Assembly (NCBI GenBank): GCA_028291405.1
Contig: JAQGID010000395.1
Location: forward strand, 1 to 64,000
Source of the DNA: Rhodospirillales bacterium
Lineage (GTDB): Bacteria > Pseudomonadota > Alphaproteobacteria > ATCC43930 > CGMCC-115725
Length of the DNA stretch: 64,000 nt
Direction: 5' to 3'
The translations under genes and the position numbers were made by a program. Shown piece after piece: positions 1-64,000 of the stretch. Under the pieces are notes generated by a model. The model worked only from the letters and a program-made list of their open reading frames with translations, was not told where the DNA came from and ran no database searches. Within the stretch, counting starts at the first letter, position 1. The number at the start of each line of letters is the position of its first letter.

Positions 1-140
1 GTCTTCAGCGGCCACATGACGGCGTCGTAGGCGGGGTCGAGCAGATAGGCGAAGGTGACCTTCTCCTTGGCGCTCGCCGGGGCCGCCAGCAGTGCGAGAA
101 ATCCGACGGCGAGGATGCGCTTGCCCACGACTGCGGTCAT
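1..140 (-). CDS. ABC transporter substrate-binding protein, N-terminal fragment (runs off left edge)
   Basis: The first 46 codons of a minus-strand gene are present; the rest lies left of the window. They read as a classical signal peptide (MTAVVGKR, then a hydrophobic stretch ending in an APASA-type cleavage site), followed by KEKVTFAYLLDPAYDAVM. That beginning is like the first beta strand of NMT1/THI5-type periplasmic binding proteins for nitrate, sulfonate, taurine or pyrimidine precursors. It starts 16 bases after the stop of the ABC ATPase gene and has an AAAGGAA ribosome site about 11 bases upstream, so the two form an operon. The matching permease is presumably further left. The substrate cannot be read from so short a piece. 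Confidence 0.75.
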   Translation of the reverse strand, partial: MTAVVGKRILAVGFLALLAAPASAKEKVTFAYLLDPAYDAVMWPLK

Positions 141-156
141 CGATCGATTGTTCCTT

Positions 157-957
157 TCAAGTGACGGCTTCGCCCGGCGCGGCATCGGCCCCAAGATCAG
201 CAGGCGCATCGTGGAAGCCGGCGAGGATGCGATCGCGCAGCATCGCCAGGCTTGGGCTGGTGCCGATCGCGCGCGGCCGCGCATCGGCGACGGTCATCGT
301 CTCGACGACGCGCGTCGGCTTCGGCGAGAGCAGGACGATCCGGTCGGCGAGCTCGAGCGCCTCGTCGATGTCGTGAGTCACGAAGACAATCGTCTTGCCG
401 GTGCGCTGCCAGATCTCGACGAGCTCGTTGCGCATGCGTCGCCGCGTGCTCGGGTCGAGGGCGGAGAACGGCTCGTCCATCAGGATGATGCGGGGCTCGA
501 CGGCGAGGGCGCGCGCCAGAGAGACGCGCTGGCGCTCGCCGCCGGAGAGCATGCGGGGATATTTCTCGCTGTCGGCGGCGAGGCCGACCAGCCGCAGGAG
601 ATCGTCGGCACGCGACTCCATGGCGGCGCGGCCAAGGCCGAGCTGGCGCAGCTCCAAGCCCAGCGTCACGTTCTGCTTCGCCGTCCGCCAGGCGAGGAGC
701 CGCGGGTTTTGAAAGACGAATGCCATGTCGCGCCAGCGTTGCTCGGGGCTTTCGCCGTCGATCGTCACCGTGCCGCCATCGACGGGAAGCAGTCCGGCGA
801 GGACGCGTAGCGCCGTCGACTTGCCGCAGCCCGAGGGTCCGAGAATGCAGAGCAGCTCGCCCTCGCGGACATCGAGGTCGATGCTCTCGTAGAGGATCTC
901 GGCGCCGAAGCGGAGCGAGACTTGGCGGAATTCGATTAGGGGGCGGGCTGGGCTCAT
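157..957 (-). CDS. ABC transporter ATP-binding protein, nitrate/sulfonate/taurine type
   Basis: This 266-residue cytoplasmic ATPase energises import through a partner permease. Visible motifs are Walker A GPSGCGKST (about residues 40-48), signature LSGGERQRVSLARAL, Walker B RIILMDEPFSALD, and the H-loop VFVTHD. Length and motifs fit the SsuB/TauB/NrtD family. The start was placed at MSPARPLIEF, where homology should begin. ATGs 7 and 32 codons upstream (978, 1053) are in frame but would add an Arg-rich tail, and no start has a good ribosome site. The gene precedes a binding protein on the same strand and diverges from the amidohydrolase at 1136, suggesting uptake of a nitrogenous or organosulfur compound that the neighbouring hydrolases might process (inference). 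Confidence 0.9.
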   Translation of the reverse strand: MSPARPLIEFRQVSLRFGAEILYESIDLDVREGELLCILGPSGCGKSTALRVLAGLLPVDGGTVTIDGESPEQRWRDMAFVFQNPRLLAWRTAKQNVTLGLELRQLGLGRAAMESRADDLLRLVGLAADSEKYPRMLSGGERQRVSLARALAVEPRIILMDEPFSALDPSTRRRMRNELVEIWQRTGKTIVFVTHDIDEALELADRIVLLSPKPTRVVETMTVADARPRAIGTSPSLAMLRDRILAGFHDAPADLGADAAPGEAVT

Positions 958-1058
958 GCCCGGGTGACCGGCCGGCATGTTTCGTCGCTGACGGCGAAAC
1001 CCATCGTCACGCATTACCCCAATCGCCGGAGGGAGCCGAACTGCAGGAAACATTAGAT

Positions 1059-1073
1059 CTAAAATAATTTTAG
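1059..1073. promoter_or_regulatory. Perfect A+T-rich palindrome between divergent genes, probable operator
   Basis: CTAAAAT-A-ATTTTAG is a perfect 15-base palindrome. It lies in an A+T-rich pocket of the 178-base gap between the leftward ABC operon (start 957) and the rightward amidohydrolase (start 1136). Its symmetry, position 63 bases before the amidohydrolase start and contrast with the G+C-rich surroundings suggest a binding site for a dimeric regulator controlling one or both genes. The regulator is not identifiable; no regulator gene is adjacent. Confidence 0.45.
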
Positions 1074-1135
1074 TGCAAACCTTTCGACTGCGTCAAACGG
1101 ACGTGCGGCAGGGTTTGCGGCAAGGAGCGAGAGAG

Positions 1136-2767
1136 ATGGTGTCGGCCGATATCGTTCTGCGGGGCGGCAAGATCGTCACCGTCGACCGCGATTTCTCGAT
1201 CGCCGAGGCGGTCGCGGTGCAGGGCGACCGCATCATGGCGGTCGGCCGGGACCGCGACATGGATGCGCTGATCGGGCCGGCGACGCAGGTGATCGAACTC
1301 GCCGGCCGCACCGTCGTTCCCGGGCTGCGCGACAGCCATATCCACACGATGGGCGGCGCCGCCGACGAGCTCGCCGTGTCGCTCGCCGAGGCGCGGACGA
1401 TCGCCGACGTGCAGCAGGCTTTCGCCGCGCGCGTCGCGACGACCCCGCCCGGCGCCTGGGTGCTCGGCGGCAGCGGATGGCATGAGAGCCAGCTCGCCGA
1501 AGGCCGCTTGCCGGTGCGCCAGGAGCTCGACGCGGTGACGCCGGACAACCCCGTCTTCCTGCGGCGCGGCGGCCACATCGGGGTCGCCAACAGCGCCGCT
1601 CTCAAGCTTGCCGGCGTCAACCGGGAGACCCCGGATCCAATTGGCGGCGTCATCACCCGCGACGCTTCGGGCGAGCCGACCGGCGTCCTGGTCGAGCGCC
1701 CGGCCTTCAGCCTCGTCGCGAGACTAATCCCGCCGCCGACGCGCGAGGACCGCATCCGCGGCCTCAAGCTCTATATCGCCAAGCTCAACAGCAAGGGGGT
1801 CGTCGCGACGATCGAGCCCGGGCTCAACCTCGAGGAGATCGCGGCCTATATGGAGCTGTGGCGGCAGGGCGCGATGACGACGCGCGTCCGCCTGCTGCAA
1901 CGCGTCAACGGGATCGACGACGTGACGGCCTTCTCCTCGGTGCTGGCGCCGAATTTTGGCGACGACTGGCTGCGCATCGGCGGTTTCAAATACATGTCCG
2001 ACGGCGGCGTCGAGGCCGGCTTCCTCAGCGAGCCCTATCGCATCGTCGAAGGCGAGCAGACCGACCCCGATTTCGTCGGCAAGATGATGCTGCCGCCCGG
2101 CGGCATCGGCGAGCTGCGGGAGATGTTCACGGCGGCGGCGGAGCGCGGTTGGCAGGTCCAGGTGCATACCGTCGGCGATGCCGCGATCACCGCGATCGTC
2201 GACCTCATCGAGGAGGTCGACCGCAAGCATCCGGTGCGGGATCTCCGCTGGACGATCATGCACATCTTCCTGCCGACGCAGGAGTCCCTCGACAAGATCA
2301 AGCGCCTCGGGCTGCGCACCACGGTGCAGGACCACCCGGTCAAGCTCGGCCACAACATGGTGCGCTACTGGGGCGAGGAGCGGGCTGCGCGCTCGATCCC
2401 GGTGCGCAGCATCATCGACATGGGCATCCCGACCGGCGGCGGGACCGATGCGCCGGTGGTCGACTGGAACCCGTTCGAATCGATGTGGTGGATGACGACG
2501 CGCCAGATCTTCGCCGGCGGCAAGGTGCGAATTCTCGGGCCGGAGGAGGCGATCTCGCGCGAGGAGGCGTTGCGGCTCTATACGATGGGCAGCGCCGGCA
2601 TCGAGTTCATGGAGGACCGCGCCGGCTCGCTTGAGCCGCGCAAGCTCGCCGATCTTGCGGTACTGTCGGACGATCTCCTGACCGTGCCGGACGAGGCGAT
2701 GCGGGGCATCACCTCACTGCTGACGATGGTCGGCGGCCGCATCGTCCATAGGAACGGCCTCGGCTGA
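1136..2767 (+). CDS. YtcJ-type metal-dependent amidohydrolase
   Basis: This 543-residue cytoplasmic hydrolase belongs to the amidohydrolase superfamily (Amidohydro_3, YtcJ-like). It opens with the small beta-sandwich typical of the family (MVSADIVLRGGKIVTVD) and the metal motif DSHIH (His68, His70). A later HTVGDAA segment and the GGGTDAPVVDWNP aspartate loop supply further metal ligands. The start at 1136 has AAGGAG nine bases upstream; an in-frame ATG at 1073 would add 21 residues that do not look conserved. No signal peptide is seen. Members hydrolyse amides, formamides or cyclic C-N bonds, but specificities are mostly unknown. It is followed after 4 bases by the small gene at 2772. Confidence 0.9.
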   Translation: MVSADIVLRGGKIVTVDRDFSIAEAVAVQGDRIMAVGRDRDMDALIGPATQVIELAGRTVVPGLRDSHIHTMGGAADELAVSLAEARTIADVQQAFAARVATTPPGAWVLGGSGWHESQLAEGRLPVRQELDAVTPDNPVFLRRGGHIGVANSAALKLAGVNRETPDPIGGVITRDASGEPTGVLVERPAFSLVARLIPPPTREDRIRGLKLYIAKLNSKGVVATIEPGLNLEEIAAYMELWRQGAMTTRVRLLQRVNGIDDVTAFSSVLAPNFGDDWLRIGGFKYMSDGGVEAGFLSEPYRIVEGEQTDPDFVGKMMLPPGGIGELREMFTAAAERGWQVQVHTVGDAAITAIVDLIEEVDRKHPVRDLRWTIMHIFLPTQESLDKIKRLGLRTTVQDHPVKLGHNMVRYWGEERAARSIPVRSIIDMGIPTGGGTDAPVVDWNPFESMWWMTTRQIFAGGKVRILGPEEAISREEALRLYTMGSAGIEFMEDRAGSLEPRKLADLAVLSDDLLTVPDEAMRGITSLLTMVGGRIVHRNGLG

Positions 2768-2771
2768 GCCG

Positions 2772-3233
2772 ATGGACCGCGCCGCGCTCATCGGCCATGG
2801 GTCGCAGCATCGCGCCGGCATCAGCCTCGCTGCGGCGCCGCTCGAACTGCCGGTGTCGGCGTCGCGGCTCGGCTTCTCGGAGATCTATGCGACGAAGGGC
2901 ATCATCGGGCTGCGCCTGACCGACCAGGCGCGCGATCTCGCCGGCCGTACCGTCGCCATCCGCGGCTATATGGCGCCGCCGTTGGAGGACAGCGCGGACT
3001 TCTTCGTGCTGACGCGCAATCCGGTGCCGGCGTGCCCGTTCTGCGACAACCGCGCGAGCTGGCCGGACGACGTCGTCATGACCTTGCTGAAGCGCGAGAG
3101 CGCTTTCATCGATCCGTTCCAGCCGATCGAGATCGCCGGCACGCTCGACATCGGACGCAAGCTCGACGCAAGGACCGGCGCGCCGCTGCTCGTCCGGGTC
3201 GTCGACGCAAGCTGGCGGTTGCTTCCGTCCTGA
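2772..3233 (+). CDS. Conserved hypothetical protein, 153 residues
   Basis: I do not recognise a named family with confidence. The protein has no clear signal peptide. A central segment, RTVAIRGYMAPPLEDSADFF, then VLTRNPVPACPFC, resembles the beta-barrel of DUF3299-like small proteins, which are often linked to ABC exporters. The CPFC motif could bind metal or form a disulfide. It starts 4 bases after the stop of the YtcJ-type amidohydrolase without its own strong ribosome site, so it is probably translated by coupling. Coding reality is supported by the operon position, codon use matching the neighbours and the short gap, not by a clear homologue. Confidence 0.65.
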   Translation: MDRAALIGHGSQHRAGISLAAAPLELPVSASRLGFSEIYATKGIIGLRLTDQARDLAGRTVAIRGYMAPPLEDSADFFVLTRNPVPACPFCDNRASWPDDVVMTLLKRESAFIDPFQPIEIAGTLDIGRKLDARTGAPLLVRVVDASWRLLPS

Positions 3234-3270
3234 CGAAGAGAACCACGTGGAAACGACCGAAGGCAAAACA

Positions 3271-3353
3271 CCGTCATTGCGAGCGTAGCGAAGCAATCCA
3301 GGGCCGCGGCACGATTCTGGATTGCTTCGTCGCTTCGCTTCTCGCAATGACGG
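3271..3353. repeat. Imperfect inverted repeat of a dispersed intergenic type
   Basis: The left arm at 3271-3301 begins CCGTCATTGCGAG and ends GCAATCCAG. The right arm at 3317-3353 is its reverse complement apart from about six extra bases in the middle. The two can fold into a long hairpin with a loop of roughly 15 bases. Sequences of the form GTCATTGCGAGCG...GAAGCAATCC are familiar as dispersed intergenic palindromes in several alphaproteobacterial genomes. It sits between the convergent genes ending at 3233 and 3386, where it could also act as a bidirectional transcription stop. Confidence 0.75.
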
Positions 3354-3385
3354 CGATTAGTGTTGCGCGACCGAGCCCCGGCCGA

Positions 3386-4903
3386 TCAGATCTTGAATTG
3401 CTCCGCGAAGATGTCGGGCTTGTAGCCGGCTTTCTCGAAGAGGTAGCTGCGCGATTCGTCGACCATTTTCCTGAACTTGGTCATATCGAGGCCGACGACC
3501 TGGCCGCGGGACTTGCGGATCCGCCCGCCGATGATGACGGTGTCGATGTTGCCGCGGTCGGCGGCGACGACGGTGCCGATCGCGTTGTTCGACGGGTAGA
3601 GGTTGATCGCGTCGGTGCGGATCATCACGATATCGGCCTCCTTGCCGGGCGTCAGCGTGCCGATCTTGTCCGAAAGCCCGGCGCAGGCGGCGCCGTTGAC
3701 CGTCGCGCAGGCCAGCACGTCGCGGGTCGAGACCATCGGCGGGACGTTGGTGTCGACGTTGAACCGACGGTTGGTGATCAATGCCCGCTGGATGTGGAAG
3801 GCGACGCGCATCTCCATGAACATGTCGCCTGAATAGGAGGTTTCGTTGTCGACGCTGAAGCCCGGCTTGATGCCGTGGTCGAGCGCCTTCTGATAGGGCG
3901 GGAAGCCCTCGCCGAGCCCGTATTGCGAATCCGACCGCGGACAGACGTCGACCGTGACGCCGGCGTCGCGCAAATGCTCCCAGGTCTCGTCAGGCAGTCC
4001 GCCGCAGTGATTGAACGTGTTGTCGGGGCCGACGAGGTTCTCCGCGAAGAACGGCTCGATCAGCTTCGCCATCTGCGGCCCCTGGAACTCTGTCGTGATG
4101 CGCAGGCCGAGGCGACGGGCGATCGCCCAGAGCTCGCGGTTGGGGCCGGCGAACATCCGCAGGGTGACGAGCTGATCGTCCGAGGTGAAATGCTGTGTCT
4201 TCAGCCGCTCGAGATCCTGCGGCCATTGCTTGTCCCATTCGCCGACGAGCGGCGGGCCGGAGGCGTGGACGGCGCGGATGCCGGAGTCGACGAGCGCCCG
4301 GATCGCCTCGTCGGAATGGGCGGTGCTCCGCGAATTGTGCGAGTTGTCGATGAAGCAGGTGATGCCGGCGTCGATGCACCCCATGGCGGTGATGAAATTG
4401 CCGACGTACATGTCGTGTGGCCGGTAATGCAGCGCGAAGGAGCGGTGCGTTGCCGCTGAATAGGCGTCGAGCGTGCCGGCGTTCGGGTTGATGCGGCGCA
4501 GCTGCCCTTCCCAGGCATGGCGATGCGCGTCGACGAAGCCGGGAATGAGGATCGTGTTCGAGGCATCGATCACCTCGGCCGTCGCCGTCAGCTTCGGGCC
4601 GATCGCGACGATCTTCTTGCCCTCGATCAGAATGTCGCCGGTGACGAGGTCGCCGATCTTGGGATCCATGCTGACGATGGTGCCGCCCTTCAGCAGGATG
4701 CGATGCTTGGGATCGCTGCTGCCGCGGGTTGCACGATCCAGCGCTGCGCCATCGTCGCGCTTTGCCGCGCCCTGCGCTGCCGCCGCGCCGGAAATCAGCG
4801 GCGCCGCGGCTGCGGCTGCAGCGACGCTGGCGCTGACCTTGAGGAAATCGCGTCGCGAAGCCGGAGCAGGCGAAGCGTCGTCGTCTCGATCCTTGCGGGC
4901 CAT
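3386..4903 (-). CDS. Tat-exported amidohydrolase/deaminase-family protein
   Basis: This 505-residue member of the amidohydrolase superfamily is closest in style to the TRZ/ATZ and SsnA-like deaminase-hydrolase group. An N-terminal Tat signal is visible (SRRDFLK at residues 16-22, an Ala-rich hydrophobic run and an AAAQG cleavage region), so a folded, metal-loaded enzyme is probably exported. The metal motif is DAHRH (His127, His129), and later FNHCGG and CPRSDSQYG segments match the family's His and Asp positions. GGGAGGA lies 8 bases before the start. It is transcribed alone, convergent with the 2772 gene and divergent from the amidase. Periplasmic location is unusual for this clan. The substrate is unknown. 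Confidence 0.88.
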   Translation of the reverse strand: MARKDRDDDASPAPASRRDFLKVSASVAAAAAAAPLISGAAAAQGAAKRDDGAALDRATRGSSDPKHRILLKGGTIVSMDPKIGDLVTGDILIEGKKIVAIGPKLTATAEVIDASNTILIPGFVDAHRHAWEGQLRRINPNAGTLDAYSAATHRSFALHYRPHDMYVGNFITAMGCIDAGITCFIDNSHNSRSTAHSDEAIRALVDSGIRAVHASGPPLVGEWDKQWPQDLERLKTQHFTSDDQLVTLRMFAGPNRELWAIARRLGLRITTEFQGPQMAKLIEPFFAENLVGPDNTFNHCGGLPDETWEHLRDAGVTVDVCPRSDSQYGLGEGFPPYQKALDHGIKPGFSVDNETSYSGDMFMEMRVAFHIQRALITNRRFNVDTNVPPMVSTRDVLACATVNGAACAGLSDKIGTLTPGKEADIVMIRTDAINLYPSNNAIGTVVAADRGNIDTVIIGGRIRKSRGQVVGLDMTKFRKMVDESRSYLFEKAGYKPDIFAEQFKI

Positions 4904-5139
4904 GTCCCAAATCCTCCCTTGCCTGGTTCATCGGCGCGCCCGGCTTGGCGCCGAGCTCCGGTTCCGGCGATCTTGTACCGATTTTCGCGAGTCTGCCATC
5001 GGTCCGGCTCGTTGCACGATTCCTTTTCCGCCACCCATCGATCCGCGAGATGCGTCGATCTGCACGGTTGCGATCCTGTCGCGGTGCGTCTCCAATGTGC
5101 GGATCCGGCATCGGGCCGGATGACATGGTGAGGCGCGAG

Positions 5140-6372
5140 ATGACCGAGATGCCGACCGCAGAAGCCGCCGTTTCCACCTGCCTCGCGCGGATCGCGGCGC
5201 GTGAGGCGGAGCTCGGCGCCTGGGCCTATCTCGATCCCGAGCGGGCGCTCGCCGAGGCACGCATGCGCGATCGCGGGGGCCTGCGCGGACCGCTCCACGG
5301 CCTGACCGTCGGGATCAAGGACATCATGGATACCGGCGACATGCCGACCGAATACGGCTCGCCGATCTATCGCGGGCATCGTCCGGCGGCCGATGCCGCC
5401 TGCGTTGCGGTGCTGCGCCGGGCCGGCGCCGTCATCCTCGGCAAGACGGTTACGACCGAGTTCGCCGCCTTCCATCCCGGCAAGACCCGCAACCCGCATA
5501 ACCCGGCGCATACGCCGGGCGGCTCGTCGAGCGGCTCGGCCGCGGCGGTCGCCGACGGGATGGTGCCGGTCGCCCTCGGGACCCAGACGATGGGGTCGGT
5601 CATCCGGCCGGCGTCGTTCTGCGGCGTCGTCGGCTACAAGCCGAGCTTCGGCCTGATCAATCGGACCGGGGTCAAGCCGCAGGGCGAGGGGGTCGATACG
5701 ATCGGGGTCTTCGCCCGCTCCGTCGACGACGCGGGGCGCGTCGCCGCGGTGCTGATCGGCGCGCCGCCGGAAGATTTCGGAACGACGATCGCGCAACCGC
5801 CGCGGATCGTGCTCTACCGCGGCCCCGATTGGAGCAAGGCCGAGCCAGCCGCGGCGGCAGCCTTCGAAGCGGCGGCGCAGCGCCTCGCCGATGCCGGTGC
5901 CGCGGTCTCGACGCTCGATGCGCCGGCGATCCTGCGAGACGCCTTCGCGGCACATGTGCCGCTGGTGCTGTACGAAATGGCGCGCAGCTACGCGCCGGAA
6001 TTTATCGCGCATCGAGAACAGCTCAGCGCGATGCTGGGCGGGATGATCGAGGAGGGCTGGGCGCTGTCCTATGCCGAATACGCGGCGGCGCTGGCGGCGA
6101 TGGAGGCGGGGCGGCGCTGGATTGCCGGTTGCTTCGCCGACGCCGACCTCATTCTCACCCTGAGTGCGCCCGGCGAGGCCCCCAAGGGGCTGGAGAGCAC
6201 CGGGGATTCCGCCTTCAATCGCCTGTGGTCGGGGCTGCACCTGCCGGCGCTGACGCTGCCCTTCGGCCGCGGGCCGAACGGCCTGCCGCTCGGCATTCAG
6301 CTCATCGGGCCGTTCCGCGGGGACGCGAAGTTCCTGGGCGCGGCGCGTTGGGTAGAGGCTATTCTGCGCTGA
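5140..6372 (+). CDS. Amidase (amidase-signature family)
   Basis: This roughly 410-residue amidase hydrolyses a carboxamide to acid plus ammonia. The amidase-signature Ser-cisSer-Lys triad is visible: the Lys in VGIKDIMDT, the Gly/Ser-rich loop GGSSSGSAAAVA, and the nucleophile region TMGSVIRPASFCGVVGYKP. Length is slightly shorter than typical GatA-like proteins (450-480), as for small-substrate amidases. I chose the start at 5140 because GGTGAGG lies about 6 bases upstream; 5125 is an alternative, and the frame stays open to 4945. It diverges from the Tat amidohydrolase and converges with the TetR gene. With two amidohydrolases nearby, the region appears devoted to C-N bond cleavage. Confidence 0.9.
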   Translation: MTEMPTAEAAVSTCLARIAAREAELGAWAYLDPERALAEARMRDRGGLRGPLHGLTVGIKDIMDTGDMPTEYGSPIYRGHRPAADAACVAVLRRAGAVILGKTVTTEFAAFHPGKTRNPHNPAHTPGGSSSGSAAAVADGMVPVALGTQTMGSVIRPASFCGVVGYKPSFGLINRTGVKPQGEGVDTIGVFARSVDDAGRVAAVLIGAPPEDFGTTIAQPPRIVLYRGPDWSKAEPAAAAAFEAAAQRLADAGAAVSTLDAPAILRDAFAAHVPLVLYEMARSYAPEFIAHREQLSAMLGGMIEEGWALSYAEYAAALAAMEAGRRWIAGCFADADLILTLSAPGEAPKGLESTGDSAFNRLWSGLHLPALTLPFGRGPNGLPLGIQLIGPFRGDAKFLGAARWVEAILR

Positions 6373-6384
6373 CGCCGGCGAGGT

Positions 6385-7014
6385 TCAGCGCGACGCCGGC
6401 TTCTGTTTGACGAGAAGCCGGACCGCGGCGGCGATGCGCTTGTCGATCTCGCCGCGCGCCGGCGCCGTGTCGAGCCCCAGCAGCAGGCGGAGATGCGGGT
6501 AGCCGCGCAGCAGATCGAGGAACTCCTGGGCGGCCTCGCGCGGGTCGTCGATCGCGAGGTCGGGGTGGTCGCGATGGCGCTCGAGATAGGCGGCGAGGAC
6601 GTCGATGCAGCCTTGCGGGCCGCTCTCGTAGAAGAACTTTCCCAGTTCCGGAAAGCGCCGGCTCTCGGCGATGACGATGCGGTGCAGCTCGATCGTCTCC
6701 GGCGCGAAGATGATCGCGACGAGGTCGCGCGCAAAGGCGGCGAGGGCCCGCTCCGGCGGCTGCTGCGAGGCGACGGCGAGGTTGTCGACGACGATGCGGT
6801 CGCAGAGATCGGTGATGACGCCGGCGAAGAGCTCCTCCTTGCTGGCGAAATAGCGGTAGACGGTCATCTTCGAGACGCCGGCCGCCAGCGCCACCTCGTC
6901 CATGCTCGCGCCGCCGAAACCGTGTTCCAGGAAAATCGACTTCGCGCCATCCAGGATGGCGCGGTGACGCGGGTTGGCGCTGCGTTTGGCGGCGGCGGAG
7001 CTGATCGGCGGCAT
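6385..7014 (-). CDS. TetR/AcrR-family transcriptional regulator
   Basis: This 209-residue one-component regulator has an N-terminal three-helix DNA-binding domain (AILDGAKSIFLEHGF, then MDEVALAAGVSKMTVYRYF with the recognition helix, about residues 38-57). A C-terminal helical ligand-binding and dimerisation domain of normal size follows. An AAGGA ribosome site lies 7 bases before the ATG. It is divergent from the Rieske dioxygenase operon at 7118, and the short gap contains a promoter overlapped by a dyad (7024-7051). The simplest reading is ligand-relieved repression of the dioxygenase run and of itself. The ligand is unknown. Confidence 0.92.
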   Translation of the reverse strand: MPPISSAAAKRSANPRHRAILDGAKSIFLEHGFGGASMDEVALAAGVSKMTVYRYFASKEELFAGVITDLCDRIVVDNLAVASQQPPERALAAFARDLVAIIFAPETIELHRIVIAESRRFPELGKFFYESGPQGCIDVLAAYLERHRDHPDLAIDDPREAAQEFLDLLRGYPHLRLLLGLDTAPARGEIDKRIAAAVRLLVKQKPASR

Positions 7015-7023
7015 CGGCAGTCC

Positions 7024-7051
7024 TTGACAGAATGTTACTGGGTAGTATCGT
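7024..7051 (+). promoter_or_regulatory. Predicted sigma-70 promoter overlapped by a TetR-type dyad
   Basis: TTGACA (7024-7029), a 16-base spacer and TATCGT (7046-7051) read rightward toward the Rieske operon. Lying across the spacer and -10 is the imperfect dyad GTTACT-gggt-AGTATC (7034-7049, five of six arm positions paired). A repressor bound there would block RNA polymerase and also cover the region just upstream of the divergent tetR start at 7014. This is a prediction from sequence only. Confidence 0.42.
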
Positions 7052-7117
7052 TCTCGGCGGGATCCTGCGAGATCGCATAATCCCTGATCGCGTCATTGTG
7101 AAGTCCGGAGAGCGTCG

Positions 7118-8458
7118 ATGCGCGAGGCGAGCGTCTATACCGAGGATGAGCTGAGCGCCTCGGTCGAGGAGGGACGCGTCCATCGCCGCCTCTACACCGA
7201 TCCCGCGATCTTCGAGCTGGAGATGGAGCGGATCTTCGGCGTCGCTTGGGTCTACGTCGGCCACGAGAGCCAGATCCGCAATCCCGGCGACTACCTCCAG
7301 ACCCAGATCGGCCGCAAGCCGTTGGTGCTGGTCCGCCACAGCGACGGCAAGATCCACGTCATCCACAATCAATGCGCCCATCGCGGCGTCAAGGTCGTCA
7401 ATGCCGAGCAGGGCAACGCCGGCGAATTCCGCTGCTGCTATCACGGCTGGACCTATCATACCGACGGGCGGATCAAGAACGTGCCGCTGCAGAACGGCTA
7501 TCCCGCCGGCTTCGATCCGCAGGACCCGCGCACCGCGATGGTCGCCGCGGCGCGGGTCGCGAGCTATCGCGGCTTCGTCTTCGCCAGCCTCGCCGCCGAC
7601 GGACCCTCGCTGACGGAGTTTCTCGGCCATCTGACGACGTCCTTCGACGACATGGTCGATCGGGCGCCGGACGGCGAGATCGAGGTCGCCGGCGGGATCT
7701 TCAAGCACGCCTACGACGGCAACTGGAAGCTCTACCTCGAGAACCTCTGCGACGCGGCGCATCCGCTGTTCGTGCACCAATCCTCGATCGAGGCGGCGCA
7801 GAAGCAGGCGGACGACAGCTTTTCCGACGGTTCCGGCGAGATCGCCGTGCGCCAGATGCGGCAGAACGGGGCGCCCTACAGCTTCTGGGAATCGCAGGTC
7901 GGGATCTGGGCCTATCCGAACGGCCACAGCTACCTCGGCGACTACCACGATGACGCCAAGCTGGTGGCCGCACTACAGGACCCGGTCTTTCGCGACTATA
8001 TCGCGGCGCTCGAGGCGAAGCAGGGACGGGAGCGGACGCGGCAAATCCTCGAGGTGCGGCGCTGGAACACCAACGTCTACCCGAACCTCTCCTTCATGAG
8101 CCAGTTCCAGCAGCTCCGCGTCGTCCACCCGATCTCGGTCGATCGGACGGTCGTCTACACCTACAACTTCCGGCTCAAGGGCGCGCCGGAGCAGATGTTC
8201 CGCAACACGATCAGCTTCGCCAACATCGTCAACGGCACCGGCTCGCCGGTCCTGACCGACGATCTCGCGGTCTACGGCCGGATCGGCGCCGGGATGTCGA
8301 GCGGCGGCGCCGAGTGGCTGCAGATCGGGCGCGGCACGACCACCGACCTGCCCGACGCGCATGGCGGCCGGCGCGGCATCAACTCGACCAGCGAGGTCTA
8401 TATCCGCAACATGTTCGACGCCTGGCTCGGCTATATGACGCGGCCGGCGGTCGCGTGA
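7118..8458 (+). CDS. Rieske non-heme iron aromatic-ring dioxygenase, alpha (catalytic) subunit
   Basis: This 446-residue catalytic subunit belongs to the ring-hydroxylating oxygenase family and inserts dioxygen into an aromatic ring. The Rieske [2Fe-2S] ligands are Cys86-x-His88 (NQCAHRG) and Cys106-x-x-His109 (CCYHGWTYH). The mononuclear iron site follows at about residues 201-220 (GNWKLYLENLCDAAHPLFVH; Asp212, His215, His220). GGAG sits 7 bases before the ATG. The stop overlaps the beta-subunit start (TGATG), indicating coupled translation. No ferredoxin or reductase gene is nearby, so electrons must come from a system elsewhere. Substrate is unassigned; salicylate-, anthranilate- or benzoate-like compounds are possible. 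Confidence 0.93.
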   Translation: MREASVYTEDELSASVEEGRVHRRLYTDPAIFELEMERIFGVAWVYVGHESQIRNPGDYLQTQIGRKPLVLVRHSDGKIHVIHNQCAHRGVKVVNAEQGNAGEFRCCYHGWTYHTDGRIKNVPLQNGYPAGFDPQDPRTAMVAAARVASYRGFVFASLAADGPSLTEFLGHLTTSFDDMVDRAPDGEIEVAGGIFKHAYDGNWKLYLENLCDAAHPLFVHQSSIEAAQKQADDSFSDGSGEIAVRQMRQNGAPYSFWESQVGIWAYPNGHSYLGDYHDDAKLVAALQDPVFRDYIAALEAKQGRERTRQILEVRRWNTNVYPNLSFMSQFQQLRVVHPISVDRTVVYTYNFRLKGAPEQMFRNTISFANIVNGTGSPVLTDDLAVYGRIGAGMSSGGAEWLQIGRGTTTDLPDAHGGRRGINSTSEVYIRNMFDAWLGYMTRPAVA

Positions 8459-8943
8459 TGGGAGAGATCATGCAGATCGCCGAGGTCGAGCGCTTCCTGG
8501 TCGAGGAGGCGCGGCTGCTCGACGAGGGTCGCTACGAATCGTGGCTCGATCTCTTCACCGCCGATGCCTGGTACTGGGTCCCGCTGGCGCGCGACCAGGC
8601 GAGCCCCTTCGATACGATCTCGCTGATGTACGACGACCGCCGCCTGCTCGAGACCCGCGTCCGGCGCCTCGGCAATCCCAATATCCATGCCCAGCTGCCG
8701 GCGTCGCGGACGAGCCGGATCGTCGCGAATGTGACCATCGAGGAGAGCGAGCCGGCGGCGGATGCCACGGTCGTCCGCTCGAAGCTGATGATGCTGGAGT
8801 CCCGCGCCGACAAGCAGCGGATGTTCGGCGGCACCTGTCGTCACCGGCTGGTGCGAGCAGACGGCGGCATCAGGATCGCCTGGAAACGGGTCGATCTCAT
8901 CAACTCGGAAGGCGTCCTCGACGGGTTGGTGGTGCCGTTCTGA
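8458..8943 (+). CDS. Aromatic-ring dioxygenase, beta (small) subunit
   Basis: This 161-residue small subunit has the cone-shaped SnoaL/NTF2-like fold that caps the alpha-subunit trimer in alpha3beta3 dioxygenases. Typical features are EVERFLVEEARLLDEGRYESW, then LDLFTADAWYWVPL near the N-terminus, and the C-terminal KRVDLINSEGVL strand. Its ATG overlaps the alpha-subunit stop by one base; an internal ATG four codons later (8470) is also possible. It has no catalytic residues of its own and is thought to stabilise the complex. Pairing with the alpha subunit makes this a two-component oxygenase module awaiting an external reductase. Confidence 0.9.
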   Translation: MGEIMQIAEVERFLVEEARLLDEGRYESWLDLFTADAWYWVPLARDQASPFDTISLMYDDRRLLETRVRRLGNPNIHAQLPASRTSRIVANVTIEESEPAADATVVRSKLMMLESRADKQRMFGGTCRHRLVRADGGIRIAWKRVDLINSEGVLDGLVVPF

Positions 8944-9050
8944 GGCTTTCGCCGGCGATCCGTCGATAATGCTTGGCGCGACGGCGGATAAGCGCGACGC
9001 TGTGGGACGAGCTGGGAGAGACGAATGGGCAGAGATCGCGGGGGTGCATC

Positions 9051-9932
9051 GTGGACGGCGCGGTGAAAGTTTTCCTCGACTACACGCAGGAAGAGATCGA
9101 CCGGGCCTACGACCAGACGGTCTGGGCACCCAATGCGGATGCCGTGCGGGCGCATACCGCCGCGCTCAGCGCCGCCGCCCGCGCCAAGCTCGCGCATCGT
9201 TCGGGCATCGCCTATGGCGACACCGCAGCCGAACGGTTCGACTTCTTCCCGTCGGCCGTGCCCCATGCGCCGCTCGGGATCTTCATCCACGGCGGCGCGT
9301 GGAAGCTGAGCGGCACTGCCGATTTCTGCGCTGCCGCCGCAACCTTCGTCGATGCCGGGCTCAACTACGCCGTCCTGGATTTTGCCTGCATTCCGACGGT
9401 GCGCATGCCGGACATGGTCGAGCAGGTGCGCCGCGCGATCGCCTGGATCTACCGCAACGCCGACAGCCTCGGGATCGACTGCGAGCGGATCTACGTCACC
9501 GGCCATTCCTCCGGCGCGCACCTTACCGGCTGCGTGCTGGTGACCGACTGGCGCGGCGAGCACGATCTGCCGCAGGACATCGTCAAGGGCGGCGTCTGCA
9601 TGAGCGGGATGTACGAGCTTGCGCCGGTCATGCTCAGCGCGCGCTCCGCCTATCTCCAGCTGACCGAGGCGGAGGTCGCGCGCTACAGCTCGCAGCGGCA
9701 TCTCGACCGCCTCGCTTGCCCGGTCATCGTGGCGCATGGCGATCGCGAGAGCCCCGAGTTCCAGCGCCAGGCACGGGATTTCGCCGCGGCGCTGCGGCGT
9801 ACCGGCAAGCTTGCCGAATTCCTGGTCTTGCCGGGGGTCAATCATTTCGAGATGGCTGAACAACTTGCCGATCCCGCCAGCGAGCTCGCGCGGGCGGTCT
9901 TCCGGATGATGGGATCGCCGGGCGGCCGTTAA
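9051..9932 (+). CDS. Alpha/beta hydrolase, arylformamidase (kynurenine formamidase)-like
   Basis: This is a 293-residue esterase/amidase-fold hydrolase. The oxyanion motif FIHGGAWK (about 78-85), nucleophile elbow GHSSG (Ser153), acid AHGDRE (Asp231) and GVNHFEM (His265) form a complete triad in the order seen in arylformamidases and hormone-sensitive-lipase-like enzymes. A GTG start at 9051 preceded by GGGGGTG is preferred; a TTG at 8973 would extend it by 26 unconvincing residues. It lies between the dioxygenase and an indolepyruvate-oxidoreductase-like pair. An N-formyl arylamine or ester substrate in an aromatic or indole pathway is therefore attractive, but this is inference from context. 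Confidence 0.85.
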   Translation: MDGAVKVFLDYTQEEIDRAYDQTVWAPNADAVRAHTAALSAAARAKLAHRSGIAYGDTAAERFDFFPSAVPHAPLGIFIHGGAWKLSGTADFCAAAATFVDAGLNYAVLDFACIPTVRMPDMVEQVRRAIAWIYRNADSLGIDCERIYVTGHSSGAHLTGCVLVTDWRGEHDLPQDIVKGGVCMSGMYELAPVMLSARSAYLQLTEAEVARYSSQRHLDRLACPVIVAHGDRESPEFQRQARDFAAALRRTGKLAEFLVLPGVNHFEMAEQLADPASELARAVFRMMGSPGGR

Positions 9933-9960
9933 GCGCCGCCGTCGAGCGACGGAGAATGAC

Positions 9961-12111
9961 ATGGCGGAACGGTCGTTTGCGCGTGAGGTGCGGGATCTCC
10001 GGCTCGGAGCCGGGCAGGAGTTTCACGGCGAGGGAATCCTGGCGATCACTAAGGCGCTGCTGCAATGCGGCGTCGGCTATGTCGCCGGCTATCAGGGCGC
10101 GCCGATCTCGCATCTGATGGACGTGCTGGCCGATGCGCAGGACATCCTCGGCGAGCTCGGCGTGCATTTCGAGACCAGCGCCAACGAGGGTGCGGCGGCT
10201 GCGACCCTCGCCGCCTCGGTGCCCTATCCGATCCGTGGCGCGGTCACCTGGAAGTCGACCGCCGGGACGAACGTCGCCTCGGATGCGCTGTCGAACCTGG
10301 CCTCGGGCGGCGTCACCGGCGGCGCGCTCATCATCATCGGCGAGGATTACGGCGAAGGCTCCTCGATCATGCAGGAGCGCTCGCACGCCTTCGCGATGAA
10401 GTCGCAGATCTGGCTGCTCGATCCGCGGCCCAATCTGCCGTCGATCGTCAAGGCGGTCGAAGATGGGTTCGAGCTCTCCGAGGCGAGCAATACGCCGGTG
10501 ATGCTCGAGGTGCGCATCCGCGCCTGCCATGTCCACGGCAGCTTCGTCGCCAAGGACAACCAGAAGCCGGCTTTCCCGATCAGCGAGGCGCTGGCCTCGC
10601 CGCGCCGCAACGTCGACCGCATCGTGCTGCCGCCAGCCTCCTTCGACCACGAGCAGGACAAGATCAAGCGCCGCTGGCCGGCCGCCATCGATTTCATCAA
10701 GCAGCGCAGGCTCAACGAGATCTTCGCCGACGGCGAGCAGGACGTCGGCATCATCATGCAGGGCGGCATGTACAACAGCGTCATCCGGGCGCTGCAGCTC
10801 AACGGCCTCGCCGACGTCTACGGCGAATCGCGCGTCCCGCTCTACGTTCTCAACGTGACTTATCCGTTGGTCGAGGACGAAATCACCGATTTCTGCCGCA
10901 GCAAGCGTTCGGTGCTGATCGTCGAGGAGGGGCAGCCGGAGTTCCTCGAGCAGAACATCCGCTCGATCCTGCACAAGGCCAAGCTGACCACGACCATCCG
11001 CGGCAAGGACATCCTGCCGATGGCGGGCGAGTATACCGGCGGCGTCGTGCTCGACGGCGTCCGGCGGTTCATCGAGGACGAGGCGGGGCATCTCCTCGTC
11101 GGCTCCGAGGTCGCGCAGCGCGTCGCGGCGATGCGCGAGATCCCCGAGGTCAAGGCGCTGGCCGGCGTCGTTCCGCCGCGTCCGCCGGGGTTCTGCACCG
11201 GCTGCCCGGAGCGGCCGATCTTCTCGGCGATGGCGCTGGTCGAGAAAGAGCTTGGGCAGCATCACATCTCCTGCGACATCGGTTGCCATCTCTTCTCGGT
11301 CCTGCCGCCGTTCAATCTCGGCGCGACGACGATGGGCTATGGGCTGGGCCAGTCGTCAGCGGCGGCGTTCAACGTTCCCGGCGAGAAACGTGCGATCTCG
11401 ATGATGGGCGACGGCGGGTTCTGGCATAACGGCCTCGCCAGCGGCATCGGCAACGCCGTCTTCAACAAGGCCGACAACGTCATCCTCGTCGTCGACAATC
11501 ATTACGCGGCAGCGACCGGCGGGCAGGACGTGCTCTCGTCGCGCGCCAGCAACCCGTCGCGCAGCACCAACAACACGATCGAGAGGGCGGTGCGCGGCGT
11601 CGGCGTCAAATGGGTCAAGCACATCAAGCGCACCTACGATGTCGCGCGCATGCGCGACACGCTGAAGGAGGCGCTGACGACGCTGCAGAAGGGGCCGAAG
11701 CTGATCGTCGCGTCGTCGGAGTGCATGCTCAACAAGCAGCGCCGCGAGAAGCCGCTGTTCAATCGCGCCGTCAAGGACGGTAAGCGCATGGTCCGCGAGA
11801 AGTTCGGCGTCGACGAGGACGTCTGCACCGGCGATCACGCCTGCATCCGCCTCTCGGGCTGCCCGTCCCTGTCGATGAAGGTGAGCGACGATCCGCTGAA
11901 GGAGGATCCCGTCGCGCATGTCGAGAGCTCCTGCGTCGGCTGCGGCAATTGCGGCGAGGTCGCGGAGGCGGTGGTGCTGTGCCCGTCTTTCTACCGCGCC
12001 GACGTCATCTACAACCCGACCAAGGGCGACCGCTTCATGGCGCGGGTCCGGGCCGGCGTCATCGGCTATCTGCAGCGTCGCCGCGCCGCGCGCCGCGTGG
12101 TCTTCGCCTAA
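9961..12111 (+). CDS. Indolepyruvate ferredoxin oxidoreductase-like, alpha (TPP and Fe-S) subunit
   Basis: This is a 716-residue 2-oxoacid:acceptor oxidoreductase subunit of the IorA class, which oxidatively decarboxylates aryl-pyruvates to acyl-CoA. The N-terminal pyrimidine-binding part starts near GYQGAPISHLMDVL. The TPP-binding motif is GDGGFWHNGLASGIGNAVF (about 484-502) with the downstream VVDNHY. The C-terminal ferredoxin-like part has CTGDHACIRLSGCP and CVGCGNCGEVAEAVVLCP. Both cysteine spacings (Cx5Cx5C and CxxCxxCx8C) differ from the standard CxxCxxCx3CP, so cluster content may be altered. GGAG precedes the start by 8 bases. One base separates it from its beta subunit. Confidence 0.88.
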   Translation: MAERSFAREVRDLRLGAGQEFHGEGILAITKALLQCGVGYVAGYQGAPISHLMDVLADAQDILGELGVHFETSANEGAAAATLAASVPYPIRGAVTWKSTAGTNVASDALSNLASGGVTGGALIIIGEDYGEGSSIMQERSHAFAMKSQIWLLDPRPNLPSIVKAVEDGFELSEASNTPVMLEVRIRACHVHGSFVAKDNQKPAFPISEALASPRRNVDRIVLPPASFDHEQDKIKRRWPAAIDFIKQRRLNEIFADGEQDVGIIMQGGMYNSVIRALQLNGLADVYGESRVPLYVLNVTYPLVEDEITDFCRSKRSVLIVEEGQPEFLEQNIRSILHKAKLTTTIRGKDILPMAGEYTGGVVLDGVRRFIEDEAGHLLVGSEVAQRVAAMREIPEVKALAGVVPPRPPGFCTGCPERPIFSAMALVEKELGQHHISCDIGCHLFSVLPPFNLGATTMGYGLGQSSAAAFNVPGEKRAISMMGDGGFWHNGLASGIGNAVFNKADNVILVVDNHYAAATGGQDVLSSRASNPSRSTNNTIERAVRGVGVKWVKHIKRTYDVARMRDTLKEALTTLQKGPKLIVASSECMLNKQRREKPLFNRAVKDGKRMVREKFGVDEDVCTGDHACIRLSGCPSLSMKVSDDPLKEDPVAHVESSCVGCGNCGEVAEAVVLCPSFYRADVIYNPTKGDRFMARVRAGVIGYLQRRRAARRVVFA

Positions 12112-12112
12112 G

Positions 12113-13654
12113 ATGGATTCGGCTTCCGCCCTCGCTGGCGCTCCGGTCGCCGATCTGCAGAAGCCGATCTGCATCGCGATCCATGCGATGGGCGGGCAGG
12201 GTGGGGGTGTCCTTGCGGATTGGATCGTCGCCCTCGCCGAGGACAACGGCTGGGTCGCGCAATCGACCTCGGTGCCGGGCGTCGCCCAGCGTACCGGCGC
12301 CACGATCTACTACATCGAGATGCTGCCAGCTCGGCTCGGCGGCAATCGCGGCGCGCCCGTCCTCGCCCTGACGCCGGTGCCGGGCGAGGTCGATGTCGTC
12401 ATCGCCGCCGAGCTGATGGAGGCCGGCCGCGCGATCCAGCGCAACTTCGTGACGCCCGAGAACACAACGCTGATCGCCTCGTCGCATCGCTCCTACGCCG
12501 TCGTCGAGAAGATCGTGCCCGGCAACGGCATCGCCAACGCCGAGCAGGTCCTTGAGGCGGGCAGGAAGGCGGCGAAGCGCTTTCTCTATTTCGACATGGC
12601 TGCGGAGGCGGAGCGCAACAACTCCGTCATTTCCGCCGTCCTGCTCGGCGCCCTCGCCGGCGCCGAGGTGTTGCCCTTCGATCGCGGCGCCTTCGAGGCG
12701 ACGATCCGCAAGGGCGGCGTCGGCGTCGAGACCAGCCTGCGCGCCTTCGCCGGCGGCTACGGCCGCATTCGTCAGCCGCCGCCGGCGGCGGACGTCGCCA
12801 AGCCGCTGCCGGCGTTGCCGCAGAATTCCGGCCATACCGCGCTCGACCGTTTGCTGGACCGCGTTCGGCAAGAGCTGCCGGAGCCGGCGCATGCCATGGT
12901 CTTCGCCGGTCTTCGGCGGGTCGTTGATTTTCAAGACGTCGCTTACGGCGGCGAGTATCTCGACCGCCTGGCCGCGGTGGCGACGCTCGATCGCGCCGGT
13001 CGCGGGTTCCCGTTGACGGTAGAGGCGGCGCGACAGGTCGCCGTCGCGATGTGCTACGACGACGTCATCCGCGTCGCCGATCTGAAGACGCGGGCGAGCC
13101 GCTTCGATCGGGTCCGCGGCGAGGTCGACGCGGCGCCGGACCAGCTCGTCTACATGACCGAGTTCATGCATCCGCGGATCGAGGAGGTCTGCGGCACGCT
13201 GCCGGCCGCGTTGGGCCGCGCGATCGAGAACACGCCCTGGCTGTTCAAGGCGCTCGGCCGCATCGTCGATCGTGGGCGGCGGGTCAAGACCGGGACGGTC
13301 GGCTGGTTCCTGGTGCTCTACGTCCTCGCCGGGATGCAGCGCTTCCGCCGCTCGACGCTGCGTCACGGCGAGGAGACGGCGCATATCGCTGCCTGGCTCG
13401 ACCTCGTGCGGACGATGGCGGCGCGGAACTATGACCTCGCCGTCGAGATCGTCAAATGCCGGCGCCTCGTCAAAGGCTACAGCGACACGCATGCGCGCGG
13501 GCTCGGGAAGTTCGACCGGGTCGTCGCGGCGGCGCAGTGCCTGGCCGATCGGCCCGACGCCGCCGATTGGGTCCGCCGCCTGCGCGACGCGGCGCTGCTC
13601 GATGAGGAGGGGAAGGCGCTCGACGGCGCGCTGAAGACGGTGGCGTCGCTATGA
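12113..13654 (+). CDS. Indolepyruvate oxidoreductase-like beta subunit fused to a C-terminal DUF6537-like domain
   Basis: This is a 513-residue protein. The N-terminal ~200 residues are the IorB/gamma domain of 2-oxoacid oxidoreductases (IAIHAMGGQGGGVLADWI near the start, which binds the CoA side of the reaction). Residues ~230-513 are an additional helical domain of the kind found at the C-terminus of the large fused indolepyruvate oxidoreductases (DUF6537), including PGQLVYMTEFMHPRIEE-like text (actual DQLVYMTEFMHPRIEEVCG). Classical IorB has only about 200 residues, so this is a fusion. The ATG is two bases after the alpha-subunit stop. The 3' end overlaps the next gene by four bases (ATGA), so the three genes are co-translated. 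Confidence 0.85.
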   Translation: MDSASALAGAPVADLQKPICIAIHAMGGQGGGVLADWIVALAEDNGWVAQSTSVPGVAQRTGATIYYIEMLPARLGGNRGAPVLALTPVPGEVDVVIAAELMEAGRAIQRNFVTPENTTLIASSHRSYAVVEKIVPGNGIANAEQVLEAGRKAAKRFLYFDMAAEAERNNSVISAVLLGALAGAEVLPFDRGAFEATIRKGGVGVETSLRAFAGGYGRIRQPPPAADVAKPLPALPQNSGHTALDRLLDRVRQELPEPAHAMVFAGLRRVVDFQDVAYGGEYLDRLAAVATLDRAGRGFPLTVEAARQVAVAMCYDDVIRVADLKTRASRFDRVRGEVDAAPDQLVYMTEFMHPRIEEVCGTLPAALGRAIENTPWLFKALGRIVDRGRRVKTGTVGWFLVLYVLAGMQRFRRSTLRHGEETAHIAAWLDLVRTMAARNYDLAVEIVKCRRLVKGYSDTHARGLGKFDRVVAAAQCLADRPDAADWVRRLRDAALLDEEGKALDGALKTVASL

Positions 13655-14343
13655 GAGGATCGCCGCCAAGCCCGGCCTGCCTCGAACCCGGCGAGTTCGT
13701 CGACAGCGGCCACCCGGACATCGTCGCTTTCGCCGCCCGCGTCGCCGGCGAGGCCGCCGATCCGGCGACGGTGGCGGTGCGTCTCTACGATGCGGTGCGC
13801 GACGAGATCACCTACGATCCCTATCGCGCCTATGACGATCCGGATACTTATCGTGCCAGTGCCGTGCTGGCGAAGCGGCGCGGCTATTGCGTCGGCAAGG
13901 CGGCGTTGCTCGCGGCCGCGGCGCGGGTGCGCGGCATCCCGGCGCGGGTCGCCTTCGCCGATGTCCGCAATCATCTCGCGACGCCGCGGCTGCTCGCGCT
14001 GATCGGCACGGACCTCTTCATTTACCATGGCATCACCGAGCTGTTCCTCGACGGGGGCTGGGTCAAGGCAACGCCGACGTTCGACCGATCCCTCTGCGAG
14101 AAGTTCCGCGTACAAACGCTTGATTTCGATGGAAGAAACGACGCCGTTCTGCATCCCTTCGATCGCAGCGGCCGCAAGCACATCGAATACGTCCAGCAAC
14201 GCGGATCGTTCGACGACGTGCCGGTCGCGACCGTGATGCCGGCGATGCTCGCGACCTATCCGCGGCTCAATGAGAGCGGTAGGACCCAGCGCGGCGATTT
14301 CGCGCGCGAGGCGCTGGACGCAACCGACAAAAGAAGGCCATAA
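13651..14343 (+). CDS. Transglutaminase-like (cysteine protease-fold) protein
   Basis: This 230-residue protein has a complete transglutaminase-core triad: Cys80 in RRGYCVGKA, His126 in IYHGITEL and Asp145 in TPTFDRSL. No signal peptide or membrane segment is seen, so it should be cytoplasmic. The fold is used by peptidases, amidases and some N-glycanases as well as crosslinking enzymes, so the reaction cannot be stated. The start overlaps the IorB-fusion stop by four bases, which implies a functional tie to the oxidoreductase, perhaps hydrolysis of an amide or thioester intermediate (inference). A crotonase-like gene follows after 28 bases. Confidence 0.82.
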   Translation: MRGSPPSPACLEPGEFVDSGHPDIVAFAARVAGEAADPATVAVRLYDAVRDEITYDPYRAYDDPDTYRASAVLAKRRGYCVGKAALLAAAARVRGIPARVAFADVRNHLATPRLLALIGTDLFIYHGITELFLDGGWVKATPTFDRSLCEKFRVQTLDFDGRNDAVLHPFDRSGRKHIEYVQQRGSFDDVPVATVMPAMLATYPRLNESGRTQRGDFAREALDATDKRRP

Positions 14344-14371
14344 ACACGGCTGGTACGAGGGGGGAACGACC

Positions 14372-15154
14372 ATGGCAAGCGTCTTCGCGCGCAAGGACGG
14401 AGCTGTTGCGACAGTGATGTTCTCGAACGCGGCGAAACTCAATGCGGCGACGCCGGAGATGTGGGTCCAGCTCGCCGACTCACTGAAGACCCTCGACGCC
14501 GATCCGGATGTCCGGGTCGTCATCATCACCGGCTATGGCGGCAAGGCCTTCGTGTCGGGGGGCGACATCGGCAGCCTGACCCGGGCACCCGGCGAGGAAC
14601 GCGAGCGCAACGCGGAAGATCGCCAGGGACCGCCGCCGTTCATGTCGCCGATCGGCTTCTCGAAACCGGTGGTCGCGAAGATCCGCGGCATCTGCATGGG
14701 GGGAGGCCTCGGGCTCGCCGCCGCCTGCGACGTGCGCATCTGCTCGGAGGATGCGGTCTTCCGCATGCCGGCCGCCCGGCTCGGGGTCGGCTACGGCTAT
14801 GCCGGGCTGGCGCGAATGACCGGCATCATCGGCGCGGCGAACGCCGCGGACATCTTCCTCTCCGCTCGCAAGTTCGACGCCGCCGAGGCGCTTCGCATCG
14901 GCTATGTGCAGCGTGTCGTGCCGAACGACGACCTCGATACAGCGGTCGACGAGTATTGCGCTTTGATCGCCGAGAACGCGCCGTTGGCGATGGCGACGGC
15001 GAAGCGGGCGATTAACGAGTCGCTCAAGGAGCCTGCCGAGCGCGATCTCGCCGCCGTTCAGCAGCTCGTCGCTGCCTGCTGGGCGAGCGACGACTTCAAA
15101 GAAGGCCGCCAGGCTTTCATGGAGAAGCGGAAGCCGGTTTTCAGCGGCCGCTGA
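14372..15154 (+). CDS. Enoyl-CoA hydratase/isomerase (crotonase) family protein lacking both hydratase glutamates
   Basis: This 260-residue crotonase-fold enzyme acts on an acyl-CoA thioester. The oxyanion-hole segments are present (KAFVSGGDI and GICMGGGLGLAAACD). However, the two glutamates used by hydratases are replaced: GGGLGLAA has no Glu in the first position, and MPAARLGVGYG has Ala where Pro-Glu is usual. It is therefore unlikely to be a simple hydratase; isomerase, decarboxylase or hydrolase chemistry is more likely. GGGGGAA precedes the start at 14372. It closes the plus-strand catabolic run and converges with the efflux operon 11 bases on. Confidence 0.88.
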   Translation: MASVFARKDGAVATVMFSNAAKLNAATPEMWVQLADSLKTLDADPDVRVVIITGYGGKAFVSGGDIGSLTRAPGEERERNAEDRQGPPPFMSPIGFSKPVVAKIRGICMGGGLGLAAACDVRICSEDAVFRMPAARLGVGYGYAGLARMTGIIGAANAADIFLSARKFDAAEALRIGYVQRVVPNDDLDTAVDEYCALIAENAPLAMATAKRAINESLKEPAERDLAAVQQLVAACWASDDFKEGRQAFMEKRKPVFSGR

Positions 15155-15165
15155 CTCCCGATCGG

Positions 15166-16680
15166 TTAGCGGCCCCGTGCGTTCGTCCGATCCGCTTCGA
15201 TCTTCACGCTGTCCGGCAGAAGCGAGACGTCCCAGCCGCCGCCCAGAGACTCGATCAGCAAGACGCTCGCCGTCAGGCGATTCTGCAGGATGGTGAGGGC
15301 GCTCTCCTCGTTGCTGAGCGCCGCGGTCTGCGCTGTGATGACGCTGGTGTAGGGCACCGTCCCGGCGCGGTACTGATTAAGGACGAGCTGCTCGGCCTCG
15401 CGCGCCGAGGCGACTGCCCTGGCCTCGACCGCCGCCTGTTGCTCGAGGATCCGGAGCGTAGACAGCTGATCCTCGACCTGCTGGAAGGCCGTCAGGACGG
15501 TCTGGCGATAAGTAGCGACGCTCTGATCGTAGGTCGCGCGGGCGGCATCGACCTGAGCGCCGCGGAGGCCGCCGTCGTACACCGTCTCGGCCAGCTGCGC
15601 GCTGACCGACCAGGCGCTGTTCGAGGCGCGAACGAGAAGATCGATGCTCGTCGCGGAAAATCCGTAGGAAGCCGAGAGCGACAGATCCGGATAATAGGCC
15701 GAGATCGCAACGCCGATCTGCGCGTTCGTCGCCGCCATCTGCCGCTCGGCGGCGGCGATGTCCGGCCGGCGCTCGAGCAGCGTCGAGGGGAGATCGGTCG
15801 GTATGAATGGCACGGCTGTCGCCAGCGGTGTCGGCAGCGGCGGAATCGAGAGCTCAGCCGGCGGCTTGCCGATCAGCACTGCAATCGCGTGCTCGAACTG
15901 GGCGCGAGCGACGCCGACGTTGATCGCCTGCGCCTGGGTCTGCTCGAGCTGGGTCTGCGCCTGGACGACGTCGGCACGTGCTGCGACGCCGGAGTTGTAC
16001 TGGTTGCGCGCGATCTCGAGCGAGCGGGCGAAGGCGACGGTCGTGGCATCGAGCAGCCGCTTCAGCTCGTCGGCGATCCGCAGCTGGAGGTAATCAGTTG
16101 CGATGGCCGATTGCGCGGCAAGCTTGGCGAGCGCGAGATCGGCAGCGCTCGTCTGGGCATTGGCGACGTCGCTTTCAACGATCCGCCGCACCCGGCCCCA
16201 GAGATCCGGGACCCAGCTTGCCGTCGCGGTGAGGCCGTATTGGGTCTGGCCGCCACCACCGCCGCCGGAGCTTCTGGCTAAATTCGTGCTCCCGCCGCCG
16301 CCGTTACCCGAGCGGCTGGCCGAGCTGCCGAGCGACAGCGTCGGAAAAAATCCCGCGCGAGCCTCGGCGACGAAAGCGCCCGCGGTACGATAGGCCGCCT
16401 CCGACGCCTTTAGATTCTGGTTCGAGATCTCGACCTGCCGCTCGAGCTGGTCGAGCACCGGATCGCGGTAGACCGACCACCAGGCGCCGCGATCGATCGC
16501 GTCGCGCGGCTCGCCGAGCTTCCAACCCGCCGGGGCGGCCGGCATGGGCCGGGCTTCCTTGTAGCTGGCGGAAACGATCGCCGGCGGACGCTCGTAATCC
16601 GGCCCGACGGTGCAGGCGGCGACGAGCGCCGCCGCCAGTGCGGCAAAAAGCTTACGGCAGTGATGCATGTGTCCGTTCAC
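15166..16680 (-). CDS. RND efflux outer-membrane lipoprotein, NodT family
   Basis: This 504-residue TolC-like outer-membrane channel is the exit duct of a tripartite pump. An N-terminal lipoprotein signal ends in [14 protein letters not shown], the hallmark of NodT/OprM factors, so Cys at about residue 22 should be acylated. Two repeated helical hairpin regions (for example [13 protein letters not shown] and [13 protein letters not shown]) follow, as expected. The start is a GTG whose first bases overlap the permease stop (GTGA); an ATG four codons later is the alternative. It is the last gene of the adaptor, permease, permease, channel operon read leftward from 24398. Confidence 0.93.
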
Positions 16681-19600
16681 TCGCCCGCTGTCGGCAGGTC
16701 ACCATAGGGTGATTGCCCCGTGGCGTTGCGCCATTTAGATCGGCTCCACAGGCGGAAGCGATCGAGGTAGAGGTAGATCACCGGCGTCGTATAGAGCGTC
16801 AGCATCTGGCTGACGATCAGGCCGCCGACGATCGAGATGCCGAGCGGCCGGCGCAGCTCGGCACCGTCGCCGAGGCCGAGCGCCAGCGGCACGGCGCCGA
16901 GCAACGCCGCCATCGTGGTCATCATGATCGGGCGGAAACGCAGGATGCAGGCGCGATAGATCGCGTCGTACGAGCTCAAACGCTCGTCGCGCTCGGTCGC
17001 TACCGCGACGTCGATCATCATGATGGCGTTCTTCTTGACGATGCCGATCAACAGGATGACGCCGATCAGCGCGATGATGCTGAACTCGATGTTGCAGATC
17101 ATCAGCGCCAGTACGGCGCCGAGTCCGGCGGACGGAAGGGTCGAGAGGATGGTGATCGGATGTACGTAGCTCTCGTAGAGGACGCCGAGGACGATATAGA
17201 CCGCGGCGATGGCGGCGAGGATCAGAATCGGCTCGTTGGCGAGCGACGCCTGAAAGGTCTGGGCGGTACCGGCGAAGCTGCCGCGGATCGTCGCGGGCAC
17301 GCCGATCCGATTCATCGTCTGGTCGATCGCCGTGACCGCGTCGCTCAACGATTTTCCAGGCGCCAGATTGAACGAGATCGTCGCGGCGACGAAAGTGCCG
17401 TGATGGTTGACCGCGAGCGGCGCCTTGCCCGGAACGTGCTTCACGAAGGCGGCGAGCGGCACCATCGTCTCGGCGGCGGTGCTGACCGGCGCACCGGTCG
17501 AGGCGCCGCCGCGTCCGGTGTTGGCGATCGCGTTCGATGCCTGGTTGCGCGCCGTATCGCTGGCGATCTGCGCGGCGCTGGCCGTCGTGCCCTGCTTGCC
17601 CTTGCCGGCCGTCGTCGTTCCGGCGACGGCGTTCGTGCCATGCGTGCCGCTGACCGCGCCGCCCGAGGTGCTGATGTAGATGCGATCGAACGCGTCCGTG
17701 CTTTGGGAGAACTGCGGCGCAACCTCCATGACGACATGGTACTGGTTGAGCGGGTTGTAGATCGTCGAGACCTGCCGCTGGCCGAAGGCATCATAGAGCG
17801 TCGCGTCGATCTGGCTCGCCGTCAGCCCGAGCCGCGCCGCCGTCGCGCGATCGATGCTGATGTCGCTCTCGAGGCCGTTCTGCTGCTGGTCGGAGTTGAC
17901 GTCGGTCAGCTCGGGTACCTGTTGCAGAGCATCGGCGATCTTTGGCGCCCAGGCGTAGAGCTCGGCGAGGTCGTCGCCCTCGAGCGTGTACTGATAGAGG
18001 GCATTGCTCTGCCGTCCGCCGACGCGGATATCCTGCACCGCCTGGAGGAAGAGGCGAGCGCCGGCGACATTCGAAAGGTTGCGGCGCAATCGGGCGATGA
18101 CCTGGTCGGCGGTCTCGGCGCGGTCGGCGACGGGCTTGAGCGAGATGAAGACGAATCCCGAGTTGGTCTGGGCGCCGCCGGTGAAGCCGACGACGCTTTC
18201 GACCGCCGGATCCTTTTGAACGATGCCGACGAATTGCGTCAGCTTTTCGCGCATGCGCTGGAACGAGATGCTCTGGTCGGCCTGGATGCCGCCGACCAGT
18301 CGCCCGGTGTCCTGCTGCGGGAAGAACCCCTTCGGAACGATTGCGAAGAGGTAGAAATTGAGCGCCAGGACAGCGACGAGCAACAGCAGCATCAGCCGGC
18401 CGTGCGAGAGGGCCCAGCGCAGCGACCGCTCGTAGCCGGACAGGATGCCGTCGAAGCCACGCTCGCTCAGCTGCGCGAGACGTCCGGGCTGCCGTTCCTG
18501 CTGCGGCTTCACGAGGTAGGCGCACATCATCGGCGTCGTCGTCAGCGATACGACGAGCGAGACCAGCACCGCGACCGACAGGGTCACTGCAAACTCGCGG
18601 AAGAGGCGGCCGACGATGCCGCCCATCAGCAGGATCGGGATGAACACGGCGACGAGCGAGAGACTCATCGACAGCACGGTGAACCCGACCTCGCGGGCGC
18701 CTTGGAGCGCCGCCTCCATGCGGCCCATTCCCGCCTCGATGTGGCGGGTGACGTTCTCCAGCACGACGATCGCGTCGTCGACGACGAAGCCGGTCGCGAC
18801 CGTCAGCGCCATCAGCGAGAGATTGTTGAGGCTGTAGCCAAGCATGTACATCGCGCCGAAGGTACCGATCAGCGAGACCGGAACCGCGACGCTCGGAATC
18901 AGGATCGACCGCACGTTCCGCAGGAAGACGAAGACGACGAAGATGACGAGGCCGGTCGAGATCAGCAGGGTGCGCTCGACCTCATGGAGCGAGACGCGGA
19001 TCGTTGTGCTGCGGTCCGACGCCACCGTGATGCGGATGTCGCTCGGGATTGACGCCTGCAGCTGCGGCAGGAGAGCGGTTACCTGATCGACGATGTCGAT
19101 GATGTTGGCGCCGGGCTCCTGGGTGATCGTCAGCAGCACCGACGGGCTGCCGTTGGCAAGACCCTGGTTGCGCAGATCCTCGACTGAGTCGATCACCTCC
19201 GCCACGTCGGAGAGCCGCACCGGGGCTCCGTTGCGGTAGGCGACGACGAGCGAGCTGTACTGGCTCGCCTGGCGCGCCTGGTCGTTGGTATAGAGCTGAT
19301 AGCGGCGGTCGCCTTGCTCGATCGCGCCTTTCGGGCTGTTGGCATTCGCCGAGGCGAGCGCCGCCCGCACGTCTTCGAGGCCAATCCCGAGCTTGAAGAG
19401 CACGTTCGGATCGAGCTCGACGCGCACCGCCGGCAATGAGCTGCCGCCGATGGTAACCTGTCCGACGCCCGCGACCTGCGAGAGCTTCTGCTGCAGGACG
19501 GTCGCCGCCGCGTCGTAGAGCTGGCCTTGCGTCAACGTCGTCGAGGTCAACGCCAGGATCATGACCGGTGCCGCCGCCGGATTGACCTTGCGGTAGGTCG

Positions 19601-19982
19601 GGTTGCTGCGCAGGTTGGTCGGCAGATCGGCGCGGGCGGCGTTGATCGCCGCCTGGACGTCGCGCGCAGCACCGTCGATGTTGCGGTTGAGGCCGAACTG
19701 CAGCGTGATGCGGGTCGAGCCGACGGCGCTCGACGAGGTCATCTCTGTGACGTCGGCGATCTGGCCGAGATGCCGCTCGAGCGGGGTCGCGACGGAGATC
19801 GACATCGTCTCGGGACTGGCGCCGGGCATCGAGGCCTGCACCGAGATCGTCGGGAAGTCGACCTGCGGCAACGGCGCCACCGGCAGCAGGAAGAAGGCGA
19901 TGGCGCCGGCCAGGGTGAGCCCCAGCGTCAGCAGCGTCGTCGCCACCGGCCGACTGATGAAGGGCGCCGAGAAATTCGTCAT
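16677..19982 (-). CDS. RND multidrug efflux permease, MdtC-like, with low-complexity insertion
   Basis: This 1101-residue inner-membrane proton/drug antiporter of the HAE1 family has two tandem halves of transmembrane segments and porter loops. Diagnostic text includes [20 protein letters not shown] at the start, [15 protein letters not shown] with the paired acidic residues of TM4, and [16 protein letters not shown] in the second half. It is about 60-70 residues longer than usual because of an Ala/Thr/Gly/Ser-rich insertion at roughly residues 767-836 (17465-17690), within the second porter loop. Its start overlaps the upstream permease stop by four bases. Two non-identical permeases in tandem imply a heteromeric pump like MdtBC. 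Confidence 0.94.
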
Positions 19983-22900
19983 TCCGCAGCCTCGGGCGCC
20001 AGGCGTCCGCGAATGCGCCGCGCGAGGCCGTCGAAGGCAAGATAGATGACCGGCGTCGTGAACAGGGTGAGGGCTTGGCTGACGATCAACCCGCCGACGA
20101 TGGTGATGCCGAGCGGATGGCGCAGCTCGGAGCCGGTACCGCTGCCGAGCATCAGCGGCAGCGCGCCGAACAGCGCCGCCATCGTCGTCATCATGATCGG
20201 CCGGAAGCGCAGCAGGCTTGCCTGATAGATCGCCTCGCGGGGCGGCTTGCCTTCGCTGCGCTCTGCATCGAGCGCGAAATCGATCATCATGATCGCGTTC
20301 TTCTTGACGATGCCGATCAGCAGGATGATGCCGATGATCGAGATGACGCCGAGATCGCTGCCGTCGATGATGAGCGCGAGCAGCGCGCCGATCCCCGCAG
20401 ACGGCAGCGTCGAGAGAATCGTCACCGGGTGGATGTAGCTCTCGTAGAGGACGCCGAGGACGATATAGACGGCCGCGATCGCCGCCAGGATGAGCAGCAG
20501 CTCGTTGCTCAGCGATGCCTGGAAGGCGAGGGCGGCGCCCTGGAAGCTGGTGGCGATGCTGCGCGGCATGCCGAGCTCCTGCTGCGCCTGGCGGATCGCC
20601 GTCACGGCAGCGCCAAGCGACACGCCGGGTGCGAGGTTGAACGACACCGTCGTCGAGGGAAACTGTGCGATGTGGTTGACCTGCAGCGGCGAGGGCTGCT
20701 CGATAACGCGCGCGATGGCCGTCAGCGGCACCTGACCGGTGGTCGATATGGATGACGGCAGGTAGATCGAATCGAGCGAGGTCAGTTTCTGTTGAAGCGA
20801 TGGATCGACCTCGAGGATGACGCGGTACTGGTTCGTCTGGGTGAAGATCGTCGAGACGACGCGCTGGCCGAAAGCATCGTAGAGCGCATTATCGACGGTG
20901 GCCGGGGTGATGCCGAAGCGGCCGGCGGAATCGCGGTCGATTTCGATATAGGCCGAAAGCCCGTTGGGCAGGAAATTGCTCGCAACGTCCTCCAGCTCGG
21001 GAAGGCGGCTGAGGTGGTCGACGACGATCGGGACCCAGTGGTCGAACTCGTCGGGATTGGCGTCCTGGAGCACGAATTGGTATTGCGTCCGGCTGACCGT
21101 CGCATCGATCGAAAGATCCTGCACCGGCTGCATGTAGAGCGCGATGCCCGGAATGTTCGCGGTCTCGTTCTTGAGCCGGCGGATGATCTCGGTGGCGGAC
21201 AGGATGCGCTCGTCGCGCGGCTTGAGATTGATCAGGAAGCGGCCGCTGTTGAGCGTCGTGTTCGTGCCGTCCACGCCGATGAACGACGACAGGCTGTCGA
21301 CGTCCGGGTCCTTACCGATCGCCGCGGCGAGCGCCTGCTGGCGCTCCGACATCGCCGCGAAGGAGATCGACTGCGAGGCCTCCGAGACGCCCTGTATCAA
21401 GCCGGTGTCCTGCACCGGGAAGAATCCTTTCGGGACGACGATGTAGAGATATGTCGTCAGCGCAAGCGTCGCGACGGCGACGAGAAGGGTCAGCGTCTGG
21501 TGATCGAGGACCCAGGTCAGCCATCGTCCGTAGCCGGCGATGATTGCGTCGAACCACTGCTGCGACTTGCGCGCGACGAGACTTTGCCGCGCCTCGTCGG
21601 TCTGGGTCAGCAGCTTGGCGCAGAGCATCGGCACGAGCGTCAGGGAGACCAGGGCGGAAATCAGGATCGTGACGGCCAGGGTGATCGCGAACTCGCGGAA
21701 GAGACGGCCGACGACGTCGCCCATGAAGAGGAGCGGGATGAGAACCGCGATCAGCGAGACCGTGAGAGAAACGATGGTGAAGCCGATCTGCTTCGAGCCG
21801 CGTAGCGCCGCCTGCAGCCGCGGCTCGCCCTCTTCGACGTAGCGCGCGATGTTCTCGATCATCACGATTGCGTCGTCGACGACAAAGCCGGTCGAGATCG
21901 TCAGCGCCATGAGCGAGAGATTGTTGAGGCTGAAGCCGGCGAGATACATCACCGCGAAGGTGCCGACCAGCGAGAGCGGCACCGAGAGGCTCGGGATGAT
22001 GGTGGCCGGGAGATTGCGCAGGAAGACGAAAATCACCAGGACGACGAGTGCCACCGAAAGCGCAAGCTCGAACTCGACGTCGCGGACCGAGGCGCGGATC
22101 GTTGTCGTGCGGTCGGTCAGCACCGCAACGTCGACCGCCGCAGGCAGTGAGGCCTTGAGCTGCGGCAGCAGCGCCTGCACGCCGTCGACCACGGCGATGA
22201 CATTGGCGCCGGGCTGACGCTGGATGTTGAGGATGATCGCGGGAGTCGTATTGACCCAGGCGGCGAGCTTGCTGTTCTCGGCGCCGTCGACGATCTGCGC
22301 GACGTCGGAGAGATGCACCGGTGAGCCGTTCTTGTAGGCGATCACCAGATTGTTGTACTCGATCGCGCTCTTCAGCTGGTCGTTGGCGTTGATCGTATAA
22401 GCGCGCGACGGACCGTCGAAATTTCCCTTCGGCGTGTTGACGTTGGCATTGCCGATCGTCGTCCGCAGATCGTCGAGATTGAGGCCGTAGGCGGCGAGGG
22501 CGCGGCTGTCGGCCTGGATCCGGACGGCCGGCCGCTGTCCGCCATTGACGCTGACGAGACCGACGCCGGGCAGCTGCGAGATCTTCTGCGCCAGCCGTGT
22601 GTCGACGAGATCCTCGATCTGCGGCAGCGGCAGCGTCTTCGAGGTTATCGCGAGCGTCAGGATTGGCGCGTCGGCGGGGTTGACCTTGGCGTAAATCGGG
22701 GGGGTCGGCAGATCGGAGGGCAACAGATTGCCGGCGGCGTTGATCGCCGCCTGGACTTCCTGCTCGGCGATGTCGAGGTTGATCGCCAGACTGAATTGGA
22801 GGGTGATGACCGAGGCGCCCGCCGAGCTCGTCGAAGCCATCTGATTGAGACTCGGCATTTGGCCGAGCTGGCGCTCGAGCGGCGCCGTGATCGATGAGGT

Positions 22901-23077
22901 CATGACCTCGGGGCTGGCGCCGGGATACAGCGTCTGAACCTGGATCGTCGGGTAGTCGACCTCGGGCAGCGCCGAGAGCGGCAGGAAGCGGAACGCGACG
23001 ATGCCGACGAGCAGCAGCGCCACCATCAGCAGCGAGGTAGCGACCGGTCGCAGGATGAAGAGTCGCGACGGATTCAT
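19979..23077 (-). CDS. RND multidrug efflux permease, MdtB-like
   Basis: This 1032-residue HAE1-family permease is of standard length. It starts [18 protein letters not shown]; an upstream in-frame extension to 23155 is rejected because TM1 begins correctly here. TM4 carries [19 protein letters not shown] and the second half has [18 protein letters not shown]. It is clearly related to, but diverged from, the downstream permease, which suggests an MdtB/MdtC-type heterotrimer rather than a recent duplicate. A 37-base gap separates it from the adaptor gene, and an ATGA overlap joins it to the second permease. Substrates typically include bile salts, novobiocin-like drugs or plant phenolics (family knowledge). 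Confidence 0.94.
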
Positions 23078-23114
23078 CGGCGTGAAGTCCGATTTGGGCG
23101 GGCGGCAGGCTCGC

Positions 23115-24398
23115 TCACTGTGCCGGCCGGCTGGCGCCCTGGCGGTTCTGGCCACGGGCGCCGGGCTTCCGCGGCGCAGGTTTCTGGGCGGCGTCGGCGT
23201 CGGGGATCGTCACCTTGGCGCCGTCGCGCAGCCGGTCGGCGCCGTCGGTGACGACCTTGTCGCCGGGCGCCAGCCCCTCCTGGATCGCGACCCGCTCGCC
23301 GTCGGCAGGGCCGAGCTTGACCGGCCGCACGGAAACCGTGAGGTCGGGGCCGACGAGATAGACATAGGTCCCGGGCGCGCCGCGCTGGATCGCCGCGGTG
23401 GGAACGACCGTCGCGCCGTGCAGCGTCTGGACGAGCAGCTCGGTGTTGACGAATTGGTTCGGAAAGAGGCTCTCGTCGTCGTTGTCGAACTGGGCGCGCA
23501 ACTTGACCGTGCCCGTGGTCGTGTCGATCTGGTTATCGACTGTCGCGAGTGCTCCGGTGGCCAGCTTCACGCTCTGGGTACGATCGTAAATCGTGACCGG
23601 CAGCGTTGCGCTGGCGTGAACGCGCTTTAAGACGGCCGGCAGGCTGTCCTCCGGCAGCGTGAAGATCACCGAAATCGGTTTCAGCTGGGTGATGACGACG
23701 ATGCCGTTGGTGTCCGCGGTCTGCACGTAATTGCCGGTGTCGACCTGCCGCAGGCCGACGCGCCCGCTGACCGGCGCGACGATGCGGCAATAGGCGAGGT
23801 TCAGCTGTGCATTGCTGACCATCGCCTGATCGGTCTTTACCGTGCCCTCGTATTGGTGGACGAGGCCGATCTGGGTGTCGAGCTGCTGCCGCGCGATCGA
23901 ATCTTGCGAAACCAGCCTGCGGTAGCGGGTGAGGTCGACGTTGGCATTGTCGAGCAGCGCCTGGTCGTGCACCAGCTGGCCCTGCGCCTGGTCGAGCGCG
24001 TTCTGGTAAGGGCGAGGGTCGATCTGCGCCAGGAAATCGCCCTTGGCGACGGTCTGCCCTTCGGAAAAGGCGATCTGCATCAGCTGGCCGCTGATCTGCG
24101 TCCGGACCGTCACCGTCGCGAGGGGAGTTACCGTGCCGAGCGCATTGAGCATGATCGGAAGATCGCCGGTTTCGGCGGTCGCGGTCGCGACCGGCATCGG
24201 CTGGTCAGTGCTGAACCGACCCGTCTGGGAGCGGGGCGCGGCGTGCGGGCGGAAAATGACCCAGGCGACCGCGCCAATCACGGCGAGCCCGATCAACAGC
24301 CAGACCAGCCGACCCCAGATGCGACGCCGCGGCGGCGGTTGCGGAGCCCGGAGGGGCCGCCGCAGCGGGATCTCCCGGTCGCTTTTCAGATCGTCCAT
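23115..24398 (-). CDS. RND efflux periplasmic adaptor, MdtA-like
   Basis: This 427-residue membrane-fusion protein links the RND permeases to the outer-membrane channel. A cytoplasmic Arg/Pro-rich N-terminus leads into one transmembrane anchor (about 27-48, [20 protein letters not shown]). Lipoyl-like halves, the alpha hairpin ([20 protein letters not shown]) and the beta barrel follow, and a basic Pro/Gln-rich tail ([15 protein letters not shown]) ends it. First gene of the adaptor-permease-permease-channel operon. It is divergent from a second adaptor at 24753. No regulator gene is adjacent, so control must come from elsewhere. Confidence 0.93.
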
Positions 24399-24752
24399 TG
24401 GGCACCGTCGACAGGTACGGTCAACCGCCCGGCATTTCGTGCCCGCGGCATCCGCCGGTTGTCAGCCACCGGCCTCCCCGCAACTTGCCTGCGGAAGGCT
24501 GCCGGGGCAAGCAGCGTCGCGGGCCTCGACGACCCCACGATGGTATTCAACGAACTCGGGATTGCCACAATGTACTCCGCGCCGGTCGGGCCCGTCACCG
24601 GCAAGACGATCGGCTGGCCGTGAACAAAATTTACGCACCGGCGAGCTGCAACATCCCCATTAGGGATGTTTTACACCGATTTTCCGTACCATAGGGAAGG
24701 ATCCGGGGCGTGATCGACGCCCCCCTGCGGACTCAATGTCTTGGGCGTGGCG
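24399..24752. promoter_or_regulatory. Divergent intergenic region between two efflux adaptors, with an operator-like dyad
   Basis: This 354-base gap holds no convincing gene. It contains the inverted repeat AACATCCC-catta-GGGATGTT at 24650-24670, a perfect dyad with 8-base arms, located 83 bases before the rightward adaptor start. A TTTACA at 24670-24675 directly abuts it and could be a -35 element of a rightward promoter, though I see no good -10 at proper spacing. A regulator bound to the dyad could control both adaptors. The rest is unremarkable G+C-rich sequence. Confidence 0.4.
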
Positions 24753-25913
24753 ATGAAGCATGGGTGGGGGAAGCGAGGCGTCGGCATTCTGATCGTCATT
24801 GCCGCAGCCGGCGGCGGGTGGGCTGCCTATCAGCGCTATGAGGTCGCGGCGCAGCCGCAGCAGGCGGCGCGGCGCCCGCCGCCGGTGCCGGTCGTCGCAA
24901 CTCCGGTCGTACGCAAGGCGGTTCCGGTCGAGCTTGGCGCGATCGGCACCGTGCAGCCGATCGAGACGGCGATCGTCAAATCGCGGGTCGACGGACAGAT
25001 TGCCAAGGTGCATATCCGCGACGGTGCCATCATCAAGGCAGGCGATCCGCTGTTCACCCTCGACAGCCGCGCGATCGCGACGCAGGTGCGGCAGGCCGAG
25101 GCGCAGCTCGCGCGCGACCAGGCGCAGCTCGAGAATGCCAGGCGCGAATCGACGCGGCAACGCGCGCTCGCGAGCAAGGCCTATGCAACGGCTGCGGTCT
25201 ACGACACGGCGCGAACCTCGGCTATGGCGCTCGAGGCGACAGTCGCCTCTGACCAGGCCATGCTGGAAACACTGAAGGTCCAGGCAGGCTATTACACGAT
25301 CGTCTCGCCGATCGACGGCCGGGCGGGCGCGATCACCCTGAAAGAGGGAAATAACGTCAAGGCGGTGGATACGCTCGTCCTCGTCACGATCAACAAGACG
25401 CGCCCGATCTACGTCGGCTTCTCGCTGCCGCAAGACCGGCTCGGCGCGATCCAGGATGCCATGCGGTCGCACAACCTCGAGGTGACGGCGCAAGTTGCCG
25501 GCACAGACGCGGTGGAGCGCGGCAAGCTCGCTTTCGTCGACAATGCGATCGACCCGGCGACGGGCACGATTGCGCTGAAGGGGATCTTCGACAACGAGCG
25601 CGAGCCGCTATGGCCGGGCCAGCTCGTGAGCGCCTCGCTGACGCTGCGGATCGATTCGGCCGCCCTCGTGGTGCCGACGCAGGCGATCCAGCTCGGTCCG
25701 ACGAAGAGCTATGTCTATGTCGTCAAGGCCGACGAGACGGTCGAGGAGCGCACCGTGACGAGGGCCGCCGCCGCGAATGGAGAGAGCGTGATCGCGAGCG
25801 GGCTTCAGGAGGGTGAGCAGGTCGTCGTCGACGGACAGATACGCCTCGCGAACGGCAGCGCCGTGGCCGTTCGTCCGATGCTAGGGGACGCGACCGCAGG
25901 AAGCGGCAGCTGA
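24753..25913 (+). CDS. RND/HlyD-family periplasmic adaptor without an adjacent permease
   Basis: This 386-residue membrane-fusion protein has an N-terminal anchor (GVGILIVIAAAGGGWAAYQ), a lipoyl half (GTVQPIETAIVKSRVDG), a helical hairpin (VRQAEAQLARDQAQLENARR), and the second lipoyl and barrel part with AGYYTIVSPIDGRAGAIT. The ATG at 24753 is used; GTG 24747 and TTG 24741 are in-frame alternatives, and none has a strong ribosome site. It diverges from the MdtABC-like operon and is not followed by a permease: the next gene is an EF-hand protein on the other strand. It could be a second adaptor for the same two permeases, or the remnant of a second pump. Confidence 0.9.
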   Translation: MKHGWGKRGVGILIVIAAAGGGWAAYQRYEVAAQPQQAARRPPPVPVVATPVVRKAVPVELGAIGTVQPIETAIVKSRVDGQIAKVHIRDGAIIKAGDPLFTLDSRAIATQVRQAEAQLARDQAQLENARRESTRQRALASKAYATAAVYDTARTSAMALEATVASDQAMLETLKVQAGYYTIVSPIDGRAGAITLKEGNNVKAVDTLVLVTINKTRPIYVGFSLPQDRLGAIQDAMRSHNLEVTAQVAGTDAVERGKLAFVDNAIDPATGTIALKGIFDNEREPLWPGQLVSASLTLRIDSAALVVPTQAIQLGPTKSYVYVVKADETVEERTVTRAAAANGESVIASGLQEGEQVVVDGQIRLANGSAVAVRPMLGDATAGSGS

Positions 25914-25986
25914 TGAGAGGCGCCATCGGGAGAGCGGTGGACGGTTCCTTGTGAACCCTCCGACCGGCGTTTCGTATTATTGCGGA

Positions 25987-26883
25987 TCAAGCAGCTTGGC
26001 TGCTCACCGTTGCGGCGCTCGCTGTTGCGGCGGCTGACTGGAAGCTCTGCTCCTGGAGACGGATGAGCGCCGCCAGAAGCTTCTCGGTCGTCGGCGTCTG
26101 GTTATTGTTGGCGGCCGCGGTGGGATCGGTCGCCGACGTGGCGTCGGTAGAGCCCGACTGGCTCGTCGACGTCGAGGTTGCCGGCGTCGACAGGGTCACC
26201 TTCGTACCGTCCGCGTAGGTCACGGTCGTGCTCGATGAGCCGTCGGCGTTGGTCGTCGTCGTCCCTGTCCCGACGCTCGACGAGGTGCCGCCCAGCAGTG
26301 CGGAGAGAGGGTCGGTGCTGCTGCCGTCGGTGGTGGTCGGCGGCGGCCCGGCATGGTGGTGATGGCCATGGCCCTGCGCCGAAGCCGCCTGCAGCTCGCT
26401 TTGGCTGACGTTGCCGTCGCCGTTGGTGTCGAGCTTGCCGAAGACGGCGTCGGCCTGCTGCGTCGTCCCGCCGGTCGCGCTGAAGGCGCTTTCGAGCTCG
26501 GACTTGCTGATCTGCCCGTTGCCGCTCGTGTCGACCAGGGAGAACAGACTTTGGCCCGACGTCGCGCTCGCGCTCGGATCGCTCGATGCGGTCGATGTCG
26601 GCGTCGTCCCGCTGCCGGTACCCGATGACTGCTCCTGGACGAGGATGAAGACCATTAGGGCGCTGGCGTTCAACGGTGACGAGCTGCTGCTGGTCACCGG
26701 GTTCGTCGAGCCGCTGCTCGAGCTCGACGGGTCGGTGGAAACCGCCGTCGACGCGGTCGACGAGGCGGATGTGCCACCGACGGCCGTGGGGTCGGTACTC
26801 GCGGTATGGCGGGCGAGCAGCTGTTGGCGAATTTGTGCCAGCAGATCGCTCGATCCGCTCCCTACACTACCAATGCTAGACAT
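25987..26883 (-). CDS. EF-hand calcium-binding, Ser/Thr-rich low-complexity protein
   Basis: This 298-residue protein has two adjacent canonical EF-hands. Loop 1 runs from Asp118 to Glu129 (DTSGNGQISKSE) and loop 2 from Asp152 to Glu163 (DTNGDGNVSQSE), each with full 12-residue ligand spacing. They are flanked by long Ser/Thr/Gly/Ala-rich tracts and a His cluster (HGHHHH at about 171-176). A conserved-looking N-terminus (SSDLLAQIRQQLLA) and a C-terminal helix (EKLLAALIRLQEQSFQ) may mediate assembly. No Sec signal peptide is seen; such proteins are often exported by other routes or stay cytoplasmic. GGAG lies about 9 bases before the ATG; the longer frame to 26985 is rejected. Function unknown. 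Confidence 0.85.
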   Translation of the reverse strand: MSSIGSVGSGSSDLLAQIRQQLLARHTASTDPTAVGGTSASSTASTAVSTDPSSSSSGSTNPVTSSSSSPLNASALMVFILVQEQSSGTGSGTTPTSTASSDPSASATSGQSLFSLVDTSGNGQISKSELESAFSATGGTTQQADAVFGKLDTNGDGNVSQSELQAASAQGHGHHHHAGPPPTTTDGSSTDPLSALLGGTSSSVGTGTTTTNADGSSSTTVTYADGTKVTLSTPATSTSTSQSGSTDATSATDPTAAANNNQTPTTEKLLAALIRLQEQSFQSAAATASAATVSSQAA

Positions 26884-27039
26884 TGCATAGCTCCGTTTCT
26901 TGCGCGTTCGGCAAGATTGCCGGACGTCGCAAATCGGGACGCCGCAAGAATCGGGCCAGCATACCACGATCCGGTGTGCTCGCATTTTCGCTTCTGACGT
27001 GCTGCGGGAGCAGGGGACTCGCCCGGCGGGGACCTTCCT

Positions 27040-27058
27040 CCCGGCAGAAACTGCCGGG
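27040..27058 (-). terminator. Perfect GC hairpin downstream of the DsrE-like gene
   Basis: CCCGGCAG-aaa-CTGCCGGG is an exact 8-base-pair stem with a three-base loop. It lies 35 bases past the stop of the operon that ends at 27094 on the minus strand. It lacks a U tract, so it is either a weak intrinsic terminator or a 3'-end-stabilising hairpin. A partly similar GCCGGGCC repeat follows at 27061-27080. Confidence 0.4.
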
Positions 27059-27093
27059 CCGAACTTGCCGGGCCGGCAATGATTCCAGACTGG

Positions 27094-27432
27094 CTAAAGG
27101 GTGATCACCTGGTCGGGCGGATTGCCGGACAGCGCCTTGTAGAGATCCGGGAAACAGCCGATCGGCACGCCGGCGAACAACCGGTCGGCGATCTCGCGCT
27201 CGTAGCAGCACTGGTCGCAGCCCATCAGCAGAATGTTCTTCTCCTGCGCGACCTTGACCAGCCGCGCGCCGATCGGATTGCCGTCGACCAGGACGAAGTT
27301 GTTGTCCTCGAAGAAGAACATGCCGATGACCTCGGCACCGTGCCGTCCTTCCTCGAGCTGCGGCAGGATCATCTTGGCGAGGACGTATGACACGTTGTGG
27401 CGCTGCGTCGCGAAAATATAGGCGACCTTCAT
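27094..27432 (-). CDS. DsrE-like small sulfur-relay-type protein
   Basis: This 112-residue single-domain protein looks like the DsrE/YchN fold: alternating strands and helices starting MKVAYIFATQRHNVSYVLA. Its cysteines are Cys72, Cys75, Cys76 (GCDQCCYER) and Cys93 (PIGCFPD). Cys72 and Cys75/76 occupy the position where DsrE-family proteins carry the persulfide-bearing cysteine. GGGGAA precedes the start, and its ATG overlaps the IscU-like stop by four bases. It is the last gene of an ABC-importer operon, which suggests it accepts or carries sulfur (or selenium, or a thiophilic metal) delivered by the transporter. That role is inference; the fold assignment is moderately secure. Confidence 0.75.
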   Translation of the reverse strand: MKVAYIFATQRHNVSYVLAKMILPQLEEGRHGAEVIGMFFFEDNNFVLVDGNPIGARLVKVAQEKNILLMGCDQCCYEREIADRLFAGVPIGCFPDLYKALSGNPPDQVITL

Positions 27433-27836
27433 GGTGTTTCCCCTGCGATGGCGAGTTGGTCGGCGTGTAGCAACAACGAGTGGAGCGCAGCGACCGCAAG
27501 GATCGCGCGGTCGCGTTTCGGCGGGGGCACCTCCGGCAAGGAGGCGGCGAGATCGGCGGCGGTGAGGTTCCATGCCGCAGTGGGGCTTCGCCCCGTCGCC
27601 AGCTCAGCGAGCATCTCGCAATAGGCGAGCAGGGTGGCGCAGGGGCTGACCTTGAAGCCGATCGACCGGATCGTGTCGGCGACGAGATCGCCGCTGAAAT
27701 GCGCCGAGAGGTCGTTGCGATCCCGGCATACGACGCCGCGCACGGCGCGGAGCCCGGCGCGGTTGCGCCGCAGGCCGCGGTCGAGATAGTCGCTGACCGA
27801 ACGACGCGGCGTCGTGCCGCAGCAACCGCCTTCCAT
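27429..27836 (-). CDS. Degenerate IscU/NifU-N-like protein with N-terminal vicinal cysteines
   Basis: This 135-residue protein resembles the IscU/NifU N-terminal scaffold in the stretch IRSIGFKVSPCATLLAYCEM, then LAELATGRS and the later LPEVPPPKRDRAILAVAALH. Of the three cysteine ligands of IscU only the middle one (Cys66 in SPCAT) is present. The first (normally CGD) is replaced by DRND, with a displaced Cys37, and the third (normally a HC pair before the last helix) is RD. An N-terminal CCG (Cys5, Cys6) and Cys73 are extra. It probably does not build Fe-S clusters in the standard way; persulfide or metal handling is possible. It starts 3 bases after the permease stop and overlaps the DsrE-like gene. 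Confidence 0.7.
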   Translation of the reverse strand: MEGGCCGTTPRRSVSDYLDRGLRRNRAGLRAVRGVVCRDRNDLSAHFSGDLVADTIRSIGFKVSPCATLLAYCEMLAELATGRSPTAAWNLTAADLAASLPEVPPPKRDRAILAVAALHSLLLHADQLAIAGETP

Positions 27837-27839
27837 CGC

Positions 27840-28592
27840 CTAGCGCCAGCGCAGGAGGTGGCGCTCGAGCCGGCCCGCGAGCGCGAAGATGACGAGGACG
27901 AAAACCATGATGAGAAGCACGAGGGCGAGCATCAGCGCCGAGTTGTAGGTGCTCTGCGCGAAGGAGAGAAGATACCCGAGGCCGCGGCTGGCGGCGACGA
28001 ACTCGCCGACCACCGCGCCGGTGAAGGCGAAGCCGACCGCGACCTTGAGATTGCCCATGATCCACGCCACGATCGACGGCAGATACACGTGGCGAAGCAG
28101 GGCGGTTCGCCCGCCGCCGAGGGTGGTGATGCGCTCGATGAGGCGCCGATCGACCTGCAAGATGCCGGTGAAGACGGTGAAGAAGATCAGCACCGCGACG
28201 AGCACGAAGGACAGCGCGACCTTCGACGCGATGCCGATGCCGAGCCAGATGACGAAGAGCGGCGCCAGCACGACGCGCGGAACGGCGTTGAGCATGATCA
28301 TCACCGGCTCGAGCAGCTCGGCGAGGAAGGGCGCCAAGGCGGCAGCGATGCCGAGGACGGTGCCGACGACGATGCCGAGAGCGAGACCGCCGAGCGCCGC
28401 ACCGAAGGTCGCTTCGAGATGCGGCCAGATCGTGCCGCCGGCGAAGAGGTCGATCAGCGCGCCGACGATGCGGCTCGGCGACGGCGCGTAGAGCGGGTTG
28501 AGCAGCTTCGCCCGTCCCGCCGCCTCCCACAGGCCGATGATGATCGCAAAGGCGATGAACTGGCGAAGCCAGACATACTTGCGGCGCTCCAT
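27840..28592 (-). CDS. ABC transporter permease, nitrate/sulfonate/taurine type
   Basis: This 250-residue inner-membrane permease has about six transmembrane helices. The coupling-loop motif of the binding-protein-dependent family is visible as ITTLGGGRTALLRHVYLPSI (EAA-like, about residues 163-182). The first helix begins right after MERRKYVWLRQ. The start at 28592 overlaps the ATPase stop by one base; a longer frame to 28643 is rejected. It closely fits SsuC/TauC architecture. It forms the membrane channel for the adjacent ATPase and binding protein, and is followed within 3 bases by the IscU-like gene. Confidence 0.9.
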   Translation of the reverse strand: MERRKYVWLRQFIAFAIIIGLWEAAGRAKLLNPLYAPSPSRIVGALIDLFAGGTIWPHLEATFGAALGGLALGIVVGTVLGIAAALAPFLAELLEPVMIMLNAVPRVVLAPLFVIWLGIGIASKVALSFVLVAVLIFFTVFTGILQVDRRLIERITTLGGGRTALLRHVYLPSIVAWIMGNLKVAVGFAFTGAVVGEFVAASRGLGYLLSFAQSTYNSALMLALVLLIMVFVLVIFALAGRLERHLLRWR

Positions 28593-29347
28593 CACGCCGC
28601 CTCGGCCGCGCCGCGATCGACCTCGCGCGAGAGATCGTCCCATAGACGCTCGAGCAGCGGCGCAAAACGTGGATCGCTGCGCGTCGCGATCAGCTTGCGC
28701 GGCCGCGACAGCGGAATGTCGTAGCGCTGCGACATTCGGGCGCGCGGCCCCTGCGACAGCAGATAGACCACGTCGGACAGGCTGATCGCCTCCTCGAGAT
28801 CGTGCGTCACCAGCAGCACGCCGATGCGCTCGCGCTCGGCTAGGTCGACGAGGTCCTGCGTCACGCGCGCCCGCACGATCGCGTCGAGCGAGGCGAAGGG
28901 CTCGTCCATCAGCAGCAGCCGCGGCTTGAGGGCAAGGACCTGCGCCAGCGCGACGCGCTTGCGCTGGCCGCCGCTGAGCTGGCGTGGATACCGATCCCCC
29001 AGGCCGCTAAGCCCGAGCTGCGTCAGCCAAGAATCGGCGTGGTCCGCGGCGCGCCGGCGGTTGCTGCCGTGGAAGCCGAGGCCGAGCGCGACATTCTCGC
29101 GCGCCGTCCGCCACGGCAGCAGCGCATCGTCTTGGAAGAGGATGCCGATGTCGCGCTTGGCGAGCTCGGTCGTAACGCTGCCGGCCAAGGGTTTCTGCAG
29201 CCCCATGACGGCGCGCAGCAGGCTGCTCTTGCCCGACCCCGAGGGGCCGACGAGGCTGACGAACTGGCCGTCGTCGATGTCGAGCGAGGCGCCTTCGAGG
29301 ACCGGGACTTGACCGTAGGACAGCGAAAGATCGGCAACCCGCAGCAT
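28592..29347 (-). CDS. ABC transporter ATP-binding protein, nitrate/sulfonate/taurine type
   Basis: This 251-residue ATPase shows Walker A GPSGSGKSS, signature LSGGQRKRVALAQVLA, Walker B RLLLMDEPFASLD and the switch His in VLLVTHDLEEA. It begins MLRVADLSLSYGQVPVLEG at the ATG 29347; the preceding TTG is not needed. Start and stop overlap its neighbours, so stoichiometric expression with the binding protein and permease is expected. It belongs to the same subfamily as the ATPase at 157-957 but is clearly a different gene. Confidence 0.92.
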   Translation of the reverse strand: MLRVADLSLSYGQVPVLEGASLDIDDGQFVSLVGPSGSGKSSLLRAVMGLQKPLAGSVTTELAKRDIGILFQDDALLPWRTARENVALGLGFHGSNRRRAADHADSWLTQLGLSGLGDRYPRQLSGGQRKRVALAQVLALKPRLLLMDEPFASLDAIVRARVTQDLVDLAERERIGVLLVTHDLEEAISLSDVVYLLSQGPRARMSQRYDIPLSRPRKLIATRSDPRFAPLLERLWDDLSREVDRGAAEAA

Positions 29348-30387
29348 CAACCGCCCATGATCGTGGTGTCCTGCAGCCCGGACGTATCGGTGCCGGCCGG
29401 TAGCAGCCCGGCGCTCGTCAGCGTGTCGGCGACGCGCTTCGAGGCATCGAGGTCGATCGCGACGCGCGTCGGATAGAGCGATCCGCGATAGCGTTCGAGC
29501 ACCGCCTCCATCTCGGCGAGATCGGCGCCGGCGGTCATCTCGCGGGGCAGGGCGCCGACCAGCTCCTTGCCGCTCATCGTCGGCATCGCCTTGAGGGCAT
29601 CCTCGAGCGCCAGGGCGACCTGGACCATCTCGTCGTGCCGCGATGCGACGTCCTTGGCCAGCACCGCGACGCCCATGAACTCATAGGGGCCGCCGAGGTA
29701 TTTCTGAGCGTCGGCGCTGTTCATCGCGTTGACGAGGACCCGCGCGCCGCTCTTCTCCAACAGGGTGAGGGCCGGCTCCTGCACCAGCCCGGCATCGACC
29801 TGGCCCTGGCGCAGCGCCTCGAGGATATTGGTGCCGAGCGTCGCGAACTGCACTTTCGTCGCGTCGGCGCCGGCCTGACGCAGCAGGAAGAGCAGCAGGG
29901 CGTGATCGGCGTTGCCGAGCGCCGAGACGCCGACGGTGCGCCCCACGAGATCCTTGATCTCGCGGATCTGATCGGCGCGGCCCGGCGCCGTCGCGACCGC
30001 GAAGAGCGGCAGGCGGCCGGTCGTGGCGAAACGGCGGATCTCCGCGCCATGGGCATAGGCCTGAAGCGCGACGTCGAGCGACGTCGCGCCGTACTCGACA
30101 GCGCCGCCGACGAGTGCCTGCATCGCGGCATTGCCGCCCCGCGTATAGACGAGTTCGACGTCGAGGCCGTGATTGCGGAAATGACCGCCGGCACGGGCGA
30201 CCTCGTAGGGGACGATGCAGAGAAGCTGGCTGCAAAAGGCGAGCTTGATCCGCTTGCCCTGTGCGCGGCCGACTCCGGGCATGGCGGTCGCGAGAGTGCC
30301 GACGGCGGCAGCCGCGCCGCGGATCAGGGTGCGTCGCGTCACGTCGGGATTGGGGACCCGGGCGAGCGTCTCGTCGCAGCAGCTCAT
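29347..30387 (-). CDS. ABC transporter substrate-binding protein with twin-arginine signal and N-terminal CC motif
   Basis: This 346-residue NMT1/SsuA-like periplasmic binding protein has ligand-cleft segments YTRGGNAAMQALVGGAVEYG, LVGRTVGVSALG and GQVDAGLVQEPA as in that family. The N-terminus is unusual: MSCCDETLARVPNPD precedes a Tat-like signal (TRRTLIRG, hydrophobic run, GRAQG), so vicinal Cys3-Cys4 would be in the cytoplasm before export. It is the first gene of the operon, 44 bases from a predicted transcription start. The cargo is unknown; the operon's DsrE-like and IscU-like partners hint at an organosulfur, selenium or metal-thiol compound (inference). Confidence 0.88.
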   Translation of the reverse strand: MSCCDETLARVPNPDVTRRTLIRGAAAAVGTLATAMPGVGRAQGKRIKLAFCSQLLCIVPYEVARAGGHFRNHGLDVELVYTRGGNAAMQALVGGAVEYGATSLDVALQAYAHGAEIRRFATTGRLPLFAVATAPGRADQIREIKDLVGRTVGVSALGNADHALLLFLLRQAGADATKVQFATLGTNILEALRQGQVDAGLVQEPALTLLEKSGARVLVNAMNSADAQKYLGGPYEFMGVAVLAKDVASRHDEMVQVALALEDALKAMPTMSGKELVGALPREMTAGADLAEMEAVLERYRGSLYPTRVAIDLDASKRVADTLTSAGLLPAGTDTSGLQDTTIMGG

Positions 30388-30438
30388 CAGCCAACTCCCC
30401 GGTCCACAGCGGTGCCGCGCGCGTGCGTCGGCGCGAAT

Positions 30439-30467
30439 TGACTAGATTACGCTTTCCTCACCGTCAA
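30439..30467 (-). promoter_or_regulatory. Predicted promoter of the ABC/IscU-like/DsrE-like operon
   Basis: On the minus strand TTGACG (30462-30467), a 17-base spacer and TAGTCA (30439-30444) lie upstream of the binding-protein start at 30387. The -35 is close to consensus and the -10 is weak. The implied leader is about 45 bases. Sequence prediction only. Confidence 0.33.
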
Positions 30468-30618
30468 TACCGTAGATCAACAGATTTCTTGCGTTATATC
30501 TTGCCGAGGAGGCTGCGAAATAGCTGGTTCGCCTATCGCCGCGTCGAATGGTTGGTCAAAATCGTTTACGGTGCGCCGACACGAGGCGCGGCAGACGTCG
30601 CAGGAGTGGTTTTCGGGC

Positions 30619-31914
30619 ATGACGGTTGTGAGGCTCGTCGGGCGCGTCATGCTCGGTCTTACAGGTGCATCGGCAAGGGGCTCGTCCTGGGCGAGGCGCG
30701 CGACGGCGCTGTTCGGGCCCGCCGCGCTGGTCGCAGTCGGCTACATGGACCCGGGCAACTGGGCGACCGATCTCGCCGGCGGCTCGGCCTACGGTTATCG
30801 CCTCCTGTCGGTCGTCCTGGCTGCCAGCCTGCTGGCGATTCCGGTGCAGATCCTCGCTGCTCGCCTCGGCATCGCGAGCGGCCGGGATCTCGCGAGCTGC
30901 TGCCGCGAGTTCTACCCGCGTCCGGTCTCTCTCTCGTTGTGGCTGCTCGCCGAGATCGCGATCGCCGCCTGCGATCTCGCCGAGCTCATCGGCGTCGCGC
31001 TGGCGCTCAACCTGCTTTTCGGTCTGCCGATCCTCGCGGGGGTCCTGATCGGAGCCGCCGACGCGATCTTCGTCCTGCAGCTGCAGAACAGCGGCTTCAG
31101 CCGGCTCGAGGCCTATGTCCTCGCACTGATGGCAGTGATCGGCGCTTGTCTCGGCATCGAGATCCTATGGGCGCCGCCCGATGCCGCCGAGCTCTTCGCC
31201 GGGTTCATCCCGCATCCCGAGATTATCCGAGATCCCGCCATGCTCTATCTCGCGATCGGCATCGTCGGAGCGACCGTCATGCCGCACAATCTCTATCTCC
31301 AGTCGTGGCTCGTGTCGCGCAAGGTGCCGGCCGACGAAAGGGCGGCGATCCGCACGGCCGCATGGACAACGACGGCGACCTTGCTGCTGGCGTTTCTCGT
31401 CAACGGCGCGATCCTGGTGGTCGCCGCCGCGGCATTCCATTCGGTCGGACGCACCGACGTCGCCGATATCCGCGACGCCTATGCCTTGCTGACGCCGCTC
31501 GCCGGCGTCGTCGGCGCCAGCTCGCTTTTCGCGATCGCGCTCTTGGCATCCGGTGTCAACGCCACCTTCACCGGCACGCTGGCCGGGCAGATCGTGATGG
31601 AGGGGTTCCTTGAACTTCGCATGAAGCCGTGGCGACGGCGCCTGATCACACGGCTGGCAGCGGTGGTGCCGACGCTCTTCGTCATCGCCTACAGCGGCGA
31701 CGGCGCGATCGGCGGACTGCTCGTCCTCTCTCAGGTCCTGTTGAGCGTGCAGCTGCCTTTCGCGCTGGTGCCGCTCCTGCATTTCGCCGGCGCGCGCCGC
31801 ATCATGGGCGATGCGATCGCACCGCGCTGGCTCCTGGTGACCGGCTGGACCATCGCATCGGCCTTGATCGTCATCGACGCCAAGCTGGTGTTCTACGTGA
31901 TCATGCCGTCATGA
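30619..31914 (+). CDS. mntH: Nramp-family divalent metal (Mn/Fe) : proton symporter
   Basis: This roughly 431-residue inner-membrane transporter has about eleven helices. The metal-binding hallmarks are present: DPGN in TM1 (VGYMDPGNWATDL) and MPHN in TM6 (GATVMPHNLYLQSW). It imports Mn2+ or Fe2+ with protons. I place the start at ATG 30619; the frame is open from 30571, and 30649 is also possible, with no decisive ribosome site. It diverges from the ABC/DsrE-like operon over a 231-base gap and converges with glycogen phosphorylase (25-base gap). No MntR or Fur box is recognised. The gene symbol rests on family identity only. Confidence 0.88.
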   Translation: MTVVRLVGRVMLGLTGASARGSSWARRATALFGPAALVAVGYMDPGNWATDLAGGSAYGYRLLSVVLAASLLAIPVQILAARLGIASGRDLASCCREFYPRPVSLSLWLLAEIAIAACDLAELIGVALALNLLFGLPILAGVLIGAADAIFVLQLQNSGFSRLEAYVLALMAVIGACLGIEILWAPPDAAELFAGFIPHPEIIRDPAMLYLAIGIVGATVMPHNLYLQSWLVSRKVPADERAAIRTAAWTTTATLLLAFLVNGAILVVAAAAFHSVGRTDVADIRDAYALLTPLAGVVGASSLFAIALLASGVNATFTGTLAGQIVMEGFLELRMKPWRRRLITRLAAVVPTLFVIAYSGDGAIGGLLVLSQVLLSVQLPFALVPLLHFAGARRIMGDAIAPRWLLVTGWTIASALIVIDAKLVFYVIMPS

Positions 31915-31939
31915 CACCGGCGCGGCTCGCGCGGTCGGA

Positions 31940-34420
31940 TCAGACCGCTGCGATCGGCCGGACGCCCCAGATGTCCTCGGCGTAGCCCAAAATCGTGCGG
32001 TCGCTCGAGAAGACGCCCATTCCGGCGACGTTGAGGATCGCCTTGCGGCTCCAAGCGTCCCGGTCCTGCCACAGCAAGTCGACCTGGCGCTGCGCGGCGA
32101 GATAGGGAGCGAAATCGGCAAGCACCATGTAGCGGTCGCCACCGGGGTGAAGCAACGCGTCGATGATCGGCTGAAACCGCCCGGGCTCGTCAGGCGAGAA
32201 GGCGCCGCCGGCGACCTGGTCGATGACCTCGCGCAGGACCGGGTCGGCCTGGTAGGCGCTGCGCGGCTCGTAGAAATTCTTTCGCATCTCGCGCACTTCG
32301 TTCGCGAGGTGACCGAAGATGAAGATGTTCTCGGCGCCGACCTCGTCGCGGATCTCGATATTGGCGCCATCCTCGGTGCCGATCGTCAGGGCGCCGTTGA
32401 GCGACAGCTTCATGTTGCCGGTACCGGACGCCTCGGTGCCGGCCATCGAGATCTGCTCCGAGAGATCGGCGCCCGGGATGATCACCTCTGCCGCCGAGAC
32501 GCAGTAGTTCGGCACGAAGACGACCTTCAATTTGCCCTGCAGCCGCGGATCCTCGTTGACCCGGCGCGAGACGTCGTTGATCAGCTTGATGATCAGCTTT
32601 GCCATCCAATAGCCGGGCGCTGCCTTGCCGGCGAAGAGCACGGTGCGCGGCACCATGCACTCGACCGCGGCGGGGGCGGCCTTGAGCCTGTTGTAGTCGG
32701 CGACGACCCGCAGGATGTTGAGCAGCTGGCGCTTGAACTCGTGGATGCGCTTGACCTGCACGTCGACCAGCGAATCGGGATCGATGACGACGCCGGTCTC
32801 GCGCTGGATCATGGCGCGGAGGCGCTTCTTGTTGGCGAGCTTGACGTCGCGAAACGCGGCGCGAAAGGCGGCGTCATCCGCGTGCGGGCGAAGCTCCTGC
32901 AGCCGGCAGAGATCGCGCCGCCAGGCGGGTCCGATCGCCGAATCGATCAGGCCGGAGAGGCCGGGATTGGCGTGCTCGAGCCAGCGCCGCGGCGTGATTC
33001 CGTTGGTCTGGTTGGTGAAGCGGTCCGGGAAGATCGTCGCGAAATCCGCAAAGGTCGTTTGTTGCATCAGCTCGCTGTGAAGCTTGGAGACGCCGTTGAC
33101 GGTATGGCTGGCGAGGACGCAAAGGTGCCCCATCCGGACGCGCCGCTCGCCGGCCTCGTCGATCAGCGAGATGTTGCGGAACAGCTCGTTGTGGTGCTCG
33201 CCGCGCAGGTGGCGCACCATGCGGAGAAAGAGCTCGTTGATCTCGTAGATGATGGCGAGATGGCGCGGCAGCAGCGCTTCCATGAGATGCACCGGCCAAG
33301 TCTCGAGCGCCTCGGGTAGGAGGGTGTGGTTGGTGTAGCTGAAGATGCCCCGGCAGATATTCCAGGCGCGCTCCCATTCCAGCCCGTGCACGTCCATCAG
33401 CAGCCGCATCAGCTCCGGGACGGCGAGGGCAGGGTGCGTGTCGTTGAGATGGATCGCCACCTTCTCCGGCAGGAGATCGAAATCGTCGTTTTCCTGGATG
33501 AAGCGATGCAGCAAATCCTGCAGCGAGGCGCTGACGAAGAAGAATTCCTGCTTGAGGCGCAGCTCGCGCCCCGCCGCCGAGCCGTCGCCAGGATAGAGGA
33601 TGCGCGAGATCGCCTCGCAGCGGCTCTTCGCGTCGACCGCGCCGACGTGATCGCCCTCGTTGAAGGCCGGCAGATCGATGTCGGTGAGCGCCTTCGCCGA
33701 CCACAGGCGCAGCGCATTCACCGTCTGCGTGCCATGACCGGGGATGAGGGTGTCGTAGGCCATCGCCTTGATGTCGTCGGTGTCGACCCAGCGATGCGCG
33801 CCGTCGATTCGTTCGACGCGGCCGCCGAACTGGACGCGATAGGTGACCTCACGGCGCGGGAACTCCCAGGGATTGCCGCCGGCCAGCCAGGGATCGGGGT
33901 GCTCGACCTGCCGCCCGTCCTGGATGCGCTGGGCGAACATCCCGTATTCGTAGCGAATGCCGTAGCCCATGCCGGGGATGTCGAGCGACGCCATCGAATC
34001 GAGGAAACAGGCGGCGAGACGGCCGAGGCCGCCGTTTCCGAGCCCCTGGTCCGGCTCGAGTTCACGTACCTCGTCGACGTCGTGCCCGAGATCGATCAGC
34101 GCCTCACGGCAGCTGTCGTAGAGGCCCAGCGCGAAGAGCGCGTTGCCGAGAGCCCGACCCGGCAGAAATTCCATCGAGAGGTAGTAGGCACGCTTGGGAT
34201 TGCGGTGCCGCTGCTGGCGGCGGCCCGTCGCGATCCAGCGCTCGACGAGCTTGTCGCGGGCGACATGCGATACCGTCAGCAGCCAATCCTGGGGCGAGAC
34301 GACGGCCGGGTCCTTGCCGGTCTCGTAGAGAACCCGACCGCTGAGCACGCGGCTCATCGGCGTCGAGGTATCGCCGCGCTCCGGACCGTGCGGTAGGCCG
34401 AGAACGTTCGTACTATTCAT
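31940..34420 (-). CDS. glgP: Glycogen/starch/maltodextrin phosphorylase
   Basis: This 826-residue PLP enzyme releases glucose-1-phosphate from alpha-1,4-glucans. Diagnostic parts are NPKRAYYLSMEFLPGRALGN, the glycine-rich DQGLGNGGLGRLAACFLDS, the VDVQVKRIHEFKRQLLN region, and the PLP-lysine segment EASGTGNMKLSLNGALTIGT. Length matches the family (810-840). The start at 34420 has GGAGAG six bases upstream; an ATG six bases earlier (34426) is an alternative. It stands alone: no branching enzyme, debranching enzyme, glgA or glgC lies within the window, unlike the usual glg operon. Confidence 0.96.
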   Translation of the reverse strand: MNSTNVLGLPHGPERGDTSTPMSRVLSGRVLYETGKDPAVVSPQDWLLTVSHVARDKLVERWIATGRRQQRHRNPKRAYYLSMEFLPGRALGNALFALGLYDSCREALIDLGHDVDEVRELEPDQGLGNGGLGRLAACFLDSMASLDIPGMGYGIRYEYGMFAQRIQDGRQVEHPDPWLAGGNPWEFPRREVTYRVQFGGRVERIDGAHRWVDTDDIKAMAYDTLIPGHGTQTVNALRLWSAKALTDIDLPAFNEGDHVGAVDAKSRCEAISRILYPGDGSAAGRELRLKQEFFFVSASLQDLLHRFIQENDDFDLLPEKVAIHLNDTHPALAVPELMRLLMDVHGLEWERAWNICRGIFSYTNHTLLPEALETWPVHLMEALLPRHLAIIYEINELFLRMVRHLRGEHHNELFRNISLIDEAGERRVRMGHLCVLASHTVNGVSKLHSELMQQTTFADFATIFPDRFTNQTNGITPRRWLEHANPGLSGLIDSAIGPAWRRDLCRLQELRPHADDAAFRAAFRDVKLANKKRLRAMIQRETGVVIDPDSLVDVQVKRIHEFKRQLLNILRVVADYNRLKAAPAAVECMVPRTVLFAGKAAPGYWMAKLIIKLINDVSRRVNEDPRLQGKLKVVFVPNYCVSAAEVIIPGADLSEQISMAGTEASGTGNMKLSLNGALTIGTEDGANIEIRDEVGAENIFIFGHLANEVREMRKNFYEPRSAYQADPVLREVIDQVAGGAFSPDEPGRFQPIIDALLHPGGDRYMVLADFAPYLAAQRQVDLLWQDRDAWSRKAILNVAGMGVFSSDRTILGYAEDIWGVRPIAAV

Positions 34421-34552
34421 ATCCATCTCTCCACTCCGCGACGGCTGGCCCACCGAAGCGACGGAACCGCGCGCTCACCTGCTGTAGCGCTTTCGGTTCG
34501 CCAGTCAACGCTACTACAACCGACTCGTTCACCCGATTCCGGCCATGAAGCC

Positions 34553-34596
34553 CAACGAAAAGCGCCACGAAACCACCTTCCGGCGATGTTTCGTTG
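34553..34596. other. Inverted repeat between the twelve-gene operon and glgP
   Basis: CAACGAAA (34553-34560) and TTTCGTTG (34589-34596) form an exact 8-base-pair stem around a 28-base loop, with a nested CGAAAC/GTTTCG pairing. It lies just after the stop of the crotonase gene that ends the long minus-strand operon (34625) and upstream of glgP. It may be a factor-dependent terminator or part of the glgP control region. Confidence 0.3.
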
Positions 34597-34624
34597 CGTT
34601 TCCCACGGCTTATCGGAGCCGGTA

Positions 34625-35481
34625 TCAACGGCCGGTAAAATCTGGCCGTCGCTTCTCGCGGAACGCGGTCATGCCTTCCTTGTTGTCGTCGGTGCGGATC
34701 AGCACCGACTGTCCGAGGCGCTCCAGCAACCGGCCCGTCTCGGTATCGACATTCTGGCACATGTTGATGATATGCTTGCCCATCCCCATAGCCTGCGGCG
34801 CGCGTTTCAGCAAGATCCGAGCGAAGGCGAGAGTCTCCTCGATCAGCTTTTCAGGTGGAAAAACCCGATTGACGAGGCCGATGCGGTAGGCCTCCTCGGC
34901 CGCGACGGGCAGGGCCGCCATCACCATTTCCTTGAGCCGCCCCATGCCGATCAGCTGGATCATCCGCGAGCAAGCGCCCGAGGCCGGAATGACGCCGAGC
35001 TGGTTCTCCGGCAGGAGAAACTCCGCGCCGGTCGCGGCCATACGAAAGTCACAGGCGACCGCCATCTCGACGCCGCCGCCGGCGCAAATCCCGTTGACCG
35101 CGGCGATGACCGGCTTCTCGATCGCCTCGATGTCGTCGAACAGCTCATGGTTCGCACGGACATAGGCGCGGTACTGCGAGGTAACAAGGTTGTTCTCATA
35201 ATCGAGGCCGTTGATGTCGCGTCCGGCGCAGAACGCGCGTCCGGCGCCGGTGATGACGATGACCCGGATGGCGTCGTCGAAATTCGCCTTCCAGATGACG
35301 CTGCGCATCTCGCGGATCATACGCTCGTCGAAGGCATTGAGCCGCGAGGGGCGCTCGAGGGTGATCAGCAGGATGCCGTCCTCGGCCATCTTGACGCTGA
35401 TCGTCCGTTGCTCGTCGGGATGGTCGAGAAAGCCGTCGGGCAGGCCGTCTTCGTCTAGCACGACAGTGTTGGTCGCATCGG

Positions 35482-35485
<4 letters not shown>
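34625..35485 (-). CDS. Enoyl-CoA hydratase/isomerase family protein
   Basis: This 286-residue crotonase has both oxyanion loops (AFCAGRDI and GICAGGGVEMAVACDFRMA) and both hydratase glutamates (Glu in GGGVEMAV and Glu in LPENQLGVIPASG), so water addition to an enoyl-CoA is feasible. A ~25-residue N-terminal extension (TNTVVLDEDGLPDGF) precedes the fold. Its start overlaps the livF-type stop by four bases. It is the last gene of the twelve-gene operon that also encodes a CoA ligase. It could therefore act on a CoA thioester made by that ligase, for example a cinnamoyl- or crotonyl-like product (inference). Confidence 0.9.
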
Positions 35486-36152
<667 letters not shown>

Positions 36153-36156
<4 letters not shown>

Positions 36157-37853
36157 GCCAGCGCTCCGAAATAGGCCGCGTTGACACGCTCGTCGGCCAG
36201 GATGTCGCGGATGCCGCCGAGTGCGATGACTTTCCCGGAATCGAGGACGATGCCGCGCTCGGCGATGCCGGCGACGAACTCGATGTTGTGCTCGACGATG
36301 AGGACGGCGGAGCCGCGCGAGCGCAGCGTCTCGAGCAGCTCAGCGAGGTGGAGGAGCTCGTCGGCCGCGAGTCCGACGGCGGGTTCGTCGAGCAGCACGA
36401 GGGGCGGGTCGCCGGCGGCGGCGCGGGCGAGGTCGATGAGCTTGTGCTGGCCGAGACTGAGCGTGCGGACCGGCTGGTCGGCGAGGGCGGCGAGCCCGAA
36501 GCTGCCGAGCTGCGCCAGGGCGATCGCCTCGCGTTCGGCTTCCGGCCGCTCCGGCATGATCTGGTCGAGACGCACCATCAGATTGGCGATTGCCGTCAGC
36601 TCTGGAACCAGCCGGGCGACCTGGAACGAGCGGCCGATGAAGGGCGCGCGCCGGTCGATCGCCAAGCCGGTGACGTCGCGTCCGTCGAGCAGGATCGTCC
36701 CGGCGCTCGGCGCCTCGATGCCGGAGATGATGTTGAACAGCGTCGACTTGCCGGCGCCGTTCGGGCCGACCATCGCGAAGATCTCGCCGGCACGCACCTC
36801 GAAATCGATATCCGCCAACGCCTGGACGCCGCCGAAGCGCTTGGCGATACCGCGAACCTCCAGGCAGACGCCGGAACGCTTCGTCGCAACCCTCTCGCGA
36901 GACGGCGCGACGGCGGGAATCGACCGTCGGCGCGGGGGCGGCGCGACGCGCTGCCATGCCCCGATGAGCCAGCCCATCATCCCGTCGCGTGCGTAGATCA
37001 CGACGCCGAGAAAGACGACGCCGTAGATCAGCAGCTCGTAGCGCGCGCCGTAGCCGGCAACGACGAAGAGCCAGCGCACGAGCGCCGCGCCGACGAGCGG
37101 CCCGAGCAGAAAGCCGAGCCCGCCCATCAGCACGGTCCCGACCTGCTCGAGTGAGCGGTTGACCCCGGCATCCTCGGGCACCAGCACGCCGACGTAGTAG
37201 GCGAGCAGCAGCCCGCCGACGGCGGCGTAGCTGCTGCCGATGGTGAACTGGCGCGCCTTCTCGCGCGCCGTGTCGATGCCGAGCACCGCGGCGGCGAGCT
37301 CGTCGTGGCGGATCGTCCGCAAGCGCCGCCAGACGGCGCCGCGGACGTGCCAGGAATAGCTCGCGAGGCCGATCGCCAGCGAAGCGACGGCGATGCCGTA
37401 CCAGAGGTCGCGGCCGATTGCGCGGCCGGACGGGAAAACCAGCCCGGAGGCGCCGCCCGTCCAGGCGGGAAAGGCACGCGCCAGTCCTTCGACGACGAAG
37501 CCGAAGCCGAGCGTGCCGACCGCGAGGAAGACGCCCGGTAGGCGGGCGAAGAGGCTGCCGACGATACGGGCGGTCGCGACCGTCGCCGCAAGGCCGAGGA
37601 CCAGCGCCGCGGCGAGCGGCATGCCGGCGTGCTGCAGCACCCCGGCACCGTAGGCGGGAAGCGCCATGAACGCCGCCTGACCGAAGGCCAGCATACCGAC
37701 GACGCCGAAGATCAGATTGAGGCCGATGAGAGCGAGCGCGTTCAAGGCGACGGCGGTCGCCAGCGCCGGCGTCCAGCCCGGCACGATCCCGACATAGGGG
37801 CTGGCGATCGCACCGCCGGCGAGCAGCAGCATGACGAGACGGCGCAGGATCAT
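36153..37853 (-). CDS. Branched-chain-type ABC transporter permease-ATPase fusion (LivM-LivG)
   Basis: This 566-residue protein fuses two subunits. Residues ~1-300 are a LivM-type permease with eight or so hydrophobic segments (LIGLNLIFGVVGMLAFGQAAF is the family signature). Residues ~325-566 are a LivG-type ATPase with Walker A GPNGAGKST and RTLSLGQHKLIDLARAAAGDP in place of the usual SGG signature, plus DEPAVGLAADE. The linker (~300-325) is Arg/Pro-rich. Such fusions are known in alphaproteobacteria. The other Liv system of this operon keeps the two genes separate. It overlaps both neighbours by four bases. Confidence 0.93.
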
Positions 37854-38716
37854 GCGCGGGCGGTGCCGCCGAAACGGATGAGACGGCTCTGCCAGAGCGC
37901 GACGGCGATGAGCAGCAGGAAGACGATCGGATCCTGCGCCAGCGCCCCGAAATAGGTCGTCGCCAGAGCCTCCGCGAGGCCGAGGCCGAAGCCCGCGACG
38001 ATCGCCAGCGACGGAGACATCCCGGCCAGCGCCGCGGCGATGAAGCCGTGCAGCGTCATGCCGAGGCCGCTCTCGAAATCGACCGAGACGAGCGGCACGA
38101 GGAGGACCGCCCCCAGCCCGCCGAGGCCGCCGGCGAGGGCGAAGGCGAGGGTGCGGATACGGTCGACGTCGATCCCCATCAGCTCGGCGGCATCGGGGTT
38201 CTCGGCCGCCGCGCGCAGCTGGCGGCCGAGCTGGGTGCGTTGCAGGAAGAGCGTCACGGCAAGGGCGGCGGCGAGGCCGATGGCGACCAGACCGAGACCC
38301 TGCAGCGGCAAGGCGCCGCCCGCGAAGCGCAGCGGCGGTCCGACGAAGAGGCGCGGGAAGGAGAAGCCGTCGACTCCCATGGCGGCTCCCAACACGCCGC
38401 GGATCAGGAAGGCGGCGGCCAGGGTGACGAGGATCAGCCCGGAGACGGGCCAGTCGCGCCGCGGCCGCAGCAGCACCCGCTCGACCAGAAACGAGAAGAG
38501 CATTGCCGCCGCGATCCCCGCGGGGATCGCGAGCAACAGCGAGAAGCCGACGCCGGAGATCGCCGCCGTCACCATGCCCGCGACGGCATAGCTTTCGCCA
38601 TGCGCCAGGTTGACGACGCGCGAGGTGTGGTAGGCGATGACGAGGCCGGTGGCGAGGAGCGCATAGACCGCACCGGACATCGCGCCGCTGATCAGCGCCT
38701 GGGTCAGCGGGTTCAT
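37850..38716 (-). CDS. Branched-chain-type ABC transporter permease, LivH-like (second system)
   Basis: This 288-residue inner-membrane permease begins NPLTQALISGAMSGAVYALL, with the LivH signature TSRVVNLAHGESYAVAGM. It has about eight hydrophobic segments. It starts 10 bases after the binding-protein stop and lacks a clear ribosome site, so translational coupling is likely. A near-exact short duplication (TTCATTTGA twice) sits across this junction. It partners with the LivM part of the fusion at 36153. Confidence 0.92.
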   Translation of the reverse strand: MNPLTQALISGAMSGAVYALLATGLVIAYHTSRVVNLAHGESYAVAGMVTAAISGVGFSLLLAIPAGIAAAMLFSFLVERVLLRPRRDWPVSGLILVTLAAAFLIRGVLGAAMGVDGFSFPRLFVGPPLRFAGGALPLQGLGLVAIGLAAALAVTLFLQRTQLGRQLRAAAENPDAAELMGIDVDRIRTLAFALAGGLGGLGAVLLVPLVSVDFESGLGMTLHGFIAAALAGMSPSLAIVAGFGLGLAEALATTYFGALAQDPIVFLLLIAVALWQSRLIRFGGTARA

Positions 38717-38726
38717 TTGAAAGAGT

Positions 38727-39857
38727 TCATTTGAGTGGGGCGGCCTTCACCCAGCGTCCGTCCTTGTATTCGAGGATCGAGATGTCCTTGGCCCCGAGGC
38801 CGATATGGCTCTCGCGCGAGTAGCGGAAGGTCGCGATGCTCTTGATCGGCGTCTTCTCGAGGAAGTCGCGCACCGCGACGGCGTTCGACGGGTCATCCAC
38901 CTGCGTCAGGATCGCCGCCGCGGTATCGGCGAGGCCGAGGCCCTGGAGGCTGAGGTTGTCCATCTTCTCCTTTTTCCACGCCTCGTAGGAGGTCACGAAA
39001 TATTCGATGCGCTTGCGCTCCTCGGGGTCGGTGATGAGCTCGGGGGAGACCGCCGTCAGGCCGGTGCCGAGCAGACGCGGCGGCATGTCGCTCTTGATGA
39101 CGTTGATGAATGAATCCGAGATGTTGGCGTAGCTGATCAGCAGCGGCTGCGTCAGCCCGAGGTTGCTGTAGCTCTTGACCACTGCCGCCGCCCCGGCGCC
39201 GGAATAGTTCGAATAGATCAGCGGCACGCCGGCCTTCGCGACATTCGCCAGCTGCACCGAGGCGTCGTTCGCCCGGAGGTCGATGCGCGCCAAGTCGTAT
39301 TTGATGCCGGATTTGGGGAAGATCGCCGCCGCGCTGGCGACGCCGACCTCGCCGCTAGCGTCGGTCGCGGCGATGATCGCGAGACTGTCGGCGTGGTTCT
39401 CCTTCAGGTAATCGGCGATCGCCTGGGTCAGCGCGAGATCCGACGGGCTCGTCTGAAAGACGAAAGTCGAGGCCTCCGGCATGACGTTGGGCGAGGGGGT
39501 AATCATCACCGGTCCCTGCGTCACCAGCTGCATCGTCGCGCGGATCGGGCCGGTGACCGAGCTGTTGAGGATCAGCAGGCTCTTCTTGTCGATCAGGTCG
39601 CGGGCGCAGGTGACCGCCTTTTCCGGACTGCCTTCGTCGTTGCAATGAACGATCTGCACCCGCCGGCCACGGATGCCGCCCTTGCTATTGACGTCCTGCT
39701 CCCACCATTGCACGGCGGACAGTTGGCGAAGACCGACCGTCGTCAGCGGACCCGTCGTCGGCGCGATGATGCCGATCACCCAAGGATCGGCCGCCTGCGC
39801 CGTGCCTGCAGCGAAAGCGGCGAACAGAGCCAGTCCGACAATGCGTGTCAGGGTCAT
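38727..39857 (-). CDS. Branched-chain-type ABC transporter substrate-binding protein, LivK-like (second system)
   Basis: This 376-residue periplasmic protein has a clear signal peptide (IVGLALFAAFAAGTAQA, cleavage before ADPW). It then begins like type I binding proteins (VIGIIAPTTGPLTTVGLRQL, DVNSKGGIRGRRVQIV). GGGAGGAA lies before its start inside the end of the ubiD-family gene. Many HAAT binding proteins of soil alphaproteobacteria bind aromatic acids rather than amino acids. Its position directly after a CoA ligase and a UbiD-type decarboxylase supports an aromatic or unsaturated acid ligand (inference). Confidence 0.92.
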   Translation of the reverse strand: MTLTRIVGLALFAAFAAGTAQAADPWVIGIIAPTTGPLTTVGLRQLSAVQWWEQDVNSKGGIRGRRVQIVHCNDEGSPEKAVTCARDLIDKKSLLILNSSVTGPIRATMQLVTQGPVMITPSPNVMPEASTFVFQTSPSDLALTQAIADYLKENHADSLAIIAATDASGEVGVASAAAIFPKSGIKYDLARIDLRANDASVQLANVAKAGVPLIYSNYSGAGAAAVVKSYSNLGLTQPLLISYANISDSFINVIKSDMPPRLLGTGLTAVSPELITDPEERKRIEYFVTSYEAWKKEKMDNLSLQGLGLADTAAAILTQVDDPSNAVAVRDFLEKTPIKSIATFRYSRESHIGLGAKDISILEYKDGRWVKAAPLK

Positions 39858-41389
39858 CGTGTTCCTCCCGTCAATTCATAGCGGCCGTCCGCCAGTCGCT
39901 GGAGGCGGCCTTCTTTGTAGAGCGTGTCGAATGTCCGCAGGATCTCGCGGCCGTCGCGGGTGCCGAGCGCGGCCATCAGGTCGAGGTAGGTCGCCGGTCC
40001 CTGCGCCAGCACCTGCTCGACCGTCGCGCGCGGGCGCTGCGGCATGATCGGCGGCTGCGGGATCGCGTATTCGAAGGAAGCGCCCTTGCCGAACGGCTTG
40101 GTGCAGTCGAAGCCGGCCTTGGCGCCGGTGCGGCTGCCGGCGAGCGAGGGGTCGATCGGTACGGCGCGGAAGCCGCTGGCGGAGACGAAGTCGCGGTCGG
40201 CCTGGAAGCGGGTCGCCAGCGCCCAGTCGATCTGCTCGTCGGAGAACACGTCGACATCCTCGTCGACGACGAAGACATGCTTGACGTCGGCGGTCGAGCA
40301 GAAGACCGCGGCGATGGCATTGCGCGATTCGCCGGGATAGCGCTGCCGCAGCGAGACGCGGACGTTGTACATGCCGCCGGAGGAGGCGGTGCAGCACACT
40401 GCGACCGGCTCGCGGATCGCCTGCTGCAGGACGCTCCACACCGCCGCCTCGGTCTTCGCCGAGCCGAGCTGCGCCGTATCGGTGCCAGCGATCCGCTTGC
40501 CGCCGATCGTCACCGTCTGGAACAGCGCGTCGCGCCGCCGGGTGATCGCGGTCAGGTGGAAGACCGGGTTCTTCTTCACCGCGCCGTAATAGCCGAGGTA
40601 CTCGCCGTAAGGACCCTCCGGCTCGACCAGGCCGCGTGGATCGAGATAGCCCTCGAGGACGATCTCGGCGTCTGCCGGGACATAGCCGTCGACCGTGATG
40701 CATTTGACGATCGGCACCGCGGCGCTACGCAGCGCGCCGATCACTGCCAGCTCGTCCATCGCGGGGGTGACGGCGACGGCGGCGATGAAGTCGCTCGGGT
40801 GGCTGCCGACGGTGAAGGCGACGGGCAGCTTCTCACCCTTGGCGATCGCTTTTTGATACAGCGCACGGAGATCGCTCGGGGCGTTGAGGTCGATGCCCGC
40901 CGTTTGCGGCCCGCGCAGCATCATCCGGCGGCAGCCGAGATTGGTCCAGCCGGTCGCGGGATCGCGCGCGAAATCGATGCTGGCGGAGATATAGGGCGCG
41001 CCGTCGAGCCCGTGTTGGAGATGAACCGGCAGCGTCGTGAAATCAGCCTCGTCGCCGGTGACGACGATGTCATGCACCGGCGCCTCGGAGGATCTCACCT
41101 CGACGGGCGCAAAGGGCTGCGTCAGCCGGTCGCGCAACACCTTCGGAAACCCCGCCGCATCGGTGCCGAGGGCGAGAGCCAGCCGCTGCCGCGATCCCAT
41201 GACATTGCCGACGAGCTCGGCGCGCTCCGGGCCGACGGCGCGGAACCACACCGCCTGCGGGCTGGAATCGAGCACGGCGGCGACGTCGACGAGGTCGATG
41301 GGTGCTTCGTGGATTTTGCACTCGCCCTGCTGAACCAGCAGCTCGATGAACCGGCGTAGGCGGAACTTCTCGGTGTCTGGCTGGCTCAT
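39854..41389 (-). CDS. UbiD-family prenylated-FMN decarboxylase
   Basis: This 511-residue reversible (de)carboxylase acts on aromatic or alpha,beta-unsaturated acids. The prFMN-site residues of the family are recognisable with correct spacing: Asn150 and Arg155 (TNLGCRRMM), Glu242 (DAEIVLEG), and the Glu258/Glu263 pair (EPEGPYGEYLGYYG). All catalytic positions therefore look intact. It needs prFMN from a UbiX-type prenyltransferase, which is not in the window. The start overlaps the ligase stop by four bases. Length is normal. Possible substrates range from cinnamic/ferulic-type acids to hydroxybenzoates or furan/pyrrole carboxylates; sequence alone does not decide. Confidence 0.92.
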   Translation of the reverse strand: MSQPDTEKFRLRRFIELLVQQGECKIHEAPIDLVDVAAVLDSSPQAVWFRAVGPERAELVGNVMGSRQRLALALGTDAAGFPKVLRDRLTQPFAPVEVRSSEAPVHDIVVTGDEADFTTLPVHLQHGLDGAPYISASIDFARDPATGWTNLGCRRMMLRGPQTAGIDLNAPSDLRALYQKAIAKGEKLPVAFTVGSHPSDFIAAVAVTPAMDELAVIGALRSAAVPIVKCITVDGYVPADAEIVLEGYLDPRGLVEPEGPYGEYLGYYGAVKKNPVFHLTAITRRRDALFQTVTIGGKRIAGTDTAQLGSAKTEAAVWSVLQQAIREPVAVCCTASSGGMYNVRVSLRQRYPGESRNAIAAVFCSTADVKHVFVVDEDVDVFSDEQIDWALATRFQADRDFVSASGFRAVPIDPSLAGSRTGAKAGFDCTKPFGKGASFEYAIPQPPIMPQRPRATVEQVLAQGPATYLDLMAALGTRDGREILRTFDTLYKEGRLQRLADGRYELTGGTR

Positions 41390-42897
41390 GAACGTTTCTC
41401 CCAGTACGGCGCGCGCAGGAGCGCCTTGGCGATCTTACCGGGGCCGCTCTTCGGCAATGGCTCGGGCGAGATCTCGATGATCTTTGGTATCTTGTAACCT
41501 CCGATCAGCCCGCGGCAATGCCCCATCAATGTGACGGGCGTCGCGGTGCCGCCGGCAGCGAGGACGACGATCGCACGGACCTCCTCGCCCCAGCGCTCGC
41601 TCGGCACGCCGAAGACCGCCGCTTCGACGACCTCGGGATGCGCCAGCAGCGCGTTCTCGACCTCGGTCGGGTAGACGTTCTCGCCGCCCGAGATGATCAT
41701 CTCCTTCTTGCGGCCGACGACCGTGAAATGCCCATCGGCGTTTCGGATACCGAGATCGCCGGTGCGGTACCAGCCGTCCGGGATCGCTGCTGCCGTGGCA
41801 GTGGGATCGCGCCAATAGCCCGCCATGACGCGAGCTCCGGCGACTGCGAACTCACCGATTTCGCCGTCCGCCACGTCGCGCGCGTCGTCGTCGACGATCC
41901 GCAGATCGATGCTGAGCACCGGCTGGCCCACCGAGTTGCGCCGCGTCGCGCCGTCGTGGCGGAGATCGCGCGGCAGCTGCTGGCAGACCATGCCGCCAGT
42001 CTCGGTGATGCCGTAGGCCTGCAGCAGATCGCAGCCGAGCGCCGCGGCGCAGCGATCGAAGGATGCGTCCGGCATCGGCGCTCCGCCGTAGCTGATGCGC
42101 TCCAGCGAGGCGAGATCGTAATCGCCGATTGGCGACAGCCTGACGATCATGTCGAGGAGCGTCGGCGGCAGGCTGGTCTGGGTGATGCGCTCGGCCTGGA
42201 CGAGAGGTCCGAAGCGCATGGGGTCGAAATGCGTCGTCACGTGGCGGCCGCCGACGAGGCTGACCGCCCAGATCGCGAAGGCGTCGACCAGGTGGAACAT
42301 CGGAGGCGCGTGTAGCCAGACGTCGTCACCGGTCAGCTCGAGCGCGACGATCGAATCGAGCGCGCTGCTCAGCAGGTTCGCCTCGGTGAGGCAGACGCCC
42401 TTGGGCTCGCCGGTCGTGCCGCTGGTGAAGAAGATCTGCGCAATACTGTCGGGCTCGACGGAAGCCGGCTGCTCCAGCGGCGTCGCGGCGGCGATCATCG
42501 CCTCGTAATCGTTGGGCGCCCCCGGCGGCTCATCGTCGCTCCATCGCAGCGCGGCGACTGTGCCGGGATCGTGGGGCAGCGCTTGCAGCAGAAGACTCGT
42601 CTCGGTCCGCTGCAGGATCCGGTCGTACTCCGCACCGGCGAGCCGCGTGTTGAGCGGCACGAGGATCAAGCCGGCATAGGCGCAGGCGAGATTGGCCTCG
42701 AGGTACCGAAAGCTGTTGTGGCCGAGGATCGCCACGCGGTCGCCCGGCCGCAAGCCGCGCGCCAGCAGCCCGCCGGCCAGGGCTTTGACGCGTCCCGCCA
42801 GCTCGGCGTAGGAGAGCCGGACGGCGCCATCGCTGACGGCGACTTGCCGCCCGTACAACGAGGCGGCGCGATCGACGATGCGCGACAGCGGGAACAT
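41386..42897 (-). CDS. AMP-dependent acyl/aryl-CoA ligase
   Basis: This 503-residue member of the adenylate-forming (ANL) superfamily carries the ATP motif IFFTSGTTGEPKGV, the A5 motif QAYGITETGGM, the A7 motif GWYRTGDLG and the hinge VGRKKEMIISGGENVYP, plus the C-terminal lysine region LPKSGPGKIAKALL. It should activate a carboxylic acid to its CoA thioester. It sits after the first Liv importer and before the UbiD-type gene, so it is physically central to a proposed import-activate-decarboxylate pathway. GGAGAG lies 10 bases before the start. The acid is unknown; fatty, cinnamic and benzoic acids are all possible for this clade. Confidence 0.93.
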   Translation of the reverse strand: MFPLSRIVDRAASLYGRQVAVSDGAVRLSYAELAGRVKALAGGLLARGLRPGDRVAILGHNSFRYLEANLACAYAGLILVPLNTRLAGAEYDRILQRTETSLLLQALPHDPGTVAALRWSDDEPPGAPNDYEAMIAAATPLEQPASVEPDSIAQIFFTSGTTGEPKGVCLTEANLLSSALDSIVALELTGDDVWLHAPPMFHLVDAFAIWAVSLVGGRHVTTHFDPMRFGPLVQAERITQTSLPPTLLDMIVRLSPIGDYDLASLERISYGGAPMPDASFDRCAAALGCDLLQAYGITETGGMVCQQLPRDLRHDGATRRNSVGQPVLSIDLRIVDDDARDVADGEIGEFAVAGARVMAGYWRDPTATAAAIPDGWYRTGDLGIRNADGHFTVVGRKKEMIISGGENVYPTEVENALLAHPEVVEAAVFGVPSERWGEEVRAIVVLAAGGTATPVTLMGHCRGLIGGYKIPKIIEISPEPLPKSGPGKIAKALLRAPYWEKRS

Positions 42898-42924
42898 GAC
42901 GTCGGTCTCTCCTGATACGCCGAT

Positions 42925-43665
42925 CTATTCGGCGTCATGCGTCGCGGCATGGTCGCGCAGGCGGCGCATTCCGACAAGTCGGTCGAGCGCGGCGACGTCG
43001 TCGAGGAGGGCGCGGCTCGTGCCGGAATGGATGATGCGGCCGCGTTCGAGGACGATCACCTGCTCGGTCAGCTCGAGCGCGAAGCGGGTGTGCTGCTCGA
43101 CCAGGATGATCGTCAGCCCTTCCTCGTTCATCAACTGCCGGATGCGGCTGGCAATCTCCTTGACGATGACCGGCGCCAGACCCTCGAGGGGCTCGTCGAG
43201 CAGAAGAAGGTCGGGATTAGTCATCAGGGTGCGGCCGATCGCCAGCATCTGCTGCTCGCCGCCTGATAATTGCCGTCCGAGGTTGCGCCGCCGCTCGGCG
43301 AGCCTCGGAAACTGCTCGTAGATACGCGATTTCGTCCAGCGTCCGGGCCGCGCGGCGATCGCGAGATGCTCGTCGACGGTGAGCGAGGGGAACACCTCGC
43401 GGCCCTGCGGGACCCAGCCCAGTCCGGACTTGACGCGGTCGTCCGGTGCGACGCGCGTGATTTCGGCGCCGCGCCAGGAGATCCGGCCGCTGCGCGCCGA
43501 CAGATGTCCCATGAGCGACAGCATCAGCGTCGACTTGCCCATGCCGTTGCGCCCCAGCACGGCGAGCGAGCGGCCCTTCTCGATGGTCAGCGAGACGTTC
43601 TCGAGGACCAGGGAATCGCCGTATCCCGTGCTGAGGCCGGCGACGTCGAGAAGCGGCTCAGACAT
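42925..43665 (-). CDS. Branched-chain-type ABC transporter ATPase, LivF-like (first system)
   Basis: This 246-residue ATPase has Walker A GRNGMGKST, signature LSGGEQQMLAIGRTLM, Walker B LLLLDEPLEGLAP and VEQHTRFALELTEQ, the LivF pattern. The start at 43665 (MSEPLLDVAGLSTGYG) overlaps livG by eight bases; the frame continues upstream to 44043 but is not coding there. It ends 27 bases before the CoA ligase gene. Confidence 0.93.
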   Translation of the reverse strand: MSEPLLDVAGLSTGYGDSLVLENVSLTIEKGRSLAVLGRNGMGKSTLMLSLMGHLSARSGRISWRGAEITRVAPDDRVKSGLGWVPQGREVFPSLTVDEHLAIAARPGRWTKSRIYEQFPRLAERRRNLGRQLSGGEQQMLAIGRTLMTNPDLLLLDEPLEGLAPVIVKEIASRIRQLMNEEGLTIILVEQHTRFALELTEQVIVLERGRIIHSGTSRALLDDVAALDRLVGMRRLRDHAATHDAE

Positions 43666-44431
43666 TTTCGCCGTCGCCGAGATAGACCTCGCGGACCTCG
43701 GGATGGTTCGCGATCTCGTCGGGCGTCCCCTCGCAGAGAATGCGGCCCGCGACGAGGACGGTGATCCGCTGGGCGAAGCGAAAGACGACGTCCATGTCAT
43801 GCTCGATGAAAAGCACGGCGACGTCGCTCGGCAGCGCCTCGATGGCGGTGAAGATCTCGGCGCTTTCCTGCTGCGGGACGCCCGCCGCGGGCTCGTCGAG
43901 CAGCAGCACCTTCGGCTTCGCGGCAAGAGCGAGGACGATCTCAAGCAGGCGCTGGCGGCCGTAGGGCAGCTCGTGGGTCGGACGCCCGGCGTCGTCGCCG
44001 AAATCGAAGTCCGCCAGCAGCGCCTGCGCCTCGTCGATCGCATCGTCGCAGCCGGACAACGCTCGGAATGGATTGATGCAGAGGCCGCGGCGCTGGCAGA
44101 TCGCGAGCGTCGCTGCTTCGAGCGGCGACAGCTCGGGAAAGAGCGTATTGATCTGGAAGGTGCGCGCGAGGCCGCGGCGGACCCGCTCCTCCGGCCGCAA
44201 CCGCGTGACGTCGGAGCCGTTCAGCAGAACCGTGCCGGACGACGGCGCGAGGACTCCCGTCAGAAGGTTGATCAAGGTGCTCTTGCCGGCGCCGTTCGGC
44301 CCGATCAGCGCATAGCGGGCGCCTTGCGGCAAGCGGAACGACACATCCTGGGTGACGCGCAGCGCACCGAAGCTCTTGTGCAGGCCGCGTGTCTCGAGGA
44401 CGGTCTCAGGACTCGCCGAATTAATATTCAT
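43658..44431 (-). CDS. Branched-chain-type ABC transporter ATPase, LivG-like (first system)
   Basis: This 257-residue ATPase has Walker A GPNGAGKST, the LivG-typical ARTFQINTLFPELSPLEAA Q-loop region, and an unusual ABC signature (LPYGRQRLLEIVLALA instead of a SGGQ motif), followed by LLLDEPAAGVPQQE. The altered signature is common in LivG proteins. It is linked by a four-base overlap to livM and an eight-base overlap to livF. Confidence 0.93.
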   Translation of the reverse strand: MNINSASPETVLETRGLHKSFGALRVTQDVSFRLPQGARYALIGPNGAGKSTLINLLTGVLAPSSGTVLLNGSDVTRLRPEERVRRGLARTFQINTLFPELSPLEAATLAICQRRGLCINPFRALSGCDDAIDEAQALLADFDFGDDAGRPTHELPYGRQRLLEIVLALAAKPKVLLLDEPAAGVPQQESAEIFTAIEALPSDVAVLFIEHDMDVVFRFAQRITVLVAGRILCEGTPDEIANHPEVREVYLGDGENV

Positions 44432-45435
44432 CGACCGTTACCGATCCGATCGCCGAGGCGGCGCAGGAAGCCGACGATGCCGCCGGCGCCGGACATGACG
44501 ACGACGCAGAGGATGAGGCCCAGCCAGAAATTCCAATAGACCGGATTGACCGCAGCGAGTTGGTCGCGCGCGACGATGAAGACCATGGCGCCGACCATCC
44601 CGCCGACGAGGTTGCCGATGCCGCCGAGCACCAGCATGATCAGCACCGAGATCGAGCGATCGAAGCTGAGAACCTCCAGCGCGACATATTGCGTCGTCTC
44701 GGCGAGGAGCGCGCCGGCGACGCCGGCGACCGCCGCCGAGATGGTGAAGGCCATCATCAGCTGGAAGCGAACCGAGATGCCGAGCGCCGGGACGCGCCGG
44801 ATGTTCTCGCGGATCCCGGTCAGAGCGAGGCCGAAAGGCGAGTTCACCAGCCGACGCGCCAGCAGATAGAAAATGAAGATGACGACGAAGGCATAGATGA
44901 AACCGACATTGCCATCGATGTCGAAGGCAAAGAGTCCGAGAACCGGTTGGACGATCATCCCTTGCAGCCCGTCGTCGCCGCCGGTCAGGCTGCTCCATTT
45001 GTTCGCGAGCTCGTAGCAGAGGAGGCCGATGCCGAGGGTCACGGTCAGCAGCGCCGCGCCGTGCAGCCGGGCGACCAGCAGGCTGCACAGCGCCCCGAAG
45101 GCGCCGGCGACGATGGCGCCGCCGATGAGGCCGAGCAGAGGGTCGCCCCAGCCCTGCTGCGCCAGGATGCCGGCGGTATAGGCGCCGATGCCGAAGAATG
45201 CCGCGTGGCCCATCGACGCGATGCCCGAGTATCCCAGCAGCAGATCGAGCGAGACGACGAACAGGCCGGAGATCAGCGCCTGGGTGATCAGGACGTGATG
45301 GCCGGGGAAGAGGAAGAAGCTCGCCGCAGCGATGAGCCAGAAGGCTATCTCCTCCCAGCGCCAGCGGCTGCGGCGCAGGAAGAGGTGGCGGGCGACGACG
45401 CTCGGCGCGGGGATTCTGGGTGCGAGGGCGACCAT
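44428..45435 (-). CDS. Branched-chain-type ABC transporter permease, LivM-like (first system)
   Basis: This 335-residue permease has an Arg-rich N-terminus and then about nine hydrophobic helices. The family signature is visible as VVSLDLLLGYSGIASMGHAAFFGIGAY (split here: LLLGYSGIASMGHAAFFG). The chosen start overlaps the livH stop; the frame runs a little further to 45465. Together with LivH at 45435-46295 it makes the translocation pathway of the first importer. Confidence 0.92.
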   Translation of the reverse strand: MVALAPRIPAPSVVARHLFLRRSRWRWEEIAFWLIAAASFFLFPGHHVLITQALISGLFVVSLDLLLGYSGIASMGHAAFFGIGAYTAGILAQQGWGDPLLGLIGGAIVAGAFGALCSLLVARLHGAALLTVTLGIGLLCYELANKWSSLTGGDDGLQGMIVQPVLGLFAFDIDGNVGFIYAFVVIFIFYLLARRLVNSPFGLALTGIRENIRRVPALGISVRFQLMMAFTISAAVAGVAGALLAETTQYVALEVLSFDRSISVLIMLVLGGIGNLVGGMVGAMVFIVARDQLAAVNPVYWNFWLGLILCVVVMSGAGGIVGFLRRLGDRIGNGR

Positions 45436-46295
45436 CAGCGTCCGAAGATGCCTTGCGGGCGCCACAAGAGGAGGAGCACGGTCACGGCATAGAGGACGAA
45501 AGCGCCGGCCTCCGGCACGTAATATTTGCCGGCGACGTCGCAGATGCCGAGCGCGATGGCGGCAAGCAGCGTTCCCTGGATCGAGCCGAGCCCTCCGACA
45601 ACGACGACGATCAGGAGATAGACGAGGTATTTGACTGGAAAGCTCGGATCGAGACCGACGAGATAGACGGCAAGGCCGCCGCCCAGCCCCGCGAGGGCGC
45701 TGCCGATCGCGAAGGCCAGAGTGAACAGCCGGTCGACGTTGATGCCGCAGCTGACCGTCATCCGCCGATTGTCGACGGCGGCGCGGATCTTGGCGCCGAA
45801 GGTCGTCCGCTCGATCCCGAGGACCAGTCCCAGCGTCAGCAGTCCGCCGAGCAGGATCAGGAACAGCCGGTAGGTGCCGACGTCGACGATCCCGACATGG
45901 ACACGCCCGTCGAGGAACTCGGGCACCCGCACCGGCTGCGGCGTCGAGCCCCAGACGTAGGTCGCGATCGCCACCGTCATCGAGACGATCCCGATCGTCA
46001 GCAGCACCTGGTCGAGTTCCTTGCCGCCGTAGAAGCGCTTGAAGATCGTTCGCTCGACGATCCAGCCGGCGATCGCGGCGCCGATCGCCGCCGCCGGCAG
46101 GGTCAGCAGGAACGGCCAGTGATAGTCGCGCATCAGCCCGACGACGATGTAGCCGCCCAGCATCGCCAGCGAGCCGTGCGCCAGATTGGCGAAGCCCATC
46201 AGCCCCATCGTGACCGAGAGGCCGCCGGCCATGAGGAAGAGCAGGACGCCATAGGCGAGCCCGTTGATCAGGATATTGACCAGCGGACCGATCAC
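45435..46295 (-). CDS. Branched-chain-type ABC transporter permease, LivH-like (first system)
   Basis: This 286-residue permease starts MIGPLVNILINGLAYGVLLF, with the LivH signature SVTMGLMGFANLAHGSLAML and about eight hydrophobic segments. It is located 25 bases after the binding-protein stop and overlaps livM by one base. Relatively distinct from the LivH at 37850, so the two importers were probably acquired independently rather than by local duplication (judged by eye). Confidence 0.92.
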   Translation of the reverse strand: MIGPLVNILINGLAYGVLLFLMAGGLSVTMGLMGFANLAHGSLAMLGGYIVVGLMRDYHWPFLLTLPAAAIGAAIAGWIVERTIFKRFYGGKELDQVLLTIGIVSMTVAIATYVWGSTPQPVRVPEFLDGRVHVGIVDVGTYRLFLILLGGLLTLGLVLGIERTTFGAKIRAAVDNRRMTVSCGINVDRLFTLAFAIGSALAGLGGGLAVYLVGLDPSFPVKYLVYLLIVVVVGGLGSIQGTLLAAIALGICDVAGKYYVPEAGAFVLYAVTVLLLLWRPQGIFGR

Positions 46296-46320
46296 GATGC
46301 GGGCCTGCTCTACCGGGCTG

Positions 46321-47511
46321 CTACTTGGTCTCGACGCCGCGGTCGTTGACCATCGGGATCATGTCGAACTCGACGTTCTGCAGCTTGCCGTCGACCTTCT
46401 TGACCTCTCGGATGTAGATGTTCTGCACGATGTCGCGGTTCTCGTCGATCGCGATCGGGCCGCGCGGCCCCTCGGCCTTGTATTGCTTGAGCAGCGCGAT
46501 CGTCTTGTCGGGATCGATCTTGCCGTTCTGCTGCTCGACGATCTTGTAGATCGCGTTGAAGACGTCGTAGGTGACGGCGGCGACGAAATTGGGCCGCTCG
46601 CCGGGACGGGCGACCTTGTAGAACGCCTTCACGAACTCCCTGTTGATCGGGGAATCGTGCGATTCCGAATAGTGGTAGGTCGTGATCATGCCAAGCGCCG
46701 GATCGCCGAGCGCGTCGAATTGGTTCTCGTCGCTGAGATCGCCGGTCGCCAGCACCTTGACGCCGGCGTCCTTCATGCCGGAATCCTTATAGGCCTTGAG
46801 GAAGGCCGTCGGATGGTCCTGCGCCGGCGCGAAAATGAAGATCGCCTGCGGATTGGCATCCTTGGCGCGCTGAACATAGGCGGAATAGTCCGGGCTCGCC
46901 AGCGGCGGCTTGACCTCGCCGAGCAGCGTCCCGCCGGCCTCGGCGAAGACCCTCTTGAAGGTGTTGCCGGCCTCGGTCCCGGGTCCGTAGTCGGTGTAGA
47001 TCGCGAAGACCCTGGTATAGCCGTTCTTCACCGCCCAGCGGGCGAAGGGCGCGACCGCCTGGCCGGTGGTGAAGCCGAAGCGCACCATGTAGGGCGCATT
47101 GGTCAGGATCTCGGTCGTCGCGGCGTTGACGATGATTATCGGCATCTTGGCCTGCGTCGAGAGGCCCGCCGCCGCGAGCGCGTTCGGCGTGAAGTCGAAG
47201 CCGGTGATGAGGTCGACCTTGTCGCGCGAGATCAGCTCCTGGACGAGGCGGCGGACGACGTCCGGCGCCGGGCCGGTGGTATCGCGCCGGATGATCTCGA
47301 CCTTGCGGCCGGCGACGACGTCGCCGCGCTGCTCCATGAAGACTTTGATCGCGGCATCGAGCTGGCCGCCGAACAGCGCCGCCGACCCGGAATAGCCACC
47401 GAGCAATCCGATCTTGAGCGGCGGCTCCTCGGCCGAGGCCGGCGTCGGCGCCATCAGCGCCGCCAGTGCCACTAGGGCGAGCCATGCCCCACCGAGCCCG
47501 GATGTTTTCAT
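46321..47511 (-). CDS. Branched-chain-type ABC transporter substrate-binding protein, LivK-like (first system)
   Basis: This 396-residue periplasmic binding protein has a signal peptide (LGGAWLALVALAALMAPTPASA), then a type I fold beginning LKIGLLGGYSGSAALFGGQL. It shows YTDYGPGTEAGNTF and IFIFAPAQDHPTAFLKA segments typical of HAAT proteins. GGGGGAA precedes the ATG at 47511; the frame open to 47592 is noncoding leader. First gene of a twelve-gene minus-strand operon, with a predicted promoter about 55 bases upstream. Confidence 0.93.
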   Translation of the reverse strand: MKTSGLGGAWLALVALAALMAPTPASAEEPPLKIGLLGGYSGSAALFGGQLDAAIKVFMEQRGDVVAGRKVEIIRRDTTGPAPDVVRRLVQELISRDKVDLITGFDFTPNALAAAGLSTQAKMPIIIVNAATTEILTNAPYMVRFGFTTGQAVAPFARWAVKNGYTRVFAIYTDYGPGTEAGNTFKRVFAEAGGTLLGEVKPPLASPDYSAYVQRAKDANPQAIFIFAPAQDHPTAFLKAYKDSGMKDAGVKVLATGDLSDENQFDALGDPALGMITTYHYSESHDSPINREFVKAFYKVARPGERPNFVAAVTYDVFNAIYKIVEQQNGKIDPDKTIALLKQYKAEGPRGPIAIDENRDIVQNIYIREVKKVDGKLQNVEFDMIPMVNDRGVETK

Positions 47512-47562
47512 GGTGTTTCCCCCTCTCGATAATCGACGGTCGCTTACGACGACGTTCGGGCC

Positions 47563-47618
47563 ATTCGTGTCAGGTGCGGAAAACCGTGTCAAGGCGATAG
47601 CCGGACAGGCGTCGCCTG
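47563..47618 (-). promoter_or_regulatory. Predicted promoter and operator of the twelve-gene operon
   Basis: On the minus strand a perfect TTGACA (47587-47592) is followed by an 18-base spacer and a weak ACGAAT -10 (47563-47568), pointing at the LivK start 47511. Just upstream of the -35 lies the palindrome CAGGCG-t-CGCCTG (47606-47618), well placed for an activator or repressor. No regulator gene adjoins. Prediction only. Confidence 0.35.
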
Positions 47619-47673
47619 CCGCGAGATCCAGCAGCTTGCCGAACTTTGCCGAGCCTAAACCAGACCCTCGGGG

Positions 47674-48381
47674 CTAGTTATCCAAACTCAGTGGCGCCGA
47701 GCCGGATGCATAGCGACGTCCGTCGTGCCCGCCGCCTGGCTCTGCGTGTTGTCCATATGCCGCAAGAGCCGTCTTTACTGCAGCCGCGTCGGCGGGGAGA
47801 CGAACCCATCGCTGGCTGCCGTCGTGGGCTTGCGCCGTCATCCAAATATACCGCAGCTGGTCCCACCAGACGAGCCGTGGTCGTCGGCTGTCTAGAACGA
47901 GCGTTCCGCGATCCGTGTCGACCAGCAGGACCGCGTGATAGATGAATTGCTGCGGGCTGCCATCATCGACGAATGCGGTCGCGATCCGTAATGCACCGGC
48001 GGGCCAGCCCCGCGCGAGCAACTGAAGTTCCTTCTGCGCGACATAGGTCTTGCAGTCGCCCTCGGAGGCTAGCGGGTTCCAAGTCGTCGTCGAACGGTAG
48101 GTGATAGTCGCGGCGACCTGCTCCTGTACCTGCACAAGCTCATGTGCCCGCTCCGGCGTCAGCCGCACAACCCTCGGGGGTGCCTCTCGATGACAGAAGG
48201 CAGCATGAAATTGCTGCTCTGCGGGACCGACCGAGGTTTCAGCGGAGCGGCAATATTCGCCGAAACCGAACGGGGGCGACGCCGGCTGCGCGGTGTCGAC
48301 CAGCAGGCTCCCGCTTCCTGCCGGGATTTCACCACAGCCGACAAGCGTTGCCACACCGATCAAGAACAGAATTTTCCACAT
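47674..48381 (-). CDS. Lipoprotein of the bacterial transglutaminase-like cysteine proteinase (BTLCP) family
   Basis: This 235-residue protein has a short lipoprotein signal (lipobox LVGC, Cys16). The core carries the triad of the BTLCP family: Cys110 in EGDCKTYVAQK, His149 in IYHAVLLVDT and Asp164 in LVLDSRRP. The flanking GWPAGALRIA and WWDQLRYIW also fit. Members act as periplasmic proteases, for example in LapG-like adhesin release. Here lipid anchoring and the lack of a neighbouring adhesin or c-di-GMP receptor leave the target open. The gene begins at the edge of an A+T-rich patch and ends the Liv-side cluster without obvious operon partners. Confidence 0.78.
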   Translation of the reverse strand: MWKILFLIGVATLVGCGEIPAGSGSLLVDTAQPASPPFGFGEYCRSAETSVGPAEQQFHAAFCHREAPPRVVRLTPERAHELVQVQEQVAATITYRSTTTWNPLASEGDCKTYVAQKELQLLARGWPAGALRIATAFVDDGSPQQFIYHAVLLVDTDRGTLVLDSRRPRLVWWDQLRYIWMTAQAHDGSQRWVRLPADAAAVKTALAAYGQHAEPGGGHDGRRYASGSAPLSLDN

Positions 48382-48783
48382 AATCGGCCAACAGAGTATT
48401 TGGCGACCGAGTTATCGTGTTTAAAGTTCTTTAGTCAGTGGCACATAATAATTTTAAAAAAGGTAGTTTTATTTCGCCGCTTCTATCTGAGCGCTAAAAA
48501 CAAAAAGGATAAGCGACGCGGGGTTATACCTCCTGCGTCAATTATTGCTGGTGCGGAAATTATTTCGAGTAGAAGTGACCCGCGGCATTAAGCGTTGAAG
48601 GCGGGTCTGATGCTCTTCGCATCTGGGGCGCTCGCCTTGCAGGTTTTTCCCTACTCAGCGTAGCGCCGCGGGATCGAAACCCAAGTTTTCGGTTCAGCCT
48701 CACGGGCTCGGCGCCGCACCCTTTTGCGGCCAGGATCCGCGGATCTGGCACGGTCCAAGCAACTCGATCTTGCTCGACCGGCG
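48382..48783. other. Gene-free region with an A+T-rich island
   Basis: No convincing gene is seen in these 402 bases. From about 48385 to 48570 the sequence is strikingly A+T-rich (TTTAAAGTTC, AATAATTTTAAAAAAGG, GCTAAAAACAAAAAGG) in a G+C-rich neighbourhood, with several possible -10 elements facing the lipoprotein gene on the minus strand. From 48590 to 48783 it returns to high G+C and contains GATGC-tcttc-GCATC (48609-48623). It also serves as the downstream region of the HMG-CoA-lyase-like gene. The A+T island could be promoter DNA or a scar of transferred sequence. Confidence 0.5.
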
Positions 48784-49746
48784 TCAGGCTGCCTTCAGCT
48801 TGTCGCGCAGGCGGCGCAGGCTGCCGCCCTTCATGACGGAGCCGGGCAGGGGATGGCCGACGATATCCTCGGCGAGCCGCGCGCAGTCGATCAGCGCCTC
48901 GAGGTCGAGGCCGGTCTCGATGCCCATCTCCTCGCACATGAAGACGAGGTCCTCGGTGCAGACGTTGCCGGCGGCGCCGCCGTGACCGGCGAAGGGGCAG
49001 CCGCCGAGCCCGGCGACGGCCGCGTCGTATTCGGTGATCCCCATCTGCAACCCTGCGAAGGCATTGGCGATCCCCATGCCGCGCGTGTCGTGCAGGTGCA
49101 GCACGATCTCGAGCTTGGGAAAACGGTCCTGGACCGCTCCGACGACGCGCTGGATCGAGAGTGGCGTCGCCCAGGCCATCGTGTCTGCCAGCGTCATCGA
49201 CTTGAGGGTGATGCCGTGCTCGGCGGCGATGTCGAGCATCTGGCGCGTCAGCTCGACGACCCGCTGCGGCGGCACGTCGCCGTCGAAATTGCAGCCGAAC
49301 GCCGCCATGACGATGCCGCGTTCGACGGGGACGCCCTGCGCCGTCAGCTTTTCGATGCTGGCGTGCTGCGCGGCGATCTGCTCGGCCGGGGTCCGGTTCT
49401 GGTTGCGCTTGAGAAAGCTGTCCGACGCCGAGAGGCCGAGCAACCCCTCGATGTGGAGCCGCCCGGTCGCGACGGCGCGGTCGAAACCCTTGTCGTTGAG
49501 CCAGAGACCGGTATAGGCGACGCCCGGGGCCGGGGTGATGCCGGCGACGACTTCCTCGGCATCGGCCATGCCGGGAACCCGCCGCGGGTCGACGAAGGAG
49601 ACGATCTGAATATGATCCAGGCCGGTGTGCGACAGCGTGTCGATCAGCTCGATCTTGCGGCTCGTCGGGATCGCGCCCTTCTCGAACTGGAAGCCTTCAC
49701 GGGGGCCCTCCTCGTTGATATGGATCCGCTGCGGGAGTGTCGGCAT
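48784..49746 (-). CDS. Hydroxymethylglutaryl-CoA lyase-like aldolase (HMGL/DRE-TIM family)
   Basis: This 320-residue TIM-barrel carbon-carbon lyase has an N-terminal catalytic strand EEGPREGFQFE, corresponding to the metal/substrate Arg-Asp(Glu) motif. The metal histidine segment is LHLHDTRGMGIAN, and the C-terminal catalytic loop GLGGCPFAGHGGAAGNVCTED carries the conserved Cys. GGAGG precedes the ATG. Proteins of this type cleave HMG-CoA or related 3-hydroxy-3-methyl-acyl-CoAs in leucine or aromatic catabolism. PREG instead of PRDG at the active strand is a subfamily variation. It stands alone, so its pathway partner is unknown. Confidence 0.9.
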   Translation of the reverse strand: MPTLPQRIHINEEGPREGFQFEKGAIPTSRKIELIDTLSHTGLDHIQIVSFVDPRRVPGMADAEEVVAGITPAPGVAYTGLWLNDKGFDRAVATGRLHIEGLLGLSASDSFLKRNQNRTPAEQIAAQHASIEKLTAQGVPVERGIVMAAFGCNFDGDVPPQRVVELTRQMLDIAAEHGITLKSMTLADTMAWATPLSIQRVVGAVQDRFPKLEIVLHLHDTRGMGIANAFAGLQMGITEYDAAVAGLGGCPFAGHGGAAGNVCTEDLVFMCEEMGIETGLDLEALIDCARLAEDIVGHPLPGSVMKGGSLRRLRDKLKAA

Positions 49747-49859
49747 TGCATCCTCCGTTCCAGGGCGTCTTCTATCAATGTCGCGAGCGACCGGGATGAC
49801 CGGATCATAGCACCGCGCCCGTCTCTGTCGATCAACCTGAAACCGACGCCGAAAGCGCC

Positions 49860-50108
49860 TTACTCGGTAAACTCGGCCGTTTGCGTCGGCACTGGCGAGA
49901 AGGGCTTGTCCTTCTCGCTGCACGCCAGCCTGAGCTCCATCTCGTCCTTGAGGAAATGCGGCGCTAGATAATCGTGGGCGCGCTCGGCGATGGCGGCGGC
50001 GCAGCTCTCCCGACTGGCATAGGTCCGGTTGGCGTCAGGCCGCTCGCTCCAGCAGGAATCGGGCGACGTGCAATAGAACATGACGATCACGAAGAGCGCG
50101 TGGGCCAT
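49860..50108 (-). CDS. Small hypothetical secreted-type protein
   Basis: This 82-residue protein begins with a hydrophobic stretch (MAHALFVIVMFYC) and contains three more cysteines (DSCWSERP, ESCAAAI, LACSEK), suggesting disulfides outside the cytoplasm. GGAAGG lies 10 bases before the start used; an ATG three codons upstream (50117) is in frame. It is located between the HMGL-like and flavin-reductase-like genes on the same strand but separated from both. The family is not recognised; function unknown. Confidence 0.6.
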   Translation of the reverse strand: MAHALFVIVMFYCTSPDSCWSERPDANRTYASRESCAAAIAERAHDYLAPHFLKDEMELRLACSEKDKPFSPVPTQTAEFTE

Positions 50109-50198
50109 CGGCGGCATCCCTTCCGACAGTGCATAGTGTCGGAGAACGCTGATGCAACCGAATCGTTGCCGAGGCAGGAAGAGCGTGCGCCAGGGTTT

Positions 50199-50855
50199 CT
50201 AAACGGGCTCGCGCTTCGGCCGCCCCTCGAGCCCGAGACTGAGGCTTTCGGCGCGCTCGCCGAGGGGCGGCATGGTGAAGACGGTATCGATGCTCGTGTA
50301 GTCCATGTACCCCATGCGGGCGAGCGGCCGGATCCTTACGATGTCGATCTTGCCGTCGGCGGTGATGAACTCATCCTTGATATGGACGCCGACCACGCGG
50401 CCGATGACGACCTCGTCGCCGGCACCGGGATGACGCCCCGGCAGCTGTATCGCGCAATAGTACTTGCACTCGAGCTGCACCGGCGACGCCGCGACGCGCG
50501 GCGCCTTGACGAGGCGCGACGGGATCATCTCCAGCCCGGCGAGCGCCGCCTCGTCGACCTCGGGCCCGACCGGCTGCGCCGTGACGTTGACCGCATGACG
50601 CAGTTCGTAGGTCGCCATGTTGCAGACGAACTCGCCGGTATCCTGGGCATTGCGTGCGCTGTGCTTGCTCTTGCTCGCCGAGAACATGACGTAGGGCGGG
50701 TCGAACCCGAGGTTCTGGAACTGGCTATAGGGCGCCAGATTGACCTGCCCGTCGAGGTTCACCGTCGAGATCCAGCCGATCGGACGCGGCACCGCGATCG
50801 ATTTGAACGGGTTGTAGCGCAGCCCATGATCGTCCTTGTCCGGCTCGTAGAACAC
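50199..50855 (-). CDS. Flavin-reductase-like FMN-binding split-barrel protein
   Basis: This 218-residue protein of the flavin reductase-like (DIM6/NTAB) group contains YNPFKSIAVPRPIGWISTV, then VNLAPYSQFQNLGFDPPYVMFSAS, GEFVCNMATYEL and HIKDEFI, which form the FMN-binding split barrel. Such proteins reduce flavin for monooxygenases or act as FMN oxidoreductases. The start is a GTG with AGAGGGAA upstream. It is transcribed alone, divergent from the SnoaL/PNPOx protein at 50975, another split-barrel protein, so a functional pair is possible (inference). No monooxygenase is adjacent. Confidence 0.88.
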   Translation of the reverse strand: MFYEPDKDDHGLRYNPFKSIAVPRPIGWISTVNLDGQVNLAPYSQFQNLGFDPPYVMFSASKSKHSARNAQDTGEFVCNMATYELRHAVNVTAQPVGPEVDEAALAGLEMIPSRLVKAPRVAASPVQLECKYYCAIQLPGRHPGAGDEVVIGRVVGVHIKDEFITADGKIDIVRIRPLARMGYMDYTSIDTVFTMPPLGERAESLSLGLEGRPKREPV

Positions 50856-50974
50856 GGTTCCCTCTCTTTCTTGGCGACGCCTCGAACGCGAAGCATTACG
50901 GTGCCGCGTTTGCCGCGCAATCTACCGCAGAGGACGCGCGGTCGAAAGCGGCGTGGCGGGTGGGGAGGGGTATG

Positions 50975-51766
50975 ATGGCAGACGGGTTGGATGTCGCGCG
51001 GAAATTCGTTGCCGCGCTGAAGGAAGGCTCGGCGGACAGGCTTGCCAGTCTGCTGGCTGAAAAGCCGGTGTTCCAGCAGCTGAACGTCGATCTCGCAGGA
51101 CGCGATGCCGTGCTCGGTCGGCTGACGGCGCCGGGAACGAGCGGCGTCTATCGCGAGTCCTCTTGGGAGGACCCGATCTGGAACGGCGATGCGGTGAAGG
51201 CGGTCGGCAAGATGCCGCCGGGAGCGGCCGCCGGCGGCGTCATCCTGACGCTTCACCTCTCAGGCGATCGGATTGCGACGGTCCAGCAGCAGCCCATTCC
51301 CGGTACGCCGCGGACGGCGAGCGCGCTCAAACTCCCGCCGGATCTGGCTCAGACGATCGATAACGCGCTCGCCTCGCGGCATCCGATGCTGGTCTCCTAT
51401 GTCGATCCCGAAGGTCAGCCGAACCTGGCATTCCGCGGCTCGACGCAGGCCTTCAGCGACACGCAGCTCGCCATCTGGGTCCGCGATCCGAACGGCCGCT
51501 TCGCAACCTCGATCGCGCGGAATCCGAAGGTCGCGCTCATGTATCGCGACGAGGATTCTAGGGCGACTTATCAATTCGCCGGCCGCGCCTGGGTCGACGC
51601 CAGCGAGGCGACGCGCAAGAAGGTCTTCGAGCGCGCCGCCAAGGTCGAGCAGGACCATGACTTCGCCCGGGTCGGTGTCGCGGTCATCATAGATCTCGAC
51701 CGCGTCGAGGGTTATGCCGGCCTGAGCCCGACGGGTCCGGTCAATCCGGTGCGGATGGCGCGATAG
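50975..51766 (+). CDS. NTF2/SnoaL-like domain fused to a pyridoxamine-phosphate-oxidase-like split barrel
   Basis: This 263-residue protein has two parts. Residues ~1-105 (DGLDVARKFVAALKEGSADR to the HLSGDRIATVQQ end) look like an NTF2/SnoaL-like cone. Residues ~115-255 (NALASRHPMLVSYVDPEGQP, FATSIARNPKVALMYRDE, ARVGVAVIIDLDRVEGY) are a PNPOx-like flavin or heme-binding barrel. The start is preceded by GGGGAGGGG; ATG 50972 is also possible. The 3' end overlaps the convergent methyltransferase-like gene by 26 bases. Reaction unknown; F420/FMN-linked reduction or stress detoxification are possibilities. Confidence 0.8.
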   Translation: MADGLDVARKFVAALKEGSADRLASLLAEKPVFQQLNVDLAGRDAVLGRLTAPGTSGVYRESSWEDPIWNGDAVKAVGKMPPGAAAGGVILTLHLSGDRIATVQQQPIPGTPRTASALKLPPDLAQTIDNALASRHPMLVSYVDPEGQPNLAFRGSTQAFSDTQLAIWVRDPNGRFATSIARNPKVALMYRDEDSRATYQFAGRAWVDASEATRKKVFERAAKVEQDHDFARVGVAVIIDLDRVEGYAGLSPTGPVNPVRMAR

Positions 51767-52529
51767 CCGCGGATGCCGATGGATCCGGATTCATCGATCC
51801 GGCGGACCTGCGCCAGGGCACCAGCATCGAGACGCGATGCTGGTAGCGGCGGTATTCGTCGCCGAAGAGTTCGACGAGATCGCGCTCTTCCAACAGGATA
51901 CCGACGAGGATGTATGCCGTGGTCACCGCTGCGAACAGCAGATGTCCGAGGGTCATCGTCGGGGACACCCAGAATGCGACGATGAAGCCTAGATAAATCG
52001 GATGCCGGACGAACCGATAGTAGAGCGGCGTCCGGAAGCGCGGCACCGGCATCGGGCGACCGGCGAGATTGGTCGTTACCTGATGCACTCCGAACAGCTC
52101 GAAATGGTTGATCAGGAACGTGCTGGTGAAGACGATCAGCCAGCCGACGAATGAAATCGCCAGGACGACCATGGCGATCCGCGGATTGGCGATCTGCCAC
52201 ACCGGCCACGGAAGTGGACGCCACTGCCAGAACAGAAGGACGAGTGCCAGGCTGGCGAACAGCACATACGTGCTGCGCTCGACTGCAGGCGGGACGAATT
52301 GGGTCCACCATTGCTTGAACCGCTTGCGCGCCATGACGCTGTGCTGAATGGCAAAGATGGCCATCAGGAGGAGATCGACGATGAGCGCTTCCGCCAGAGG
52401 CACGACCGGCCCGCTGTCGATGGTCTTCGGCACCAGGAGACCCGAGACGAATCCGATGGCATATAGGATCGTGACGAAGAAGGCGAAGTAGGCGACGAGT
52501 CCATAGAGAAACGCGATGAAGCGGCCCAT
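51741..52529 (-). CDS. Methanethiol S-methyltransferase-like (MddA/NnrU-family) membrane protein
   Basis: This 262-residue protein has about six transmembrane helices. It resembles the NnrU/isoprenylcysteine-methyltransferase-like group, and within it the MddA enzymes that convert methanethiol to dimethyl sulfide. Supporting text: LLVPKTIDSGPVVPLAEALI, FAIQHSVMARKRFKQWWTQ, FRTPLYYRFVRHPIYLGF, and the SAM-site-like LLEERDLVELFGDEYRRYQ. GGGGAA precedes the ATG 52529. The upstream tautomerase gene on the same strand ends 82 bases away and may be co-transcribed. Assignment to MddA is by remembered similarity and needs alignment; other S- or O-methyl acceptors are possible. Confidence 0.72.
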   Translation of the reverse strand: MGRFIAFLYGLVAYFAFFVTILYAIGFVSGLLVPKTIDSGPVVPLAEALIVDLLLMAIFAIQHSVMARKRFKQWWTQFVPPAVERSTYVLFASLALVLLFWQWRPLPWPVWQIANPRIAMVVLAISFVGWLIVFTSTFLINHFELFGVHQVTTNLAGRPMPVPRFRTPLYYRFVRHPIYLGFIVAFWVSPTMTLGHLLFAAVTTAYILVGILLEERDLVELFGDEYRRYQHRVSMLVPWRRSAGSMNPDPSASAAIAPSAPD

Positions 52530-52611
52530 GAGATTCCCCGTGTTCCGAGCATTGCTGCTGCGCAAGCATCGCCGGCGGATGACTCCGCCGGCGAGGTCGG
52601 CCAGATGGACG

Positions 52612-52839
52612 TCACGCAGCGTGACGGCCGGCGGCAAGTTGCTTGACGGCCTCAGTGGTCAGCGGCTGGCCGCCGATCGCCCACTCACCGCTCGCGACTT
52701 CGGAGATCTTCACCCAGGTCACGCCGCGCATGTTCTCGCCCTCGATGGCGACCATCGCGTCGGTCAGATCTTTGATCATCTGGCGCTTTTGCTCGGTGTT
52801 GAAGACCTTCTCGATCAAATGAACCTCGATCAGCGGCAT
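52612..52839 (-). CDS. 4-oxalocrotonate tautomerase-family protein
   Basis: This is a 75-residue tautomerase. After Met removal the catalytic Pro1 is exposed (PLIEVHLIEKVF), followed by MIKDLTDAMVAIEGE and the TWVKISEVASGEWAIGG region typical of 4-OT-like enzymes. GGAG lies 7 bases before the ATG. The family isomerises 2-hydroxymuconates in aromatic meta-cleavage and has relatives with dehalogenase or hydratase side activities. No meta-cleavage genes are adjacent, so the physiological role is open. Confidence 0.88.
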   Translation of the reverse strand: MPLIEVHLIEKVFNTEQKRQMIKDLTDAMVAIEGENMRGVTWVKISEVASGEWAIGGQPLTTEAVKQLAAGRHAA

Positions 52840-53074
52840 TGTCGTGCTCCTCCATGCTGGCCTCGCCCGAGCGAGGACAAGGCCAGCAGCATGCACGTCA
52901 CGGCCAGTCAAGACTTTCAGAAACCTGTGATTTAATCTCCAGATGTTCTTTAGATGCTCTTGAGGCCCTCGCGATTTTTTGTCGTCGTGACCGTGTCTCC
53001 CGCTCGGCCGGAATGGTAATGTTGCCGTAAATGGCGGACGACTGCTGCCGGTCGAAGCTGTTCTTGGCGGACAA

Positions 53075-54652
53075 ATGCCTCTGAGCTTTGGCAACTACGA
53101 GATCGATGTCGAACGGCGCGAACTCAGGCGTGCGCAGAGCCCGGTCCATGTCGAGCCGCAGGTGTTCGATCTGCTGGTTCACCTGGTGCAGAACCGGGAC
53201 CGCGTCGTCAGCAAGGACGATCTCATCGCCTCGGTCTGGGGCGGCCGGATCGTGTCGGATTCGACGCTCACCAGTCGGATCAACGCCGCGCGAAAGGCGG
53301 TCGGCGACAGCGGTGGGGACCAGAAGCTGATCCGCACCATCGCGCGCAAAGGCCTCCGCTTCGTCGGTACGGTGAGCGCGCAACCGAACTCGATCGAACT
53401 GGTGAATGCCGGCGGACCCCAAGCGAACGAGGCCCACGAGCGCTCGCGCCCGGCCTTGCCGCTGCCCGATCGTCCCGCCATCGCCGTGCTGCCCTTCATC
53501 AACATGAGCGGCGAGCCCGAGCAGGAGTATTTTTCGGACGGCATCAGCGAGGACATCATCACCGCGCTGTCCAAGCTGCGCTGGTTCTTCGTGATCGCAC
53601 GCAATTCGTCCTTCATCTACAAGGGCAAGGCGATCCACCTGAAGCAGGTCGCCGAGGAGCTCGGCGTCGGCTATGTCGTCGTGGGCAGCGTGCGCAGGGG
53701 CGGCGATCGCGTCCGCATCACGGCGCAGCTCAACGACGTCGCCACGGGCAGCCATTTGTGGGCGGAGCGCTACGACCGCGGCATCGCGGACGTGTTCGCG
53801 GTGCAGGACGAGATTACCGAGGCGATCGTCGCCGCGATCGAGCCGCAGCTCTATGCCGCGGAAAGCTTTCGCGCCAAGCGCAAGCCGCCGGACAGCATGG
53901 ACGCATGGGATCTCGTGATGCGGGCGCTCTCGCATTATTGGCGGGTGACGCGAGAGGACAGCGTCGTCGCGCAGGCATTGCTCGAGAAGGCGACGTCGAT
54001 CGATCCGAACTACGGCCAGGCGCTCGGGGTACTCGCTGCCAGCCATACCTTCAGTGCCCATATGGGCTGGGTCGACATGGCGACGGCGGTGCCGATCGCG
54101 GAGCGCGCCGCGCAGGCGGCGATCCGGGCCGACAGCGAAGACCCTTGGGCGCATCACGCTTTGGGCTGCGCCTATCTGTTCACTCGGCGCTTCGACGATT
54201 CGCTGGCCGAGTTCGAGGTGGCGCTGCGCCTCAATCCGAATTTCTCGCTGGCCCAAGGCTATTACGGCCTGGCGCTGTCCTATTGCGGCCGCTGGGAGGA
54301 AGCCAACGCGGCTGCGGGCCGGGCGCTGCGGCTGAGCCCGCGCGATCCGTTCTCGGCGATCTATTACGGCATCGCCGCCTACGCTCAGTTCACCGGCGCC
54401 AACTACGAAGAGGCAATGCGGCTTTCGCGTGAGGGCATCCGACAACGCGGCGATTTCGTCGGCGCCCACCGCGTGCTGACGGCCGCCGCCGGCATGGCGG
54501 GCCAGGACGATGTCGCCGGCGCCGCGTTGCGGGAATTGCGCCGCGCCCAGCCCAATATCTCGCTGGCATGGATCGCAAGCGAGATGCCGATCAAGCAGGA
54601 CGCCGACCGGGAGCACTATCTGGAAGCTTTCCGCCGCGCCGGGCTGGATTAG
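53075..54652 (+). CDS. Winged-helix (OmpR/CadC-like) regulator with TolB-like and TPR domains
   Basis: This 525-residue protein has an N-terminal winged-helix DNA-binding domain (residues ~1-105; VFDLLVHLVQNRDRVVSKDD, then LIASVWGGRIVSDSTLTSRI). It is followed by a TolB-like/adenylate-cyclase-associated domain (IAVLPFINMSGEPEQEYFSD through RITAQLNDVATGSHLWAERY) and C-terminal TPR-like helical repeats (NPNFSLAQGYYGLALSYCGR and similar). It has no membrane segment, receiver or cyclase domain. Such cytoplasmic one-component proteins are common in Bradyrhizobium-like genomes and their signals are unknown. It is divergent from the tautomerase gene (235-base gap) and converges with the MFS gene. 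Confidence 0.87.
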   Translation: MPLSFGNYEIDVERRELRRAQSPVHVEPQVFDLLVHLVQNRDRVVSKDDLIASVWGGRIVSDSTLTSRINAARKAVGDSGGDQKLIRTIARKGLRFVGTVSAQPNSIELVNAGGPQANEAHERSRPALPLPDRPAIAVLPFINMSGEPEQEYFSDGISEDIITALSKLRWFFVIARNSSFIYKGKAIHLKQVAEELGVGYVVVGSVRRGGDRVRITAQLNDVATGSHLWAERYDRGIADVFAVQDEITEAIVAAIEPQLYAAESFRAKRKPPDSMDAWDLVMRALSHYWRVTREDSVVAQALLEKATSIDPNYGQALGVLAASHTFSAHMGWVDMATAVPIAERAAQAAIRADSEDPWAHHALGCAYLFTRRFDDSLAEFEVALRLNPNFSLAQGYYGLALSYCGRWEEANAAAGRALRLSPRDPFSAIYYGIAAYAQFTGANYEEAMRLSREGIRQRGDFVGAHRVLTAAAGMAGQDDVAGAALRELRRAQPNISLAWIASEMPIKQDADREHYLEAFRRAGLD

Positions 54653-54668
54653 GCTCGGAGACTTGCGG

Positions 54669-56270
54669 CTAGTCGGCTTCCGGCGAGTGAAGACGGGGCT
54701 CGCTGAGACCGCCCTGGCGGGAAGCGACACTGGTCGGCCGCACCGGGTTGACCCCGGTCGGAATGCGCGTCGTCAGCGTCAGCACGGCGCAGGCCATCAG
54801 GGCGCCGATGATGTAAACGTCCTGGAGGGAGTTGGCGATTGCCGCGCTCAGCCGAGCGATCACCTCGGGTGGCAGCGTGTCGCGCATGCCGGGCTCGAGC
54901 AGCCGGTTCACGGCATCGCCGCCCTCGGGAACGTGCATCGCGATCCCGTGGTTGAGGATCGCGCCGAACAGTCCGGCGCCGAGCGACTGGCCGATCGTCC
55001 GCATGAACATGTTGCCGGCGGTGATTGCGCCGCGGTCGGCCCAGCCGACGGCGGTCTGGATCGAGACGAGGAAGGTCGTGTTGCTGAAACCCATGCCGCA
55101 GCCTGCGATCGCCGCAGCGCCGGCGGCCCATAGCGGTCCGTCGGCCGGCGTCATGATGATCAGCATTCCGAATCCGGCGATGACGATGAAGCCGCCGAGC
55201 ATGCCCGTGAGGCGATACGAGGTGCGCACCATGAGCCGACCGGCGACGATCGTCGCGCAGGTCCAGGACACCGATGATGCCGCGATCGAGATGCCGGCGA
55301 TCGTCGGGCTGCGTCCCATCGCGCCCTGGATATAGGTCGGCAGATAGCCGCTGCTCCCCATCATCATGGCGCCGATGGTGAAGCTGCCGAAATTGCCGAT
55401 CGCGATGATCCGGTTCCGCCACAGCCGATAGGGGACGATCGGCTCGGCGACGCCGCGCTCGTGCCGCACCAGAGCCGCGATGGCGATCGCGCCGACTGCC
55501 ACGAGGATGCCGATGGTGGACCACTCGAAGCTCTCGCCCTGAATGACGACCAGCATCAGCGAGCCGACGCTTACCATCAGCAGGAATGCGCCGAGGTAGT
55601 CGACCTCGTGCGGCCGTTTCTCGACGGTTTCGCGGAGATAGACCCCGAGGACCGTCATCGTCGCCAGGCCGACCGGCAAATTGATCCAGAAGATCAATGA
55701 CCAGTGGAGATGCTCGACGATGAACCCGCCGAGCAGCGGGCCGCCGATCGCCGAGGCGCTCCAGACGCTCGACAGCCAGCCTTGCATGCGCGCCCGCTCG
55801 GAGCCGGTATAGAGATCGCCGATGATCGTCCAGGCGATCGGCTGGACGGCGCCGGCCCCCATGCCTTGAAGGGCCCGGAAGACGATCAGCGGCACCATGC
55901 CCCAGGCGAAGCCGCAGGCCGCCGTGCTGAGCAGGAACAGCGTCCCGCCGGCGAAGAAGACGCGTTTGCGGCCGTAGAGATCGGCGAGCCGTCCATAGAT
56001 CGGCGTCGTGACCGCCTGCGCCAGAAGATAGGCGGCAAAGGCCCAGCTGAACAGGTGAAAGCCGCCGAGCTCGCCGACGATGCTCGGCATCGCCGTCGCG
56101 ACAATGGTGCCCTCGACGGCGGCCATGAACTGCGCCATGAGGCAGGCCGTCGTCACGAGGCGCCGTCGCGAAGGCGTGCCGGTGGCCAGATTCCGCGGTT
56201 CAGGTCCTTCCAAAAGACGCTCCCGGTCTACGATGGTTGGCGCGGCGGCCGGACCGTGACGCCGGCCCAT
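54669..56270 (-). CDS. MFS drug:proton antiporter, DHA2 (EmrB/QacA) family, 14 helices
   Basis: This protein of about 533 residues has roughly 14 transmembrane segments. The antiporter motif of TM1/TM2 is visible (TIVATAMPSIVGELGG; YGRLADLYGRKRVFF). TM5 motif-C-like text WSASAIGGPLLGGFIVEH follows. The start is uncertain. ATG 56270 overlaps the upstream dehydrogenase by 43 bases. A TTG at 56213 with GGGAG just upstream would begin 15 bases after that gene's stop and give a more typical N-terminus. It is last in the operon binding protein, dehydrogenase, transporter. The antiporter probably exports a toxic compound or a pathway product. Confidence 0.9.
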   Translation of the reverse strand: MGRRHGPAAAPTIVDRERLLEGPEPRNLATGTPSRRRLVTTACLMAQFMAAVEGTIVATAMPSIVGELGGFHLFSWAFAAYLLAQAVTTPIYGRLADLYGRKRVFFAGGTLFLLSTAACGFAWGMVPLIVFRALQGMGAGAVQPIAWTIIGDLYTGSERARMQGWLSSVWSASAIGGPLLGGFIVEHLHWSLIFWINLPVGLATMTVLGVYLRETVEKRPHEVDYLGAFLLMVSVGSLMLVVIQGESFEWSTIGILVAVGAIAIAALVRHERGVAEPIVPYRLWRNRIIAIGNFGSFTIGAMMMGSSGYLPTYIQGAMGRSPTIAGISIAASSVSWTCATIVAGRLMVRTSYRLTGMLGGFIVIAGFGMLIIMTPADGPLWAAGAAAIAGCGMGFSNTTFLVSIQTAVGWADRGAITAGNMFMRTIGQSLGAGLFGAILNHGIAMHVPEGGDAVNRLLEPGMRDTLPPEVIARLSAAIANSLQDVYIIGALMACAVLTLTTRIPTGVNPVRPTSVASRQGGLSEPRLHSPEAD

Positions 56271-57133
56271 CGCTCGAAGACGCGGATGATTCCATCGTAA
56301 TCCTGCTCGCCTTGCGCCGCGGCGCATTGCCAGAGCTCCATCACATTGGCACCGAGCAGGGCGGGCATTCCGGCGAGGTGCATCGTCTCGAGGTAGAGCT
56401 TCATGTCCTTGAGGCCGATGTCGAGCTTTCCCGGGCTGACGCCGGGCTGCAGCATGCGCGGCAGCTTGTCCTCGGTCGCGACGTTACGGCCGCTCCCGGC
56501 ATTGATGATCTCGAGCAGCCGCTTGGGATCGATGCCCTTCTTCGCCCCCAGCACCAGCGCCTCGCAGGCGATCGTCAGACCTGTGATCGAGATCGCATTG
56601 TTGATGACCTTGCAGATCTGGGCCTGGCCCGGCGTGTCGCCGACGTAGAAGATCTTCTTCGTCAGGGTCGCGAGGATCGGCTGGATTTCGTCGAAGGCCT
56701 TGAGGTCGCCGGCGATGATCGCGGCGAAATTACCGCTTTCGACGCCGCGCTTGCCGCCGGCACCGCCGGTAATCGGCGCATCCAGCGTCGCGACGCCCGT
56801 CCCGGCGAGCGCCTGGGCGATCTCCTCGATCGCCGGCACGCCGAGCGTTGAATTCTCGACGTAGATCCGCAGTGCCTTGCCCTCGAGGACTCCGTCCGGG
56901 CCCAGCGCGACGCGGCGGCTGATCGTGTTCGAGGGTAGGCAGGCGAAGACGATCGCGGCGCGGTCGGCGACCTCGCGCGGCGATCCCATGATCTCGGCAC
57001 CCTGGTCGCGCAGTGGCGCCATCGCCGCCGCGTCGACGTCGTAGATCGACAGCTCATAGCCGGATCTGATGAGCCCGGCGGCGAGGGCGCCGCCCATCGC
57101 GCCGGTGCCGATGAATCCGAGACGCTCCGTCAT
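56228..57133 (-). CDS. 3-hydroxyisobutyrate dehydrogenase-family NAD(P)-dependent oxidoreductase
   Basis: This 301-residue beta-hydroxyacid dehydrogenase has a Rossmann motif GFIGTGAMGG (7-16), a substrate loop DAPITGGAGGKRG (118-130; the family has DAPVSGG) and the catalytic Lys175 with Asn178/179 (CKVINNAIS). Members oxidise 3-hydroxyisobutyrate, tartronate semialdehyde or related short hydroxyacids, or reduce imines. The gene starts 22 bases after the binding-protein stop and overlaps the MFS gene, so the three are probably one operon. Exact substrate unknown. Confidence 0.92.
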   Translation of the reverse strand: MTERLGFIGTGAMGGALAAGLIRSGYELSIYDVDAAAMAPLRDQGAEIMGSPREVADRAAIVFACLPSNTISRRVALGPDGVLEGKALRIYVENSTLGVPAIEEIAQALAGTGVATLDAPITGGAGGKRGVESGNFAAIIAGDLKAFDEIQPILATLTKKIFYVGDTPGQAQICKVINNAISITGLTIACEALVLGAKKGIDPKRLLEIINAGSGRNVATEDKLPRMLQPGVSPGKLDIGLKDMKLYLETMHLAGMPALLGANVMELWQCAAAQGEQDYDGIIRVFERWAGVTVRPPRQPS

Positions 57134-57155
57134 CGCAACTCCTGCTCCTGGCTTG

Positions 57156-58124
57156 TCACCGGACCACCGGCACGAATCGCGTCGAATAGAGCGCCGCCGC
57201 CTCCGGCACGGTCTCCAGCACGCCCATCTCCTTCATCGTGCGGCGGACGACCTCGATCGCCGCGGGATCGAAGGAGCCGTCCTTGGTCGTCATGCGGACG
57301 ACCTCGTCCTTGAACGCCTTCTGCGCCGCATCCTCGCTGATTCCCATCGTCTCGGCTCCGACCTTGGCGCCGAAATCGGGATGGGCCAGGACGTAGTCGA
57401 CCGTCCTGAACCAGCCCTTCAGGAACCGCTCGACGAGTGCCGGGTCCCGCGCGATGACGCTGTTGGCGGCGAAAACGATATTGGCGTGGAAAGACTTGAT
57501 GTAGTCGCCGAAGCTCAGGAGGATCCGGACCTGGTCGTGATCCTGGGCCTCGAAGGCGGCGCCTTCGGCGAGGAGGAGGCCGTCGATCTCGCCGGTCTTG
57601 AGCGCCGCCAGACCGGCGCGCGAGGCGCCGGTCGGCAGGGCCTCGATCCCATCGTGGCCCCAGCCCATCTGCCGGGAAAGCTCATGCACCGACCAATCGG
57701 TGAGGGAGCCGGCCGACGTGACCCCGACGATTTTGCCCTTGAGATCGCCTGGGCCGCGGATCGCGCTGTCCGGGCGGACGACGAGGACGAGGTTATAGGG
57801 CGGCCCGGCGACAGCGGCCACGGCGCTGGCCGGCACGCCCTTGACCGGATATGCCAGGCCCGCACCCGAGCCGAAGCCGAACTCGATCGAGCCGGAGGCC
57901 AGCGACTGCATTGTCTGCGCCTCGCCGGCGAATTGCACGGATTCCACCTCGAGCCCGACGGTCTCCCAAATCTGTGCCTGCTGGCCGTACTGCACCATCG
58001 CCAGGATCATCGGGCCGCTCGATTTGCCGACCTTGACCTTGTCGAGCGCAAATGCGGCCCCGGCGCTGGACGCGAGCGCGAGGGCGGCGGTGATCAGGGC
58101 GGCCTGGAAAAGCCGTCTGAGCAT
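57156..58124 (-). CDS. ABC-type substrate-binding protein (NMT1/SsuA-like) without adjacent permease or ATPase
   Basis: This 322-residue periplasmic binding protein has a signal peptide (LITAALALASSAGAAFA) followed by LDKVKVGKSSGPMILAMVQY. It shows the hallmark loops MQSLASGSIEFGFGSGAG, LKGKIVGVTSAGSLTD and LKTGEIDGLLLAEG of the nitrate/sulfonate/thiamine-precursor group. GGGGAGGA lies before the ATG 58124. No permease or ATPase gene follows: the operon continues with a dehydrogenase and an MFS transporter. It either works with a transporter encoded elsewhere or acts as a sensor-type binding protein. Confidence 0.9.
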   Translation of the reverse strand: MLRRLFQAALITAALALASSAGAAFALDKVKVGKSSGPMILAMVQYGQQAQIWETVGLEVESVQFAGEAQTMQSLASGSIEFGFGSGAGLAYPVKGVPASAVAAVAGPPYNLVLVVRPDSAIRGPGDLKGKIVGVTSAGSLTDWSVHELSRQMGWGHDGIEALPTGASRAGLAALKTGEIDGLLLAEGAAFEAQDHDQVRILLSFGDYIKSFHANIVFAANSVIARDPALVERFLKGWFRTVDYVLAHPDFGAKVGAETMGISEDAAQKAFKDEVVRMTTKDGSFDPAAIEVVRRTMKEMGVLETVPEAAALYSTRFVPVVR

Positions 58125-58158
58125 TGATTTTCCTCCCCTCTTATCGTTGCCTTGCCGG

Positions 58159-58183
58159 GACGAACGCAAGAGTCGCGTTCGTC
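58159..58183. promoter_or_regulatory. Perfect inverted repeat in the binding-protein/gltB divergent region
   Basis: GACGAACGC-aagagtc-GCGTTCGTC is an exact 9-base-arm dyad 35 bases upstream of the leftward binding-protein start and 100 bases upstream of gltB. It may be a regulator site or an RNA hairpin in one of the leaders. No regulator is known from the sequence. The remaining part of this 158-base gap shows no clear promoter. Confidence 0.45.
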
Positions 58184-58282
58184 GCCGATCTTATGCATAT
58201 TACCTCCGCCGGCTCCCCGATAGGTGGATCGACTGGCGCAATCCGCATGGCTGCGGCGCGTTTTTAGTGAGAAGCAAGCTGG

Positions 58283-62920
<4,638 letters not shown>

Positions 62921-62950
62921 GCGGCGTCATCACGAAGGAATCCGCCAAGA

Positions 62951-64000
62951 ATGGGTAAGCCCACCGGCTTTCTGGAGATCGAACGGCGCGACCGCGGCTA
63001 TGAGAAGCCAGCCGTTCGCCGCAAATCCTGGAACGAGTTCGTCAAGCCGCTACCCGAGCCCGAGGTCGGCAAGCAGGCGGCGCGCTGCATGGATTGCGGC
63101 ATTCCGTTCTGCCACAACGGCTGCCCGGTCAACAATCTGATCCCGGACTGGAACAGCCTCGTTTATCGCGACCAGTGGCAGACGGCGCTTCGCAACCTGC
63201 ATTCGACGAACAATTTTCCGGAGTTCACCGGCCGCATCTGCCCGGCGCCCTGCGAGGCGGCGTGCACGCTCAACATCGACGACAACCCTGTCACCATCAA
63301 GACGATCGAATGCGCGATCGTCGACAAGGGCTGGCAGGAAGGCTGGATCGAGCCGTTCATCGCGCCGCACAAGACCGGCAAGACGGTCGCTGTCGTCGGC
63401 TCGGGCCCCGCAGGGATGGCCTGCGCCCAGCAACTCGCGCGGGTCGGCCATAGCGTCACCCTGTTCGAGAAGAGCGATCGCGTCGGCGGGCTGCTACGCT
63501 ACGGCATTCCTGACTTCAAGATGGAGAAGTGGCTGATCGACCGCCGGGTCGAGCAGATGGCGGCGGAGGGTGTCGAGTTCCGCACCGGCGTCGAGATCGG
63601 CGTCGACGTCAGCGCCGCCGCGGTGATCGACGCATTCGACGCGGTCGTCATGTCGGGCGGCGCCGAGTTGCCGCGCGATCTCGAAATTTCCGGGCGGGAG
63701 CTCGACGGCATCCATTTCGCGATGGATTTCCTGACGCAGCAGAACAAGCGCGGCGCCGGCGATTCCGAGGAACACGCAGCGCCGGATGGAACAATCTCGG
63801 CCAAGGGTAAGCACGTCGTCGTGATCGGCGGCGGCGACACGGGCTCGGATTGCATCGGCACCTCGGTGCGTCAGGGGGCCGCGTCTATCACTCAGCTCGA
63901 GATCATGCCGCGCCCGCCGGAGCATGAGGACAAGGGGCTGACCTGGCCCGATTGGCCGTTGAAGCTGCGGACTTCATCCTCGCAGGAGGAAGGCTGCGAG
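62951..64000 (+). CDS. gltD: Glutamate synthase small (beta) subunit, truncated by the window edge
   Basis: The first 350 codons of the FAD- and Fe-S-containing subunit are present; the rest lies beyond the right edge. The N-terminal adapter domain carries two cysteine groups ([15 protein letters not shown] and [14 protein letters not shown]) for the [4Fe-4S] clusters. The FAD motif is [18 protein letters not shown], and the second dinucleotide motif [20 protein letters not shown] will bind NADPH. It passes electrons to GltB. The ATG at 62951 follows AAGGA at 11 bases spacing and lies 30 bases after the gltB stop, so the two form an operon. Confidence 0.96.

Follow-up and report, generated by a model that had tools for sequence, protein, structure and literature searches.

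A rare yet conserved five-gene import operon of bacteria whose cargo may be a sulfur, selenium or metal compound

Introduction

Among the closest described counterparts of the locus reported here is SAO, the Sec-assisted organometallic system (Haft and Gwadz 2023), as presented in review PMC13188914. SAO and our locus both combine an ABC importer with a DsrE protein of the SaoD type. The SsuA/TauA importers of sulfonates and taurine resemble the locus in transporter superfamily and in gene types, and its two small proteins recall the IscU/NifU_N scaffolds and the TusD/DsrE and YchN sulfur carriers. Here we describe this five-gene import pump, which is rare yet conserved in bacteria, from a window of 64,000 nucleotides (the whole stretch of DNA that was analysed; Rhodospirillales bacterium, contig JAQGID010000395.1).

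Results

Gene organization and family assignment

Five co-directional ORFs occupy 27094-30387 on the minus strand of the window and encode a binding protein, an ATPase, a permease, an IscU-fold protein and a DsrE-fold protein (Table 1). A reading of the letters and ORFs alone (hereafter the sequence-only reading) had described genes that overlap or nearly touch, and this is the case: base 29347 is common to the binding-protein stop and the ATPase start and base 28592 to the ATPase stop and the permease start (1-base overlaps), the gap between the permease and IscU-like genes is 3 bases, and the last two genes, IscU-like and DsrE-like, have 4 bases in common (27429-27432). Profile searches agreed with the families proposed in the same reading: an NMT1/SsuA-type binding protein, an ABC ATPase, a BPD_transp_1 permease, NifU_N, and the SaoD/DsrE family NF040913.

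Table 1. Features of the operon, with positions in the window and supporting evidence
Feature	Positions	Strand	Evidence
Binding protein of the importer (NMT1/SsuA superfamily; 346 aa), with Cys3-Cys4 at the N terminus and an RR leader of the Tat type	29347..30387	-	Pfam NMT1 81.4 bits; kept in 17 loci and Thermus
Invariant Cys52 (codon 30232-30234) and Cys57 (codon 30217-30219) of the predicted ligand loop; relative L088 has TGA in place of the Cys57 codon	30217..30234	-	Alignment; read-through of L088
ABC ATPase, 251 aa	28592..29347	-	Pfam ABC_tran
ABC permease, 250 aa	27840..28592	-	Pfam BPD_transp_1
IscU-fold protein, 135 aa; sole invariant cysteine Cys66 (27639-27641)	27429..27836	-	NifU_N 27.8 bits (cut-off 22); model vs IscU Z 17.5; conservation
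DsrE-fold protein, 112 aa, SaoD/DsrE family; Cys72 (27217-27219), Cys75 (27208-27210), Cys93 (27154-27156)	27094..27432	-	NF040913 173.7 bits, full length (cut-off 152); YchN/TusD fold Z ~12; conservation

Distribution of the operon and its parts

Among the best 80 of 299 DsrE loci, to which all counts of DsrE loci given here refer, the five-gene order is kept in 17 loci other than that of the window (L028 is incomplete). A Thermus plasmid carries a four-gene version with the transporter and the DsrE-like gene and no IscU-like gene; the neighbourhood is therefore not a product of chance. Within the same 80, the IscU-like and DsrE-like genes are found without the transporter in 19 loci, mostly from Acidobacteria, and the DsrE-like gene is found alone in 44. 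The transporter, for its part, has neither an IscU-like nor a DsrE-like gene nearby in three genomes, stands without the DsrE-like gene in genome G093, and lies on a separate contig in three out of 40 DsrE genomes, being otherwise rare. Since the two small genes can be found with no transporter, and the transporter with neither of them nearby, the three are separable modules; the sequence-only reading is supported in that the five genes form a conserved unit, but not in its strong form. Searches of plasmids with the IscU-like protein and of phages with the DsrE-like protein gave no match.

A common regulator or flanking enzyme was looked for among the relatives and none was found: their flanking families include no recurring metal(loid) or sulfur enzyme and no recurring desulfonase, oxygenase or cysteine desulfurase, and no regulatory site is shared upstream of the operon copies.

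Cysteines of the binding protein

Two cysteines of the binding protein, Cys52 and Cys57, are invariant in the alignment of 17 loci. From the alignment they are predicted to lie at the ligand loop or cleft, where the pair would hold the cargo, and the corresponding positions of the nearest solved relative (3qsl) are not cysteines. All binding proteins read have an N-terminal Cys-Cys, and the twin-arginine RR is invariant in 17 out of 17 (TIGR01409 score 14.7, cut-off 16.7). The sequence-only reading had argued for a thiophilic cargo from vicinal cysteines in three products. Its pairs are all present (Cys3-Cys4 in the binding protein, Cys5-Cys6 in the IscU-like protein, Cys75-Cys76 in the DsrE-like protein), but the argument was aimed partly at less conserved residues: the N-terminal CC of the IscU-like protein is common and not invariant, the conservation of Cys76 does not extend to the wider DsrE-like family, and several invariant cysteines were missing from the list, namely Cys52 and Cys57 here, Cys66 in the IscU-like protein, and Cys72 and Cys93 in the DsrE-like one.

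Whether some copies use selenocysteine had also been asked, and one binding protein apparently does. In this single case (L088) an in-frame TGA falls exactly at Cys57, where the window copy has TGC, and the same assembly carries tRNA-SeC; SelA and SelB were searched for in that assembly and not found. A selenocysteine insertion hairpin was uninformative as backing for this TGA, because the rule is equally fulfilled by relatives that have cysteine. In the genome of the window a second match to the binding protein (G000:C264) was rejected as a selenocysteine form: it is a decayed copy, with a TGA at a glycine position and a broken frame.

The IscU-like and DsrE-like proteins

The IscU-like protein shares with the IscU/NifU_N scaffolds their fold and central cysteine; its structural match to the SufE/CsdE sulfur acceptors is weaker (Z 8-9). 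Unlike the scaffolds, it has no conserved first and third cluster-ligand cysteines (36-37 relatives), and often has the N-terminal CC. Because only the central scaffold cysteine is kept, we rule out a canonical Fe-S scaffold role for this protein.

The DsrE-like protein is too distant in sequence for Pfam DsrE, and an ungapped sequence search of the PDB gave chance matches only; its fold, that of YchN/TusD, is known from the structure model. Cys72, Cys75 and Cys93 are invariant across the family. Cys72 is aligned with Cys78 of TusD and a CxxC is common to this protein and YchN, whereas the additional invariant Cys93, in a GCFP motif, sets it apart from TusD/DsrE and YchN. As modelled, this is a persulfide-carrier-type fold with an aligned persulfide cysteine, and persulfide carriage is putative.

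Discussion

The operon joins a binding protein predicted to capture its cargo with a cysteine pair to two sulfur-carrier-shaped proteins, from which we infer that the cargo is probably a sulfur-loving metal, selenium or a sulfur compound. We see about an even chance that the operon is a self-contained system that captures a thiophilic cargo through thiols, imports it and relays it. The binding protein, with its twin-arginine motif, would fold in the cytoplasm and leave by the Tat route, which would leave its cleft thiols reduced or pre-loaded, and Cys52 and Cys57 (apparently with a selenocysteine in one relative) would hold the cargo. ATPases and permeases of this superfamily drive import, and those of the operon would bring the cargo in. 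The DsrE-like protein would take it over in the cytosol via Cys72, Cys75 and Cys93, joined in many lineages by the single-cysteine IscU-fold protein in a SufE-type carrier role rather than as an Fe-S scaffold. In favour of this reading are the conserved gene order, the invariant cysteines of the binding and DsrE-like proteins, the TGA of L088, the IscU fold with its one kept cysteine, and the conserved cysteines of SaoX; against it are the separability of the modules, the single selenocysteine case, and the lack of a recurring metal(loid) or sulfur enzyme beside the operon.

That the cargo is a metal(loid) is a tentative proposal. We put a soft metal(loid) or organometal slightly ahead of selenium and organosulfur compounds, since coordination by two thiolates or by selenolate in a binding-protein cleft is readily reversible. 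With similar reserve we suggest an unnamed importer class, extending from Proteobacteria to Thermus, in which a Cys/Sec pair of a Tat-exported binding protein may grip a selenium species, an organometal or a soft metal(loid), and a dedicated pair of thiol proteins may relay it, one of the DsrE fold and one of an IscU fold repurposed from Fe-S assembly.

It is possible, at rather less than even chances, that the operon instead imports organosulfur, reduced sulfur or selenium and feeds a persulfide (perselenide) relay, with sulfane sulfur or selenium passing to the DsrE-like protein at Cys72 and the IscU-like protein at Cys66, to be used in biosynthesis or as sulfur nutrition. Both partner folds are those of known persulfide carriers, the alignment of Cys72 with TusD points the same way, and the binding protein falls within a sulfonate-binding superfamily; moreover, haloarchaeal copies of the DsrE-like gene adjoin genes for TusA, rhodanese and YeeE/YedE, and the DsrE-only loci include sulfur oxidisers (e.g. 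Thiohalophilus, Thiogranum, Thiobacillus). However, no desulfonase, oxygenase or cysteine desulfurase recurs beside the operon, sulfane sulfur should become covalently trapped in a cleft that contains thiols, and other copies of the DsrE-like gene sit with zinc-uptake genes. In Thermus and Thermomicrobium, copies of the DsrE-like gene are in or near zinc-uptake clusters with ZnuA, AztD-like, CobW and Fur genes and near NosL/NosD, and in the window a divergent Nramp metal transporter gene adjoins the operon. These contexts favour zinc or copper nutrition, in which the importer would take the metal or a metal-thiol complex and both small proteins would be metal chaperones; we consider this improbable, as the flanking families that recur do not include Nramp, the operon copies share no upstream regulatory site, and no zinc importer is known among NMT1/SsuA-type binding proteins. 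An ordinary organic-anion importer of the SsuA/TauA type, with structural cleft cysteines and two small cysteine proteins linked to it by regulation only, would fit the best general transporter matches (SsuA_fam, TauC, TauB) and the genomes with a transporter and no partner genes, but is unlikely given that all these scores are far under the family cut-offs (88.8 bits against 163.5 for the binding protein and SsuA_fam), that no oxygenase or desulfonase partner recurs, that the binding protein has two invariant cysteines missing from solved relatives, and that the apparent selenocysteine at Cys57 would serve no purpose in a structural disulfide. The binding protein also differs from those of SsuA/TauA importers in its Tat-type leader.

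If the cargo is a soft metal(loid) or selenium species, the operon would carry the SAO idea, itself a recent prediction, over to proteobacteria and Thermus, among which are hosts that can be cultured and are genetically tractable, and would add an IscU-fold protein that functions with no cluster site. What such binding proteins hold could be probed directly through the Cys/Sec site.

Comparison with the SAO system

The sequence-only reading had raised the possibility of a non-seleno relative of Sao. This stands for the DsrE-like protein, a non-Sao relative of SaoD (52-54% identical, with Cys72, Cys75 and Cys93 kept), but the ATPase (33-38% identical to its Sao counterpart), the permease (20-25%) and the binding protein are not close. 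Membership in SAO is ruled out, since every Sao equivalog cut-off was failed: SaoD (NF040732; 144.6 bits, cut-off 169), SaoA (146.7, cut-off 360), SaoP (87.7, cut-off 295) and SaoX (21.3, cut-off 300); SaoL, SaoC, SaoT and SaoE were matched by none of the five operon genes. Full SAO loci were found in a Bacillota-type sample. The present operon further differs in its added IscU-like protein, in a Tat-type leader in place of a lipoprotein signal, and in the positions of the binding-protein cysteines (VQEP where SaoX has CCDP). Both systems, however, have a binding protein of the same superfamily (SaoX in SAO) in which cysteines are conserved at sites predicted to lie in the cleft. Selenocysteine is used in some members of SAO and apparently in one relative, L088, of the operon described here.

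Organization of the five-gene operon

The five genes run from 30387 to 27094 on the minus strand, and the sequence-only reading that they overlap or nearly touch end to end is borne out: the joins are, in gene order, a 1-base overlap, a second 1-base overlap, a 3-base gap and a 4-base overlap. The genes flanking the operon in the window are listed in the table; the divergent one is not a recurring neighbor at the other loci. We found no recurring partner of obvious relevance in the flanks of the operon, and no clear shared regulatory site for it. The Halomonas loci (L003, L006, L013 and L018) have in common a stretch like TATATTGCTAATGTTCTTTATTCTTTG upstream of the binding-protein start; this stretch might be a regulator site, perhaps a CysB-like one. 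The window's genome also contains a decayed second copy of the binding-protein gene (L084, L119) with the same MSCCDETLARVP leader.

Features of the operon, its surroundings and related loci
Feature	Position	Strand	Length	Assignment or observation
Binding protein		-	346 aa	NMT1/SsuA superfamily (HMM)
ATPase		-	251 aa	ABC_tran (HMM)
Permease		-	250 aa	BPD_transp_1 (HMM)
IscU-like protein		-	135 aa	NifU_N 27.8 bits, cut-off 22 (HMM)
DsrE-like protein		-	112 aa	NF040913 'SaoD/DsrE family' 173.7, cut-off 152 (HMM)
Leader CC	30376-30381	-		Binding-protein residues 3-4
Metal transporter gene	30571-31914	+		Nramp family (Pfam 382 bits), divergent from operon
Low-complexity protein gene	25987-26985	-		Ser/Thr-rich, with EF-hand pair; directly downstream of operon
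Decayed binding-protein copy	G000:C264:5726-6136			89% identity over 138 residues; frame broken, TGA at a glycine; adjoins Rieske-type oxygenase gene
Thermus/Thermomicrobium loci	L123:4299-11136, L125:3465-7405			Zinc-associated, with SaoD/DsrE
Haloarchaeal plasmid clusters	L124:1467-7369, L127:1108-7384			Conserved, with SaoD/DsrE gene

Distribution and gene order

Using the DsrE-like protein as query, we scanned ~85,000 species genomes and obtained 299 loci; the 80 best were read. The gene order of the operon is found upstream of the DsrE-like gene in 17 of these best 80 of 299 loci: in Hyphomicrobiales and other Alphaproteobacteria (L002, L007-L011, L017, L019, L023), the four Halomonas loci, Aquisalimonas and another Ectothiorhodospiraceae (L004, L005) and Burkholderiales (L026, and L028, which is interrupted by a contig end). 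The IscU-like and DsrE-like genes occur without the transporter in 19 of the 80 (mostly Acidobacteria, but also Chloroflexi, a spirochaete, a Zixibacterium and one Acidiferrobacterales), and the DsrE-like gene occurs alone in 44 (mostly Gammaproteobacteria), both counts being approximate because some contigs are short. These neighborhood labels cluster strongly on the DsrE tree (seven changes versus a shuffled mean of 40), a tree weakly resolved for having too few columns. An independent, annotated transporter–DsrE operon, lacking the IscU-like gene, is on a plasmid of Thermus brockianus.

Among 40 genomes with a DsrE-like gene and no adjacent transporter, a sample biased to close relatives of the query, three have the transporter on a separate contig. 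By comparison, the binding protein turned up in two of 385 genomes from the window's class (its own genome counted) and in 3/150 and 1/369 genomes around G444, a genome counted in both. The transporter–DsrE link therefore holds even without adjacency, yet it is not obligatory: G093 (87% complete) carries the transporter without any match to NF040913, and neither partner gene was found near the transporter in G556 and G622. The five genes are a genuine unit, both conserved and modular.

Conserved cysteines

C52 and C57 of the binding protein (LAFCSQLLCxVPYE) are invariant in all 17 sequences, as are R18-R19; the nearest solved relative (3qsl) has non-cysteine residues at the positions of the two cysteines. 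C52 and C57 presumably line the cleft, and the protein may be exported by Tat. Every copy read, Thermus included, has a vicinal Cys pair ahead of the RR (Cys3-Cys4 in the window's protein, previously linked to cargo handling; in three copies, CC had been trimmed by the first start choice), but it sits in the leader, and signal cleavage is expected to remove it.

On the question of whether some copies use selenocysteine, there is a single, likely case: in the binding protein of L088 (genome G444), an in-frame TGA falls precisely on the codon for Cys57 (LAFCGQLL*VVPYEVA), where a close relative, L104, has TGC. The rest of the frame, the ATPase and the permease are intact, and the assembly has a clear tRNA-SeC gene (74.5 bits; anticodon tca, ARAGORN); neither SelA nor SelB was found in this assembly, and the hairpin that lies downstream of the TGA does not surpass those of Cys relatives. 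SelA has no match in the window's genome and SelB none over the cut-off, so the window's binding protein works with cysteine.

In its model (pLDDT 93), the DsrE-like protein adopts the YchN/TusD/DsrE fold (Z about 12). C72, C75 and C93 are invariant across Proteobacteria, Thermus, haloarchaea and the SaoD of SAO (Sec-assisted organometallic) loci, and C76 varies, so that only the first member of the proposed Cys75-Cys76 pair is retained. C72 aligns with the TusD cysteine assigned to persulfide transfer (numbered Cys78), and C72/C75 fall on the YchN CxxC (sequences checked against 2d1p and 1jx7, respectively). The IscU-like model (pLDDT 92) matches IscU (Z 17.5) and SufE/CsdE (Z 8-9). Its sole invariant scaffold cysteine is the central one (Cys66), which makes a single-cysteine carrier more likely than a cluster scaffold.

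Possible function and relation to SAO

In Thermus and Thermomicrobium the DsrE-like gene is in or near zinc-uptake clusters (with a ZnuA-type binding protein, AztD-like chaperone proteins and CobW in the former, Fur and a metal ABC importer in the latter) and near the nitrous-oxide-reductase accessory genes NosL/NosD. In haloarchaea it adjoins genes for TusA, a mercaptopyruvate sulfurtransferase-like rhodanese, YeeE/YedE and two beta-propeller proteins, one of unknown family. Given these contexts, metal and sulfur trafficking are both possible for the family. For the operon, the best-supported reading is that a thiophilic cargo would be captured by a thiol or selenol of the binding protein, imported and then passed along a cytosolic thiol relay; a soft metal(loid) or organometal and an organosulfur or selenium compound are close in probability as cargo.

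The suspected kinship with Sao holds at the level of NF040913, which the DsrE-like protein passes, and not at that of the Sao equivalogs: it scores 144.6 against the SaoD equivalog (cut-off 169), and the window proteins score far under the SaoA, SaoP and SaoX cut-offs. In SAO loci, obtained via SaoX, SaoD is 52-54% identical to the DsrE-like protein and keeps C72, C75 and C93, whereas the ATPase and permease are far more divergent (33-38% and 20-25% identity). Conserved cysteines also occupy two predicted cleft sites of SaoX: one site is in the first loop (YYNCDHM), and the other is a CCDP motif that falls on VQEP of the window's binding-protein family in a profile alignment. A review (PMC13188914) gives UxP as the selenocysteine motif of SaoX; in our reading, this motif may correspond to the second Cys of CCDP. 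The two systems thus seem to have a principle in common, the pairing of a SaoD-type protein with a binding protein lined by a thiol or selenol, but they do not belong to one family.
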